From the NCBI GenBank assembly GCA_037043455.1, contig JAWPHD010011046.1:1-64000 (forward strand): a DNA stretch of 64,000 nt, in the 5' to 3' direction. Positions within the stretch are counted from its first letter, which is position 1. Every line of letters starts with the position of its first letter. The position numbers and the translations under genes are program-made. Below the pieces are notes generated by a model. The model did not search any database. It was not told where the DNA came from and saw only the letters and a program-made list of their open reading frames with translations. Of this stretch, positions 1 through 64,000 are shown one piece after another. The DNA is from Cyrtodaria siliqua (taxonomy: Eukaryota > Mollusca > Bivalvia > Adapedonta > Hiatellidae).

Positions 1-547
1 CCTCAGTATTATTTTTTTTCGCTCGCTTCGCTCGCTTGACGCATAATGGCTAATGAGTGGTTTAATTAACAAATTGTTAAAACCTTTTATTTTAAAACGG
101 ACTTTTTTATTCATACATGTATGTTCATGTTACTGTAGATAAAATATCAAACAATTTCGATGCACGCCCTCAGTATAAAAAAATGTCTCGCTCGCACTAC
201 GCATAATGACTAATGAGTGGTTTAATTAACACATTGTTAAATCCTTTTATTTGAAAACGGACTTTTTTTTATTCATACATGTATGTCCATGTTACTGTAG
301 ATAAAATATCAAACAATTTCGATGCACGCCCTCAGGATAACATTTTTTTTTCGCTCGCTTCGCTCGGTCGACGCATACTGGCTAATGAGTGGTTTAATTA
401 ACACATTGATAATTCCTTTTATTTGAAAACGGACATTTTTACCCTATCAATGCACTACCGCAACCGTTTTATGAGGCTAGAAACGGACCCGAAAATTTAC
501 CAAAATCTTACGCCCCCCCTAAGCTGAAATCCTGGATCCGCCCCTGC
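1..547. repeat. End of a ~165-bp tandem-repeat element (copy 1)
   Basis: Three units spaced about 162-168 bp, each with CCCTCAGTAT, a CGCTCGCTTCGCTCG motif, GGTTTAATTAACACATTG and ATCAAACAATTTCGATGCACG. They are followed by a unique terminal segment (about 440-547) ending in CTGGATCCGCCCCTG. The same units and the same terminal segment recur in the same orientation at about 37150-38247, so this is a dispersed element that contains internal tandem repeats. The left part lies outside the window. The CGGATCCAGGATTT-type end looks like a DNA-transposon terminus, but the superfamily is not identified. Confidence 0.8.
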
Positions 548-1322
548 CCTCAGTACAATTTTATCAATACAAATGCAAATTTCAATCAAAATATCCCAAA
601 TGAACCTGTTTTATGATGAAAATATAATATTTGGATGTTTTATGGGGATTTGTTATGATTTGGGTAATTTAATCCAATCAGAATCTACCTTACAATCTCA
701 CTATATGCCCTAATAGACCTATACTTGTATCAGCCAATCAGAAGCCTCAAATCAATAGTGGTATGTGACCATAGGTGTTTATCCGATTATAGTGCGACAT
801 CTGGGAGCGCACTTTATTACACATTTATTTTGTATACTCCAGTCTAACTATAGACTTGGATGTGGCAAGGTAAATAATGACTTTTTTACTCAAGAAATAT
901 TGTGGTTGCTTTAATATCCATACTATTAATTAGAAATGTATCTTATTGCGAATTGATTTTTTCTTTTATTGTACATAAATGTTTATTTCACTAGTATCGA
1001 ACTCTACAGATGCGTTTAATATGTTATCTAACATGGTTATGAAAATACTCAACTCAATGTTTTTAAAAAAAAGCTATATAGACCTCTGACGTCACGTCCT
1101 TCAACCGTTAGAACGTCATTTAAACATCAAAAACAACGATTACGTTATTTTAAGGCATCGTTAGGTTCAAACAACAAATTGAACTTGTTTGAAACACGAT
1201 AAAGCTGTGTATTTTCTTCCTTTGGTGCTGAGAGATGGACGTACAATGTAAATTGTGAGAATGTGTTCGTATTATGTTCAATCTCTCGAAAATGTGTGTA
1301 TAAAATTCATAAAATGTCAGAT
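548..1322. other. No gene seen
   Basis: AT-rich non-coding sequence. I see no credible exon, RNA gene or repeat structure. Confidence 0.5.
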
Positions 1323-1498
1323 AAAAAATAAAATATTTCCAGCGGGTTTATATTGTGCGAGGTCAAAACCTGGTGATTTGGTCTTGAAACACATCGAAAC
1401 CGCGGGCCTACGGCCCTCGGTATCGATGATCTTCAAGTCCCGTCCACCAGGTATTGATCTGGGACAATATAAACCCGCTGGCAATATTTTATTTCTTA
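1323..1498. repeat. Foldback MITE, near-complete palindrome
   Basis: The two halves are reverse complements along nearly the whole 176 bp. The outer arms contain CCAGCGGGTTTATATTGT and its complement, and the inner part reads ACCGCGGGCCTACGGCCCTC at the apex. Apparent ORFs on both strands here are simply the two arms. A diverged half-copy lies at about 58218-58320, which shows it is a dispersed family. Confidence 0.85.
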
Positions 1499-1719
1499 AT
1501 TCGCGCCGTAAACAAATGTACTGTAACGCTAAACTCACACAGACATACAAGTCATTCTTATTACACTTGAAATGTAAGCATTAATACCTTTTTTTTAGGA
1601 AAAGAAAAATAAGAAACGCAACTTGTTAGGGTCAGTATATACGTAGTTTTGTTTGTTTTAATAATATATTGTTAAGCTAGCAGTGATTGAAAATCGCCAC
1701 CTACACCTCAACCGTATAG

Positions 1720-1974
1720 GCGTCTCCGTGGCCGAGTGGTTAACGACGTTGCATTGCAAACCTTCGCCTCTTACCGCTGCGGGTTCGAATCCAACTGGGA
1801 GCTCGACTTGTAAGTGAGGAAGTGTCGATTTTTACCGATGGCGGGAGGTGTACAGTACTGGTTTTACTCAGGAAAAGTGAGTGGTCTGCCTCCACCACAA
1901 GAAATCGACCGTCATATATAACCTTACATGTTTTGAAAATGACGTTAAACACCATACAAACAAACAAACAAACA
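1720..1974 (+). mobile_element. tRNA-derived SINE
   Basis: It begins with a tRNA-like head. The A box TGGCCGAGTGG is at 1729-1739 and the B box GGTTCGAATCC at 1782-1792, followed by a non-tRNA body and a (CAAA)n tail at about 1955-1974. A second, inverted copy lies at 59938-60175 and matches in head and body, which defines the element. It is not a functional tRNA gene, because the head runs directly into the SINE body. Confidence 0.88.
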
Positions 1975-2987
1975 ACCTCAACATCTTTTAAAAATTAATG
2001 ATGTGTGTTTGTTAAAGTTAAATACGTGAATCACTATCACTGATATATGTAATTATAACACATAGATGCTTTTATTTTTATCAAATTAAAATATGCCACG
2101 ACCCGTGCATAACGTGCATTTGTTAAACTTTGTATTTCATGCTTTACTTAAAAACAATTTTCAAAATGAAATATGGTGGAGGTATCAGTGACGATTTTCG
2201 ATCACTGGTAAATTAACAAAAGATTATTTGAAGAAATAACACTTCATAAATAGTGACCTTAAAAAATGTTGCGTTTCTTTTTTATAAACCGGTAAAAGCT
2301 AAGTGTAACTATTGTGTGTAACTATTGTTTGCGGCGCTTGTTTCAGCCAAAGGTTTTTCTGAAGTAACTTGAGCAATTTAAATAATACGTACATCAGTTA
2401 TATATCATAAGAACTGCATACAGCCAAAATGATTTTTTGAAGGTTTTTTTCCTATGTAAATTCCTTGTTGGTGGGACAGCAGAAAATTATGAAATTTCGA
2501 ATAACTTCAGTAATCCTTCATATTTTGCTATAAAACTTTCAGGGTGTCTTAATTTGCTAATATCCAATAATTAAAAACCATTTTTGGATAACATTTCTGA
2601 AAAAACAGTATTTTTTCAAATTTTTCATGCAGTAGAATTTTGCATTGAAAATGACCCATCAAAAACAGCTTTCGCACATGAAATTTTTATTTCTCAACCG
2701 TGTAATTTTCTGTTATATTTGTTTAGAATGTTGTCGAAGTTACTACTGCTATTATGGTGTGTCTTGCTGCCGTCAGAGGTCTCCACAGTGGACGATCCAC
2801 TTCCTGTGTCCGCCCTCGATCGTAAGCATATTAGTATAACATTTGTACCAGAAACTTTTTTTTTCTTCTTCTTTTTTTCTTTTTTTTTATGAACGATGCA
2901 CGGACCTTAACGACAGATACGCACGAACATCGATATCCATTACCTATAATTCCATAATTGTTCCCGCTTATATAATGCCATAGGTAG
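1975..2987. other. No gene seen
   Basis: AT-rich sequence with a pyrimidine run near 2858-2890. Short ORFs here have no recognisable domain or exon boundary. Confidence 0.5.
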
Positions 2988-3225
2988 GGCCATCGTACAC
3001 GCGATGGTAGTATGATGGCAATGTTACGACGAGGATGGTACAATGGTATATCGCGTTATCGCCATCGTACCATTTTACTATCGACAATGTACCACCGTAC
3101 ATACCATCGCGAATCGATTTGTAAACGTGATGGTACGATGGCGATAGTAGGTGGTACAATAGGCGATAGTACGATAGGCGATTGCACGATGGGAAGATGG
3201 CGATAGTACGATGTCGATGTTGGCG
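2988..3225. repeat. Degenerate GGCGATAGTACGAT-type repeat
   Basis: Short imperfect repeats of GATGGTACGATGGCGATAG-like words on both strands (CCATCGTACCAT and ATGGTACGATGG both occur). This is a low-complexity, self-complementary tract. Confidence 0.65.
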
Positions 3226-3349
3226 ACTATTTGCTGCAACTCTGCCGCAGACCTCATTTACATAGTAAAAGTGTGCGGCAACTTTGCAGCTGCATAAAAA
3301 GTCTTAATTTTTTTATTTAGATAAAAAAAATGATTTTTTTTCACTATTT

Positions 3350-3700
3350 AACATGGACTGCACCATATTTAAATAAATCAGCACGATTTAAATAAATCGA
3401 CACTATTTAAATAAATGCTCTCAATTTAAAGTATATCCTTACGATTTAGATTATTATATCTTCACAATTTAAATATATCCATACGATTTGATTAAATCGT
3501 TTTGATTTAAATAATTGTTTGTGAGCTAAATAAATCGACCTTCGTTATATTACATGTGCAACAATTTAATTAAATACACTATATTTAAATAAATCGACAC
3601 GCTTTAAATAAATCCTCTCGAAATTAAAATCTCTATGAGCACATGTTGCATATTCAGCTAAATCGTTCGGATATATTTAAAAAGTAAGCATATAATTTAA
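3350..3700. repeat. AT-rich degenerate repeat (TTTAAATAAATC)
   Basis: At least ten loosely spaced copies of variants of ATTTAAATAAATCGACAC. Similar words reappear at about 36480-36560. Confidence 0.65.
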
Positions 3701-3744
3701 ATTGTATGGACATATTGTAATCGTGAGGATATATTTTAAATCAT

Positions 3745-4745
3745 TTCTGCATTTACTCTCATTTTCATGGAGATGTCGAGCACTGTCAATTCTACATTAC
3801 TCCAATTTTCATGGGGATGTCGAGCGCTGTCATTTCTGCATTACTCTCATTTTATGGAGATGTCGAGCGCTGTCATTTTTACATTTCTCTCATTTTCTTG
3901 GAGATGTCGAGCGCTTAGTTCCTGCATTTAATTCCCATTTTTATGGAGATGTTGAGCACTGTCATTTCTGCATTACTCCCATTTTCATGAAGATGTCGAG
4001 CGCTGTTGAGCGATGTCATTTCTGCATTACTCTCATTTTTATTTAGATGTCGATTGCTGTCATTTCTGCTCTCCCATTTTCACAGAATGTCGAGCGCTGT
4101 CATTTTTGCATTACTCACATTTTCTTGGAGATGTCGAGCGTTGTCATTCCAGCATTACTCCCATTTTTGTGTAGATGTCGAGTGCTGTCATTCCTGCATT
4201 ACTCTCATTTTCATGTAGATGTCGAGCGTTGTCATTTCTGCATTACTCCCATTTTCATGTAGATGACGAGTGCTGTCATTTCTGCATTACTCTCTGGAGA
4301 TGTCGAGCGCTGTAAATTTTGCATTACTCACATTTTCTTGGAGATGTCGAGCGTTCTCATTCCTGCATTACTCCCATTTTTATGTAGATGTCGAGTGCTG
4401 TCATTCCTGCATTACTCCAGTGTTCATGGAGATGTCGAGCGCTGTCATTCCTGATTACTCTCATTTTAATGGAGATGTCGAGCGTTGTAATTTCTGCATT
4501 ACTCCCATTTTCATGGAGATGTCGAGCGCTTAATTCCTGCATTACTCCAATTTTTATGGAGATGTCGAGAGCTGTCATTCCTGCACTACTCTCATTTTCA
4601 TGAATATCGAGCTCTGTCATTTCTGCATTACTCTCATTTTTATGGAGATGTCGAGCGCTGTCATTTCTGCATTTACAAACTCCCATTTTCATAGCACTGT
4701 CATTTCTGCATTTACAAACTTCCATTTTCATGGAAATGTCGAACA
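3745..4745. repeat. 44-bp minisatellite
   Basis: About 22 copies of a 44-bp unit containing GAGATGTCGAGCGCTGTCAT and TTCTGCATTACTCCCATTTT. Units vary by substitutions and small indels. Overlapping ORFs in several frames on both strands are translations of the repeat and are not genes. Confidence 0.9.
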
Positions 4746-4749
4746 TCAT

Positions 4750-5172
4750 TTATAAATGTAGCAGTCCAATAGGCACTTGGTGCCTGTATATCTTAGAATC
4801 AGCACCAGACCCTAGACAGACCCACATACGTAAGTATACACATATACCTATGTAGGTCCGGTTATTGGTCTGATGGTCTGGGGGCTGATTCCGAAAGTTC
4901 CCGGCGACTGTTACCTAGCCGGCAATAACGGGTTTTTGAAGATGATGAACTTGCTGTTTTCCGACATATAAAAATAAAACTTACAATATACAGGTTTGGA
5001 ACATCCTCTTCATAATATTCATTCAAACTAAACTCATTCAAATCCATTGTTTTAAATTGTTACAATTTGATTGAAAAATAGTGCACATAACACATCAGTG
5101 TTTATATAGCTACATGACAGTCTGGCTATATTTATGAAAAATACCACAATTTCATGAACACACGTGTTTCTA
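4750..5172. other. No gene seen
   Basis: Unique-looking non-coding sequence between two repeat tracts. There are no convincing exon signals. Confidence 0.45.
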
Positions 5173-5335
5173 ATTGTAACAATTCCGCTAAAGGTAACAA
5201 CCGCCGCTAAAGGTAACAATTCCAACACTACAGGTAACAACCTCCGCTAAAGGTAACAATCACCTCTTCCACTAAAGGTAACAGCGCTAACTCTAAAGGT
5301 AACAACTTTTCATGTTAACGCTAAAGGTAACAACG
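5173..5335. repeat. Irregular GCTAAAGGTAACAA repeat
   Basis: About eight copies of GCTAAAGGTAACAA (variants CTACAGGTAACAA, CTCTAAAGGTAACAA) at irregular 15-35 bp spacing. Each copy contains AG followed by GTAACA, which resembles a weak splice-donor word. Confidence 0.75.
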
Positions 5336-5416
5336 TTTTTTCAAAATATACAGTTTCAATGAAAATGTTAACAAGTTGTTGTTAGTTACTAAGGCACTTG
5401 ATCACATAAATAAAAG

Positions 5417-5490
5417 GAAGGGTGTGTGTGTGTGTGTGTGTGTGAGGTGGGTGGGGTTTGTGTGTGTGTGTGGGGGGGGGGGGGGGGGGG
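5417..5490. repeat. (GT)n microsatellite and G19 run
   Basis: Alternating GT at about 5421-5471, then an uninterrupted run of 19 G at 5472-5490. Confidence 0.9.
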
Positions 5491-5548
5491 TGTAATCATG
5501 TGAAACCTAGATTTGTTCTTCGTATTTTACCATATATTTTAATAAGAA

Positions 5549-8095
5549 TTAATGGCAGTTCCATCATGTGACACCAATATTATGCTGGTATTGAGGACAA
5601 TTCCGTTATGTGACACCCATATTATGCTAGTATTGAGGACAGTTCCGTCATGCGACACCCATATTATGCTGGTATTGAGGATTGAGGACACTTCCGTCAT
5701 GTAACACCCATATTATGCTGGTATTGAGGACAGTTCCGTCATGTGACACCCATATTATGCTGGTATTGAGGACAGTTCCGTCATGTGACACCCATATTAT
5801 GCTGGTATTGAGAACAGTTCCGTTATGTGACACCCGTATTATGCTGGGATTGAGGGCACTTCCGTCATGTAACACCCATATTATGCCGGTATTGAGGACA
5901 GTTCCGTCATGTGACAGCCATATTATGCTGGTATTGAGGACAGTTCCGTCATGTGACACCCATATTATGCTGGTATTGAGGACAGTTCCGTCATGTGACA
6001 CCCGTATTCTGCTGGTATTGAGGACAGTTTCGTCATGTGACGCCCATATTATGCTGGCATTGAGGACAGTTCCATCATGTGATACCCATTTTATGCTGGT
6101 ATTGAGGATTGAGGACCGTTCCGTCATGTGACACCCATAGTATGCTCGTATTGAGGACAGATCCGTCATGTGACACCCGTATTATGCTGGTATTGAGGAC
6201 AGTTCGGTCATGTGACACCCATATTATGCTGGTATTGAGAACCGTTCCGTTATGTGACACACGTATTATGCTGGTATTGAGGGCAGTTCCGTCATGTGGC
6301 ACCCATATTATGCTGGTATTGAGAACAGTTCCGTTATGTGACACCCGTATTATGCTGGTATTGAGGACAGTTCCGTTATGTGACACATGTATTATGCCGG
6401 TATTGAGGACAGTTCCGTCACGTGAAAGCCATATTATGCTGGTATTGAGGACAGTTCCGTCATGTGACACCCATATTATGCTGGTATTGAGGACAGTTCC
6501 GTAATGTGACACCCATATTATGCTGGTATTGAGGACAGTTCCGTTATGTGACACCCATATTATGCTGGTATTGAGGATTGAGGACACTTCCGTCATGTAA
6601 CACCCATATTATGCTGGTATTGAGGACACTTCCGTCATGTAACACACATATTATGCTGGTATTGAGGACTGTTCCGTTATGTGACACCCGTATTATGCTG
6701 GTATTGAGGATTGAGGACACTTCCGTCATGTAACACCCATATTATGCTGGTATTGAGGACACTTCCGTCATGTAACACACATATTATGCTGGTATTGAGG
6801 ACAGTTCCGTCATGTGACACCCATATTATGCTGGTATTGAGGACAGTTCCGTCATGTGATACCCATATTATGCTGGTATTGAGGACAGTTCCGTCATGTG
6901 ACACCCATATTATGCCGGTATTGAGGACACTTCCGTCATGTGACACACATATTATGCCGGTATTGAGGACAGTTCCGTCACGTGAAAGCCATATTATGCT
7001 GGTATTGAGGACAGTTCCGTCATGTGATACCCATATTATGCTGGTATTGAGGACAGTTCCGTCATGTGACACCCATATTATGCTGGTATTGAGGATTGAG
7101 GACACTTCCGTCATGTAACACCCATATTATGCTGGTATTGAGGACAGTTCCGTCATGTGACACCCATATTATGCTGGTATTGAGGACCGTTCCGTCATGT
7201 GACACCCATATTATGCTGGTATTGAGGACACTTCCGTCATGTGACACCCGTTTTCTGCTGGTATTGAGGACAGTTTCGTCATGTTATGCTGGCATTGAGG
7301 ACAGTTCCGTCATGTGACAGCCATATTATGCTGGCATTGAGGACAGTTCCGTTGTGTGACACCCATATTATGCTGGTATTGAGGACAGTTCCGTCATGTG
7401 ACACCCGTATTCTGCTGGTATTGAGGACAGTTTCGTCATGTGACACCCATATTATGCTGGCATTGAGGACAGTTCCGTCATGTGACACCCATTTTATGCT
7501 GGTATTGAGGATTGAGGACCGTTCCGTCATGTGACACCCATAGTATGCTCGTATTGAGGACAGTTCCGTCATGTGACACCCGTATTATGCTGGTATTGAG
7601 GACAGTTCGGTCATGTGACACCCATATTATGCTGGTATTGAGAACCGTTCCGTTATGTGACACCCGTATTATGCTGGCATTGAGGGCAGTTCCGTCATGT
7701 GGCACCCATATTATGCTGGTATTGAGAACAGTTCCGTTATATGACACCCGTATTATGCTGGTATTGAGGACAGTTCCGTCATGTAACACACATATTATGC
7801 TGGTATTGAGGACTGTTCCGTTATGTGACATCCGTATTATGCTGGTATTGAGGACAGTTCCGTCATGTAACACACATATTATGCTGGTATTGAGGACAGT
7901 TCCGTTATGTGACATCCGTATTATGCTGGTATTGAGGACAGTTCCGTCATGTAACACACATATTATGCTGGTATTGAGGACAGTTCCGTTATGTGACATC
8001 CGTATTATGCTGGTATTGAGGACAGTTCCGTTATGTGACACCCGTATTATGCTGGTATTGAGGACAGTTCCGTTATGTGATACCTATCTTATCAC
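5549..8095. repeat. 42-bp satellite array, ~60 copies
   Basis: The unit is 42 bp and contains ATTGAGGACAGTTCCGTCAT and GTGACACCCATATTATGCTG. Since 42 is divisible by 3, frames on both strands stay open, giving apparent 14-residue periodic proteins on each strand. Occasional 7-bp insertions (duplicated TTGAGGA) break these frames. A variant block with TAGTATGCTCG occurs near 6138 and again near 7541, which shows a higher-order duplication at an offset of about 1.4 kb. No coding role is supported. Confidence 0.95.
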
Positions 8096-8609
8096 TAATT
8101 ATGGATTGATCTCATCAATAAGGAATTTATTTTGAACTCTGTGAGAAAAACACGTTTGGGATATATAACCTAATCGGGTTTATTTTACAACCATCAAACA
8201 TCACGTTCATTTCTGTATTGTCTATTATATCTCTATATTGGGTTTCAAAAAAGTATCTGATAGGTCACGCACGATGTCTTTCAATGATATAGGAAACAGA
8301 AATAGAGTTCATTCCTCCGTATGATAAAATAAGCAAATTGAATTGAAATAAAGCTCTGTCACATGGAACATACAGTTAATTTATTCTACATCATTTCAAC
8401 GGCCACTAATTTCTTTTACATGGAATACCTAGATCTGTATTAATCCATGCCCAAGGGATGAACTTACGCTCAAATATTTTAAAACCTGTCATTGCTTGAA
8501 TAGCCCCTATTTTCTTAAAGAGACAACGTGGCGGAATATATGGATGTGTTTCACACATTGGTCCAATATAACTGCAACGGAGCCAATAAGCCCATATAAC
8601 CTATAAGAA
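8096..8609. other. No gene seen
   Basis: AT-rich non-coding sequence. Confidence 0.45.
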
Positions 8610-8755
8610 TCTTTCATTGGTATCCGGTAAAGATGTGGAATTCCAACCCGAGGTATGTGTTTTTACCGAGGCTCTGCCGAGGTTCCGATTAAAACACTTA
8701 TACTGAGGGTTGGAATTCCCTATTTGAACCGAATACCCATGATAGATTATTTTTC
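8610..8755. repeat. Foldback element with CCGAGG apex
   Basis: Inverted repeat. The left arm has TGGAATTCCAACCCGAGGTA and the right arm ACTGAGGGTTGGAATTCC; outside them CATTGGTATCCGGT pairs with ACCGAATACCCATG. The apex reads ACCGAGGCTCTGCCGAGGT. It is a short non-autonomous palindromic element. Confidence 0.75.
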
Positions 8756-9934
8756 TTGCATATCAGAGACATGTTGTGCGTTGACGCCGCCAGCTACGAA
8801 CGTTTTGCATGTTTTTCTGCATACCGGATGTTGCACGCGTGACTTTTTATCTCGACCCTAGGGTGAGATGGAAATATATTACATAATTGTCTCTGATTTA
8901 TATAGGAAATACTGGGAATAGAAAAGCTATATCTACTCGTTTGCTCTACGGAACATTGCTTGGCTTTTTCCGTCAGTGGCGGAAATGCCAAATGACGTTC
9001 CGATTGTTTTACGGACGTCTTCGTCAGATTCCGTCACTAGGAAATAACGATTACGGAAATTAACGAAGAGTTCCGGTTCCACTTGTTTTGTTTGTATGAC
9101 GTAACGTCGTCTTGGATGATGTAACGTCGTCTTGCAGTCAGGACGCACGGGAACGCAAACACGTGGATAGACCTAAGTGTTCGGCTCACTTTTCTGCAGT
9201 AGTTTGACGCAAAATAGTCCCAAAATAGTCACATTAGTTCATTGTTTTTACATTGAAATTTAATAATTATATACTGAAATAGACCGTGCATTACACAAGT
9301 TGTCAGGGGGCATCTCAAAGTTATTGTATTGACTAGTTTTTTTTTAAGGCAGACGATCTTCAAAATAAAAACTGACATTCCATAATTGTTTTGGTTTTGA
9401 TATATATCATACATGTACGTATAGTTGCATGTTATACAAGTGGGACAGTAAACCGATATTTGAATCATTTTGCAGATTGTTTTGTTAATGTGTAGCATGG
9501 TGTTCTATGGTATCACGGTACTTAAATGGTTTGACGAAAAAAAAACAAAAAACTGTAAACAATATTTAAAGAAAAAGGAAATGCAAATGAATTCTGTGAC
9601 CCTTCTACTAAATTGTTATAATATAAAATGTAATCAATTTTACGTAAAAAATATCAGAATTAGATTTGAAAAGAAGGGTACCCTCATTGAGCTGATTATT
9701 TTAAAAGTTCTATGGTATCAAGGTATGCACATATTGTGTATCCTGTATTTGTTAGCAGCTGGTATAAGATTCAATGAGTGACCATTTCTAGGAATTAGGG
9801 CTTGATCTGGCTTGATTTAAACCGCGACCCGCGCTTCATTCAACGTTTGAATCTGTGATTTTATCCGGCATCTAGTTAATCGATTAACCATTAGCACATA
9901 CTTACTCGTCTGAAATTCCAGTCAATCACGGTCC
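8756..9934. other. No gene seen
   Basis: Non-coding. Short ORFs (for example at 9470-9781) are compositionally random and lack domains. Confidence 0.45.
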
Positions 9935-10140
9935 AACGGGGTGGCTTTGGCTCACATGCTGGAGGTCGTGGGCTCGATCCCCGACTGGGTCACACCAAAT
10001 ACTTAACTAGTAGCTCCATTGCTTGGCGCTTATGATATAAAGGTTATGCTATGATTGGTAGGTCCGATGTCAGTTTAGTGTGACTGGATGAGTCATGGCA
10101 TGTGTCTACGGCATGATCCACTCCCCATATATATGCACTA
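9935..10140 (+). mobile_element. tRNA-derived SINE, diverged
   Basis: A B-box-like GGGCTCGATCC at 9970-9980 is followed by GGGTCACACCAAATACTT and a body with GTCAGTTTAGTGTGACTG. The complement of 41695-41907 has the same order: B box, then GCGTCATACCAAATACT, then GTCAGAATAATGTGACTG. This makes it an old copy of that SINE family. The A box is degenerate. Confidence 0.7.
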
Positions 10141-11689
10141 TTTATGCACACTGTATGTACTTAGCGTATTTTAGCATAATTTGCCCATTTCTACTGATAC
10201 ACATGTTCATTATACATTCTTACATGTTGAAAAATAATATTCTGATTAAGATAACATTCATGTTTTAAAGATTTTACATCAGTATGTGCAACATCTCGTT
10301 GTGATATAATCACAATATATTATAAATACATTTCAAATCCCTGGGCTTATCTTAATCAGACATCTTCATCATCCAAAAGCATTGAAAATTATTAACACGG
10401 CTGTTCATTTGACGAACTAGCATCATTAAATCTCCAATTCCAGAGGTCTATCATGCAAATAGATGCATACGTATGCGCACGGCTGTTCATCTGACGAACT
10501 TACATCAATACACTTGATCATCACAGAAGCAGACATACTCACTTATTAATTCTGGTCGTTAACAGCTGGTTCATAACATTAGGATCTGTGTCTTTATCAA
10601 TCCCATAGCCACACTCTGTTGGGTACACATTTAGCATATCCTCTCCAAATTAGTAACTGACACGCACACTTGATAGATGAAGTAAAAACGTATCGTGTGT
10701 GTATGTGTGTGCGTGGGTGGGTGGGTGCGTGGGTGGGAGGGGTGGTTACTAAAGACGACATCGGCTGTAAAATTTGAATAATTCCAATCCTTCCAAATTG
10801 ATGCTATCCACTTCATCGATACTCCTTAAAACCGATACTGGTTGAATTTCATTTTCATGTTTTCTATGATATCGGCCGTTTTGTTTGCAACCATTTTCCC
10901 TCATTACAAACTAACTCAATGGTACACCGCTGCATTCTTAAACGTCATAACTCTTTCCAGTGGGGGTATTTCTTAATTATTGTATGGTCATTAGTCCTAA
11001 ATACATCTCTTCCTCATTAATTAGGATATCTTTTCATTTGCATTTCACATAATCTTTAATTTGATATAAACATCAAAAATCTCTTAGTGAGCTGCCTCCT
11101 GTCCTTCGTATACTATTAAACGTTCAGTAAAACATCTTTAAGTTGACCTAGGACATTCATTGTCCGTTTGTTCGTTTGAGTGTAGTGTACACTGTACTGT
11201 ATTCATTAGGAGGGGCGATTATAATTGAGTATATACTACTTTTTCTGCGTCATGTAAGCTGTCGGATGCAATATTGGACTGAAATTATGTCCAAAGTTGA
11301 AGGAGCTCTGCTCTGTCGTCACAAAACATGTCACATCTACCAATGTTATACATTAATTTCTTTAATCTCAAACATCTTAGTAACATGATGTTACGTTTCT
11401 GATTTTAATGAGATTGTTTAAACAGCAAATTTATTCTAATGTCCGCAGTTTACATTTGAATGTTCCCTCTTCAGGTTATAATAGCGTAAATGAGTCTCCA
11501 TACCCCTTCCATAGTAAAGTTAGAATATTGACAACCTGTCAAAAACTCAAACCTGATTAGAATTCTGGGAAACTTACTTTATCATGCAAATAAATATGTC
11601 TGCTATTAAACATCAACAAGGAAATAGGGGGTTTAATACCTTCTAAGAAAATGTCTTCATTTGTATACTAACACCGGGTCAAAGGTCAA
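10141..11689. other. No gene seen; GT/GTGG-rich tract at ~10694-10745
   Basis: AT-rich sequence with a GTGTGTG/GTGGGTG simple tract. There is also a pair of similar segments at about 10395-10430 and 10480-10505 (CGGCTGTTCAT[T/C]TGACGAACT). No exon is supported. Confidence 0.5.
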
Positions 11690-14600
11690 AGCTACTGTTA
11701 CTGGTTCGATCTGGATGGTTTTCAAACGTGTTCGAGCTTTTATTTATATCAACAATCTGGTAAAGTTTGGTAAAGATCGGATGAAAGATGAAGGCCCTAG
11801 CGTCTTAACAAGGCAACATATAGCGTTTTTAACTAAATACAGGGCAATAACTCCGCTGTTAATGATCCGATCTGGCTGGTTTTCGGAATTGCCTGAGCTG
11901 TCATTGATACTAACAATCTTTGCAAGTTTGGTAAAGATCAAATAATAAATGAAGGTGCTAAAGTGTTCACAATGCTTAATATGGCATTGTTCAGCAAAAC
12001 AAGGGCCATAACCTTGGCGAAATTATTTTGATCTGGCTGGTTTTCAAATATGTCTGAGATTTTATTGATATAAAGACACTGGCAAAGTTTCGTAAAGATC
12101 CGAATAATATTGAAGGCCCTATAGAGTGTTCACAAGGCAGAAACTAGCATTTTTCAGGAAAACAAGGGCCATAACTCCGAAGTTACTGATTGTATTTGGC
12201 TGGTTTTCAAACTAACCTGAGCTGTTATTAATATTAACAATCTGGTAAAGTTTTGTAAAGATCGCATGAAAATTGAAGGCTCTATCGAATTAAAAGGCAA
12301 AATATAGCATTTTTAACTAAATCAAGGGCCATAACTCCTTTGTTACTGTTTCGATCTGGCTGGTTTTCAAATTTTTCCGAGCTTTCATTGATATTAACAA
12401 TCTGGTAAAGTTTCGTAAATATCGGATGAAAGATGAAGGCCCTATCGTCTTAACGAGGCAAAATATAGGATTTTTAACTAAATCAAGGGCCATAACTCCG
12501 CTGTTACTAGTCCGATAAGGCTGTTTTTCAAACTTATCCGAACTGTCATTGATAATAACAATCTGGTTTCGTAAAGATCGTATGAATAATGAAGGCCATA
12601 TCATCTTACGACGAAAAATATAGCGTATTTAACTAAATCAAGGGCCAAAACTCCCATGTTAATTGCCCGATCTGGCTGATTTTCGAACTTATCCGAGCTT
12701 TTAGTAATATAAACAATCTGGTAAAGTTTCGTAAAGATCGGATGAAAGATGAAGGCCCTATCGAATTAACGAGGCAAATATAGGATTTTTAACTAAATCA
12801 AGGGCCATAACTCCACTGTTACTGCTCCAATCTGGCTGGTTTTCCATTTTTTTCTAGCTTTCATTGATATTAACAATCTGGTAAAGTTTGGTAAAGATCG
12901 GATGAAAGATGAAGGCCGTATCGTCTTAACGAGGCAAACTATAGCATTTTTAACTAAATCAAGGTCATAACTCCGCTGTTACTGGTTTGATCTGGCTGGT
13001 TTTCAAACTTTTTTCAGCTTTTATTGATATAAACAATCTGGTAAAGTTTGGTAAAGATCGGATGAAAGATGAAGGCCCTAGCGTCTTAACAAGGCAACAT
13101 ATAGCGTTTTTAACTAAATACAGGGCAATAACTCCGCTGTTAATGATCCGATCTGGCTGGTTTTCGGAATATTGCCTGAGCTGTCATTGATACTAACAAT
13201 CTTTGCAAGTTTGGTAAAGATCAAATAATAAATGAAGGTGCTAAAGTGTTCACAATGCTTAATATGGCATTGTTCAGCAAAACAAGGGCCATAACTCAGG
13301 CGAAATTATTTTGATCTGGCTGGTTTTCAAATGTGTCTGAGATTTTATTGATATAAAGACACTGGCAAAGTTTCGTAAAGATCCGAATAATATTGAAGGC
13401 CCTAGAGTGTTCACAAGGCAGAAACTAGCATTTTTCAGGAAAACAAGGGCCATAACTCCGAAGTTACTGACTGTATTTGGCTGGTTTTCAAACTAACCTG
13501 AGCTGTTATTAATATTAACAATCTGGTAAAGTTTTGTAAAGATCGCATGAAAATTGAAGGCCCTTTCGAATTAAATAGGCAAAATGTAGCATTTTTAACT
13601 AAATCAAGGGCCATAACTCCTTTGTTACTGTTTCGATCTGGCTGGTTTTCAAATTTTTCCGAGCTTTCATTGATATTAACAATCTGGTAAAGTTTCGTAA
13701 ATATCGGATGAAAGATGAAGGCCCTATCGTCTTAACGAGGCAAAATATAGGATTTTTAACTAAATCAAGGGCCATAACTCCGTTGTTACTAGTCCGATAA
13801 GGCTGTTTTTCAAACTTATCCGAACTGTCATTGATAATAAAAATCTGGTTTCGTAAAGATCGCATGAATACTGAAGGCCATATCATCTTACGACGAAAAA
13901 TATAGCGTTTTTAACTAAATCAAGGGCCAAAACTCCGCTGTTTATTGCCCGATCTGGCTGATTTTCGAACTTGTCCGAGCTTTTAGTAATATAAACAATC
14001 TGGTAAAGTTTCGTAAAGATCGGATGAAAGATGAAGGCCCTATCGAATTAACGAGGCAAATATAGGATTTTTAACTAAATCAAGGGCCATAACTCCACTG
14101 TTACTGCTCCAATCTGGCTGGTTTTCCAATTTTTTCTAGCTTTCATTGATATTAACAATCTGGTAAAGTTTGGTAAAGATCGGATGAAAGATGAAGGCCG
14201 TATCGTCTTAACGAGGCAAACTATAGCATTTTTAACTAAATCAAGGGCAATAGCTCCGCTGTTAATGGTCCAATCTAGCTGGATTTCAAACTTGACTGAG
14301 CTGTCATTGATATTAACAATTTTTGCAAGTTTGGTAAAGATCAAATAATAATGGCATTTTTCAGCAATACAAGAGCCATAACTCCGGTGAAATTATTTCG
14401 TTCTGGCTGATTTTAGAATTTGCCCGAGCTTTTATTGATATAAAGACACTGACAAAGTTTCGTAAAGATCCGATTAATATTGAAGGCCCTAGAGTGTTCA
14501 CAAGGCAGAAAATAGCATTTCTCAGAAAAAAACAAGGGCCATAACTCCGGTATTACTAATTTGATTTGGCTGGTTTTCGAACTTGTCAGAGATTTTATAA

Positions 14601-14910
14601 ATATTAACAATCTTTGAAAGTTTGGTAAAGATCAAATAATAAATGAAGGTGCTAGAGCATTCACAAGCCTTAATATGGCATATTTCAGCAAAACAAGGGC
14701 CATAACTCCAGTCAAACTAATTTGATCTGGGGCTGGTTTTCGGACTTTTCTGAGATTTCATTGATATAAAGACACTGTCAAAGTTTCGTAAAGAACGTAT
14801 TAATAATGTAGGCCCCTAGAGTGTTCACAATGCAAAGGTTAACGGACGACGGACGGCGGACGGACGGACGGACGGACGGACGACGGACAACTCGACCTGT
14901 TCCGTAAAAA
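11690..14910 (+). repeat. ~160-bp tandem array (family B cores) with 1.28-kb higher-order repeat
   Basis: About 19-20 units at 160-164 bp spacing. Each contains AAGGGCCATAACTCC, GATCTGGCTGGTTTTC, AGCTTTCATTGATATTAACA and GTAAAGATCGGATGAAAGAT. Blocks at about 11745-13010 and 13027-14290 are near-identical at a constant offset of ~1,282 bp, so eight-unit blocks were duplicated. The array ends in a GACGGACG simple tract (14833-14890). The same unit occurs in reverse orientation at 44.2-49.3 kb. I read it as the core of a Pearl-like bivalve non-autonomous element. ORFs inside are repeat artefacts. Confidence 0.9.
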
Positions 14911-15850
14911 AAACTTTCTTGTCTTGTGACGCCACCTTTTCTGGTGATTTTTCAAGTGGAAAATTGGTTTTCTATATGGAAATTACACTGCTGCATTATC
15001 CATACTTGGGTTGAAGCTGCAGCAAATCATTAATATGTGACACTTTAACATTGATGTCTATGGGGAAACTAATTAGTGGTTTCATACCTAAATGAAAACG
15101 TTACGCGCCTCGTTAATTTTTATTCTATGTCAATGAGCGCTTATGGTAAATAATTGGCATTCGTAATAAAGCGCTTGAATGATCTGGAAGATACTATTGA
15201 CTATTCACCCGAAAGAGATCTATTAACTTGAAGTCTGGTTTTAACCGGATTGGACACATTTGAACACGTTTTCAAGTCAGTAGTTAATCCTTATGCCTTT
15301 CATGTGACTGCTTTTCAGCCAGTAAAAACTACGTATATAAAATGATATATAATAATCTTAAATATTGACTGCAAAACTACGTCTGACGACGATTCTTCAA
15401 GAATAAAACATTAATATTTTGTCTTTTGATAACGTATCTGTATTTCCAAACTTTCCATTAGTATTTACAACGAACATTGTTTATTATTTCGGATTTCTAT
15501 ATAACACAACAAAGCTCACTTTGGTGTAGAACATAGCGAGGGCTTAGTGGAAAACTGCTGTATTATTGCCTGTCACAAAATGTCACGGGTAGAGCGTACT
15601 GGTCGTTCATAGCTCTTGTAAGTTATCGGTTACACCCAAATCTATTGTTCGAGTTGAAACAATTTCACAATATTCATGATCTATTCATGTAACACGTAAA
15701 AGCGTGCACATTTTAAGTGGCCGCCAGAGAGGCTGGTCATAAGTTTAGTTTTGCTTTAATGCATGTAAACGTATAGGTATATTTTCCTCAAACGCCAAAT
15801 TGTATAAGGGGCCTCTCGTGTAGATTCAATACTGTAGATTTAGCCACGTT
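14911..15850. other. No gene seen
   Basis: Non-coding sequence with no recognised element. Confidence 0.45.
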
Positions 15851-16616
15851 TGTCACGGACTGAACGGGGGAAATAATGATTTGGGCGTTATGTTTGCTAT
15901 AAAACCCATTGTCTTCTAGCTCTCGCCGGGATGATCGATAGTACTTTGTTGGAACAGAGATTGGACGGCAAAATTCATAGGCAACATGTGCCTAAGCCAT
16001 CCAGGATATAAGCCATCCAGGGTTGGAGTAAGCCATCCAGGATATAAGCCATCCAGGGTTGGAGTAAGCCATCTAGGTTTGGATATCCAGGAGTGGAGCT
16101 AAGCTTCCACGATAAACGTTTACGAGCGGTGGAGACGGTCCCCGTACCTGCGTCAGCATGGCCAGGTTTTACTAACGACAACCCCCGGGACACAAGGTGG
16201 GCCCGTTACCAGTCCTCACTGGAGGAATATCACTCACAATCTCAGTGGAGGTTAACTATCATTGCATCGCGTCATCAACCCTTACAGAAGGCATTTGATG
16301 ACAATCATTCATTGAATTCGCACATCATCATCTTCATGAGCTCTCGCGCATCACAGTTATCGCGCTAGATCAACATTGTTATAGCTTTAACAACACTTTA
16401 GTGTCTTAGACATTCAGTATTTATAACAATACTAAGAACGTCTTAAACGTTCATGAGAACATTCTTTTCATAGTTCATTTGTGTATTCGCTTGTTTTTTT
16501 AGATAATTGTATATATATTAAACATATTTTAAAAGTTGCATTAAACTTATGTAAATGCATTCACCGTCATTGATTCTTTCCTGAGTTAGCCCAACCACTA
16601 AGGTCATCCTGTGACA
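15851..16616 (+). mobile_element. Possible solo LTR (Gypsy-type ends)
   Basis: The segment starts TGTCAC (15851) and ends GTGACA (16611-16616), the inverted-end pattern common in Gypsy LTRs. It holds a TATA-like TATAAAA about 50 bp from the start (around 15899) and AT-rich ATTAAA words near the 3' end. A 33-35 bp motif with AAGCCATCCAGG is duplicated at about 15993-16075. No primer-binding site, internal coding region or matching target duplication was found, so a solo LTR is an inference. Confidence 0.4.
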
Positions 16617-17891
16617 TTGCCAAACTGACCGCTGCAATGTTAACAGAATGGTATACCCAAAATTAAAGGCTGGCCAGATTTCTGAGCTAAAAATGGCACA
16701 AGTGGCAGCCTAACAGCATTCAAATTATGTGCCTCCGCGTAGATAAATAGTGCCTCCGTGTGCGCATGAGCTGAAGGTAATGAGACCAAGACGAGATCTG
16801 TATGTAATGGGAAAAAATACAATATTCCAAATGACAATATATGAATTGTGTCTACAGAATTTGCCTTGTTTAACCTAGTAAAATAGTTGACCATATTGTG
16901 GGAAAACGTTCTGGTTACGGCACTGTTTTATTTGATTTTACTTCAGATAGTACGTGAAAACAACATGAGTATTCCTTTATTATGTATAATTGTATATAGC
17001 AACAACTATTTCGAATGCTGTTTATTGATTCACGATGTCAGTGAATTATTATTAATGATAAGACGGAATGAAGAAACAAGTTTAGACACCACTGGATTGT
17101 TATTCTGTTGGAATATAGCATATATACAAATATTGTTACCGTTATATTTCCTGTATTTAAGATCGGATGCGATCAAAATAGAGTTCAGGGTCTAGTCGTG
17201 CAAGAACAGAAAGCTAGAGGGGCATTCCGGATTTAAACGCTATACCAATTGACAAGATGCAAACATTGCAAGAACAACTCGCGTCGGGCGCTATTTCCCC
17301 CCCATTTCAATTAATTTTTCCTGCATTTTGTTATTCATGGCATGTTCATCGTATTCAGATTTTGTTCGTTACACAATCCCCGCCGCATTCAGCACTTGAA
17401 TGCTTTGATTATTAGTGGGTAGCAGTACATATGTAATGTATAATCAGTTGCAAAATATAGTATACACTTTGATACTTTACACCCTATCCTCTTTACCAAG
17501 CGACAATCCCTTAATGATGCAACCTGTTGAAGAAAAAAAATGACACATCATATTGGCAATGGAATGATAAAAACTTTGGTACCAAACATGGCATATTTAT
17601 TTTGGAATTTGTCAATTTAATTCGGAAAAAACTTTATACAATTGAATCTAAACAAAACTCAGTGTACACTTTTTGTTGCAACTGAGTATATATTGTATTT
17701 TTAAAATATGTTATGTCTATTGCATTGATTTTTTGGTTCGATTCTGAGGGCAAGCTCCTTTTAGCTTAGTAATTGTAACATTGTTCTATGGAATTGTATA
17801 TTACAGGTAACTACGTGAATGTTAGATTATAATCGACCACACATCATATACAAGCGATGATTCACGGTGACTGTATTGTCGTCTATTTCAG
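16617..17891. other. Upstream flank/intron of the Kunitz gene
   Basis: Because the Kunitz exon begins with a phase-1 acceptor, this sequence is probably intron. I searched for a signal-peptide exon ending in phase 1 with a GT donor and found none convincing. An ATTACAG/GTAACT word at about 17798-17810 has no open frame beside it. Confidence 0.5.
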
Positions 17892-19669
17892 CTTGCCTAC
17901 AGCCACTAAAGGCGGGTCCTTGTAAAGCTTTACTCAACCGATATTACTTCAACATCCATACGTGTCACTGTGAACAGTTCAACTGGGGAGGTTGCGAACC
18001 CAATGGCAACAACTTTGTGACTTTGGAGGCATGCAGTAACCAATGTTTAAATCACATGGCAAATAACGACATTTGCGAACTTCCTATGCAACCGGGTACA
18101 TGCAAGGGCTCCTTTCCACGATGGCATTACAGTAGGAAAACATGTAAATGTGAGCCGTTTATTTATGGCGGGTGCGATGGAAATAACAATAATTTTATAA
18201 CTGAAGCGGAATGTAATATGACGTGTGGTTGTTACAACTGTCCAGTCTGTAATCTACCTGCCATGAAAGCTGATCCCACCGGACCGATTTGTCAAGCCAT
18301 CATTCCGCGGGTTTTCTTCAATATGTCAACCTGTCTGTGCGAATCCTTTGAGTATTCTGGTTGCGGCGGTAATGGTAACAACTTTTTGACTGAGGATGTT
18401 TGCCAGGACGTATGTGGCGACTTTGATTGCCCCCTGTGTTCCTTGCCTATCATGACTGGTGGACCAGTGCGTTTCTGTAGGGGGCTTTTTCCGATTTATG
18501 GGTACAACACGACGTCATGTCAATGTGAGAAATTCATATATGGCGGTTGTGGTGGTAATGCCAACCGATTTCCAACCCAAGCGGATTGTGAAAAGCGATG
18601 CTTGGATACAGAATGTAACCCAGCAATTGCCTGTGACATTCCAGTAAAAGTAGGACCGTGTCGTGCGATGTTGCCGCGTTATTTCTACAATAATAACACA
18701 TGCGAATGTGAACACTTTTTCTGGGGAGGATGCGATGCCAATGCTAATAATTTTGAAACCATGGAGGTTTGTCGGGAAAGAACTTGCGAGTGTTTCGAAA
18801 CTTGTGAAAATAAAAATGCTAAGTGCTATATGCCAGAAGATTCCGGTCCATGTAAGGCCCTTATACCTAGGTTCCACTATGATGCTCTTAATTGCAAATG
18901 TACCAAATTTAATTACGGTGGTTGTCTAGGCAATAGTAATAACTTTGAATCGAAAGGCAAGTGTAAACGGGCTTGCAAAGGAAGCACGTGTCCAGTGTGT
19001 AACCTGCCAGCGGACTCTGGGCCATGTAAATGCAAGTTTCCCATGTACTTCTACAACGTCCAGACGTGTCAATGTGAACAGTTTGACTATGGGGGTTGTG
19101 GCGGCAACAGGAACCGGTACAAGACAAGAAACGAGTGTGAATCAGTCTGTGGATCCGTGCAATGCCCAGTCTGTAACCTACCGCCGAAAAGAGGACCGTG
19201 CAAAGCAAGTCTAGACAGGTGGTACTTTGATGCGTCGCAGTGTCTATGCAAGTCATTTAAATATGGTGGTTGTAAAGGCAATCTCAACAGGTTTCTTACA
19301 CAGGCAGACTGCGACGGGTCATGCGGTACATTTCCGTACCCAGTGTGCTCACAACCAAAGCAAGTTGGCTATTGCAAAGCGGCACTACCGAGGTGGTATA
19401 ACAACGATCTGACAAACACATGTGAGGAATTTTTATGGAGTGGGTGTCAACTGAATGGGAACAATTTTAAAACACAAAGGGATTGCGCTAAAGTGTGTAG
19501 AGTATTGAATTGCACGTTACCACAAAAGATAGGTCCTTGCAAGGCAGCGTTCAAACGATTCTACTATGATGCCAAGGAAGGTAAATGCAAAACTTTCGGT
19601 TGGGGCGGATGCGAACCGAACGGAAATAACTTTAAGTCTCGAAGAGCCTGCAAGAAAGCTTGCCATTAA
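17892..19669 (+). CDS. Ten-domain Kunitz (BPTI-type) protease inhibitor, 3' terminal exon
   Basis: The exon encodes ten tandem Kunitz domains, small disulfide-bonded folds that block serine proteases; a secreted protein is expected. It opens after a pyrimidine-rich TATTTCAG acceptor (AG at 17890-17891) in phase 1, the usual phase for such modules, so the true start and any signal peptide lie upstream. An in-frame GTG at 17867 is intronic and was not used as start. Counting from Cys at 17894, domains begin near residues 1, 61, 119, 182, 247, 311, 369, 427, 485 and 540. The residue after Cys2 (P1) is Lys or Arg in nine domains, predicting trypsin-like targets; domain 3 has Gln. Domains 1-8 carry a C-x-C with an extra Cys two before the canonical third; domains 9-10 are canonical six-Cys. 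Domain 7 has a further Cys right after P1. The stop is TAA, with a polyA signal 37 bp later. A papilin-like or purely inhibitor protein are both possible. Confidence 0.93.
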
Positions 19670-19705
19670 TAGTAATGTGGATTGTTTAAATTGATCATGT
19701 CAGAA

Positions 19706-19711
19706 AATAAA
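19706..19711 (+). promoter_or_regulatory. PolyA signal of the Kunitz gene
   Basis: AATAAA lies 37 bp after the TAA stop on the same strand and implies a very short 3' UTR. Confidence 0.7.
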
Positions 19712-20114
19712 AATAGTCCATGGAGTTCGAATGTTAATTATATTTAGTCAGTCGTTGCTTTATACGATAACCAAAAGCAAAATGTTCACTTTAAATGTTT
19801 TTGATGTACATGCTTTGTTTTAAAAGCGATGTGATGTTTGGAGTCTACAGTGATTAGGTTAACCAAGAAGCTCGTAAGATGGTGCAGTAATCCATTTCAG
19901 AGTCAGACACATTATGCACATATGTCAGATCGAAGTTGAAATGGCGTTTGTTTCACAATGTAAAGAAACACATGAAAATTAGGTTGATTGGTTGATTGAA
20001 TTGTTCACGTCATTTCACCCCTCACCCCCATAACCGGCACTGTATACTCACACTATTCTTATGAAACGACATATTTTCACTTACAATTCAAGCTCCCAGT
20101 GGGATTTGAACCCG
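19712..20114. other. Intergenic, nothing seen
   Basis: Non-coding sequence downstream of the Kunitz gene. Confidence 0.45.
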
Positions 20115-20575
20115 ATAAAAACAGTAGGAGGAGTTATCCGAAATTGAATAATTTCCTCTAATTTCAATCAACAAAAGGCAATAACTCCGGCTAAAGTAAT
20201 TGGACTGGAACCTGCTGACAATATGCACATAAATGTCATCTTCATCAGATGAAAACTGTACGAGGAGTTATACGGAAATTAAGGACCAGAACCTCTCACA
20301 TATGCACGTAACAATGAGTTTACCTACCAAATGTTATCTTGATTGGATAAAAACTATACGAGGCGTTATCCGGAATTTAATAATTTCGTCTAATTTCAAT
20401 CAACAAAGGGTAACCACTCCAACAAAAGTCCGTGTACTAGAGACTTCTTACAATATGCACATCTGCACGTTACAATGATACTACCTACTAAGTTACAACT
20501 TGATCGGATGAAAAACTGTAGCAGGCGTTATACGGAAACGACGAAATCGTTACGGACGAACATCATACCATAACA
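20115..20575. repeat. Degenerate tandem repeat with GAGGAGTTATACGGAAAT
   Basis: Four recurrences of AACTGTACGAGGAGTTATAC-like words near 20119, 20254, 20348 and 20516, with shared AATTTCAATCAACAAA and TATGCACAT segments between them. This is a degraded array of the same general style as the other bivalve repeats. Confidence 0.65.
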
Positions 20576-20589
20576 TCCTCCGTCTGAAG

Positions 20590-20778
20590 AAGGGTATATA
20601 ACTACATATCTATTATTATACAATTATGGACTTTTCAGCTGTTATACATGATGTGATATGCACCAAAAAAATCATTATTGACCGAGGCGATAGCCGAGGT
20701 CAATAATGATTTTTTGGTACATATCAACATCATGTATAACAGCTGAAAAGTCCATAACTGTTTTATTATATAACCCTC
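20590..20778. repeat. Foldback element with CCGAGG apex
   Basis: Long inverted repeat. The left arm has GGACTTTTCAGCTGTTATAC and the right arm the complement GTATAACAGCTGAAAAGTCC. The arms extend outward to GGGTATATAA / TTATATAACCCTC. The apex is GACCGAGGCGATAGCCGAGG, then TC. Confidence 0.88.
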
Positions 20779-20794
20779 AATTTACAATTATATA

Positions 20795-20885
20795 AAACAG
20801 GTCAATATCAATTTTTTTTTTATATAAAACAGGTCAATATCAAAAAAACAGGTCAATATCAAAAAAACAGGTCAATATCACTAGA
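20795..20885. repeat. CAGGTCAATATCAAAAAAA short tandem repeat
   Basis: Four copies of an ~18-40 bp unit carrying ACAGGTCAATATCA beside the preceding foldback element. Confidence 0.8.
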
Positions 20886-20951
20886 TATTTTTTCTAAAAA
20901 ATTACTTTTTAGCCAATGAAAACGCGTCTATTTATAGGTTATATAATAAAG

Positions 20952-21213
20952 ATATATATACACTTCTCAAAACTGCTAACTACACCGCTCACGTTTTATA
21001 CACTTTTCAAAACAGCCAACTACACCGATTTAAAATATGAATAATTTTGTTAATATCATTATTTCATAGTTGTTTGTAATTAAATAAACAAATAACACAA
21101 ATCTGCACTATATGAGACAAATTTTTATTTTATTGAAAAACATTCAACCCATCGATATATATAACCCAAAACGTGAGCGGTGTAGTTAGCAGTTTTGAGA
21201 AGTGTATATATAT
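20952..21213. mobile_element. MITE with 46-bp terminal inverted repeats
   Basis: The left end (20952-20997, with CTTCTCAAAACTGCTAACTA and CACCGCTCACGTTTT) is repeated as its exact complement at 21168-21213, giving a 262-bp non-autonomous DNA element. It lies just downstream of the Ig gene's stop. A partial internal copy of the arm (CACTTTTCAAAACAGCCAAC) occurs at about 21001-21020. Confidence 0.9.
21124..21134 (-). promoter_or_regulatory. Overlapping polyA signals for the Ig gene
   Basis: Read on the - strand, AATAAA occurs at 21134-21129 and again at 21129-21124, about 150 bp after the Ig gene's stop codon and inside the MITE at 20952-21213. This suggests that the element supplies the transcript end. 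Confidence 0.45.
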
Positions 21214-21281
21214 TAAGGACATGCAGTACATCGGCATCCACAGAAAATGGCGATACGGGTTGTCTCGTGTCTTTGGAAGGC

Positions 21282-21479
21282 CTATTTCACCAACAAACTC
21301 ATAAGCAATTCAGTTCTGTTGTCTTTTCTGTTTTCCGGAAACACATCTATCCTCTTGTGCGTATTATAGATATAGTAGTCGTTCGCGGCCTCACAGTACA
21401 CGGTATGTATGTCGGGGTTGCTAGGGGAAATGATGAGCGTTACCTGTTCCGTCTCCTTGTCCACTTCTGTCCTTGAAAC
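21282..21479 (-). CDS. Ig-domain gene, terminal exon (second half of last Ig domain, stop)
   Basis: The exon opens after TTTCAATTCAAG (acceptor AG at 21481-21480) in phase 0, which agrees with the phase-0 donor of the exon at 22629-22416. It encodes the E-F-G strands of an Ig domain (VTLIIS, then HTVYCEAAND with the second disulfide Cys) and about 30 more residues to a TAG stop at 21284-21282. No transmembrane segment or GPI-type tail follows, so the product looks secreted, unless other isoforms exist. The nearest alternative acceptor, 8 bp further on, would be out of frame. Confidence 0.72.
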   Translation of the reverse strand, partial: VSRTEVDKETEQVTLIISPSNPDIHTVYCEAANDYYIYNTHKRIDVFPENRKDNRTELLMSLLVK

Positions 21480-22097
21480 CTTGAATTGAAATGAACTTAA
21501 TAATTGCATATACAGTTACAGTGACCAGTGCAGGCTAAAGGTCCGTTTTTAGAAAATATAATAAAATTGCCAAGACTCAATGTATCCAGGACTCAGATAA
21601 TGGAATAACTTGATGTGTGTAAACAATGAATTACGAAGTGTCTTAAAGATGTTCTTCTCGAGAACAGAACATGACGGCGGTTAGTCTAGATCATCTGCGA
21701 CGCTTGCTTGTTTTCAAGACAGACATCTAGAACAGACCTCCTGAACAAAGTTTGATTTTTGCCAATGTATTGGTAAGGTTTCTGATTGGCTGAGACAGGA
21801 ACATCTGCTATCCATGATATAAAGAAAGGCAGAAAAACAATAAATTTATATATAAACAAGCAGGGAAACTTCATCATTATATCGACGAACTAAATGTGGA
21901 TGGTCAGAAATACTATAATAAAAAATAATAATTACGGTCACGTGGTTCCAGTTTCAAATTTGTTTCTGCACAACTGGTCAATCCGTTTTAATTAAAATCA
22001 AGTCTTCATCGGAAAGTATCTTTTTTGATACGAATATACAGATAATACTTTGATTATTTCGAATTAGATTGACTGAATACATACGTTACTTTTTCTG
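21480..22097. other. Ig gene intron
   Basis: Non-coding sequence between the last two Ig-gene exons. No separate feature is seen before the SINE. Confidence 0.55.
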
Positions 22098-22336
22098 TTT
22101 CTGTTTGTGCAAGACACTTTCCCTTAGCCCCGTCCGTCGAATGGGGACGTAAACCGGGCGGTCCCGTGTATCGGTCTATCCTCCGAGCACGTTAAAGAAC
22201 CATAGGAATCTATTCGATAATAAGAGTAGGGCAGGTTCCCGGATTCCTATGTATCCTTCCCCTCTCTCTGGGGCGGCTCTAAATAACCTATACTGTGTTG
22301 ATGAGCCGTTAAACAACATTCAATTTTCTGTTTGTG
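22098..22336 (+). mobile_element. 5'-truncated SINE with 12-bp target duplication
   Basis: The body at 22110-22324 includes AAGACACTTTCCCTTAGCCC, GTAAACCGGGCGGTCCCGTG, GAGCACGTTAAAGAACCATA and a 3' end with GAGCCGTTAAACAACATTCA. It is flanked by the direct repeat TTTCTGTTTGTG (22098-22109 and 22325-22336). The inverted copy at 45314-45590 aligns along its length and extends further 5'. It sits in an intron of the Ig gene. Confidence 0.88.
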
Positions 22337-22415
22337 TAAGAGCCAATTATCAAGTAGAGCGCCCGTATGCCACTTTTCTTGGACCTCTTGTTTCTATCAA
22401 AATGTAAATACTTAC

Positions 22416-22629
22416 TTCAAACTGACTGGAGAGAGGTATGTCCGGACCATACTTGCTATGCAAACGCAATGATAACGTTGGTCTGGGTAAACCGGAAGCT
22501 TTACATGATATGACAATTTTATCGGTGGTATTCTGCATCACACCTGTTTGGGTCTCATCGAAAACAACATCCTTTGTACTAGCTATGACCTCGCCGACCT
22601 GCTCAACCGTCTTGGCACCACTTGTGGCT
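22416..22629 (-). CDS. Ig-domain gene, exon with first half of the last Ig domain
   Basis: A 214-bp exon between a strong acceptor (GGGTTTTTTTCAG, AG at 22631-22630) and a consensus donor (GAA then GTAAGT, GT at 22415-22414). It first encodes a G-strand-like stretch ATSGAKTVEQVGEV, then the A-C strands of a new Ig domain (IVISCKASGLPRPTLSL). Its end is phase 0 and joins the terminal exon to form a complete B-F strand Ig domain. Its start is phase 2, which does not agree with the phase-0 end of the exon at 25724-24892. Either a small exon is missing, or the one extra base after CAG is a sequence difference or lesion. Confidence 0.75.
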
Positions 22630-23020
22630 CTGAAAAAAACCCCCACATAAATAGCGGTATGGAAAAAACAGAAGCGTTTCTTGGGGTTTAACTCCTTTCC
22701 CACACTAAAATTACACGCATGGGTAATAACAGGGTGGTGCAACCATGTGACTTTTTGATCGGTTTCACGGCAACAAATGTAAACAAAGCGCTCGGTAGGG
22801 TTTGTCTTCATAAATGTATTAATATTTAACGAATTGTGTTCAAATAACGCGCACATACCCTTACAATGTGAGCTCTTTCCTCCGCCGCAAAAGGCAATTT
22901 GGTTCATTCAGTACTTTCGGAGATTAGCTCTCCCAAAATGTATACGGTCATAGGTTTCTACCTATTTCCAAGACTTTGGCAGGACTAATCGCATAAAGTA
23001 CTAAATAAATAGAGGATATG

Positions 23021-23164
23021 TGTTGTTTTGGAGTGAATAACAGATTTTATTTCATCGAGAAAAGCGAAAACTTTATATTTTCACAAATGCAAAGCATGAG
23101 TGAAAATACTGAAGTTTGATCACTTCGAGTTGAAATAAAATCTGTTATTTACTACAAAACAACT
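23021..23164. mobile_element. Small MITE with ~38-bp inverted ends
   Basis: The left end TTGTTTTGGAGTGAATAACA, then GATTTTATTTCATCGAG, is repeated in complement as CGAGTTGAAATAAAATCTGT, then TATTTACTACAAAACAA. A diverged half occurs at about 26080-26160 (GATGAAATAAAATATGTTAT). Confidence 0.8.
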
Positions 23165-23924
23165 CATTTTATTTTTATTTTATGAGTTATAATCAAATTG
23201 TACTGCAGTATGGAGATTTTTGTTTTAATTTGACAAAGTCATTGGCTTAGTATGATACAATTGCTGTTTAAGTTAAATTCCCTATAACTACTAGACTACT
23301 TAACCGATTTCAATAATCTACGACTCATTTTCTTAGTTAAGTTATTTCGAGTCCAACGGTTACTTTTATAGCAACTTTCTGAAAAAAATTACCAACTGAC
23401 ATATTTCACTGTAAATGACAACAATTCTGAAATACTTGAACAGTTTTAAAAACTATAGCTCATTTTCCTAGTTAGACCATTTACAATCGAATGATATACA
23501 CAAATAAAATAAAGTAAAAACATTCAGTGCTTTTGATATTGAAAAAAAGTAGTTCCGGCAGTGAACAAATAAAACTCTGTATTTCACACTTATGAAATAC
23601 CGCTTTTATTTCATGGCTAAAATCCACTATTTCACTGCTAATCATAAAATAAATCGAATTACCTTTTGCGGCGGAGAAAAGAGCTCACGTTCAGGGGTAT
23701 GTGCTTTTAGCTGAATAAAATTCGATAAATATTAGGATTTGCTTATGCTTATATATTTACTTACGAACCGTGTCCCTTTAAGCAGTTTATAAGAATACTC
23801 CCATAGCATCCTGAATTCTATAATTACAATTAGATAATAAAAACATAGGAAACATGTATATGAATTAAACTATGAATTAGTTGCAAAAACACCAGCACAA
23901 AGTGGAAAATCATTATTTGGTTTC

Positions 23925-24255
23925 TTCGTCTTGTAAATGGAATATAACTGGGTTGGTCGAGACAAGGTTTCTCGTCTTGTAAATGGAATATAACTGGGTG
24001 GTCGAGACAAGGTTTCTCGTCTTGTAAATGGAATATAACTGGGTGGGTCGAGACAAGGTGTCTCGTCTTGTAAATGGAATATAACTGGGTTGGTCGAGAC
24101 AAGGTTTTTCGTCTTGTAAATGGAATATAACTGGGTGGTCGAGACAAGGTTTCTCGTCTTGTAAATGGAATATAACTGGGTGGTCGAGACAAGGTTTCTC
24201 GTCTTGTAAATGGAATATAACTGGGTGGTCGAGACAAGGTTTCTCGTCTTGTCGC
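23925..24255. repeat. 45-bp intronic minisatellite, ~7 copies
   Basis: The unit contains TCTCGTCTTGTAAATGGAAT and ATAACTGGGTGGTCGAGACA, at 45-48 bp per copy. All three - strand frames are open through it, so the apparent 140-195 residue ORFs here are not genes. It lies in an Ig-gene intron. Confidence 0.92.
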
Positions 24256-24891
24256 GATCTTCCGTGAACGTAAAACAAGAGGCAAGCACTCCAGTGCAGT
24301 GTTTGTGTTTTGGCCAAATACATGTATTGTAACATTAGAACAAAGTTGAAGAAGCATTTTAAACACGGCTGAAAATATACCAAGAAAGACAAAACTATCG
24401 GACAGGGAAAGCAGCATTAAGGAAGACAGTCACCACAAAACACAAAAACAAACACGCAAACAGACAGACGAGAAGGCAAAAGTAATAAAAAATTCAAACG
24501 ACATCACAAACACAAAAGGGTTGACAATAGGGCTACCGCCTTGGAACTATCAGTGGCAACAAAGGCCACTGGGGGTTTAAACCGGTTCTAGGGTGCACCA
24601 AACCTCACACTTACCCTACTGTCATCCCATTAAAACAGGACAGTGTAAATAAAGAAATCCCCGCCATGATCTAATCTCTAACCAACAAGGCAGCATCAAT
24701 AGGCAATATAAGTAAAACACAAATATGCTCGTGTAAATAAAATACAAAAAACAATAGCCTAGAAAGCCACAATGAAGGTACTCAATGACTTGGCAGCCAC
24801 GTATGATTTGATGGATAATATGTAATGCGGTCCCTTATGTTCATTACGTGATGTAATAGTTTTGAAGCATTGTCTTTTATACAGCATTTAC

Positions 24892-25724
24892 CATGCAGAT
24901 GTATGTGCCTGCGGATCGAGGATCGTCAAAACTAAGGTATAGCCACTGTTCGTTCGTTACTCTTGATGCCACCAAACCCGGAAATGACGTTTCTGTGCCC
25001 ATAAGTATTTCTGTCGTATTGTCGGCAGATAACTTCAGAATGGACACTTGAGGTTTGGGATTTCCCATAGCACCGCAACGAATATGGTTAGTTAATATTC
25101 CAAAAACAGGCGTGTAGAGCACAGTCTGTCGTCTGAAGTTGTGAATGGCTACATTTCCTCTAGCTACTACTTCATTAGACTCATATGACGCGATTTCAGT
25201 TAAATAACGGTTATAAAGTCTTCCTAGCCGTAAAGGCTCGTATTCCTGGCTTGGCAACGTGAATGATAAAATACCACCAAATTTGGCATATGGGGCTTTG
25301 AGCGTTATTGCTAATTCAAAAGTCTCGCTTGTGAGCCGATGTAGATTCACATCGTAAGCATCGTCATATTTGTATCTCGTTTCTACCACCGGTGGATCGA
25401 CAGTTGTATCAAGGTACACAAAGGACGCATCAACAGTGGCGAGTATATGTTCATATTGACTTGGGCTACCTTTGACAATCGCGGTGATTTCAAGGTCAAG
25501 ACTATTGGACGCAGTAAATGTTTTGTTCATTTCAATTACGGTAATAGGATTAGGAGGAATGAAATCGAATCCACTTTCCACTGCTGTACGTTTAAGATGA
25601 AACCATACTGCCTGATATTCGCTCCACATTATGAATTCTATCTCATACATTTCTCCGACGTTTTCCAACGTAATGGTCGATACGCGTGCGTAAGGGCCAG
25701 AACCATATACATGGGAACCACCTC
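24892..25724 (-). CDS. Ig-domain gene, large central exon
   Basis: An 833-bp exon. The acceptor is TTTTTTATTGACAG (AG at 25726-25725), phase 1, matching the phase-1 donor of the exon at 30745-30478. About 180 residues of beta-rich sequence of unknown family come first. The C-terminal ~90 residues form an Ig-like domain: HIRCGAMGNPKPQVSIL holds the first Cys, and DDPRSAGTYIC is the typical D-x-x-x-A-G-x-Y-x-C of strand F. The best donor is ATG then GTAAAT (GT at 24891-24890), phase 0. A second donor, GTATAA at 24882-24881, is also phase 0, and a stop follows at once. The N-terminal part resembles no family I can name. It is probably a secreted or surface recognition/adhesion protein. Confidence 0.8.
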
Positions 25725-27144
25725 CTGTCAATAAAAAAGAGTATATAAAGAGAGGTATTTGATATTAGAGCTACAGACTCTGACTAACACATCAAGACGG
25801 ATATGACAGAGTGGACACGAAATAGTCCTTATTATAAGCATATAAGGAGTATATGACATTTATGACCTTGACCTTCAAGATACAGACCCGGGTTTGGGTT
25901 CTACAAGTCATATTGTTGAGATGAGTGTTTGTGCCATGCAGTTTATTTCAAAATCCCTCCATGCATGTGAAAGTTATGGAGTGGACACGGAATTTGAAAA
26001 ATGTAACGGGCGGACAGACGAACGAATGAACGGACTGAAGGACGGACTGATTTATTTCTCGATGTGATCAAATACTTATATTTCACTCATGACTCGCATT
26101 CGTGAAAATTTAAACGTTTGCTCTCTTTAATATCGATGAAATAAAATATGTTATTCACTTCAATATCTAAACTAATATCCTCTATATATTTAAACGAAAG
26201 TTCATTGTATGAACAAAATATAAAATCAACGAAACTACTCGTTAAACGGGACTGGAACGTACTACTATAGGAAACGAATAATAATTGATACAAAATCTCG
26301 GCGCACTCAATGTACATGAAATGTTCACTTTGGATATATTTGAAGATATTGTATTTGTTGGCATGTGTTATATGGGGACTGCAGGCGATCTGGAAGAGCG
26401 CTTGATGCCAATACAAAATAATGTGCTTCAGTGTCCTTTGAAATGTGCACATGCGTTAGATAAGCCGCGTACTACGTTTAGTTGAATTATTATTTATGAA
26501 AATGTATGAACAGTAAAATACGACCTCTTAAAATATAAATCATAAATATCAATTCATATTACGCGTATATATATATATGGGTTCCTATTGTTAGCAGTTG
26601 TACACATACGTATATATAAGTGTGGTTCAATCGTAAAAAAGTCTTAACACATCAACTGGATTAATCTTTATGATTTATGCAACAAAAACTAGCAGAGTTT
26701 TCCGGATCAAACTATTTCATTAACAAAATATTAAACTGATTCTTTTATGGGTCCGTGCATATGCACACTGAATATGCAACTGTTCAAACACAGTATGACT
26801 GTTTTACTCGTAGATGGAGTGACACCCCTATAGATAGCCTCCACTCCCTTTAAAACGGACCTCCATCTTTTATTATTCCTAAAAGATTAATAATCCATAT
26901 TTAACACCACAATTTTCATGAAAGTAGCATAAATAAAACACGATTAAGCAAACACGTCACGTACCTTCAAATTTAAAATCTCGAAACTGCCGTAGTTCAC
27001 AATCTACCCTATCAAACGTGATACAATTACATACCTTTCTTTGAGAGAACCAGTTGGTTTAATCATAAACAAAGAATATGTTCTGTTCTGTTCCTAACCT
27101 GTATATTTACCTATTGACTTATACATTACTAAGAAAAAGTCAGA
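25725..27144. other. Ig gene intron, 3' part
   Basis: AT-rich intron. A GACGGACG-like word near 26010-26050 and TTTCAC/TGAAATAAAA words near 26080-26160 are remnants of dispersed repeats. A short (TA)n run is at about 26563-26578. Confidence 0.5.
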
Positions 27145-29896
27145 ATGGGCATCGAACTCACCTATTATCTCCATTACGTCGTTTTAATGTCTGGACGACG
27201 AACTTTCGTGTTCTTCACTATGTTCTTTTTGCGTCTGGACAACGAACTCACCTATTCTCTCCATTACGTCGTTTCTGTATCTGGACCACGAACTCACCTG
27301 ATCTCTCCCTTACGTCGTTTCTGTGTCTGGACAACGAACTCACCTATTCTCTCCATTACGTCGTTTCTGTGTCTGGACAACGAACTCACCTGATCTCTCC
27401 ATGACGTCGATTTTGCGTCTGGACAATGAACTCACCTATTCTCTCCATTACGTCGTTTCTGTATCTGGACAACGAACTCACCTGATCTCTCCATTACGTC
27501 GTTTTTGTGTCAGGACAACGAACTCACATATTCTCTCCATTACGTCGTTTCTGTGTCTGGACAACGAACTCACCTGATATATTAAATTACGTCGTTTTTG
27601 TGTCTGGACAACGAACTCACCTATTCTCTCCATAGCGTCGTTTCTGTGTCTGGACAACGAACTCACCTATTCTCGCCATTACGTCGTTTATGTGTCTGGA
27701 CGACGAACTCACCTATTCTCTCCATTACGTCGTTTTTGTGTCTGGACAACGAACTCACCTATTCTATACATTACGTCGTTTCTGTGTCTGGACAACGAAC
27801 TCACCTATTCTCTCCATTACGTCGTTTCTGTGTCTGGACAACGAACTCACCTATTCTCTCCATTACGTCGTTTCTGTGTCTGGACAACGAACTCACCTAT
27901 TCTCTCCATTACGTCGTTTTTGTGTCTGGACAACGAACTCACCTGATCTCTCCATTATGTCGTTTCTGTGTCTGGACAACAAACTCACCTGATCTCTCCA
28001 TTATGTCGTTTCTGTGTCTGGACAACGAACTCACCTGATCTCTCCATTATGTCGTTTCTTTGTCTGGACAACGAACTCACCTGATCTCTCCATTACGTCG
28101 TTTTTGTGTCTGGACAACGAACTCACATATTCTCTCCATTACCTCGTTTCTGTGTCTGGACAACGAACTCACCTATTCTCTCCATTACGTCGTTTCTGTG
28201 TCTGGACAACGAACTCACCTGATCTCTCCATTACGTCGTTTTTGTGTCTGGACAACGAACTCACCTATTCTCTCCATTACGTCGTTTCTGTGTCTGGACA
28301 ACGAACTCACCTGATCCCTCCATTACGTCGTTTGTGTGTCTGGACAACGAACTCACCTATTCTCTCCATTACGTCGTTTCTGTGTCTGGACAACGAACTC
28401 ACCTATTCTCTCCATTACGTAGTTTTAGTGTCTGGACGACAAACTTTCATGTTCTTCACTATGTCGTTTTTGCATCTGGACAACGAACTCACATAATCTC
28501 TCTATTACGTCGTTTCTGTGTCTAGACAACGAACTCACATAATCTCTCCATTACGTCGTTGTTGTGTCTGGACAACGGACTCTCTCTGTTCTCTCCATTA
28601 CGTCGTTTTAGTGTCTAGACAACGAACATACCCATTCTTCTCTCCACTATGTCGTTTTTGTGTCTGGATAGCGAACTCATCTGTTCTCTCCAATATGTCA
28701 TTTTTGTGTCTGGACAACGAACTCACCTGTTCTTCTCTCCACTATGTCGTTGTTGTGTCTGGACAACGGACTCTCTCTGTTCTCTCCACTATGTCGTTTT
28801 AGTGTCTGGACAACGAACATACCCGTTCTTCTCTCCACTATGTCGTTTTAGTGTCTGGACAACGAACTCACATGTTCTTCTCTCCACTATGTCGTTTTAG
28901 TGTTTGGACAACGAACTCACCCGTTCTTCTCTCCACTATGTCGCTTTTGTGTCTGGACAAGAACTCATCTGTTCTCTTCACTATGTCATTTTTGTGTCTG
29001 AACAATGAACTCACATGTTCTTCTCTCCACTATATCGTGTTTGTGTCGTTTTAGTGTCTGGAAAATGAACTCACCTGTTATTCTTTCCACTATGTCATTT
29101 TAGTGTTTGGACAACGAACTCACATGTTCTTCTCTCCACTATATCGTGTTTGTGTTTGACAACGAACTCACCTGTTCTTCTCTCCACTATGCCGTTTTAG
29201 TGTCTGGAAAATGAACTCACCAGTTCTTCTTTCCACTATGTCGTTTTAGTGTCTGGACAACGAACTCACCTGTTCTTCTCTCCACTATGTCGTTTTTTTG
29301 TCTGAACAACGGACTTATCTGTTTTCTCCGCTATGTCGTTTTTGTGTCTGGACAACGAATTACCTGTTCTTCTCTCCACTATGTCGTTTTTGTGTCTGGA
29401 CAACGAACTCAACCTATTCTCGCCATTACGTCGTGTTTGTGTCTGTTCAACGAACTAATATGTTCTCTCCACTATTTCGTTTTAGTGGACAACGAACTCA
29501 CCTGTTCTTCTCTCCACAATGTCGTTTTTGTGTCTGGACAACGGACTTATCTGTTTTCTCCGCTATGTCGTTTTTGTGTCTGGACAACGAATTACCTGTT
29601 CTTCTCTCCACTATGTCGTTTTTGTGTCTGGACAACGAACTCAACCTATTCTCGCCATTACGTCGTGTCTGTGTCTGTACAACGAACTAATATGTTCTCT
29701 CCACTATTTCGTTTTAGTGGACAACGAACTCACCTGTTCTTCTCTCCACAATGTCGTTTTTTTGTCTGGACAACTCACTCACATGTTCTTCTCTCCACTA
29801 TGTCATTTTAGTGTCTCGACAACGAACTCACCTGTTCTTCTCCCCACTATGCAGTTTTTGTGTCTGGACAGCTAACTCATCTGTTCTCTCCACCAT
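27145..29896 (-). repeat. 46-bp minisatellite built from the Ig gene's 5' splice junction
   Basis: About 60 units, mostly 46 bp (48-49 bp in the distal half). On the gene's strand a unit reads ACGACGTAATGGAGAGATCA, then G/GTGAGTTCGTTGTCCAGACA. The exon ending at 30478 finishes ACGACGTATCGGAGAGATTA, then G/GTGAGTTCGTTGTCCAG, so each unit copies ~22 nt of exon end plus the donor and intron start. Roughly 45 copies over both array segments keep GTGAGT, most preceded by CAG or TAG. ORFs on both strands are repeat translations. Confidence 0.93.
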
Positions 29897-30172
29897 GTAA
29901 TAGATAGAGTCTGGTCTCAGCGAGTTGGCTTATTTAAACACCGAGATGGGCGTAGCCCATCGAGGTGTTTAAATAACCAACGAGCTGAGACAGACTCTAT
30001 CTTTTTTGTAGCATGGTGTACTGAGTAACACTGTGACGTCATAGTGACAATACTCTAAATTCCAATATCCGGTAGTTGTAGTACGGTAAAGCCACGCCCT
30101 TTAGTTAACCTAAATTAAACGATTTAATGCTCTGCATTCATCAAAGGAAATGTCACCGACCATGCTACAAGT
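29897..30172. mobile_element. Foldback element inserted in the 46-bp array
   Basis: It interrupts the array in mid-unit. Bases 29904-30000 form a 97-bp hairpin (ATAGAGTCTGGTCTCAGCGA pairs with GAGCTGAGACAGACTCTAT). Its apex has CACCGAGATGGGCGTAGCCC, then ATCGAGGTG. The remaining part is bounded by TGTAGCATGGT (30007-30017) and its complement ACCATGCTACA (30159-30169). Confidence 0.8.
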
Positions 30173-30477
30173 AGTTTTAGTGTCTGGTCAACGAACTCAC
30201 CTGTTCTACTCTCCACTATGTCATTTGTGTGTCTAGACAACGGACTCATTTGTTTTCTCCACTATGTCGTTTTTGTGTCTGGACTACGAACTTACATGTT
30301 CTCTCTACTATGTCTTATTGTGTCTGGACAACGAACTCATCTATTCTCTCCATTACATCGTTTTCGCGTCTGGACAACAAACTCACATAATCTCTCCATT
30401 ACGTCGTTTTTGTGTCTGGACAACGGACTCACCTGATCTCTCCATTACATCGTTTTGTCACTGGACAACGAACTCAC
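30173..30477 (-). repeat. 46-bp minisatellite, exon-proximal segment
   Basis: About seven units that continue the array up to the real splice donor of the Ig-gene exon. The last unit merges into the exon end at 30478. Confidence 0.92.
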
Positions 30478-30745
30478 CTAATCTCTCCGATACGTCGTTT
30501 GGGCGTCTTATGTTCCACGCAATGGACACTGATGGATCGTTCGTGCCTGTAAAAAAAACTGACACAGTAGCCGAATCATCAATCAGCCCGGTGGACGAAA
30601 TACGCGCAACTGACAAACGATTCGCTGTATCGTCGTTGGGAATCAGTTGTCGCTTCTGTTGTCCACTTAGGTCGAGTGTTCTTCTCAGGTTTGACAACAA
30701 TTCAGCTTGTAAAGTTTGGTGATCAGCCGATGACTGAACCTTTTG
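30478..30745 (-). CDS. Ig-domain gene, first visible exon
   Basis: A 268-bp exon. The acceptor is TTATTAATTTCAG (AG at 30747-30746), phase 0. The donor is TTAG then GTGAGT (GT at 30477-30476), phase 1, which joins in frame to the exon at 25724 as RLG then GGSHVY. It encodes a hydrophilic, possibly helical stretch (QTLQAELLSNLRRTLDLSG), then a beta-rich part with SATVSVFFTGTNDPSVSIAW that continues into the next exon. No family is recognised. There is no initiator Met or signal peptide, so the gene has at least one more 5' exon, which I could not find in the window. Frame, both splice sites and phase agreement support the exon, not homology. Confidence 0.7.
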
Positions 30746-31250
30746 CTGAAATTAATAAGAAACCGGGTGAAATTTGATATCACGAAAATCTAACACAGCC
30801 AAAAGCATATTATGATAAATGAGAATTAGGAGCTATTCTTGAAAGATTTATGAAAACATGGGTGATTTAATCCCTTTCTAGCCTGTCTTACATAGAATGA
30901 GTCATGTACGGCCAACGTTATTATTTCGGTTTTCTTAACATTTCTAATTTTGCTGTTGAAATTTAGCGGACCAAGGTGGTTGAAGAAAACCACTTTAATA
31001 TATATATATATTTCCAGACTTTTCATATCTTGTATAGTGTTTACGGGACAGAAAGGATTAAAGTTTAAACATTCTCCCATGATTTTAGCCGAGAATCTTC
31101 TAAAAGTAAAATTCAATTATCCAAGTGAATGGCCGATTTGCGTCTTTTTGTTTGCACAGGTCACTCAGCGATTGGGTCAGGTTTACTATTCCGTGCGTAA
31201 ATTTCACTTAGCGATTTAGTCTTCGTTTCTGCAACACTGACTTACCTAAA
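30746..31250. other. Probable upstream intron of the Ig gene
   Basis: AT-rich, with a (TA)n tract near 30999-31010. No exon is recognised. Confidence 0.45.
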
Positions 31251-31535
31251 TGTGGCCTACCGACTAATGGACACGTTACTCTAAGGTCAACTTTCCCCTC
31301 ACCGCTGTAGGTTCGATCCCTCAGGGGCCTATGAATATTTATGTGAGGAAGCTATCTAGCTGGCTTGCGGAACGTCGGTGGTTCTACCCAGGTGCCCGCC
31401 CGTGTACACAAATTGCCCGGAGGGGCACCTGGGGTCTTCCTCCACCAGTAGAAGCTGGAAAGTCGCCATATGACCTTAGCTGTTGGTGCGACTATAAAAT
31501 CCAATTCAATTCAATTCAATACTCTAAGGTTAACT
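31251..31535 (+). mobile_element. tRNA-derived SINE with ATTCA-type tail
   Basis: B box GGTTCGATCCC (about 31310-31320), body with AGCTGGCTTGCGGAACGTCG, GGAAAGTCGCCATATGACCT and GTTGGTGCGACTATAAAATC, and tail (AATTC)n at about 31500-31519. The direct repeat TACTCTAAGGT[C/T]AACT at 31277-31292 and 31520-31535 is a likely target duplication, which would put the insertion start at about 31293, inside the tRNA-like head. A 5'-truncated copy lies at 49905-50075. Confidence 0.82.
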
Positions 31536-32609
31536 GTATCGATTTTTTTAACTTTGAGACGTATCGTTTAATATCGATGCTTAATCGGAGCCGTAAACAA
31601 CGAAGTGCGATTCCTCCCTAAACGACTGATAAACTCATCGAGTAACGGTTTAATTGAATGCAGTTTATTATTCACGAACAAATCCCATGCGGCTTGCCAA
31701 GATTTACGAATATATTTGTTAATATACCATTTAAAATCAGCGCAAAATAATTTAGCATTAGATATATATAAACCTAATGCTGCCTTAGCAGCAATGTCAT
31801 CTCTATCATTACCATGTATTCCTATAAATAGATAATTGTATTTTTCTAAAATAAAACTTGGAGCATAGCTGGGTTGTCACGTTTTGTATTACCAAGTGCC
31901 TGAAGAGATGAAAGGGACTCAGAAAATATTACGAAATGGTCATCATCAGATTCATGAATATAGTTTTAGGCAAATTTCTTAGGATATAGACGTTGTCAGG
32001 TAGGCGGCTCTTCTCTTGATACTCTGCTTCGATTTAATTTCATTAAATTTGCTTTGAAAAATAGGATCTGTACCGGACTTATTATTACAAAGGTAAAAAA
32101 TAATTGTTTGTGTTTCTAAAGTCCACGGTAGAATGGGTGGTACTTTGTACTTGGCAGTCACATATATAGGTCAATTTCGAGCTCTCTTAACTCCGACTTA
32201 TTACGAAGACCAAATAGTCGAATGGCCTTCGGATTTGATCAAAAAGAGTTTCATAACTAGAATTAAGTACAGCATCAAAAATTGAGTTTGATGGGTTAAT
32301 TTGTAATTAAATGGGGCATTGAAGGGCATTGAAGGGTTAATTTGTCTCGTCTATGATACAGAGATGGTTCGTTAGCTTCAGATTCAACGTATATACGTTG
32401 GCTGGTGATGTACGCAAGGTACCCAAGTCGAGTCGTAATCCTTGATTATGTATAGGATCGAGCATCTGCAAGTAAGACTATTGAGCCGTAGTCCAGATTG
32501 GATCTGGTAATAGATCTATACAGTCGCAAGATCACTTTTCGATCAGCTTCTCAATTAGTGTTTGCAACAACTTAAGTAAATTTAAGACTTGGTCTTCAGA
32601 CACCTGCAA
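31536..32609. other. No gene seen
   Basis: Non-coding sequence. Short ORFs lack domains and splice context. Confidence 0.45.
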
Positions 32610-34835
32610 CATCTACATGGGTTTTATACTGATAATCGTCGCTCATCACGGATACCAACATTGAATTGACACCTGCGACATCTACTTGGGTCGTATACTG
32701 ATAATCGTCGCTCATCACAGATACCAACGTCGGACTGACACCTGCGACATCTACATGGGTCGTATACTGATAATCGTCGCTCATCACAGATACCAACGTC
32801 GGACTGACACCTGCGACATCTACATGGGTCGTATGCTGATAATCGTCGCTCATCACAGATACCAACGTCGGACTGACACCTGCGACATCTACATGGGTCG
32901 TATGCTGATAATCGTCGCTCATCACAGATACCAACGTCGGACTGACACCTGCGACATCTACATGGGTCGTATACTGATAATCGTCGCTCATCACAGATAC
33001 CAACGTCGGACTGACACCTGCGACATCTACATGGGTCGTATACTGATAATCGTCGCTCATCACAGATACCAACGTCGGACTGACACCTGCGACATCTACA
33101 TGGGTCGTATACTGATAATCGTCGCTCATCACAGATACCAACGTCGGACTGACACCTGCGACATCTACATGGGTCGTATACTGATAATCGTCGCTCATCA
33201 CAGATACCAACGTCGGACTGACACCTGCGACATCTACATGGGTCGTATACTGATAATCGTCGCTCATCACAGATACCAACGTCGGACTGACACCTGCGAC
33301 ATCTACATGGGTCGTATACTGATAATCGTCGCTCATCACAGATACCAACGTCGGACTGACACCTGCGACATCTACATGGGTCGTATACTGATAATCGTCG
33401 CTCACCACGGATACCAACGTCGGATTGACACCTGCGACATCTACATAGGTCGTATACTGGTAATCGTCGCTCATCACGGATACCAACGTCGGATTGACAC
33501 CTGCGAAATCTACATGGGTCGAATAATGATAATCGTCGCTCATCATGGATACCAACATTGAATTGACACCTGCGACATCTACATGGGTCGTATACTGATA
33601 ATCGTCGCTCACCACGGATACCAACGTCGGATTGACACCTGCGACATCTACATGGGTCGTATACTGGTAATCGTCGCTCATCACGGATACCAACGTCGGA
33701 TTGACACCTGTGAAATCTACATGGGTCGAATAATGATAATCGTCGCTCATCATGGATACCAACATTGAATTGACACCTGCGACATCTACATGGGTCGTAT
33801 ACTGATAATCGTCGCTCATCATGGATACCAACGTCGGATTGACACCTGCGAAATCTACATGGGTCGTATACTGATAATCGTCGCTCATCACGGATACCAA
33901 CGTTGAATTGACACCTGCGACATCTACATGGGTCGTATACAGATAATCGTCGCTCATCACGGATACCAACGTCGGATTGACACCTGCGACATCTACATGG
34001 GTCGTATACTGATAATCGTCGCTCATCATGGATACCAATGTTGAATTGAACCTGCGACATCTACATGGGTCGTATACTGATAATCGTCGCTCATCACGTA
34101 TACCAACGTCGGATTGACACCTGCGACATCTACATGGTTCGTATACTGATACTCGTCGCTCATCACGGATACCAACGTTGAATTGACACCTGCGACATCT
34201 ACTTGGGTCGTATACTGATAATCGTCGCTCATCACAGATACCAACGTCGGATTGACACCTGCGACATCTACATGGGTCGTATGCTGATAATCGTCGCTCA
34301 TCACAGATACCAACGTCGGATTGACACCTGCGACATCTACATGGGTCGTATGCTGATAATCGTCGCTCATCACGGATACCAACGTCGGATTGACACCTGC
34401 GACATCTACATGGGTCGTATGCTGATAATCGTCGCTCATTACGGATACCAACGTCGGATTGACACCTGCGATATCTACATGGGTCGTATGCTGATAATCG
34501 TCGCGCATCATGGATACCAACGTTGAATTGACACCTGTGACATCTACATGGGTCGTATGCGGATAATCGTCGCTCATCACGGATACCAACGTTGAATTGA
34601 CACTTGCGACATCTACATGGGTCGTATACTGATAATCGTCGCTCATCATGGATACCAACGTTGAATTGACACCTGCGACATCTACATGGGTCGTATGCGG
34701 ATAATCGTCGCTCATCACGGATACCAACGTTGAATTGACACCTGCGACATCTATATGGGTCGTATACTGATAATCGTCGCTCATGATTGATACTAACGTT
34801 GAATTGACACCTGCGAAATCTACATAGGTCGTATA
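32610..34835. repeat. 69-bp satellite array, ~32 copies
   Basis: The unit is 69 bp and contains ACCTGCGACATCTACATGGG, TCGTATACTGATAATCGTCG and CTCATCACAGATACCAACGT. Since 69 is a multiple of 3, two - strand frames (about 480 residues) and one + strand frame (291 residues) are open at once, with a 23-residue period. About ten copies at 32690-33390 are nearly identical. A three-unit block near 33402 is repeated near 33609 (207-bp higher-order unit). Units differ by amino-acid-changing substitutions in each frame, so the open frames are best explained by unit length and not by protein selection. Confidence 0.93.
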
Positions 34836-35709
34836 CGATACTCTGTGAGTTTTAATGTACCACTATCAACATACGACGGCGTAGACAGTGGAGGCCCATT
34901 CCATCAGAAGCCCGGCCAATATATTTCTGATCATCATGGATAACGTTGGGACTTGGAGCGTATACAGACTGGACGACGCTTGTTAGAACATTCAATAGCC
35001 CATTGTGTGCGGGTTCCAAAACAGGCCACGTCAACTCATGAGCATCCTCATGGAAATCACAATCAACAGGATTGACCTCCTTCCAACTATTGAGGCCCTC
35101 ACAGGGGGTCCATGTTCCCTTTTCCCCAGAAAAATATGACCCAATGTTCCCTTGTTCCCCAAAACCCCTGGGAGGCCCTCACTATGCTGAAACGTTTTCG
35201 TGCCGGCAATCGGATTGACCTACTTCAACATGTTGGGATGTCATCCGGTTGGCCGAGCTCTTCAATCATCAATTCACAATTTTAATCTTCTCTGGACAAT
35301 TCCAATCATCCACTATCAACGCTGGATTTCTTCATCATCTACTGCTGTATCTTGTTATCACCATTGGACGGAATATGTCAGGCTTCTATCGGAGTCGGCG
35401 CCGAATCAACTCTAAACTTATATTGAAAAGCTCGCCAAAAGTCCTTCGGGCGAGGGTAAACAAAAACGTATCGTCGTCGTCGCTTTAAAACATCAACTCT
35501 CGTCAAGGCAAGCTTAACTGCCACTTGCTAATACCATTATTTATAGTTTGTGCTCATTGGTAATTTGATATCAATGCGTATAAAATCATATTTGTAACAA
35601 AGAATAATTATCGGTACAAATAAATATATCGTACCTATTAAAATAATGAATACAATCAATGTATGTGATACGCGCTGTGATATATTGATGTCGGTATGCA
35701 TGCGCGACA
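34836..35709. other. No gene seen
   Basis: Non-coding. A - strand open stretch at 35034-34852 contains CCAACGTTATCCATGATGAT, which resembles part of the 69-bp unit and may be flanking ancestral sequence. Confidence 0.4.
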
Positions 35710-35814
35710 GATGTCGGTTTCTTTTCAAGTGAATTATGGGAAAAGATGTCGGTTTCTTTTCAATTGAATTATGGGAAAAGATGTCGGTTTCTTTTCAATT
35801 GAATTATGGGAAAA
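35710..35814. repeat. 35-bp tandem repeat, 3 copies
   Basis: Three copies of a unit with GATGTCGGTTTCTTTTCAA and TTGAATTATGGGAAAA. Confidence 0.9.
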
Positions 35815-37083
35815 TGAATGTAAAAAAACGCAAACAATAGATTTTTCAGGGGATAACATGATGGAAATCAAGAAAGTTGGTTTATTTCCCTACTTTTAAG
35901 CTAAGATACTTCTTTCTCATGTTAACCATGTTAAACAGTTATTTTTTGAGGAACGGCCCGAAAACTCGGTTAGTTATGACGTGATTATTTGAATGAAACT
36001 CTTATTTGTAGTTAAAAGTGTACATATACAGCTTATTGCCAATCCCATATGTTCAAGTATCATTATTATAAAGCGTGCTGGTGGAGATAACAATGAGTTG
36101 TGCTTAAATATGTCGGGTTGCCAAGCGCTGGAGGTTGAAGGGCGTTAGATGTCGGTCGAACTGTTTCTAAAGTGAGACAGATTGCCTGGTGTTCGGATGA
36201 AGGTAATAAAACGATATTATATCCATTCAGTCATATGATAATAATAATAATAATAATAGTAATAATAATAATAATAATAATAAAACAATCTTCAGAAATC
36301 AACAGTACTTTCGTTATTATTGCTGTCCAGTATTTTGGTGGTGTTGAAGGCCAGACAAGCTCTTGTATGTCTTGGAGCAGTGGTCAGAAGTATGTTTCTC
36401 TGCACAAACATGTTTACGTATTCGCACGGTCGAAGTAGTATGGCTAATGTTGGTAAAACAACAATATGATACTAAATGTGGAACGATTTAATTTAATTCA
36501 CCATGTTTACAAAATGTTCATGTCCATTTTAAATCGCCGCTCTTTCGATTTAAATAAATGTTTGCGATTTAAGTAAAAAAACGTTCATTATACAAAATGC
36601 ACAACGAAAACGAGTTACTCGTAGTCGTCGTGCTTTGATGAGCATAGTCAAAATCAACTTTAAACGACACGCATACAAATTTAAAACGGATACGTGTTTT
36701 TTTAAAATAGGGTTCTTATTAAAGGAACCATTATTGAATATTTACAAATTAGAAACAAAAAGTACCGCTGCATGGGGTTAACACTCGCGAGCGCTGAGGA
36801 CTATACCGACTGAGCTGCACGGTAACTTTACTGATGAAAGACATATTTTGATGAAAATCTAATGCGCTATAGGATGTCACGGGAGCAACATAAATGTAAA
36901 TATTGCGGTCCCAGCTATGTTTATAAAAATAACTAACTCTTTTTGTAATTCACGAATTAATTACTACAGACTTATTTGGACTAGGTTCATGTTCTGAACA
37001 AAAACCAGAGAGTTATTTGATTACTTAATATATGGTTTACAGCTAAATAGTTTTTCACCAAGGGCGCTCCGTCAAGTACACTA
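35815..37083. other. No gene seen; (AAT)n at ~36235-36285
   Basis: AT-rich sequence with an AAT/ATA trinucleotide microsatellite of about 50 bp. No exon is supported. Confidence 0.5.
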
Positions 37084-37116
<33 letters not shown>

Positions 37117-37143
37117 CGCACCCGGCGCGCGCCCCCCCCCCCC
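37084..37143. repeat. G33 run facing a C12 run
   Basis: 33 consecutive G (37084-37116), then a GC-rich spacer and 12 C (37132-37143). It abuts the left side of the repeat element that follows. The G count is likely uncertain in any assembly. Confidence 0.9.
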
Positions 37144-37149
37144 TAAAAA

Positions 37150-38247
37150 TTCCGGATCATACATGTATGTCCATGTTACTGTAGATATAATATCAAACAA
37201 TTTCGATGCACGCCCTCAGTATTAAACAAATTCTCACTCGCTTCGATCGCTCTACGCATAATGACTAATGAGTGGTTTAATTAACACATTGTTAAATCCT
37301 TTTATTTGAAAACGGACTTTTTTTATTCATACATGTCCATGTTACTGTAGATAAAATATCAAACAATTTCGATGCACGCCGTCAGTATTTTTTTTTTTCG
37401 CTCGCTTCGCTCGCTTGACGCATAATGGCTAATGAGTGGTTTAATTAACAAATTGTTAAAACCTTTTATTTTAAAACGGACTTTTTTATTCATACATGTA
37501 TGTTCATGTTACTGTAGATAAAATATCAAACAATTTCGATGCACGCCCTCAGTATAAAAAAAATTTCTCGCTCGCTTCGCTCGCTCTACGTATAATGACT
37601 AATGAGTGGTTTAATTAACACATTGTTAAATCCTTTTATTTGAAAACGGACTTTTTTTTATTCATACATGTATGTCCATGTTACTGTAGATGCACGCCCT
37701 CAGTATAAAAAAAAATTCTCGCTCGCTTCGCTCGCTCTACGTATAATGACTAATGAGTGGTTTAATTAACACATTGTTAAATCCTTTTATTTGAAAACGG
37801 ACTTTTTTTTTATTCATACATGTATGTCCATGTTACTGTAGATAAAATATCAAACAATTTTGATGCACGCCCTCAGTATAACTTTTTTTTTCGCTCGCTT
37901 CGCTCGCTCGACGCATAATGGCTAATGAGTGGTTTAATTAACACATTGTTAAATCCTTTTATTTGAAAACGGACTTTTTTATTCATATATGTATGTCCAT
38001 GTTACTGTAGATAAAATATCAAACAATTTCGATGCACGCCCTCAGTATAACTTTTTTTTTTCGCTCGCTCGACGCATAATGTCTAATGAGTGGTTTAATT
38101 AACACATTGATAGTTCCTTTTATTTGAAAACGGACTTTTTTACACTATCAATGCACTACCGCAACCGTTTTATGAGGCTAGATACGGACACGAATATTTA
38201 CCAAAATCTTACGCCCCCTCTAAGCTGAAATCCTGGATCCGCCCCTG
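37150..38247. repeat. ~165-bp tandem-repeat element (copy 2)
   Basis: About six to seven units of the repeat seen at 1-547, including one shortened unit near 37680-37700. They end with the same unique terminal segment: AATGCACTACCGCAACCGTT, then CTGGATCCGCCCCTG. Confidence 0.88.
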
Positions 38248-38526
38248 TACAGTGTTATATTAGGCAAGTGAAAGTAACAAAACACCCCGGTCAAATTGCA
38301 ACAGAATATTTTTCAATTATTTCTAAAACAATATATAAATATATGATTAGAAAACAAGAATTGGACAAATTTGCTTCAGAAGAAAAACATTGTAGCGTAT
38401 TTCGAAATTAAGATAATTGGGCTATCCGGTTACTAGTTCATCTTGCCTATTCGTACTACAGTTATTTGCATTTGAAAATAGTACCCTAAATTAATTCCTG
38501 TAAGCATTTATACACATTACTGTTTT
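38248..38526. other. No gene seen
   Basis: Short AT-rich spacer between two repeat elements. Confidence 0.4.
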
Positions 38527-39895
38527 ATGCCCCGCCACGAAAGTGGTACGGGCATACAGTGTTACCCTTGTCCGGTAGGGACGTACGCCACGTTTTTTTT
38601 CACATTCAAGTTTTTTATAAAGTCAATTTCTCATACACACATATATATGGCAGCAATATGTTCCTAACCGAATCAGGTCAACTGTTAATTTACAAAGTTT
38701 TTCATTCAAGTTTTTTTACATCAAAGTTTTTCCAGAGGTTTAATATTTGCTATAAGCTTATGGTCCTCTACCAATTTTGTTCAAATGGTGACCCTGGGGT
38801 CACATTTGGCCTCGCCCCGGGGGTCACAGTTTTACATAGGCTTGTATAGGGAAAAACTGAAAAAATATTCTTTCTCTGGAACTGCAAGAGCCAGAGGTTT
38901 AATATTTTGCATTTGCTATAAGCTTATGGTCCTCTACCAAGTTTGTTCAAATGGTGACCCTGGTGTCAAATTTGGTTGCGCCTCGGAGGTCACGGTTTTG
39001 CATAGACTTATATAGGAAACACATTAAAGTCTTCTTCTGTGGAGCTACAAGAGCCAGAGGTTTAATATTTTGCATTTACTATACTCTAATGGTCCTTTAC
39101 CAAGTTTGTTCAAATGTTGACTGTGGGATCACCTTTGGTCTCACCCCAGGGGTCACGTTTTACTTGTATAAGGAAAAACTTAAAAAATATTCTTCTCTGA
39201 AACCACAAAGCACACAGCTCTCATATATTACATGTAGCCCTGGGGTCACATTTGGCCCTGCCAAAGTTGTTACACTCTAGCACCTTCATTTTGTATTTGA
39301 TCTTTACCATACCATGCCAGCGATATGTTCCAATGTAAAGTGGGTCAATATGAGATACTTTGTCCAACCTTTGGGACTTTGTTAATTTACATTGAAGTTT
39401 TACATTCAAGTTTTTTATTAACTCAGATACCAAAATCCATACAGTTTCCAAACTTCATACACACATCTGTATGACAGCAATATGTTCCTACCCTAATCAG
39501 GTCAATATAAGTGACATTGACCTACTTTTTACACTTTGTTAATTTACATTCAAGTTTTACATTCAAGTTTTTTATCATGTCCATTACTCTAATACCAGAA
39601 GCAGTACAGCTTTTAAACCTCATACACACTTACATCTATATGACAGCAATATGTTCTTATCAGGTCAATATAAATGACCTTGACCTACTTTTTACACTTA
39701 GTTATTTAACATTCAAGTTTTACATTCAAGTTTTTTATCATGTCCATTACTCTAATACCAGAAGCAGTACAGCTTTTAAACCTCATACACACTTACATCT
39801 ATATGACAGCAATATGTTCTTATCAGGTCAATATAAATGACCTTGACATACTTTTTACACTTTGTTAATTAACATTAAACTTTTACATTGACATA
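38527..39895 (+). repeat. Pearl/Helitron-like tandem-repeat element, family C
   Basis: It starts with a terminal hairpin, TGCCCCGCCAC-GAAA-GTGGTACGGGCA. About four ~160-bp units follow (CCTCTACCAAGTTTGTTCAA, ATGGTGACCCTGGGGTCA), then a different ~165-bp unit with GACAGCAATATGTTC and AAGTTTTTTATCATGTCCAT at 39470-39890. ORFs inside are repeat artefacts. Confidence 0.75.
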
Positions 39896-40917
39896 TTTAG
39901 ATCACCTGAGCCGAAGGCTCAATGTGATCTATTGGGATCCCTAGTCGTCCGTCGTCCGACTACTCGTCGTTAACTTTTGCTTCAAACAACTTCTCCTCCG
40001 AAACCGCTTGGCCAATTTTGACCAAACTTCACAGATGAATGTTTTTCAGATTTGTTAAAAATAGGTCAGCGAGACATCCAAGTTGGCCGCCATTACAATA
40101 TATTGTCAAAACCTTAAAAATTATTCTCAAGAACCGCTGGACAGATTTTACACTTTAAAAAGTCTTCTTTTCTGAAACCACAAGGCACAGAACTCTCATA
40201 TATTACAAGTAGCATCAGCTAATGGTCCTCTACCAAGTCTGTTCAAACTGTGACCTTGGGGTCACGTTTTACATAGACTTGTATAGGGAAAAACTTTTTA
40301 AAAATCTTCTCTGAAACTGCAAGAGCCAGAGGTTTAATATTTTGCATTTTCTATGAGCTTATGGCATCTTCCAAGTTTGTTCAAATGGTGACCCTGTGGT
40401 CAAATTTGGCCCGTCCCGTGCGTCACAGTTTTACATAGATGTATATAGTAAAAAAAATAAAAAATCTTCTCTGAAACTACAAGAGCCAGAGGTTTAATAT
40501 TTTGCATTTACTATGAGCTCATGGTCCTTTACCAAGTTTATTCAATTGGTGACCCTGGGGTCACATTTGGACCTGTCCCAGGGGTCACATGTTTTACATA
40601 GACTTGTATAGGGAAAACCTTTTAAAAAATCTTCTCTGAAACCACACGGCACATAGCTCTCATATATTACATGTAGCCCTGGGGTCACACCTGGCAGTGC
40701 CCCAGGGGTTACACATTAGCACTTTCATTTTTTATTTGATCTTTACCAAACTTTGTCAGTGTCTTTATATCAATGTTGTTAACACAACAGGCCTCATTTC
40801 TTGAACAATATTAACCAAACTTGCACAGATTGTATATGACCATAAGATTTCGAAGAAGTTCGTTAATGGGCCAGTACTCCGGTGATTGATTTAGGGCCAT
40901 CTTGGCCCTCTTGATAA
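39896..40917 (+). repeat. Pearl/Helitron-like element, family A, complete copy
   Basis: The left end is the hairpin GATCACCTGAGCCGAAGGCT, then CAATGTGATC, followed by GTCGTCCGTCGTCCGAC and AACTTTTGCTTCAAACAACT. Two to three ~165-bp core units follow. The right end is GGGCCATCTTGGCCCTC. The complement of 50124-51880 has the same ends in the same order, so both boundaries are supported by two copies. Confidence 0.82.
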
Positions 40918-41527
40918 TATATTAAGTCAATTACTCACATACCAAAAGCCTTACAGTATTCAAACTTCATACACATCTATATCAATATGGCACCATTATG
41001 TTCCTACCAAAATCAGGTCCATATAACTTGCCTTTTAATATTACACTTAAATATGTGTTACTCCATTTTGTAAGCAACCGATAACCCTTTAGCGGTGCAT
41101 TAGGGTCCCTTGGACACATTTTCAATTCTATTTATGTTTGAATGATTTTATAAGGTAGGTTGACGAGAAAACGATATGTATGACAACTATTTTAGTATCC
41201 AAATGAGCAATTGCGTTTCTTCCGCAGTTTCATACCTCGTTTCGTCACAATATTAAAAATGTCAGCGTACTTCGAGTTGGCACTTCGCGGAATGTATAGC
41301 ACCAGAATACAGTCTTATATCTTCAAGTTCATGTTGTCTGCAGTTTCGTTATGATAGTACAGCTGTGATAGTACGAGGAGCGTTCATTATATAATGCAAC
41401 TAGCCGTCGTATTCACATAGTGTGAGGTTTACACACGAAATCGGAAAATGATGTTATAGAATGAACCTTTAGTGACACTTTCTGAAAATCTTATTAAAAT
41501 CAGTGAAGATATAAGTCTATGACGACT

Positions 41528-41558
<31 letters not shown>

Positions 41559-41694
41559 TGTGTGTGTGTTTCAAAATATTATAGTCCCTCCACCTACGAC
41601 AGGCGTTCTACCCGACGATTATAGGCACAATGTCTGGACTTTTATCTGTGCGTTGTGTGATGTGATGATATGTCTACTTGAAGCAAGGAACTCA
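40918..41694. other. Repeat remnants and (GT)n microsatellite
   Basis: 40920-41030 resembles the family C core (ATATGGCACCATTATGTTCC). A (GT)n tract is at about 41530-41570. Nothing else is seen. Confidence 0.5.
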
Positions 41695-41907
41695 ATGGTT
41701 TCTGTATAGTGCTGCCACACTATACCCCCCAGTCACATTATTCTGACACTGGTCAATCAGTCGTAGCACTACCCATTATTTGCTCGTCAGGCAAGGGTTA
41801 CAAGTGACTACTCCATTTTTAGTATTTGGTATGACGCGGTCAGGGGAATCGAACCCACGACCTCCCGAATGCAAAGGCAGACGCTATAACCACTACACCA
41901 CAATGCT
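41695..41907 (-). mobile_element. tRNA-derived SINE
   Basis: On the - strand the A box TGGTGTAGTGG is at 41900-41890 and the B box GGTTCGATTCC at 41855-41845. CCGCGTCATACCAAATACT and a body with GTCAGAATAATGTGACTG follow. The order matches the diverged copy at 9935-10140. The tRNA-like head is well kept, but it continues into the SINE body. Confidence 0.82.
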
Positions 41908-42910
41908 ATTTGTTTGTGACATATTCATATACACTGCCTTAAAAAGCGGCAGAAAAGTTTAATGAATTTGCATAGGTCGTAATGTTGGATTCATAAAAAA
42001 AATGCATTTTGCAGCAAAGTAATTTATTCAAACTTTTGTTTTAACTAGAAGTATGTGTAAATATTACGTAAACGATGTTTTCAATACAAAACATCGATAT
42101 ATCCCAAGGCAAGAAATGCCGTTTACTTGGAAATATAAAAGTCCTGAAAATATCAAAATATTCCAATAAAAATAATAGTCAAAATCATTTTGAAGATATG
42201 GCGGAAAATGGTTTTAAATATATGGGTAACGAATTGAAGGGATACTCTAAAGATTTAATATAAAATCAACAATTTTAGTTCCACCGCTCCAAAAATATTA
42301 AAGCCTGAAGTTGCTCTTCGCTTTTTTAGCATACTAAATTGTGTCGCACTGACAACATTTAAGGAGCGATAAACCCAAAAACAAACACATAACAAATAAA
42401 AACTTCACATGTATGATCCTTAGATGAATGTTTTTCAGATTTAGATTTTTCAATAATACTAACATTTTCATATGGAAGACATAAAAGTGAGTGGTTTAGG
42501 CAAAAAAAGTCCATATTGGCCGTCGAAATCAGATTTTTAGTCAAAATTCTTTTTTCCGTTTTTGGCGAGTTCATTATCATTTACATGTCTTAGAAAAATG
42601 CCCTCAAAACACATTTTTTATTGGATGGAAGTGTCTGAAACTTGATAAATTAATGGGGAAAAGTTCATTTTAACATAATCCGTATCAATAACTACAACAA
42701 TGGACCATAATTAAATTTTAGGACCATACTCTGTTTTACTTTCGAAAATGAACATTTATTCAATTTGCGAGGACAGTCTTGACAATGGACAAGATACTGT
42801 TATTTCAATGAAGAAAAGGTGTGATGGTATAAATAGAGCATGTATAGCTCGTGGCGACAAGTTATGTGTACAGCCTGGGCAAAATGTTCATAAAACATGA
42901 GAGTTTTATA
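41908..42910. other. No gene seen
   Basis: AT-rich non-coding sequence. Confidence 0.45.
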
Positions 42911-43690
42911 TATATCAGTCCTAAATCAATAGCAGGGCACAAGAGAAAATGTGAAGCTACTACAGGGAAAGACGACCCTCAGCGTACACTTAGGTCTGAG
43001 AGATCATTTTCATTTAGGCAAGACCAAATCTATCTTTTCTGCAAGAACCTATGATTTTCAGGAGCGTGCGAAAAAAGAAAAGATTCTTGGTCTAATGAGG
43101 TGTATGCCCGCATTCAAACAATACATGTTTCTCATGCAGCCGATGCCATTTAACACCAGGAGTGCAGTGCTTGTTTCAGGACAGGCAAAGGAAACCCTCG
43201 ACAGTTTCCGAAGTAGCTTCTGGTTCCGGTGCAATCAAACGTGGCAGACCATCTCCCACTGTCACCGATGACGCGTTTCTTCGTACAGTCGCGTTCCTCG
43301 AAGAAAACGACATATCTGTCAATTACTTAATACTTAAAACGGGAAAATTTCTAGTAGATTCTTGTGTGGAACGGTATAGCTTTAAACACATGAAGAAACG
43401 TCTTCTAGACCACTCAAAGATAGAATAATTATAACAGAAATAAACTGAAAATCAGATGTAGTAACTTTTAAAACTGCGCTTCTGCATAACCGCGGCAAAT
43501 CTGATATGAAATGAAATAAAATCCGTCAGTTCGGATGCTGCACGTTCTTGATGGTGGTGCATTAATTCAAAGAAAACCATGGACACGCGGACTAACATAT
43601 GAGGCAATCTGCACAGAGCATTGCTCCTTCATAACAAAGCACTTTGGTCGGTCTTCTGTTGTAGGTTTTGATGGACATCAATGAAAGACA
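42911..43690 (+). pseudogene. Decayed transposon-type gene (frameshifted)
   Basis: Coding-like pieces occur in changing frames on one strand. First comes AGHKRKCEATTGKDD (zinc-finger-like), then RTYDFQERAKKEKILGLMRC in another frame, then IKRGRPSPTVTDDAFLRTVA and RYSFKHMKKRLLDH in a third. After a stop, RMLHVLDGGALIQRKPW and HFGRSSVVGFDG follow near 43535-43680. I recognise this order (KRGRP ... FLEEND ... YSxKxMKxKL ... DGGxLxxRxPW ... VxFDG) from uncharacterised multi-copy proteins in mollusc and cnidarian genomes, probably mobile-element derived. At least two frameshifts and a stop separate the parts, so it is non-functional here. Confidence 0.5.
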
Positions 43691-44127
43691 TCTGACTAGA
43701 CACATCAAGACTTGTAGCCCTTGATTTAAAAAAAAAAGCTTTCCAGTAGGCCATAGAATATTCAAGCCAGTAGAGTGATACAGGCCCTCTTGTGCATCTT
43801 GTTCCCGGAAGACTACTTAATACACGCCACTCTGTAAATGACATAATTTTAGACATGGAGGTCAGCTTGAGTGACAGTTTGGCCATAAAACACAAATCTA
43901 TTGATCAGCAATTTCATAAAATAATATTCTAGTCTAGATTTCAAACAGTTTAATGACAATTGATCACAAAATATTTGAATGGATCGATCCTCTAAGATTT
44001 TTTTAGGTCGACCAAGATTGCCAAGTTGGCTAAAACTATGCCAAATTTATGGACATGTTAAATGTCCAGCAATCGTGCAAATATTCATACAGTCTTTCCT
44101 ATCACATTGCATTCTCAGTACTTTGAT
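43691..44127. other. No gene seen
   Basis: Non-coding. It may include the degraded tail of the pseudogene. Confidence 0.4.
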
Positions 44128-47100
44128 TAGCTCTACTGGCCGAAGGCAAAGGCCAGTAGAGCTTATGGGATGACGAGTCGTCCATCCGTCCGTTAACTTT
44201 TGCCTTCTGAACACGGGAGGGCTTTCATTATCAATCGGATTTTTACGAAACTTTGCCAGTATTTTTATATCAATAAAAGCTCGGAGAAATTGGAAAACCA
44301 GCCAGATCGGATTAATTTCACCAGAGTTATGGCGCTTGTTTTGCTGAAAAATGTCATATTAAGCCTTGTAAACACTCTAGCACCTTCATTTATTACTTAA
44401 TCTTTACCAAACTTGCACATATTATTAATAGCAGTAGTAGCTTGCATAAGTGTGAATACCAGCCAAATCGGATCTGTAACACCGGAGTTATAGCCCTTGT
44501 TTCACCTGGAAAATGCCATTTTCTGCCATGTGAACACTAGTACCTTCATTTATTACTTGATCTTTAACAAATTTGCAAAGATTGTTAATATCAATGAAAG
44601 CTTGCACAAAAAAGTTCGAAAACCAGCTAAATTGGGTAACACCAGAGTTATGGCCCTTGTTTAAAAAAAAAAAAATTCTGCCTTGTGAACTCTCTAGGAC
44701 CTTCATTATTATTTCATCTTTACCAAACTTACATTGTTTGTTAATGTCAATGAAAGCTCGGACAAGTTCGAAAACCAGCCAGATCGGATCAGTAACATAA
44801 GAGTTATGACCCTTGTTTTTCCCCCTGAAATATGCCGATTTCTGCTTTATGACCACTCTACACCTTCATTTATTATTTGATCTTTACCAAGCTTGCAAAG
44901 ATTGTTAATAGCAATGAAATCTTGAATGAGTTCGAAAAACAGCAAGATCGTACCATTTATGCCGGAGTTAAGGCCCTTGTTTTTGTTAAAATATGCCATT
45001 TTCTGCCTAGTGAACACTCTAGCACCTTCATTTATTATTTGATCATTACCGAACTTGCACAGATTGTTGATATCAATGAAAACTCAGACGACAAACTAGC
45101 CAAATTGAATGAGTAACAGCAGAGTTATAGCCCTTGTTTTTTTTCTGAAATATGCCAATTCTGCCTTGTGAACACTCTAGCACCTTCATTTATTATTTGA
45201 TCTTTACCAAACTTGCGCAGATCGTTAATATCAATGAAAGCTTGGATGTGTTCGAAAACCAGCCAAATGAGATTAGTTTATGCAGACTTATGGCCCTTGT
45301 CTTTTTCTGAAAATTGAATTGAATTGAATTGAATGTTGTTTAACGGCTCATCAACACAGTATAGGTTATTTAGAGCCGCCCCAGAGAGAGGGGAAGGATA
45401 CATAGGAATCCGGGAACCTGCCCTACTCTTATTATCGAATAGATTCCTGTGGTTCTTTAACGTGCTCGGAAGATAGACCGATACACGGGACCGCCCGGTT
45501 TACGTCTCCATCAGACGGACGAGGCTAAGGTAAAGTGTCTTGCCCAAGAACACACCGACGGAACTCAGTGGCATCACGGAGGATTGAACCCTTTTTCTGA
45601 AAAAGCTATAGGTTTCCTTGTAAACACTCTAGCACGTTCATTTGTTATTTTATCTTTACCAAACTTAAAAAGTTTAATATTAAAGTAAACTCAGACAAGT
45701 TTGAAAGCCAGCCAAATCGTTTTAGTAACACCGGAGTTACGGCCCTTGATTTAGTTATTTTTTTTGTATTTTGCCTCATTAAGACGATAGGGCTTTCGTT
45801 TGGCCAGAATTTAATGAAACTTTGCAGGGATGATCAGTACCAAATCTAGTTATGTATATCGTCACCATGTTCCAGTTGAATGATTTTTGGCAGGGTTATG
45901 GCCCTTTAAAGGATTTATTACACAAACTTTGGACTATTTCTCTTGAACCCTTTCTTGGATTTCAACGAAACTTGATGATCAGTACCAGGCCTAGTTGTGC
46001 ACGTCATCGCCGTGTTCCGGTTGAATGATTTTTAGCCAGTAGAGCTTATGGGATGTAGAGTTGTCCGTCGTCAGCAGTCATTAACGTTTGTCTCGGTAAG
46101 ACGATAGGGCCTTCATTTTTCATCCGATCTTTACCAAACTTTACCAGATTGTTAATATCAATGAAAGCTCGAATATTTGCAGGGATGATCAGTACCAAGT
46201 CTTGTTATGTATATCATCAACGTGTTTCAGTTGAAATATTTTTGACAGAGTTATGGCCCTTTAAAGGTTTTAATACACACATTTTGTCCGGCCTTTTTTT
46301 ACTGAACCCCTGGCCGGATTTCAGCGAAACTGCAGGGATGATCAGTACCAGACCTAGTGTTGCTTATCATCAATATGTTCCGCTTGAATGATGTTTGGCT
46401 GGGTTATGGCTTTAAAGGTTTTACTACACAAACGTTGGACTATTTCTCTTGAACCCTTCACTGGATTTTAACGAAACTTTGCAGGGATGATCAGTACCAA
46501 GCCTAGTTGTGCATGTCGTCGCCGTATTTTGGTTTACATATTTTTGGCGGAGTTATGGCCCTTTAAATGTTTTAATACACAAACTGGCCAGATTTCAGTG
46601 AACATTTGCAGGGATGATCAGTACCAGGTTTAGTTGTGCATGTCATCGCCGTGTTTCGGTTGAATGATTTTTAGCTCTACTGGTCAAAGGCTGGTCGATA
46701 GTGCCTTCATTTTCATCGGATCTTTACCAACCTCTTCCAGATTGTTGATGTCAATGAAAGCGAAGAAGAGTTCGAAAACTAGTCAGATTGGACCATTTAC
46801 ACCGCAGTTATGGCCCTTGATTTTCTGAAATATGCTGTATCAAGTTTTGGCCTCGTTAACACTATATGGCCTTCATTTTTCATCGGATATTTTCCAAACT
46901 TTACAAGATTGTTGATGTTGTTCAGATTAGTCTCTTCTGAACTCCTTCCTGGATTTCAACGAAACTTGGCGGGGATGATCAGCACCAAGCCTAGTTGCAC
47001 CGGTCATTGCCGTGTTTTGGTTGAATGATTTTTGGCGCTTTTAAGGTTTTAATATACAAATTTTGTCCCAACTAATTCTCCTGATCCCTGGCCGGATTTC

Positions 47101-47380
47101 AGCGAATCTTGGCAGGGATGATCAGAACCAAGCCTACTTGCGCATTTCATTGCCTTGTTCTAGATGAATGAATTTTCGCAGTTATGACCCCTTAAAGGTG
47201 TTAATACACTATCTTTGTACAGACTAGTTCTCCTGACCTCTGGCTGGATTTCAGCGAAACTAGGGCAGTACCAAGCCTAGTTGCATATATCAGCGCCATG
47301 TTCCGGTTGAATGCTTTTTGAGACAGTTATTCTTTAGCCAGTAGAGCGTCCACATGCCCTCTTGGGCCTCTAGTTTATGC
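44128..47380. repeat. Tandem-repeat element complex, family B
   Basis: It opens with a terminal hairpin, AGCTCTACTGGCC-GAAGGCAAA-GGCCAGTAGAGCT, then GAGTCGTCCATCCGTCCG and TTAACTTTTGCC. Cores of ~160 bp follow (TTATTTGATCTTTACCAAAC, ATATCAATGAAAGCT), the reverse orientation of the 11.7-14.9 kb units. From about 45.8 kb a different core appears (GGGATGATCAGTACCAAGCC, GTTCCGGTTGAATGATTTTT). Partial hairpins at 46035, 46675 and 47335 suggest nested or fused copies. The right end near 47355-47375 reads GCCCTCTTGGGCCTCTAG. Confidence 0.82.
45301..45603 (-). mobile_element. SINE inserted in family B array, 13-bp target duplication
   Basis: The body at 45314-45590 in - orientation aligns with the copy at 22110-22324 and extends further 5' (GGTGTGTTCTTGGGCAAGAC). 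The tail is (TTGAA)n on the + strand at 45314-45336. CTTTTTCTGAAAA flanks it at 45301-45313 and 45591-45603. Only sequence near GGGTTCAATCC could be a remnant B box. Confidence 0.92.
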
Positions 47381-47620
47381 TCATTAAAGGTCTTCATCAT
47401 GACACCGCTTATGCAAACGTGGAATCGTGTCTCCGTCGTAAATGGAGTGTCTACTATAGAATTTGCAGCAGCTCTGTGCAGTTTTGCAGGTAAAAAGGCT
47501 CTAGGTCCATTCTCCTGATGTAAATGGATGTTGAGTCTGGTACGTTCATTCCTGTTAGGCGCCATTTAACCTTTCATGTGTTGGTGCGCCTTAAAACCCA
47601 ATTAAAACCCAGTTAAATTC
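47381..47620 (+). mobile_element. SINE copy sharing the GGTGCGCCTTAAAACCC end
   Basis: GCAGCAGCTCTGTGCAGTTT, CTCTAGGTCCATT, GTTAGGCGCCATTTAACCTT and TGTTGGTGCGCCTTAAAACC occur in the same order as in the complement of 52316-52480. The 5' limit is not clear. Confidence 0.7.
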
Positions 47621-48439
47621 ATTATTTGAAGGTTAGTGTATGTTAATCATTAAACAATACAAGTTTTTTGTGGCCATGTTTGGAGAAGGCATGTTTGAAG
47701 TTCAAGCAACCCTTACAATTAACATGTCGTCAGTTGTCAATCATTTATCCATTTTAACCAATCAAACCAATACTATACCTCCGACAAACAATAGCATGTG
47801 CAACAGTATAATAAAGCACGTGCAACTGTATTATAATATAACCTATTGTCAGTATACCCCGACATCAACAAAAGGGCGGAGATATCTAAGTACTGGCGTC
47901 ATGTTAATTGTCCGAGAAAAGAAATGTTATTTTCAATATTTCTCAAATGAAAATCATTTTTGTAACGAGAGTAACACTTTTGTAAAGTTTCATGAACATC
48001 CATCAAGTAGTTTCGGAGTATTAGGTTTTTCTTTGTGTAAACAAAGATAGCTGGTGGAGGCCATGTTTGACGTCAAATCAAAAAACTATTTTTAGGACCA
48101 ACTACATGCTATGCCAGTCATTTTGGTAACAGTACCAAATCAATGACTCATATGGTCACCACAAAGTTGTATTTTTAAAATCTATTTTGAGCCGTGGTGG
48201 ACATGTTGAAATGTTGGCCAACTAGACATCAAGAGCAACATTCTATTCATGAAAATCCAAGTAGTTTCGGACGAGTAGTTGCCTCAAAGATGTCTGCTGG
48301 CGGCCATGTTTGATATCGAATAAAAACGAATTTTGTTTAGAACCAATTTTATGTCATGCCAACCAATTTGGTAAAGTTTCCAAATCAATACTCATGTTTT
48401 TTAATCAGTAGTCACAAAGTCACAAAGTGTTATTAGTAA
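47621..48439. repeat. Degenerate repeat with GGTGGAGGCCATGTTTGA
   Basis: Two diverged ~240-bp units near 48050 and 48295 (GGCCATGTTTGA, ATGTCATGCCAACCAATTTG, AAGTAGTTTCGGA). A 136-residue open frame at 47640-48050 overlaps the first unit and has no recognisable domain. Confidence 0.5.
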
Positions 48440-49900
48440 TTAAGGCCAGTAGGGCTTATGCCATGATATTTTGTCCGTCATCCCTGCGTTCCTCCGTCGT
48501 CCGTTTACTGTTTAATGTCAACACTCTAGCACCTTCATTTTCATCCGATTCTTATCAAACTTTACCAGGTTATTATTATCAATGAAAGCTCGGACGAGTT
48601 CGAAAACCAGCCAGATCGGACCAGTAATACCGGAGTTATTGCCCTTGATTTAGTTAAAAATACTGTATTTTGCCTCCTTAAGACGAAAATTGCTGTTTTG
48701 TCTTGCCAACACTCGAGCCACATTTTTACCAAACTTTACCAGATTATTAATATCAATGAAAGCTCGGACGCGTTAAAAAAAACAGCCAGATCGGACAAGT
48801 AATGCCAGAGTTATTGCCCTTGAATTAACGAAAATTGCTGTATTTTGTCTTGTCAACACTCTATCGCCTACATTTTTCATCCGATCTTTACCAAACTTTA
48901 CCAGATTATTAATATCAATGAAAGCTCGTAAAAGTTTGAAAACCAGCCATATCAGACCAGTAACACCAGAGTCATTGCCCTTGAATTAACAAAATTGACT
49001 ACATTTTGTATTGTCAACACACTAGTTCCTCCATTTTTCATCCGATCTTTACCTAACTTTTCCAGATTATTAATATCAATGAAAGCTCAGACTAGTTCGA
49101 AAACCAACCAGATCGGACCAGTAACACCGGAGTTGTTGCCCTCGATTTAACGAAAATTGCTATCTATATTATGTCATGTGAACACTAGCGCCTTGAAATT
49201 GCATCCTACCAAACTTTGCCAGATTGTTGAAATTGATGAAAGCTCGGTCAAGTTCGAAAAACAACCAGATCGGACCAGTAACACCGAAGTTATGGTCCTT
49301 GAATTATTGAAAAATGTGTTAACACTCCAGCACCTTCATTTATTTCAGCAAAACGTTCCAGGGATGATCAGTACCAAGCCTAGTTGTGCATATCATCACC
49401 GTGTTCCGGTTGAAAGATATTTGGCGTAGTGATGACCTTTACAGGTTTTAATTCACAAACTATGTTCGGACTAGTGCTGCTGAACCTGTCCGAGGAGTTT
49501 CAACGAAACTTGGCAAGGATGATCAGTATCAAGCCTAGTTATGCATATCATCGCCTTTGAATGCTTTTTGGCAGAGTTATGGCCCTTTAAAAGTTTTAAT
49601 GCACTATATACAGACTATTTCTCCTGAACCCTTGGCTGGATTTAAACGGAACATGGCAGGAATAATCAGTACCAAACCCGATTGTGCAAGTCATTGCCAT
49701 GTTCTGGTTTAATGATTTTTGACAGACTTATACACTTATACACAAACTTTATCCGGACTAGTTTTCCCAGAACCTCTGGTTGGATTTCATTGAAACTTGG
49801 CAGGAATGATCAGCACATATCGTTGTCATGTTCCGGTTAAATGATACTGGGTGGACTTGTGGCTCTTTAAAACATTTTAATAAGCAATCAATAATTTAAA
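48440..49900. repeat. Second family B tandem-repeat element
   Basis: It begins GGCCAGTAGGGCTTATGCC, then GTCGTCCGTTTAC. About five ~160-bp cores follow (CATCCGATCTTTACCAAACT, CCAGATCGGACCAGTAACAC), then the GATGATCAGTACCAAGCC core from about 49360. Orientation is the same as at 44.1 kb. Confidence 0.8.
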
Positions 49901-49904
49901 TTAT

Positions 49905-50075
49905 TAACGCTGGCTTGCGGAACATCGGGGGTTCTACCAAAGTGCCCGTCCGTGCATAAAAATTGCTTGGTGAAGGTCTTTGACCACCAAAGAGGCTGGA
50001 AAGTCGCCATATGACCTTAGCTGTTGGTGCGACTATAAAATATATGTATTCAATTCAATTCAATTATTAAGACAG
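49905..50075 (+). mobile_element. 5'-truncated SINE
   Basis: It starts at CGCTGGCTTGCGGAACATCG and matches the body and tail of the copy at 31251-31535, including GGAAAGTCGCCATATGACCT and GTTGGTGCGACTATAAAAT with an ATTCAATTC tail. Confidence 0.85.
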
Positions 50076-50123
50076 ATGGACGGACAACACCATACATAAT
50101 GCGGTGAAACAAGATTTTTAAAC

Positions 50124-51880
50124 AAGAGGGCCAAGATGGCCCTAAAGCGATCAACTGAGTACTGGCACATTATCAAACTTCTTCGAAATCTTATGGTCAT
50201 ATACAATCTGTGCAAGTTTGGTTAAGATTGTTCAATAAATGTGGGCTCTGTTGTGTACAACAATATTGATATAGACAATTTAAGTCCCTGACAAAGTTTG
50301 GTTATCAAATACAATTGAATTGGGGTTTTAAGGCGCACCAACACATGAAAAGGTTATATGGCGCCTAGCAGGCAAATACAAAATGAAGATGCTAGAGAGT
50401 AACACCTTGGGCAGAGCCAAATGTGACCGCAGGGCTACATGTAATATATGAGAGCTGTGTGTTTTGGGGTTTTAGAGAAGATTTTTTAAGTCTTTCCCTA
50501 TGCAAGTCTGTGTAAAACATGACCCCTGGGGCGGGGCCAAATGTGAACCCAGGATCACCATTTGGACAAACTTGGTAAAGGACCATAAGAGTATAGTAAA
50601 TGCAAAATATTAAACCTCTGGCTCTTGTAGTTCCAGAGAAGAAGACTTTAATGTGTTTCCTATATAAGTCTATGTAAAACTGTGACCCACGGAGTGGGGT
50701 CAAATTTTACCCCAGGGTAACCATTTGAACAAACTTGGTAGAGGACCATAATCTTATAGTAAATGCAAAATATTAAACCTCTGGCTCTTGCAGTTTCAGA
50801 GAAGATTGCTTTTTTCCTATATATATGTCTATATAAAACTGTAACCCCAGGGGCGCGGCCAAGTTTGACACCAGGGTCACCATTTGAACAAACTTGGTAG
50901 AGGACCATAAGCTTATAGCAAATGCAAAATATTAAACCTCTGGCTCTTGCAGTTCCAGAGAAGAAGATTTTTTTTCAGTTTTTCCCTATACAAGCCTATG
51001 TAAATCTGTGACCACCTGGCCGGGCCAAATGTGACCCCAGGGTCACCATTTGAACAAAATTGGTAGAGGACCATGAGCTTATAGCAAATGCAAAAAATTA
51101 AACCTCTGGCTCTTGCAGTTTTAGAGAAGAAGATTTTTTTCCTATACATGTCTATGTAAAACATGTGACCCTTGGGGCGGGGCCAAATGAGACCCGATGG
51201 TCACCATTTGAACAAACTTGGTAAAGGACCATAAGCTTATAGTAAATGCAATATATCAAACCCCTGGCTCTTGTAGTTTCCGAGAAGAAATGTTTTATAG
51301 AAAAAATCCTATATAAGTCTATGTAAAACTGTGACCCCCCGGGGCCGGGACAAATTTGACCACAGGGTCACCATTTGAACAAATTTAGTAGAGGACCATA
51401 AGCTGATGCTACATGTAATACATGAGACCTCTGTGCCTTGTGGTTTCAGAGAAGAAGATTTTTTAAAGTTTTTTCCTATATGTCTGTATGAAAAACATGC
51501 AAAATCTCAATATACAAACTTTGGACCCCCAGGGCATGGCCATTTTTGACCCCGGGGACTTCATTTGAACAAACTTGATAGTCTAGGCGTTGGCGATCAT
51601 TTTAAAAGAAAAACTGTTGAAATCTGTCCAGTGGTTCTTGAGATGATTTTTTAAGGTTTCGACCATATATGGTAATGGCGGCCATGTTGGATGTCGCGCT
51701 GACCTAATTTAACAAATCTAAAAAGCATTCATCAAAGGATTATCCATGTGAAGTTTGGTCAAAATTGGCCACGCGGTTTCTGAGGAGAAGTCGTTTGAAG
51801 CAAAAGTTAACGACGAAAACGGACGACGGACGAAGAGTGATCCCAATAGCTCACCTTTGAGCCTTCGACTCAGGTGAGCT
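50124..51880 (-). repeat. Family A element, complete inverted copy
   Basis: Read on the - strand it begins with the hairpin AGCTCACCTGAGTCGAAGGC, then TCAAAGGTGAGCT, continues through TTAACTTTTGCTTCAAACGA and about seven ~159-166 bp cores, and ends GGGCCATCTTGGCCCTC. It matches 39896-40917 at both ends but has more core units. A SINE fragment interrupts it at about 50303-50372. Confidence 0.85.
50303..50372 (-). mobile_element. SINE 3' fragment
   Basis: On the - strand it contains GGCGCCATATAACCTTTTCA and TGTTGGTGCGCCTTAAAACC, with an AATTCAATTG tail. It is the same 3' end as the copies at 47381-47620 and 52316-52480. Confidence 0.8.
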
Positions 51881-52315
51881 AAAAAAGTCCTACCAGCGCC
51901 TCTAGCAACAGTTGAAATTATGGACCTATTTGAAGAAATTTAATTTTGGACTGAACAAATTAAACACAGAAAATGGTTTAACTGATCTATTCAATGAGAT
52001 TATCACATAATAACAAAGACCTTTTAACCATGAACTACATGCTATCTATATAAGATAAATATTACTATTAAAACAAACCGCATCAGTGCTAACAGTATTA
52101 TATATAATTAAATTACCAGTCATCAGACCAAGAAATAATTAAAGGAGTATATCAAGTAATATATTGTAACACAGTAGATGGCCAGGTGAACAAGACATAA
52201 TGCAACAAAACTGCATAAGCTCATCTGCCCTACAGTAAATTTTACCAGTATTTTTAACAAATTCTGTTGTCGGAGTAAAATGGAGTAATGCAATTATCTG
52301 ATATAAATGGAACAA
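51881..52315. other. No gene seen
   Basis: AT-rich non-coding sequence. Confidence 0.45.
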
Positions 52316-52485
52316 AATTGAATTGAATTGGGGTTTTAAGGCGCACCAACACATGAAAAGGTTATATGGCGCCTAAAAGGCATGAACATGCCAGGCCCAT
52401 CTTCCATGTACATCGAGATAAAATATGGAAAATGGGCCTAGAACCTTCTCACCCTGAACTGCAGAGTTGCTGAAATGGAACAAAA
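52316..52485 (-). mobile_element. SINE copy
   Basis: On the - strand: GCAACTCTGCAGTTCAGGGT, CTAGGCCCATTTTCCATATT, TAGGCGCCATATAACC, TGTTGGTGCGCCTTAAAACC, then CAATTCAATTC. It aligns with 47440-47610. Confidence 0.8.
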
Positions 52486-52503
52486 AAAGAGACAGCTTAT
52501 CAT

Positions 52504-52660
52504 TTAACCCTTAACTGTTCTTTCTTTGACTTAAAACCATTCCATTTATGTGACAAAGGGGTGTTTTGGGGAAAATGACTCCTCAGCAGCTGGACATTGT
52601 AAACCCAGATTAGCCTGCAAGTTACTGCAAAGGCTATTATAGTCGTGGTTAGCGGGTTAA
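52504..52660. mobile_element. Possible TTAA-type MITE
   Basis: It is bounded by TTAACCC at the left and GGGTTAA at the right, 157 bp apart. Only seven bases of the ends match well, so this is weak. Confidence 0.3.
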
Positions 52661-52665
52661 GGTTT

Positions 52666-53285
52666 AAATTCTTTTACTTAACAACAAACTAAGACATAGG
52701 TTAAAGGGAATGTAGCGACACAGCCAAACATCTTTGCTATTAAGCGTTCTGAAAAACTTGAACAAAGGTGAAAGAATTATCAAAATCGGTTGATAAACAA
52801 AGAAGTTATGATCATTTGAAGTTTCTGTTGAAACAGATATGGAAGCAGCCATTTTGAGAGCTATGACACCACGGTTCTAAATGACCATATATGGAATATT
52901 TATAAATTTGAAAATTTACACATTTATAGCGAAAAATGACAGCAATTGCATGAAAAATATGTAATACTTGATGGCAATAATGTTTAATATGACCAGTAAA
53001 AATTTTGCATTCATTTTCAATGATTTTCTTCGTTTTAAACGATATTTATCAATATTCCATATATGGTAATATGGAACTATGACGTGATACATGTAGTTCT
53101 TAAATGGCCGCTCCCATATCAGTTTTAGAACAACCTTTAAATGATCATATATTTTTTGTTTATCATCCGATTTTGATAATTCTTTCACATTTCTAAAGTT
53201 TTTCAGAACTCTCAATAAAAGAGCTGTTTGGCTGTGTCGCTACATTCCCTTTAAAATTATTTTACTTAACAACAAACTAAGACAT
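52666..53285. mobile_element. Inverted-repeat element flanked by 32-bp direct repeats
   Basis: The element is about 52698-53253. TTAAAGGGAATGTAGCGACA, then CAGCCAAAC, continuing for ~120 bp, recurs in complement at the right end. It is flanked by AAATT[C/A]TTTTACTTAACA, then ACAAACTAAGACAT (52666-52697 and 53254-53285; 32 bp, one mismatch). There is no coding region. The long flanking repeat is not typical of a cut-and-paste element. Confidence 0.85.
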
Positions 53286-53611
53286 GAAGTAAAATACGTT
53301 GTTGCTTCATACACATTAAAATGCTTTTTTTCTACAAATTATAACACGTGTAAAACAAAACACAGCCGAGGTGACTTATATCACTATCTAGGTCTGTATC
53401 TTAATAAATAAGAATAAATACTTAGTAAAACAAACAACCTGAGATCACATGGAAAAGTTAAAGCCATTTAATTTCAAAAGGAACTTCAAAATAAAAATGT
53501 GAATATTTTCATACCAGTTGAGCTAGTTATATTGTGATATTAAACCATTTTGGTGTCATAATTATTTAAAATTGGCCCTCTAAAAAACAAGCACTCACAA
53601 GTTGATATAAT

Positions 53612-53809
53612 AGGATTATTACTGTAGTAACTTGTTCTGGAAGTTTGTATCACCTCGAGTAGGTAAATGCCAGATCGGGGATCACACTCGGTAGCCTCTC
53701 CTGTGATCCTGATCTGGCATTTACTATCCCTCTCCTGTGATCCTGATCTGGCATTTACCTACTCGATGTGATACAAGTTTCCAGAACAAGTTACTATAGT
53801 AATGATCCT
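53612..53809. repeat. Foldback element (198 bp)
   Basis: GGATTATTACTGTAGTAACT, TGTTCTGGAAGTTTGTATCA and GAGTAGGTAAATGCCAGATC pair with the right half. An internal 28-bp stretch with TCTCCTGTGATCCTGATCTG is present twice near the apex. Confidence 0.88.
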
Positions 53810-55306
53810 TTTATTATATACCTCTTTACATATCATTAAAATAGAATACTTTTGTATTAAGTCAAATTAACTGAAAACCACCAACAGGAAAGACATGTAC
53901 ATTAGATGAGCATGACATGTACATCAGATTGCAATAACTACACATGTGTTCATTACACATGGCTAAATAATTCAAATTCTGGTGAATTTACCAATTGACA
54001 TATTAAATTAATTAAGCCACAATGTTGACAAATGCACAAACATTCTGATTTCATGTTAAAACATCCATTATTCTTAATGGATTACTAGCTGGGCAATCAC
54101 CAACATTCCAATCTGACATTTGTGTATGTCCACAATCTGTGTTTAGTAGCATAGTGATATAGATTCAGAAAACCTCTAGAGGTGATACAGGGTTTTGTAC
54201 TCCATTGTAGAAAAATGAAGATACTAGGTATATAAATATTGATAGATATATAATAAAAAGAATTATCTAATGATATATACACTAGACAACACTTATAAGT
54301 ACCCTGATTTTAAATGCTAACTAGAACTAACACTGAAGGTGATGAATACCCACACTTAACTCCAGTCAAACAAAGGGCCACAATTCTGTAATAAATCCGG
54401 CAATCAACAATGGGTGATGTAGAGGGACATAAGATCCTCAGTTGATATGTGTATATAAAGTTTTGGAACAACCCATTCAAAACTGAGGAATGCAAGTAAT
54501 AAAAATGTCTTGCGCGATGGGACGTGACAGAATGCAACAAAAATATTAACCAACAAAATGTTAAGCAACACAATGCTACTGATACTATTAAAAGTTAAAC
54601 AAAAAGGTTAACATATGTTTTGGAGAATGTAGGTAACAGTAACCTAGTTTTCTGGGTAAGTTCATTGCTTTCCGAGAAGAAGGTGCTCTTAAAGTTTGGT
54701 GAAGATTGGACATGGTTATGCTAAGATATAACAAAAAGAAACCCCCACCCACCCAAGTACCACCCTGCAGTCTGGTTTACGCCAATCTATAAGCCGGTTT
54801 TCCCCTCCAAAAAACGGCTAAAATACTGTAGAATATTGAAGAAAATTGAAATCTCAATTTTTTATTTAATTATAATTATCAAAATGAGACAGGATTTATG
54901 AATCGATGTGTTTATTTTAATGCTTAAATAATATTTAAGACTGTGTTGTGTCCCTTTAATCCAATATTCTGTTATTTCTGCACCTTGTATGATTTTTCAT
55001 AACATTAACAACAAAAAGACGTGGCACTTTCCAGTTTTCTTCAGAGCTAACACCCTACTTAAAATATAGATGTCAATGGCTGGATGAAAGTGTGAGATGA
55101 TATAAGCTGCCCATCACCATTGTGACAGCGAATACTGTCAAATAAATGTTCACAACTACTAAAATCCCTTTAAATAATATTAGTATACCATAGGTATAGT
55201 GACAATACTGCGGCCTTTATCCCATAGGCAATCATTGTTCAGTCTGGCATCACCGTACATAAGGAACGCTACAGCAAGTTCTGGTTGATCAACCACCATG
55301 ATCAGT
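53810..55306. other. AACS 3' flank / 3' UTR
   Basis: Non-coding. On the - strand AATAAA words occur near 54912-54907 and 54866-54861 and could end the AACS transcript. Nothing else is recognised. Confidence 0.45.
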
Positions 55307-55444
55307 CTAGTAACCCTGAAGATCTGGTATGTTGTAGTATTGCTGAAGGGAGTCTGGGTTCGCCAACGCCCCTTTCTGAACTACCTCCAATCCCATGATG
55401 GCTCTTCGCACTGCAACCTCAACTTTTTTGCCACTTATAGTGTA
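55307..55444 (-). CDS. AACS: Acetoacetyl-CoA synthetase, last exon
   Basis: The acceptor is TTTAATTTCAG (AG at 55446-55445), phase 0. The exon encodes YTISGKKVEVAVRRAIMG to the C-terminal IPDLQGY and a TAG stop (55309-55307). SGKKVEV holds the conserved lysine of the last core motif (A10) of adenylate-forming enzymes, which contacts the acyl-adenylate. The ending closely resembles animal AACS, whose C-terminus is of the IPELQGF type. It joins in phase 0 to the exon at 56232-56027. Confidence 0.95.
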   Translation of the reverse strand, partial: YTISGKKVEVAVRRAIMGLEVVQKGALANPDSLQQYYNIPDLQGY

Positions 55445-56026
55445 CTGAAATTAAATATTCATATTTGAATCTGATGCCATTAAAATTCTGATTAATTACA
55501 CCATTGTGTCTACACTGTAGCCAGTTAGTATTTCATCTGTTCTAGAAAGCATAGAAAAGAAATACATTAAATAATTATTTTGATATATCTGTATAGAGTA
55601 TTATAAATACATGCCAAATTTTATGGTTTAAAAATTGCTTTATTATAAAAATGCTTTATTATTCTCTGAGCAGCATTATGCACAAAATGATCACAAAAGT
55701 TTCTCTGTGGCCATTTTTTTTATTTTATACTCAACTCTGGCCTTTAAAGGCAAATGCAACTGCCTGGCTTTTTTTTTACACATGAAATTGCAAATATACT
55801 GTATATATTTAACACTTACGATTACAAATATAGAAACTAGATGGTCACTAGCTGAGTCAATGTGGGGAGGAATGAGCGTGTGTAATTTGAAGTTTAATGT
55901 TAAAAGATGTCGTAATGGATACAAACTTAATGATGATCGACAAAAATAAATAAAAAATACACAAAATTGAAACAATTCTAAATACCACACTACGGACATT
56001 ATTTCACAAGTAATTAGATCACATAC
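55445..56026. other. AACS intron
   Basis: AT-rich intron. The - strand open frame running into it is read-through beyond the donor at 56026-56025. Confidence 0.7.
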
Positions 56027-56232
56027 TGGAATGTCTGTGCATGGGAGTATCAAACTAGGCACGTGCCGAGCTGTCAAATATCTTCTGATGCAGTTTTTAA
56101 TATTTGCTACAAGTTCCTGTGAGAATCCGCTACCCGGCGCCATCTTCAGGAATAGAACTACCCGTTCCTCGGAGTTGTCTTGTTTACGCTGGGCAACACA
56201 CACACTGTCTTGAATCTCTTTGAATCCTTCAA
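56027..56232 (-). CDS. AACS: Acetoacetyl-CoA synthetase, penultimate exon
   Basis: A 206-bp exon. The acceptor is TTATTTGCAG (AG at 56234-56233), phase 1. The donor is CCA then GTATGT, phase 0. It encodes EGFKEIQDSVCVAQ, ERVVLFLKMAPGSGFSQELV and LTARHVPSLILPCTDIP, which are the C-terminal mobile subdomain of AACS (family: ERV-LFLKM ... ARHVPSLI). The joint with the last exon gives IP then YTISGKK, as in other animals. Confidence 0.95.
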
Positions 56233-56320
56233 CTGCAAATAATCACCAGGGTTTCTTGAAAAACAATATACCAACAATAACGGTCATTTAGACACTTTCA
56301 CTATCTAATTTAATATAGGT

Positions 56321-56533
56321 TTAACCCTTTCGCTGCCACAGTCGAAAGCACTGATTTTACGACTAGTGTAGACACAGATCAGTATTCTCACTATGTGCAG
56401 GCCAATCAGGGTTTACACTGTTTGTCAATCAGTAATAAGGTTTTCCATAACACTTTATATGTAAAATATATCCGAAACGTTTGAATTCGAATTTTAGCAG
56501 ACGACATACACAATTTGGCGGCAAAAGGGTTAA
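56321..56533. mobile_element. piggyBac-type MITE
   Basis: TTAA target duplications flank inverted ends CCCTTTCGCTGCCA and the complement of TGGCGGCAAAAGGG (two mismatches in 14), total 213 bp. TTAA sites with CCCTTTGCCGCC-like ends are characteristic of piggyBac-related elements. It sits in an AACS intron. Confidence 0.72.
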
Positions 56534-58217
56534 ATAGTCTGACCTTTTAATTCTAAGATGGTACACAACTCTGAATTGCCACAAATGGTGTTTAAAGTAG
56601 CTATCCCGCCAACAGCCAACTTTTACATCCTATATACACCGTTTCTAAACAGACTGACGACAAGGTATATATATATAACTTACATATTTTGAGAATCCAA
56701 ACTCTATAGACACAATATAAACGGTTTAAACCAACCAGGGAAAACCACGAAAAGGGAGCGTTGAATTAAAGAGTTACCAACTCATAATTGATTTTACGCA
56801 TAATCAATCATGGGTATTTTTAAAACCCATCAATAACCTTTACTTTTAATCGGCACATAAACATTCATTATATGACCTGAACATATGGATAAGAGTTTTG
56901 ATACATAGTTGTGTAGTGTAATTTTGCCACTATTTTGGCGTATTAGTTTCTTTAATAGCGACGCATAATAGTGGAGCCATTAAACGTCATTTAAGATCAT
57001 TAAACAGTCAATTTAAAAGTACGGACTATTATTCCTGTTCTGATGTACTTTAACCAGTGAACACATCTTGTATGCTATAAAGGTCGAAATCGATGGTCGA
57101 TTATCATTCCATTCAGGCCGCCACCTTGATATACTTTACATCGGTTCGTTTACTTGAAACTAGTCCTGGATATCGCATCCAAAAAAGGAATCGCGATATA
57201 TTGCAATACAAGAGACTGTATCGCGAAACGTATCATAATATATTGTCTTGTACAATTGCGTTGATAATTTCAATAGACTTTTCCTATTTCATGGTGTACT
57301 TCGATGCAGATGACATAACGTTGGTTATGACATAATGTTGGTTGTGCTTGTGAATGAGAATCATTACGCATGGCAGTTCAGATGTGGATAATGTCTACTT
57401 TCTGTTTTGAATTTGTATTCAACGTTGAGTAATGTCTTCACAAGTGAGTAACCAAACCTGTTGTGCTGCCGAAGCTGTTACAAAATGCAACATTACCTAG
57501 ATATATTATTGTAGCACCCTTTTTAAGCCCAAAGTGATCCCAAACACACGATTTTGCTCTTTTGTTTTTAACCTTTCTCAATCACTTGAATGGCCTTGCT
57601 CGTCTGAGTGCATGGTACCCAGCACTACATATGCACACATTACGACAAGCGAACACCAGATATGATTGGAAGTGCATCTATTTTTAACTGTGATGGTGCC
57701 CACTTCCCAATATGTGTATTTACGATTGTATTACAAACACGTGAACCATATAAGTTAAAAATAGATCTTAGTTACAGATTACGATTTACTTTCATAATCA
57801 AAACATATGTGTAGAGAAAACCAGTATGCTAAAAAAATATCACGGTACATATTATTTTGACATCCTTATCACAATACACCCATAAATCGATAATACCGTG
57901 CAGCACTACTTGAAACTATACGACGTCATCCAATGAAATGTAACTTTATACCTGTCATCTAATCAGAATAAGTGGTTTATCTGTACCTTGTTATATCTGC
58001 AACAGTATATACATATTTATACGGCACAAATTGTAATATGACAGCCAATCAGAATGCAAGAAATTCCTAAAGTCCGTTAGAATACATTATATACAAGCTA
58101 CCCAATTATGAAAATAAATGTAACATTTATTAGATTCAGACATATTGCCTTTACCTAATAGCACATTTATTCAGATTCAGAAGAAGACCCAGTCATCTAT
58201 ATACCCACAATCGCATT

Positions 58218-58320
58218 ATGAAATAAAATATTTCCAGCAGGTTTCTATTGTCCCAGATCAATACCTGATGTTCAGGACTTGAAGATCATCCATACCAAGG
58301 GCTGTTGTTCTCCAGGTTAG
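58218..58320 (+). repeat. Half-copy of the 1323-1498 foldback MITE
   Basis: TGAAATAAAATATTTCCAGC, then TTGTCCCAGATCAATACCTG and GGACTTGAAGATCATC, match one arm of that element. The other arm is missing. Confidence 0.8.
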
Positions 58321-58777
58321 TAAGATGCTTTTTGTAAAATAGAAATTTCATTGGCCAAGCTCAGTTTGAGAAGACTTTGTTCAGTTCCCTATATTTATCT
58401 CTAAATCTTGGCCTAATGACCTAATTTTAACATTGATCTTGGTCAAAATTTGCTCTATGGTTTTTGAGATGTCACTTGGTCAAAAGCTCAGATGACAGAA
58501 AGATGAATGGTGTATGAAAAGTGGTCAAAAAATCTCTCTTTGAGTTATCTGACCCTTTGACCAAAAGGTCAAGGTCACATATGCAACTGTTATCTCATGT
58601 TGAGATACACTACCCAAGACATAATTCTGACCCAAGTTTGATTGCTCTAGTACAAACATGCCTGCCATATCCAACTGGCCATTTATAATTATCTATCAAA
58701 TATTTCGACATGTCCAAATGTCCACTACATGGTGTCACTCACCTATGTCCAACTGTCCACTACATAGGGTCACTTAC

Positions 58778-58836
58778 CTATGTGATATATCTCCGCGCTT
58801 CCAAACCTAACACCATTTGGGTTTAGCGTACCATCA
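58778..58836 (-). CDS. AACS: Acetoacetyl-CoA synthetase, 59-bp internal exon
   Basis: The acceptor is TACTTTTCCAG (AG at 58838-58837), phase 2. The donor is ATAG then GTAAGT (GT at 58777-58776), phase 1. It encodes [19 protein letters not shown]. With the preceding exon this gives [20 protein letters not shown], the A8-type hinge motif of the acyl-CoA synthetase family. It is too short to show as an ORF and was found by its homology and splice phases. Confidence 0.95.
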
Positions 58837-59937
58837 CTGGAAAAGTACAATAATACAAGAAAAGCGTTAGAACCAAAGGTGGCTCCCCGAAATGTATCAT
58901 AAACTTATATTATGGCCTTATATCACCCAGTAGTTTTAAATTTGCAGTTCATTACCGGTAATAGTTTGTGACTTATGCTCTGGACAATAATTACAAGTAT
59001 AAAATTACAAAGGGCAATAATTCTTATCTAAATGAAGATTGGTTGTACATTTCTGCATTTTCTCTCATTGCCCTCTCATTGCCGATTATCATTGTCTGAA
59101 GTTTCATTGCAGCCCCATTAGTAATTTTTGAGTTATGCTATGGACATGAATTATAAGTATAAAATTCCAAAGGGCAATAACTCTATTTTGAATTAAGACA
59201 GGGTTATGGTTTTGTGCCCTACATTTCCTCTCATTGCCTCTATCACTGTGTGAAGTTTCAGTAAACATCAATAGTGTTGAAATTATGCTCCGAACAAAAG
59301 ACGGAAGGATGGATAAAGTGGCAACTACTGTAAGAAATGATTATTTAGCGATAGTCACAATTTAGTGCAGAACACGATTTTCGATGGTTTCAGGCATATT
59401 AGCGCAATGATGAATTAGCGCTCAGCCATATACTTTAATTTAGCGCTCTTGCTTGCTCCACAGAATTTCAGCAATTTCCGATTATTCCCGATCATCCGAT
59501 TATTCCCGATTGGTCATCATCTATGCGGCAGTTTCGATTGCTTTTATTACTCATGACTTCAGGCCGTCAACAAAATTGTTTTGTATAACAGCGTTTGCAT
59601 TTCTGAGTGAACACATCTTACAAAACGCCAAAACCAAACCCATTGAAAATATGATTTAGACATTGTTAAAAATGTTGCCAGAACAGTAATTAACAAGTCC
59701 CGAAAACTGCTGCTAGAGTCTGTTGATAAAACGGTGTTGGCGAGATGATCCGATAATAACCACGGAAACAACCGACGCTCGTATACTAGACAACACGCCA
59801 GAATAACAGTACACAGACAACTAATTTATGTAATGTGCTAAAGCTTTATACAATTAATTTAAGTGAGACATTATATTATTTTGATAACTGCAGTTTATAT
59901 TAAGCAGTACTCTTCTCGTTGAATTAGAAAATCTGTT
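58837..59937. other. AACS intron
   Basis: It contains remnants of AAGGGCAATAACTC-type repeats near 58930-59330. No exon is seen. Confidence 0.55.
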
Positions 59938-60175
59938 GTATGGTGTTTTACGTCGTTTTCAACACATGTAAGGTTATATCTGACGGTCGATTTTTTGTGA
60001 TAGAGGCAGACCACACACTTTTCCTGGGTAGAACCAGTACTGTACACCTCCCACCATCCGTAAGAATCGACACTTTCTCACTTACAAGTCGAGCTCCCAG
60101 TGGGATTCGAACCTGCAGCGGTGAGAGGTGAAGGTTTACAATGCAACGTCGTTAACCAATCGGCCACGGAGATGC
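59938..60175 (-). mobile_element. tRNA-derived SINE, inverted copy
   Basis: On the - strand it starts GCATCTCCGTGGCCGATTGG and carries B box GGTTCGAATCC, then CACTGGGAGCTCGACTTGTA and ACCTTACATGTGTTGAAAAC. It matches 1720-1974. It lies in an AACS intron. Confidence 0.88.
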
Positions 60176-61654
60176 TGTAAAAAAATCTAAAGAACTGCGA
60201 ACTTAGTATAATCATTCCCAATCGTGTTGAAGGATTTCAGAGAAAATAGATGACTTTTGGTATTTAAGAAAATCATTACTTTTTTAGCGGACATTTTGAA
60301 TTAGCGCACGAACAACGTCCGCTAATAAAGTTAAAATAAGAAGTCCTCTAAATAATCATTCTTACAGTATATGCTTCCCCGAAAATTTCGGGAGCATAAA
60401 AAGATGAAAATGGAAATATGTTATAAAATTATTAAATTAGATATCAGCTTCAATACATATTTTTAACATGTTTGCCTCAGTTCAAAAAAGGGCATAACTT
60501 CGACAAAATAGGTTTTCTGCATTGATACCGTTCCATTCCGTTAACAGGTATCTGTTTACTTACACATTTTAACACACCCTTCCAAAGTATAAAAAATGAG
60601 CATAACTCTGCCAAAATGGATTGCAGAGTTGTGTAACTTGTGAATGACATTTATGATACTGAATACATGTGAACTTTCATCCCAATTCACTTAAATACAA
60701 AAAGGGGGCATAACTCTGCTTGCGGAGTTATATAACTTGTACGGTGCTTGTTATCTAATGACTCAAAATTCATGTGTGATTTTTCAATGAAACTTGCTGC
60801 TTCTGAGATAGGTTTGCTCTTTCTGTTAAAACAAGACCCGATGGGACGGGACGAGACAAAATGAAACCTAAATAGCACCTTCATTATGTTTGCGGGGTTA
60901 TATGCAACATTAAACAGTGTAAAAGAGAAATAACTTGTTCTTGACCTTCGATACACCGACCCTAAGTTATACTGTCATCGTCTTACCAAAAGCAATGCAG
61001 CTGACAGTGACATAGCTGTAAAGAAATACACAGTGTGACCTTGAACTGCAGGTCAAGGCTAATGATCGTATGTAGAAACTGTGCAACTATCAAATCAATC
61101 CGTTGCACAGAATTCAAGTTATGAAGTTTTACAAAAACTCTGACAAACTTCTTATATATAAACCAAAAGTCAACCTTTTCAAATCTTGACCTTGAACTGC
61201 AGATAAAGGTCTTGAAAACATTTGTGTTGTTAGATAGCTAATGATCATTGTAAAAACTGCGCAAATATCAAAAAATATGTTCGATAGAATTCAAGATATA
61301 ACATTTTTGGAGAAATATGGACTTGTTCAGCAAAAGTTGACTCTGTCTGCCTGCTGTCCAGTGACACTCTACAATCTAGTCTTCCATTAGAAAATTCTGT
61401 CAAAAAATGTAGCACAAAAGCATTTTTTTAAACAAATATTTTGAAACAGTTGAAGGTCTGTTAATTGTAAGAAGTTTTAAGTAATAATTATAGCCAGTCA
61501 ATGTAATTATTTTGACATCACAATAACTTACAAAAAGACATGGAAATAAATGTCCATACAAATTGGGCAAACCAAAAGCTCTTATTGATCCATGTATGAA
61601 ATGAAGTGTATTGATAAGAACAACAACCCTTTCTAATTCTGAGTGTCAACTCAC
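60176..61654. other. AACS intron with repeat remnants
   Basis: Degenerate GGGCATAACTCTGC and TTGACCTTGAACTGCAG words (60480-61330) look like old bivalve tandem-repeat cores. No exon is recognised. Confidence 0.5.
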
Positions 61655-61724
61655 CTTCGACCCAGCATCACAATGCCGCCAGTTTGGCTGTTGATACGAC
61701 AGAAGTCTCCATGGGCCCACACAC
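61655..61724 (-). CDS. AACS: Acetoacetyl-CoA synthetase, 70-bp internal exon
   Basis: The acceptor is TATATACACAG (AG at 61726-61725), phase 1. The donor is CGAAG then GTGAGT, phase 2. It encodes [16 protein letters not shown] and IVMLGR, matching the AACS WAHGD-C-I---GG motif (A7 region, binding the adenylate ribose). Both phases agree with the neighbouring exons. It is too short for an ORF call. Confidence 0.95.
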
Positions 61725-62217
61725 CTGTGTATATATGAATTGTGCCATGAGATGTCATATTTAATATGCCCACCTAGAGGCTTCACCTTGGTAATGTGCA
61801 AACCATAGCATTTTATTACACACATCAAAAGTAATAAAAGTGTATAAATTAATCAATATTTCTGGAGATTGTATTAACTAGATGAAATCAAGATGAAAAT
61901 GTTATCTTGGTTAATAAAGAACAAAGTGGCTTTACAAGATAAAAGACAGTGTTTATAAATTTAGGGCATCTGGTGACTGACAGTGCAAACTGCCAGCTTG
62001 AAAGAATTCAGACTGGACAGCATAGCAATGTTAGATGGCAGGTTATGGCAGGTCATTCCACTGCCAAACTGACAGCAGGAAAAATGAATACTTGTAATAG
62101 TCTACACATGTATGTATCTGCCGAAAGTATAATGGATGCTGCAGTCTGGATAATCTCTCAAATAATATTTTGTATGCATATGCAACTAGTGTACAAGGTA
62201 ATAAGTGTGCACATATG
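61725..62217. other. AACS intron
   Basis: Nothing else is recognised. An open frame at 61949-62290 has no domain and runs into the mariner end. Confidence 0.5.
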
Positions 62218-63156
62218 CGAGGGACAGTCAGAAAGTTCTGTGACTGCCTTCAAAAATAGAATACATCATAGCTCTTTTAGTTTCCTGTAAATAATTGCTT
62301 TTGAATGTTTCACTATATTTGGATGTCCCATGTGTCGTAGGTATCATGGAGCAATTTGTAAATTGTAAAACATTGCACATGTTTCACTTTCAGTAGTTGT
62401 TTGTTGTTTTTATAATTGGTGCCAAAAATTGGCGTGATATCATTTCGACGACATAGGAAAGCATGGGCAAAAGCATGATGTAATCTGAATACTTTTGAAT
62501 TTGCTATGTACTTTTAAAGTATGATGTACTCTAAAGGACAACACAAAAAATTAAGTCGCCTGAACGGACGGAGCACCGGATTTGTTAATAAATTTTGTGC
62601 GAAGACCGGTATGGATAAATATATCAAATGGTAAGCACCTTAAGAAGTGTTCCAGGGCATTGGTATTTAGATGGCACCGACAATTTACGAAAGGTCTGAA
62701 TGATATGAGCACAGGAAGGCTGAAACATGGGCAGACTGTGACACAAAAAGTGAAAGACTCCCTCGCGTGGTCGGAAATTCACAAAACTAGATGAACGTTG
62801 AATGGCAGTGAGGAAAGGTGTTTCCACATTTGAAAAAGAATTGTACATGGACATTTACCACAAGTGGATAGAATGTCACAACAAGTGTATTCAGGCGGGT
62901 GGCCAATATTTTGAAAAAAATAAAATAATGATTTTAACGTTTCAGCGACGTCATGAACGTCGTCAAAGTGCTCCGTAGTATGAAACATGTATGTTTACAA
63001 ATTGTTACTGTTTTGTTAATTCTGTGAATAACTGAATGGAATTTTCACAGGTTGTCACAAATAGATTGATTTTTTAGCTAACCAAATGTTTGTTTTATTT
63101 TGAGCGCAAACTATAAAGTTACAAAATCAGTCTCAGAACTTTCTGACTGCCCCCCG
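62218..63156 (+). mobile_element. Mariner-type element, internally deleted, dead transposase
   Basis: Inverted ends: CGAGGGACAGTCAGAAAGTT at 62218 and, complemented, CGGGGGGCAGTCAGAAAGTT ending at 63156, with TA nearby at both sides. Inside, 62582-62790 encodes a mariner-like helix-turn-helix region (ALVFRWHRQFTKGLNDM, cf. VFEWHKRFKEGR in the family). It is followed soon by YHKWIECHNKCIQAGGQYFE, a typical transposase C-terminus. Most of the catalytic DD-D/E domain is missing, and there is a frameshift at the start plus stops. It lies in an AACS intron on the opposite strand. Confidence 0.78.
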
Positions 63157-63320
63157 TACCAGGCTGTTTTGAGTACCTTTGTAACGACCTTGCCTGGTTA
63201 TAAGGTTGACAATATGTAAACTAATTATAACAATTTAAATCTTGCTAAAAATAAACTTTTGCTCAGAGTTCAAAATAGACTTTCAACTGTTTTGTAAATA
63301 CTAAAAAGTTAAAAGTAAAC

Positions 63321-63446
63321 CTGGATAGACATCGAAGTAGGCCTTTTTGTATTTCAATCCTTGTGGGTCGTTCCAAAAGTTCACTGGCATAGATGGAAAT
63401 GGTGTCAAACAGACTAGTTCTCCGTCATCATCATACACAGGCTTGC
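63321..63446 (-). CDS. AACS: Acetoacetyl-CoA synthetase, first exon visible in the window
   Basis: AACS joins acetoacetate to CoA using ATP in the cytosol, feeding ketone bodies into lipid and sterol synthesis. This 126-bp exon has acceptor TTCTCTATTCTCTAG (AG at 63448-63447), phase 1, and encodes KPVYDDDGELVC, PFPSMPVNFWND and KKAYFDVYP, matching animal AACS (GELVC ... FWND ... KAYF). It joins the exon at 61724 as PG then VWAHGD. The donor, G then GTTTAC, is a weak match to consensus, but homology fixes the junction. The five exons cover about the last 198 residues of a ~670-residue enzyme; the catalytic N-terminal part lies beyond the right edge. Confidence 0.94.
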
Positions 63447-64000
63447 CTAGAGAATAGAGAAAATTAATTAGATAACAATTAAATCAGTCATTTTAAAGAA
63501 TGATACGTAACCAGGTTATATGCGTTATATGCTGAACAAGGAGATAATAGAAAAATAAACATGCATAATTCCCTCATTGACTTAAAACACCTGCCAAATT
63601 TCATTAAATTTATAGCAACAGACCTTTGAACAAATGACCTAACAGCAATCACATTCAATATTTCTGTAAGCTGCAACTTGTGGTGAAGTTTTCGTTAAAA
63701 TCTCTTATGGGGATTGAGGGAAACCAATTTTCTATATATAGCAACAGAGACCTTGACCTCTGACCAAATGACCTGAATAAAATCCTGAGCTTCCGTTCCA
63801 TGACACGCACCTTGTGGTGAAGTTTCGTTAAATTCCCTAAAGAGAAAGTTATTGAAGGGAAATTAATTTTCTATTTATAGTCACTGTCACCTTGACATTG
63901 GACCGAATGACCAGAATAACATTCAGAGCTTTTTTCATTAGCCACATCATACGGTATATTTTTTTTTAAAATCCCCTAAGGGATGTTGAGCAAAAATGAA
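63447..64000. repeat. ~135-bp degenerate tandem repeat in an AACS intron
   Basis: Three diverged units from about 63580 to the window edge, each with GACC-TTGACC..AAATGACC, then CTTGTGGTGAAGTTTCGTTA and GGGAAATTAATTTTCTAT. No exon is seen. Confidence 0.65.

What the first reader, a model, noticed from the sequence alone, without database searches (positions are those of the whole stretch)
27145..30478. Minisatellite that amplifies a gene's own 5' splice site about 65 times
The Ig-gene exon ending at 30478 has donor TTAG/GTGAGTTCGTTGTCCAG. The 46-bp units filling the next 3.3 kb of the intron copy ~22 nt of that exon end plus the donor and the first intron bases. About 45 of ~67 units keep GTGAGT, and most carry CAG or TAG before it, a near-ideal U1 match. 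A functional splice donor has therefore been turned into a tandem array next to its own exon. Each extra unit used as donor would add 46 nt (frame +1), so the array could produce many isoforms, act as a U1 decoy, or retain RNA. It may be an undescribed mode of intron growth or isoform diversification.
Basis: partly seen in the sequence, partly recalled or inferred. Interest (0 to 1): 0.85.

Follow-up and report, generated by a model that had tools for sequence, protein, structure and literature searches.

The report
Splice-donor minisatellite ("mirage") in a bivalve
A 46-base stretch straddling the end of an exon has been copied about 65 times into the neighbouring intron of a bivalve gene, making a long row of spare splice signals; this kind of repeat is known from amphioxus and seems to recur beside other genes of this genome, while the gene itself most likely still splices at the original site.

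Summary
The array (27146-30477, minus strand) holds 65 intronic units, each copying the last 31 nt of the exon ending at 30478 plus the first 15 intron nt; 45 units keep GTGAGT, 34 of them after AG. Three paralogs in the same genome lack the array but keep exon tail, donor position and phase, so the array grew from the junction. The unit was found only at this locus (three contigs). A copy with about 95% alike flanks has 71 intronic units, few identical. Donor columns change about as often as others (p=0.18), and reading past the true donor meets a stop within 20 nt, so isoform diversification is not supported. This matches 'mirages', junction-spanning minisatellites described in amphioxus, so it is not an undescribed mode. 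New here: a bivalve case that can be polarised, and recurrence. Of 11 distinct CAG|GTGAGT arrays in the first 100 of 845 genome matches, 10 begin at an exon-like end; two of these ends are backed by protein domains, in one of which splicing out the array restores a continuous beta-helix. No RNA was available. Best reading: neutral junction-born minisatellite, first donor in use.

The parts
30478..30745 (-). Exon 1 of the pair studied (268 nt, ends in phase 1)
   Evidence: open frame and acceptor; same ends and phase in three paralogs; dN/dS 0.38-0.46 against paralogs
30478..30508 (-). 31-nt exon tail that forms the first part of repeat unit 1
   Evidence: 25/31 to units, next best in window 21/31
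30463..30477 (-). True donor and first 15 intron nt (GTGAGTTCGTTGTCC), second part of unit 1
   Evidence: donor position conserved in paralogs
27146..30477 (-). Minisatellite, 65 intronic units of about 46 nt (49-nt subfamily in the middle)
30427..30432 (-). Nearest spare donor, CAG|GTGAGT, 45 nt past the true one and stronger by U1 pairing (-12.2 against -10.6 kcal/mol)
30458..30460 (-). TGA stop in the exon frame, met by a transcript that runs past the true donor
   Evidence: translation SERLGEFVVQ*; position checked
29899..30173 (.). Inserted element with inverted arms that splits the array (bounds approximate); absent from copy C12468
24877..25725 (-). Exon 2 (acceptor TTGACAG|GAGG; open frame with an Ig-like end; its 3' end not settled)
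   Evidence: exon 2 of two paralogs joins in the same phase; Ig_3 hit weak, E 0.028, below cut-off

Best explanation
It is a mirage-type minisatellite. A 46-bp block straddling the 3' end of exon 1 and its donor was duplicated in tandem, then multiplied by slippage and/or unequal exchange. Because the exon-proximal donor stays intact, extra copies become intron, so the growth is tolerated; inside the intron the spare donors drift. The spliceosome most likely still uses the donor at 30478, which keeps the frame into exon 2 while extension past it meets a stop. Shown here: anatomy, direction from exon to array, turnover between copies, no excess conservation of donors. Inferred: mutational mechanism, use of the first donor in RNA, lack of function.
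For: The junction is unit 1. Three paralogs keep exon tail, donor and phase without the array. 104 of 182 array sequences (the two junctions and one false anchor among the 182) score closer to the paralogs' exon tail than the present exon tail does, as if the array held an older version of it. All 80 matches of a genome search with the exon and about 1.7 units lie on this locus's contigs C11046, C12468, C2164 or on the three paralog exons (six candidates were scored). Unit order turned over: exact-unit similarity ratio 0.16 between window and C12468, 0.46 between window and C2164. Donor columns 4.5 parsimony changes against 5.55 elsewhere, p=0.18. In-frame stop right after the donor. Same anatomy, judged by eye, at 10 of 11 other arrays; at the first C238 array the two exons joined over the array give one continuous Beta_helix hit, E 1.4e-14, against 0.025 and 1.9e-8 for the parts.
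Against: No RNA. The nearest spare donor is stronger than the true one, so leakage is expected. Exon-likeness of the 11 arrays was first judged by eye, two of the exons are only 48 and 56 nt (C238, C346), and of 8 exon translations searched in Pfam one passes its cut-off alone. The automatic score used a cut-off chosen after seeing the values. Between window and C12468 dN/dS is 0.65 (exon 1) and 1.19 (exon 2), on few changes. Whether C11046, C12468 and C2164 are alleles or duplicates is unsettled. No protein homolog of the window gene was found, and a test for a repeated domain across the exon 1/2 junction gave no support.
Confidence: 0.85

Rival explanations
1. U1 platform: the strong donor-like sites of the array bind U1 snRNP in the pre-mRNA, protecting the long intron from premature polyadenylation, titrating U1 or holding the RNA in the nucleus.
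For: 35 array GT sites pair with U1 at least as well as the true donor, about 10.5 per kb against 0.08 per kb per strand elsewhere in the window.
Against: Donor columns not preserved beyond others; paralogs do without the array. U1 protection and nuclear retention are recalled ideas, not tested here.
Confidence: 0.08
2. Isoform generator: different array donors are spliced to exon 2 to give a family of proteins.
For: Many strong donors; spacing of 42-49 nt in most units varies the frame.
Against: A TGA in the exon frame lies inside the first intronic unit, so extensions end in the same truncated protein; donor columns drift.
Confidence: 0.03
3. Array first: a pre-existing minisatellite supplied the exon's 3' end and donor (exonised repeat).
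For: The intron part of the junction is identical to many units (15/15) while the exon part is at best 25/31.
Against: Paralogs without the array have the homologous exon tail, donor and phase; unit found at no other locus.
Confidence: 0.03
4. Assembly artefact.
For: Contig C2164 ends inside its array, so the array troubles assembly.
Against: Three contigs carry it with different unit orders, two of them with matching flanks on both sides.
Confidence: 0.01

Closest known systems
Mirage minisatellites of amphioxus (Adh3, globin, troponin C, PGBD5 genes; PMC3087553 abstract and passages; PMC3902484 one passage; the original Canestro 2002 paper is not held)
   Same: [quoted passage not shown] units carry exon end plus splice signal; many but not all units keep AG/GT; length differs between copies; reported there not to disturb splicing.
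   Different: Here a bivalve and 65-71 units; the arrays read here are at 5' splice sites because the search pattern was a donor, whereas amphioxus shows both ends; array-free paralogs give the direction.
Variable tandem repeats at exon-intron boundaries of human duplicated genes (PMC2812944, abstract and passages)
   Same: Minisatellites at exon-intron boundaries that alter gene structure.
   Different: There on average 30-bp units repeated 4 times, with novel introns; here the intron position is unchanged against the paralogs and the intron carries 65 more units.
Intron gain by tandem duplication of AG/GT proto-splice sites (Rogers model, as cited in PMC3087553)
   Same: Tandem duplication of a segment with AG|GT.
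   Different: No new intron: exon ends and phase match array-free paralogs.

Membership tests
Mirage minisatellite | Tandem units span a real exon-intron boundary | tested here: met
   Junction is unit 1; boundary conserved in 3 paralogs
Mirage minisatellite | Many, not all, units keep the AG/GT signal | tested here: met
   34 of 65 units AG|GTGAGT, 45 of 65 GTGAGT, 50 of 65 GT
Mirage minisatellite | Length instability between haplotypes | tested here: inconclusive
   65 against 71 intronic units in C11046 and C12468, but allele or duplicate is unsettled
Mirage minisatellite | Normal splicing is undisturbed | not testable with these tools
   No RNA; comparative support only
Mirage minisatellite | Somatic instability | not testable with these tools
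   Reported for amphioxus Adh (passage, title); needs reads
Intron gain by tandem duplication | A new intron at a new position | tested here: not met
   Same exon 1 end and phase in array-free paralogs
Dispersed satellite or transposon-borne repeat | Copies of the unit at unrelated loci | tested here: not met
   80 of 80 matches on C11046, C12468, C2164 and the three paralog exons (six candidates scored, and very common words are skipped)

The most novel reading that the evidence does not exclude
Exon-intron junctions of this bivalve are preferred birthplaces, or preferred refuges, of minisatellites: tandem duplications that straddle a 5' splice site are tolerated because the first donor still works, so junction-born arrays have repeatedly lengthened introns across the genome, each leaving a row of U1 sites.
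Probability: 0.3. Interest if true: 0.7.

Novelty: new member of a known kind. Interest (0 to 1): 0.52.

Why it matters
It carries a structure that I found described in amphioxus into molluscs, gives it a direction through array-free paralogs, and suggests that it recurs over one genome. That would make a concrete, measurable route of intron lengthening, and natural test material for how a spliceosome picks one donor among dozens of near-identical ones.

Tried and rejected
Protein homologs of exon 1+2: none at E<=0.001 among 1883 candidates, only lengths of 0.55-1.75 times the query being eligible. Pfam on four window stretches: only weak hits below cut-off. Repeated-domain test across exon 1 and 2: no support, 1817 of 2000 shuffles score as high. 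PDB sequence search with the joined C238 exons: none. Pfam on 8 exon translations beside arrays: PPTA 1.7e-12 for C150; three (C238, C368, C284) only below cut-off; four (C201, C246, C252, C106) nothing.

Hot spot question, not settled. CAGGTGAGT x3 arrays give 845 matches against 447 for the reversed motif, but the single motif is also commoner, 13,948 against 9,266, so per site 6.1% against 4.8%; matches within one array are not independent. CAGGTAAGT x3 gives 1,369 against 422, single motif not counted. I sampled 20 CAGGTGAGT loci, picked by hand from the first 34 rows, one per cluster: 2 of 20 lie in arrays. 10.5% of the fetched bases are minisatellite, but 2,282 of those 2,729 bases are the two arrays themselves; outside them it is 447 of 26,020, so this small sample neither shows nor excludes an excess. 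Exon-likeness, 11 arrays against the 20 loci, upstream look capped at 600 nt: acceptor score 9 or more in 9 of 11 against 3 of 20 (Fisher p 0.0005, cut-off chosen afterwards; rank test p 0.0004; open frame length rank test p 0.007). The automatic acceptor is not always the one picked by eye (C246, C252, C150). The starts of two further arrays (C20, C2) were not reached in the stretches fetched. Positions of reversed-motif arrays, the genome search with the exon 1 protein and the copy count of the flank did not complete (and repeats).

Full report
What is there. On the minus strand an exon (30745-30478) is followed by GTGAGTTCGTTGTCC. From there to 27146 the intron is a minisatellite: 67 anchors of the donor motif, of which one is the junction, one a false hit in an inserted element, and 65 are units. 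A unit is 31 nt resembling the exon tail plus 15 nt resembling the intron start; the junction itself is unit 1. The exon tail matches units at up to 25/31, while the best other ungapped 31-mer in the window reaches 21/31. 45 of 65 units keep GTGAGT and 34 keep AG|GTGAGT. A roughly 270-nt element with inverted arms splits the array.

Is the exon real. Three paralogous loci in the same genome (C5983, C9755, C12407) hold the exon at about 72% identity with the same acceptor and donor positions. The exon ends in phase 1 in all five copies compared; the next exon follows in the same phase in the four copies where it was located, and was not found in the C9755 stretch. dN/dS of exon 1 against the paralogs is 0.38-0.46; between the window and C12468 it is 0.65 (exon 1) and 1.19 (exon 2) on few changes. 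So the exon is most likely coding and its end at 30478 is conserved. No protein homolog was found outside the genome.

Direction. The paralogs have exon tail and donor (ACAG|GTCAGTACATTGT) but no 46-bp array. The array is therefore derived from the junction. In agreement, 104 of 182 array sequences from the three copies (two junctions and one false anchor among the 182) score closer to the paralogs' exon tail than the gene's present tail does, chiefly the 49-nt subfamily ending GTGGAGAGAAGAACAG; 6 of 2000 shuffles of the paralog tail match the 49-nt consensus as well. The array thus seems to keep an older form of the exon end. Units are related, so this count is not a test of independent events.

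Not a dispersed repeat. A genome search with the exon and about 1.7 units gave 80 matches, all on C11046 (the window), C12468, C2164 and the three paralog exons (six candidates were scored and very common words are skipped, so this is not proof of absence). C12468 is collinear with the window at about 95% in the flanks, and C2164 at about 97% until its contig ends inside the array. Whether these are alleles or duplicates is unsettled.

Turnover. C12468 has 72 anchors including the junction, lacks the inserted element, and its array shares few identical units with the window's (ratio 0.16); C2164 shares more (0.46). The array appears to change much faster than its flanks.

Does it work as donors. 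By pairing with the U1 5' end (recalled), 35 of 314 array GT sites equal or beat the true donor; the nearest, 45 nt on, is stronger (-12.2 against -10.6 kcal/mol). But donor columns are not kept better than others: -1 G in 50 of 65, +1 G in 54 of 65, +3 G in 54 of 65. Mean parsimony changes are 4.5 for AG|GTGAGT columns and 5.55 for the rest; random 8-column sets are as low in 17.5% of draws. A transcript extended past the true donor reads GEFVVQ and stops within the first intronic unit. Many protein isoforms are therefore not on offer from these donors, only a truncated one. C12468's first spacing is 33 nt.

Recurrence. Searching the own genome for CAGGTGAGT three times at 20-50 nt gave 845 matches; the first 100, which are all that is listed, fall into 11 distinct arrays with different units. 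I read all 11. Eight have an acceptor and an open frame up to the first donor, with units copying the exon end and donor (two of these exons are only 48 and 56 nt, where an open frame means little); two (C106, C252) look like first coding exons with a start codon; one (C397) is a simple-sequence array without an exon. For C150 the exon matches the prenyltransferase alpha repeat (PPTA, E 1.7e-12); of the other seven exon translations searched none passes its cut-off alone. For the first C238 array, the exon and the exon behind the array join into one Beta_helix match, E 1.4e-14, against 0.025 and 1.9e-8 for the parts, so there splicing from the first donor is what restores the protein. (From recall it resembles FBXO11; no call named it, and a PDB search gave nothing.) Where the frame was read, most of these arrays too meet a stop within 66 nt of the first donor; C284 is open through its 48-nt units, and C368 is open in one of two possible frames. 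CAGGTAAGT gave 1,369 matches against 422 for its reverse; those flanks could not be fetched.

Is the junction a hot spot. Not shown, not excluded. The single motif is also commoner than its reverse (13,948 against 9,266). In a hand-picked sample 2 of 20 CAGGTGAGT loci lie in arrays, and outside those two arrays 447 of 26,020 fetched bases are minisatellite, which is too little to judge. What is suggestive is that arrays carrying the motif sit at exon-like ends more often than motif loci in general (9 of 11 against 3 of 20), with the caveats of a small sample and a cut-off chosen afterwards; one of the 3 is itself in an array.

Organism. The Kunitz gene in the window has its highest identities with papilin-like proteins of Mya (53%) and Mercenaria (54%), although the lowest E-value belongs to a Trichuris protein at 40%; a bivalve is inferred. 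The assembly has 2.88 Gb.

What is known. [quoted passage not shown] the globin paper gives units of 10-72 bp for Adh3 and 150-160 bp for globins, says that many but not all carry AG/GT, and that regular splicing does not seem disturbed (PMC3087553, abstract and passages); PGBD5, Adh and troponin C are named in PMC3902484 (one passage). Human repeats at exon-intron boundaries are in PMC2812944 (abstract and passages). Passages of an earthworm metallothionein paper (PMC12783039) describe minisatellites in a first intron, and of a C. elegans paper (PMC4039745) minisatellites near alternative splicing; neither passage set speaks of units that copy a splice site. The listings of searches showed no title or abstract start that describes a mollusc case; I opened only the papers named here (a Conus gene-structure paper listed was not opened), and most subscription papers are not held, so this is no proof of absence. 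The window's array is a large member of the mirage kind.

Noticed in passing
29899-30173: Inserted element with inverted arms inside the array, absent from copy C12468.
   Followed up: partly
32599-34840: 69-bp minisatellite of about 32 units; because 69 is a multiple of 3 the minus strand has a 751-aa open frame of 23-residue repeats; coding or chance not settled.
   Followed up: no
5556-8092, 3741-4673, 23919-24252: Further minisatellites with units of 42-45 bp; the window is rich in them.
   Followed up: no
L011 5022-5194, L013 5192-5364, L012 5196-5253: Paralog introns carry a different 21-bp minisatellite some 60-75 nt past the same donor in L011: another array near the start of the same intron.
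   Followed up: partly
L049 (C284) 1331-1619: Donor array with 48-nt units open in one exon frame throughout, so array donors there could add 16-residue repeats to the protein.
   Followed up: no
17861-19669: 602-aa open frame of Kunitz domains, papilin-like, highest identities with bivalve proteins.
   Followed up: yes
L075 (C9:55500-56800): 48-bp array whose unit also carries a donor-like ACTG|GTGAGT; its start was not examined.
   Followed up: no
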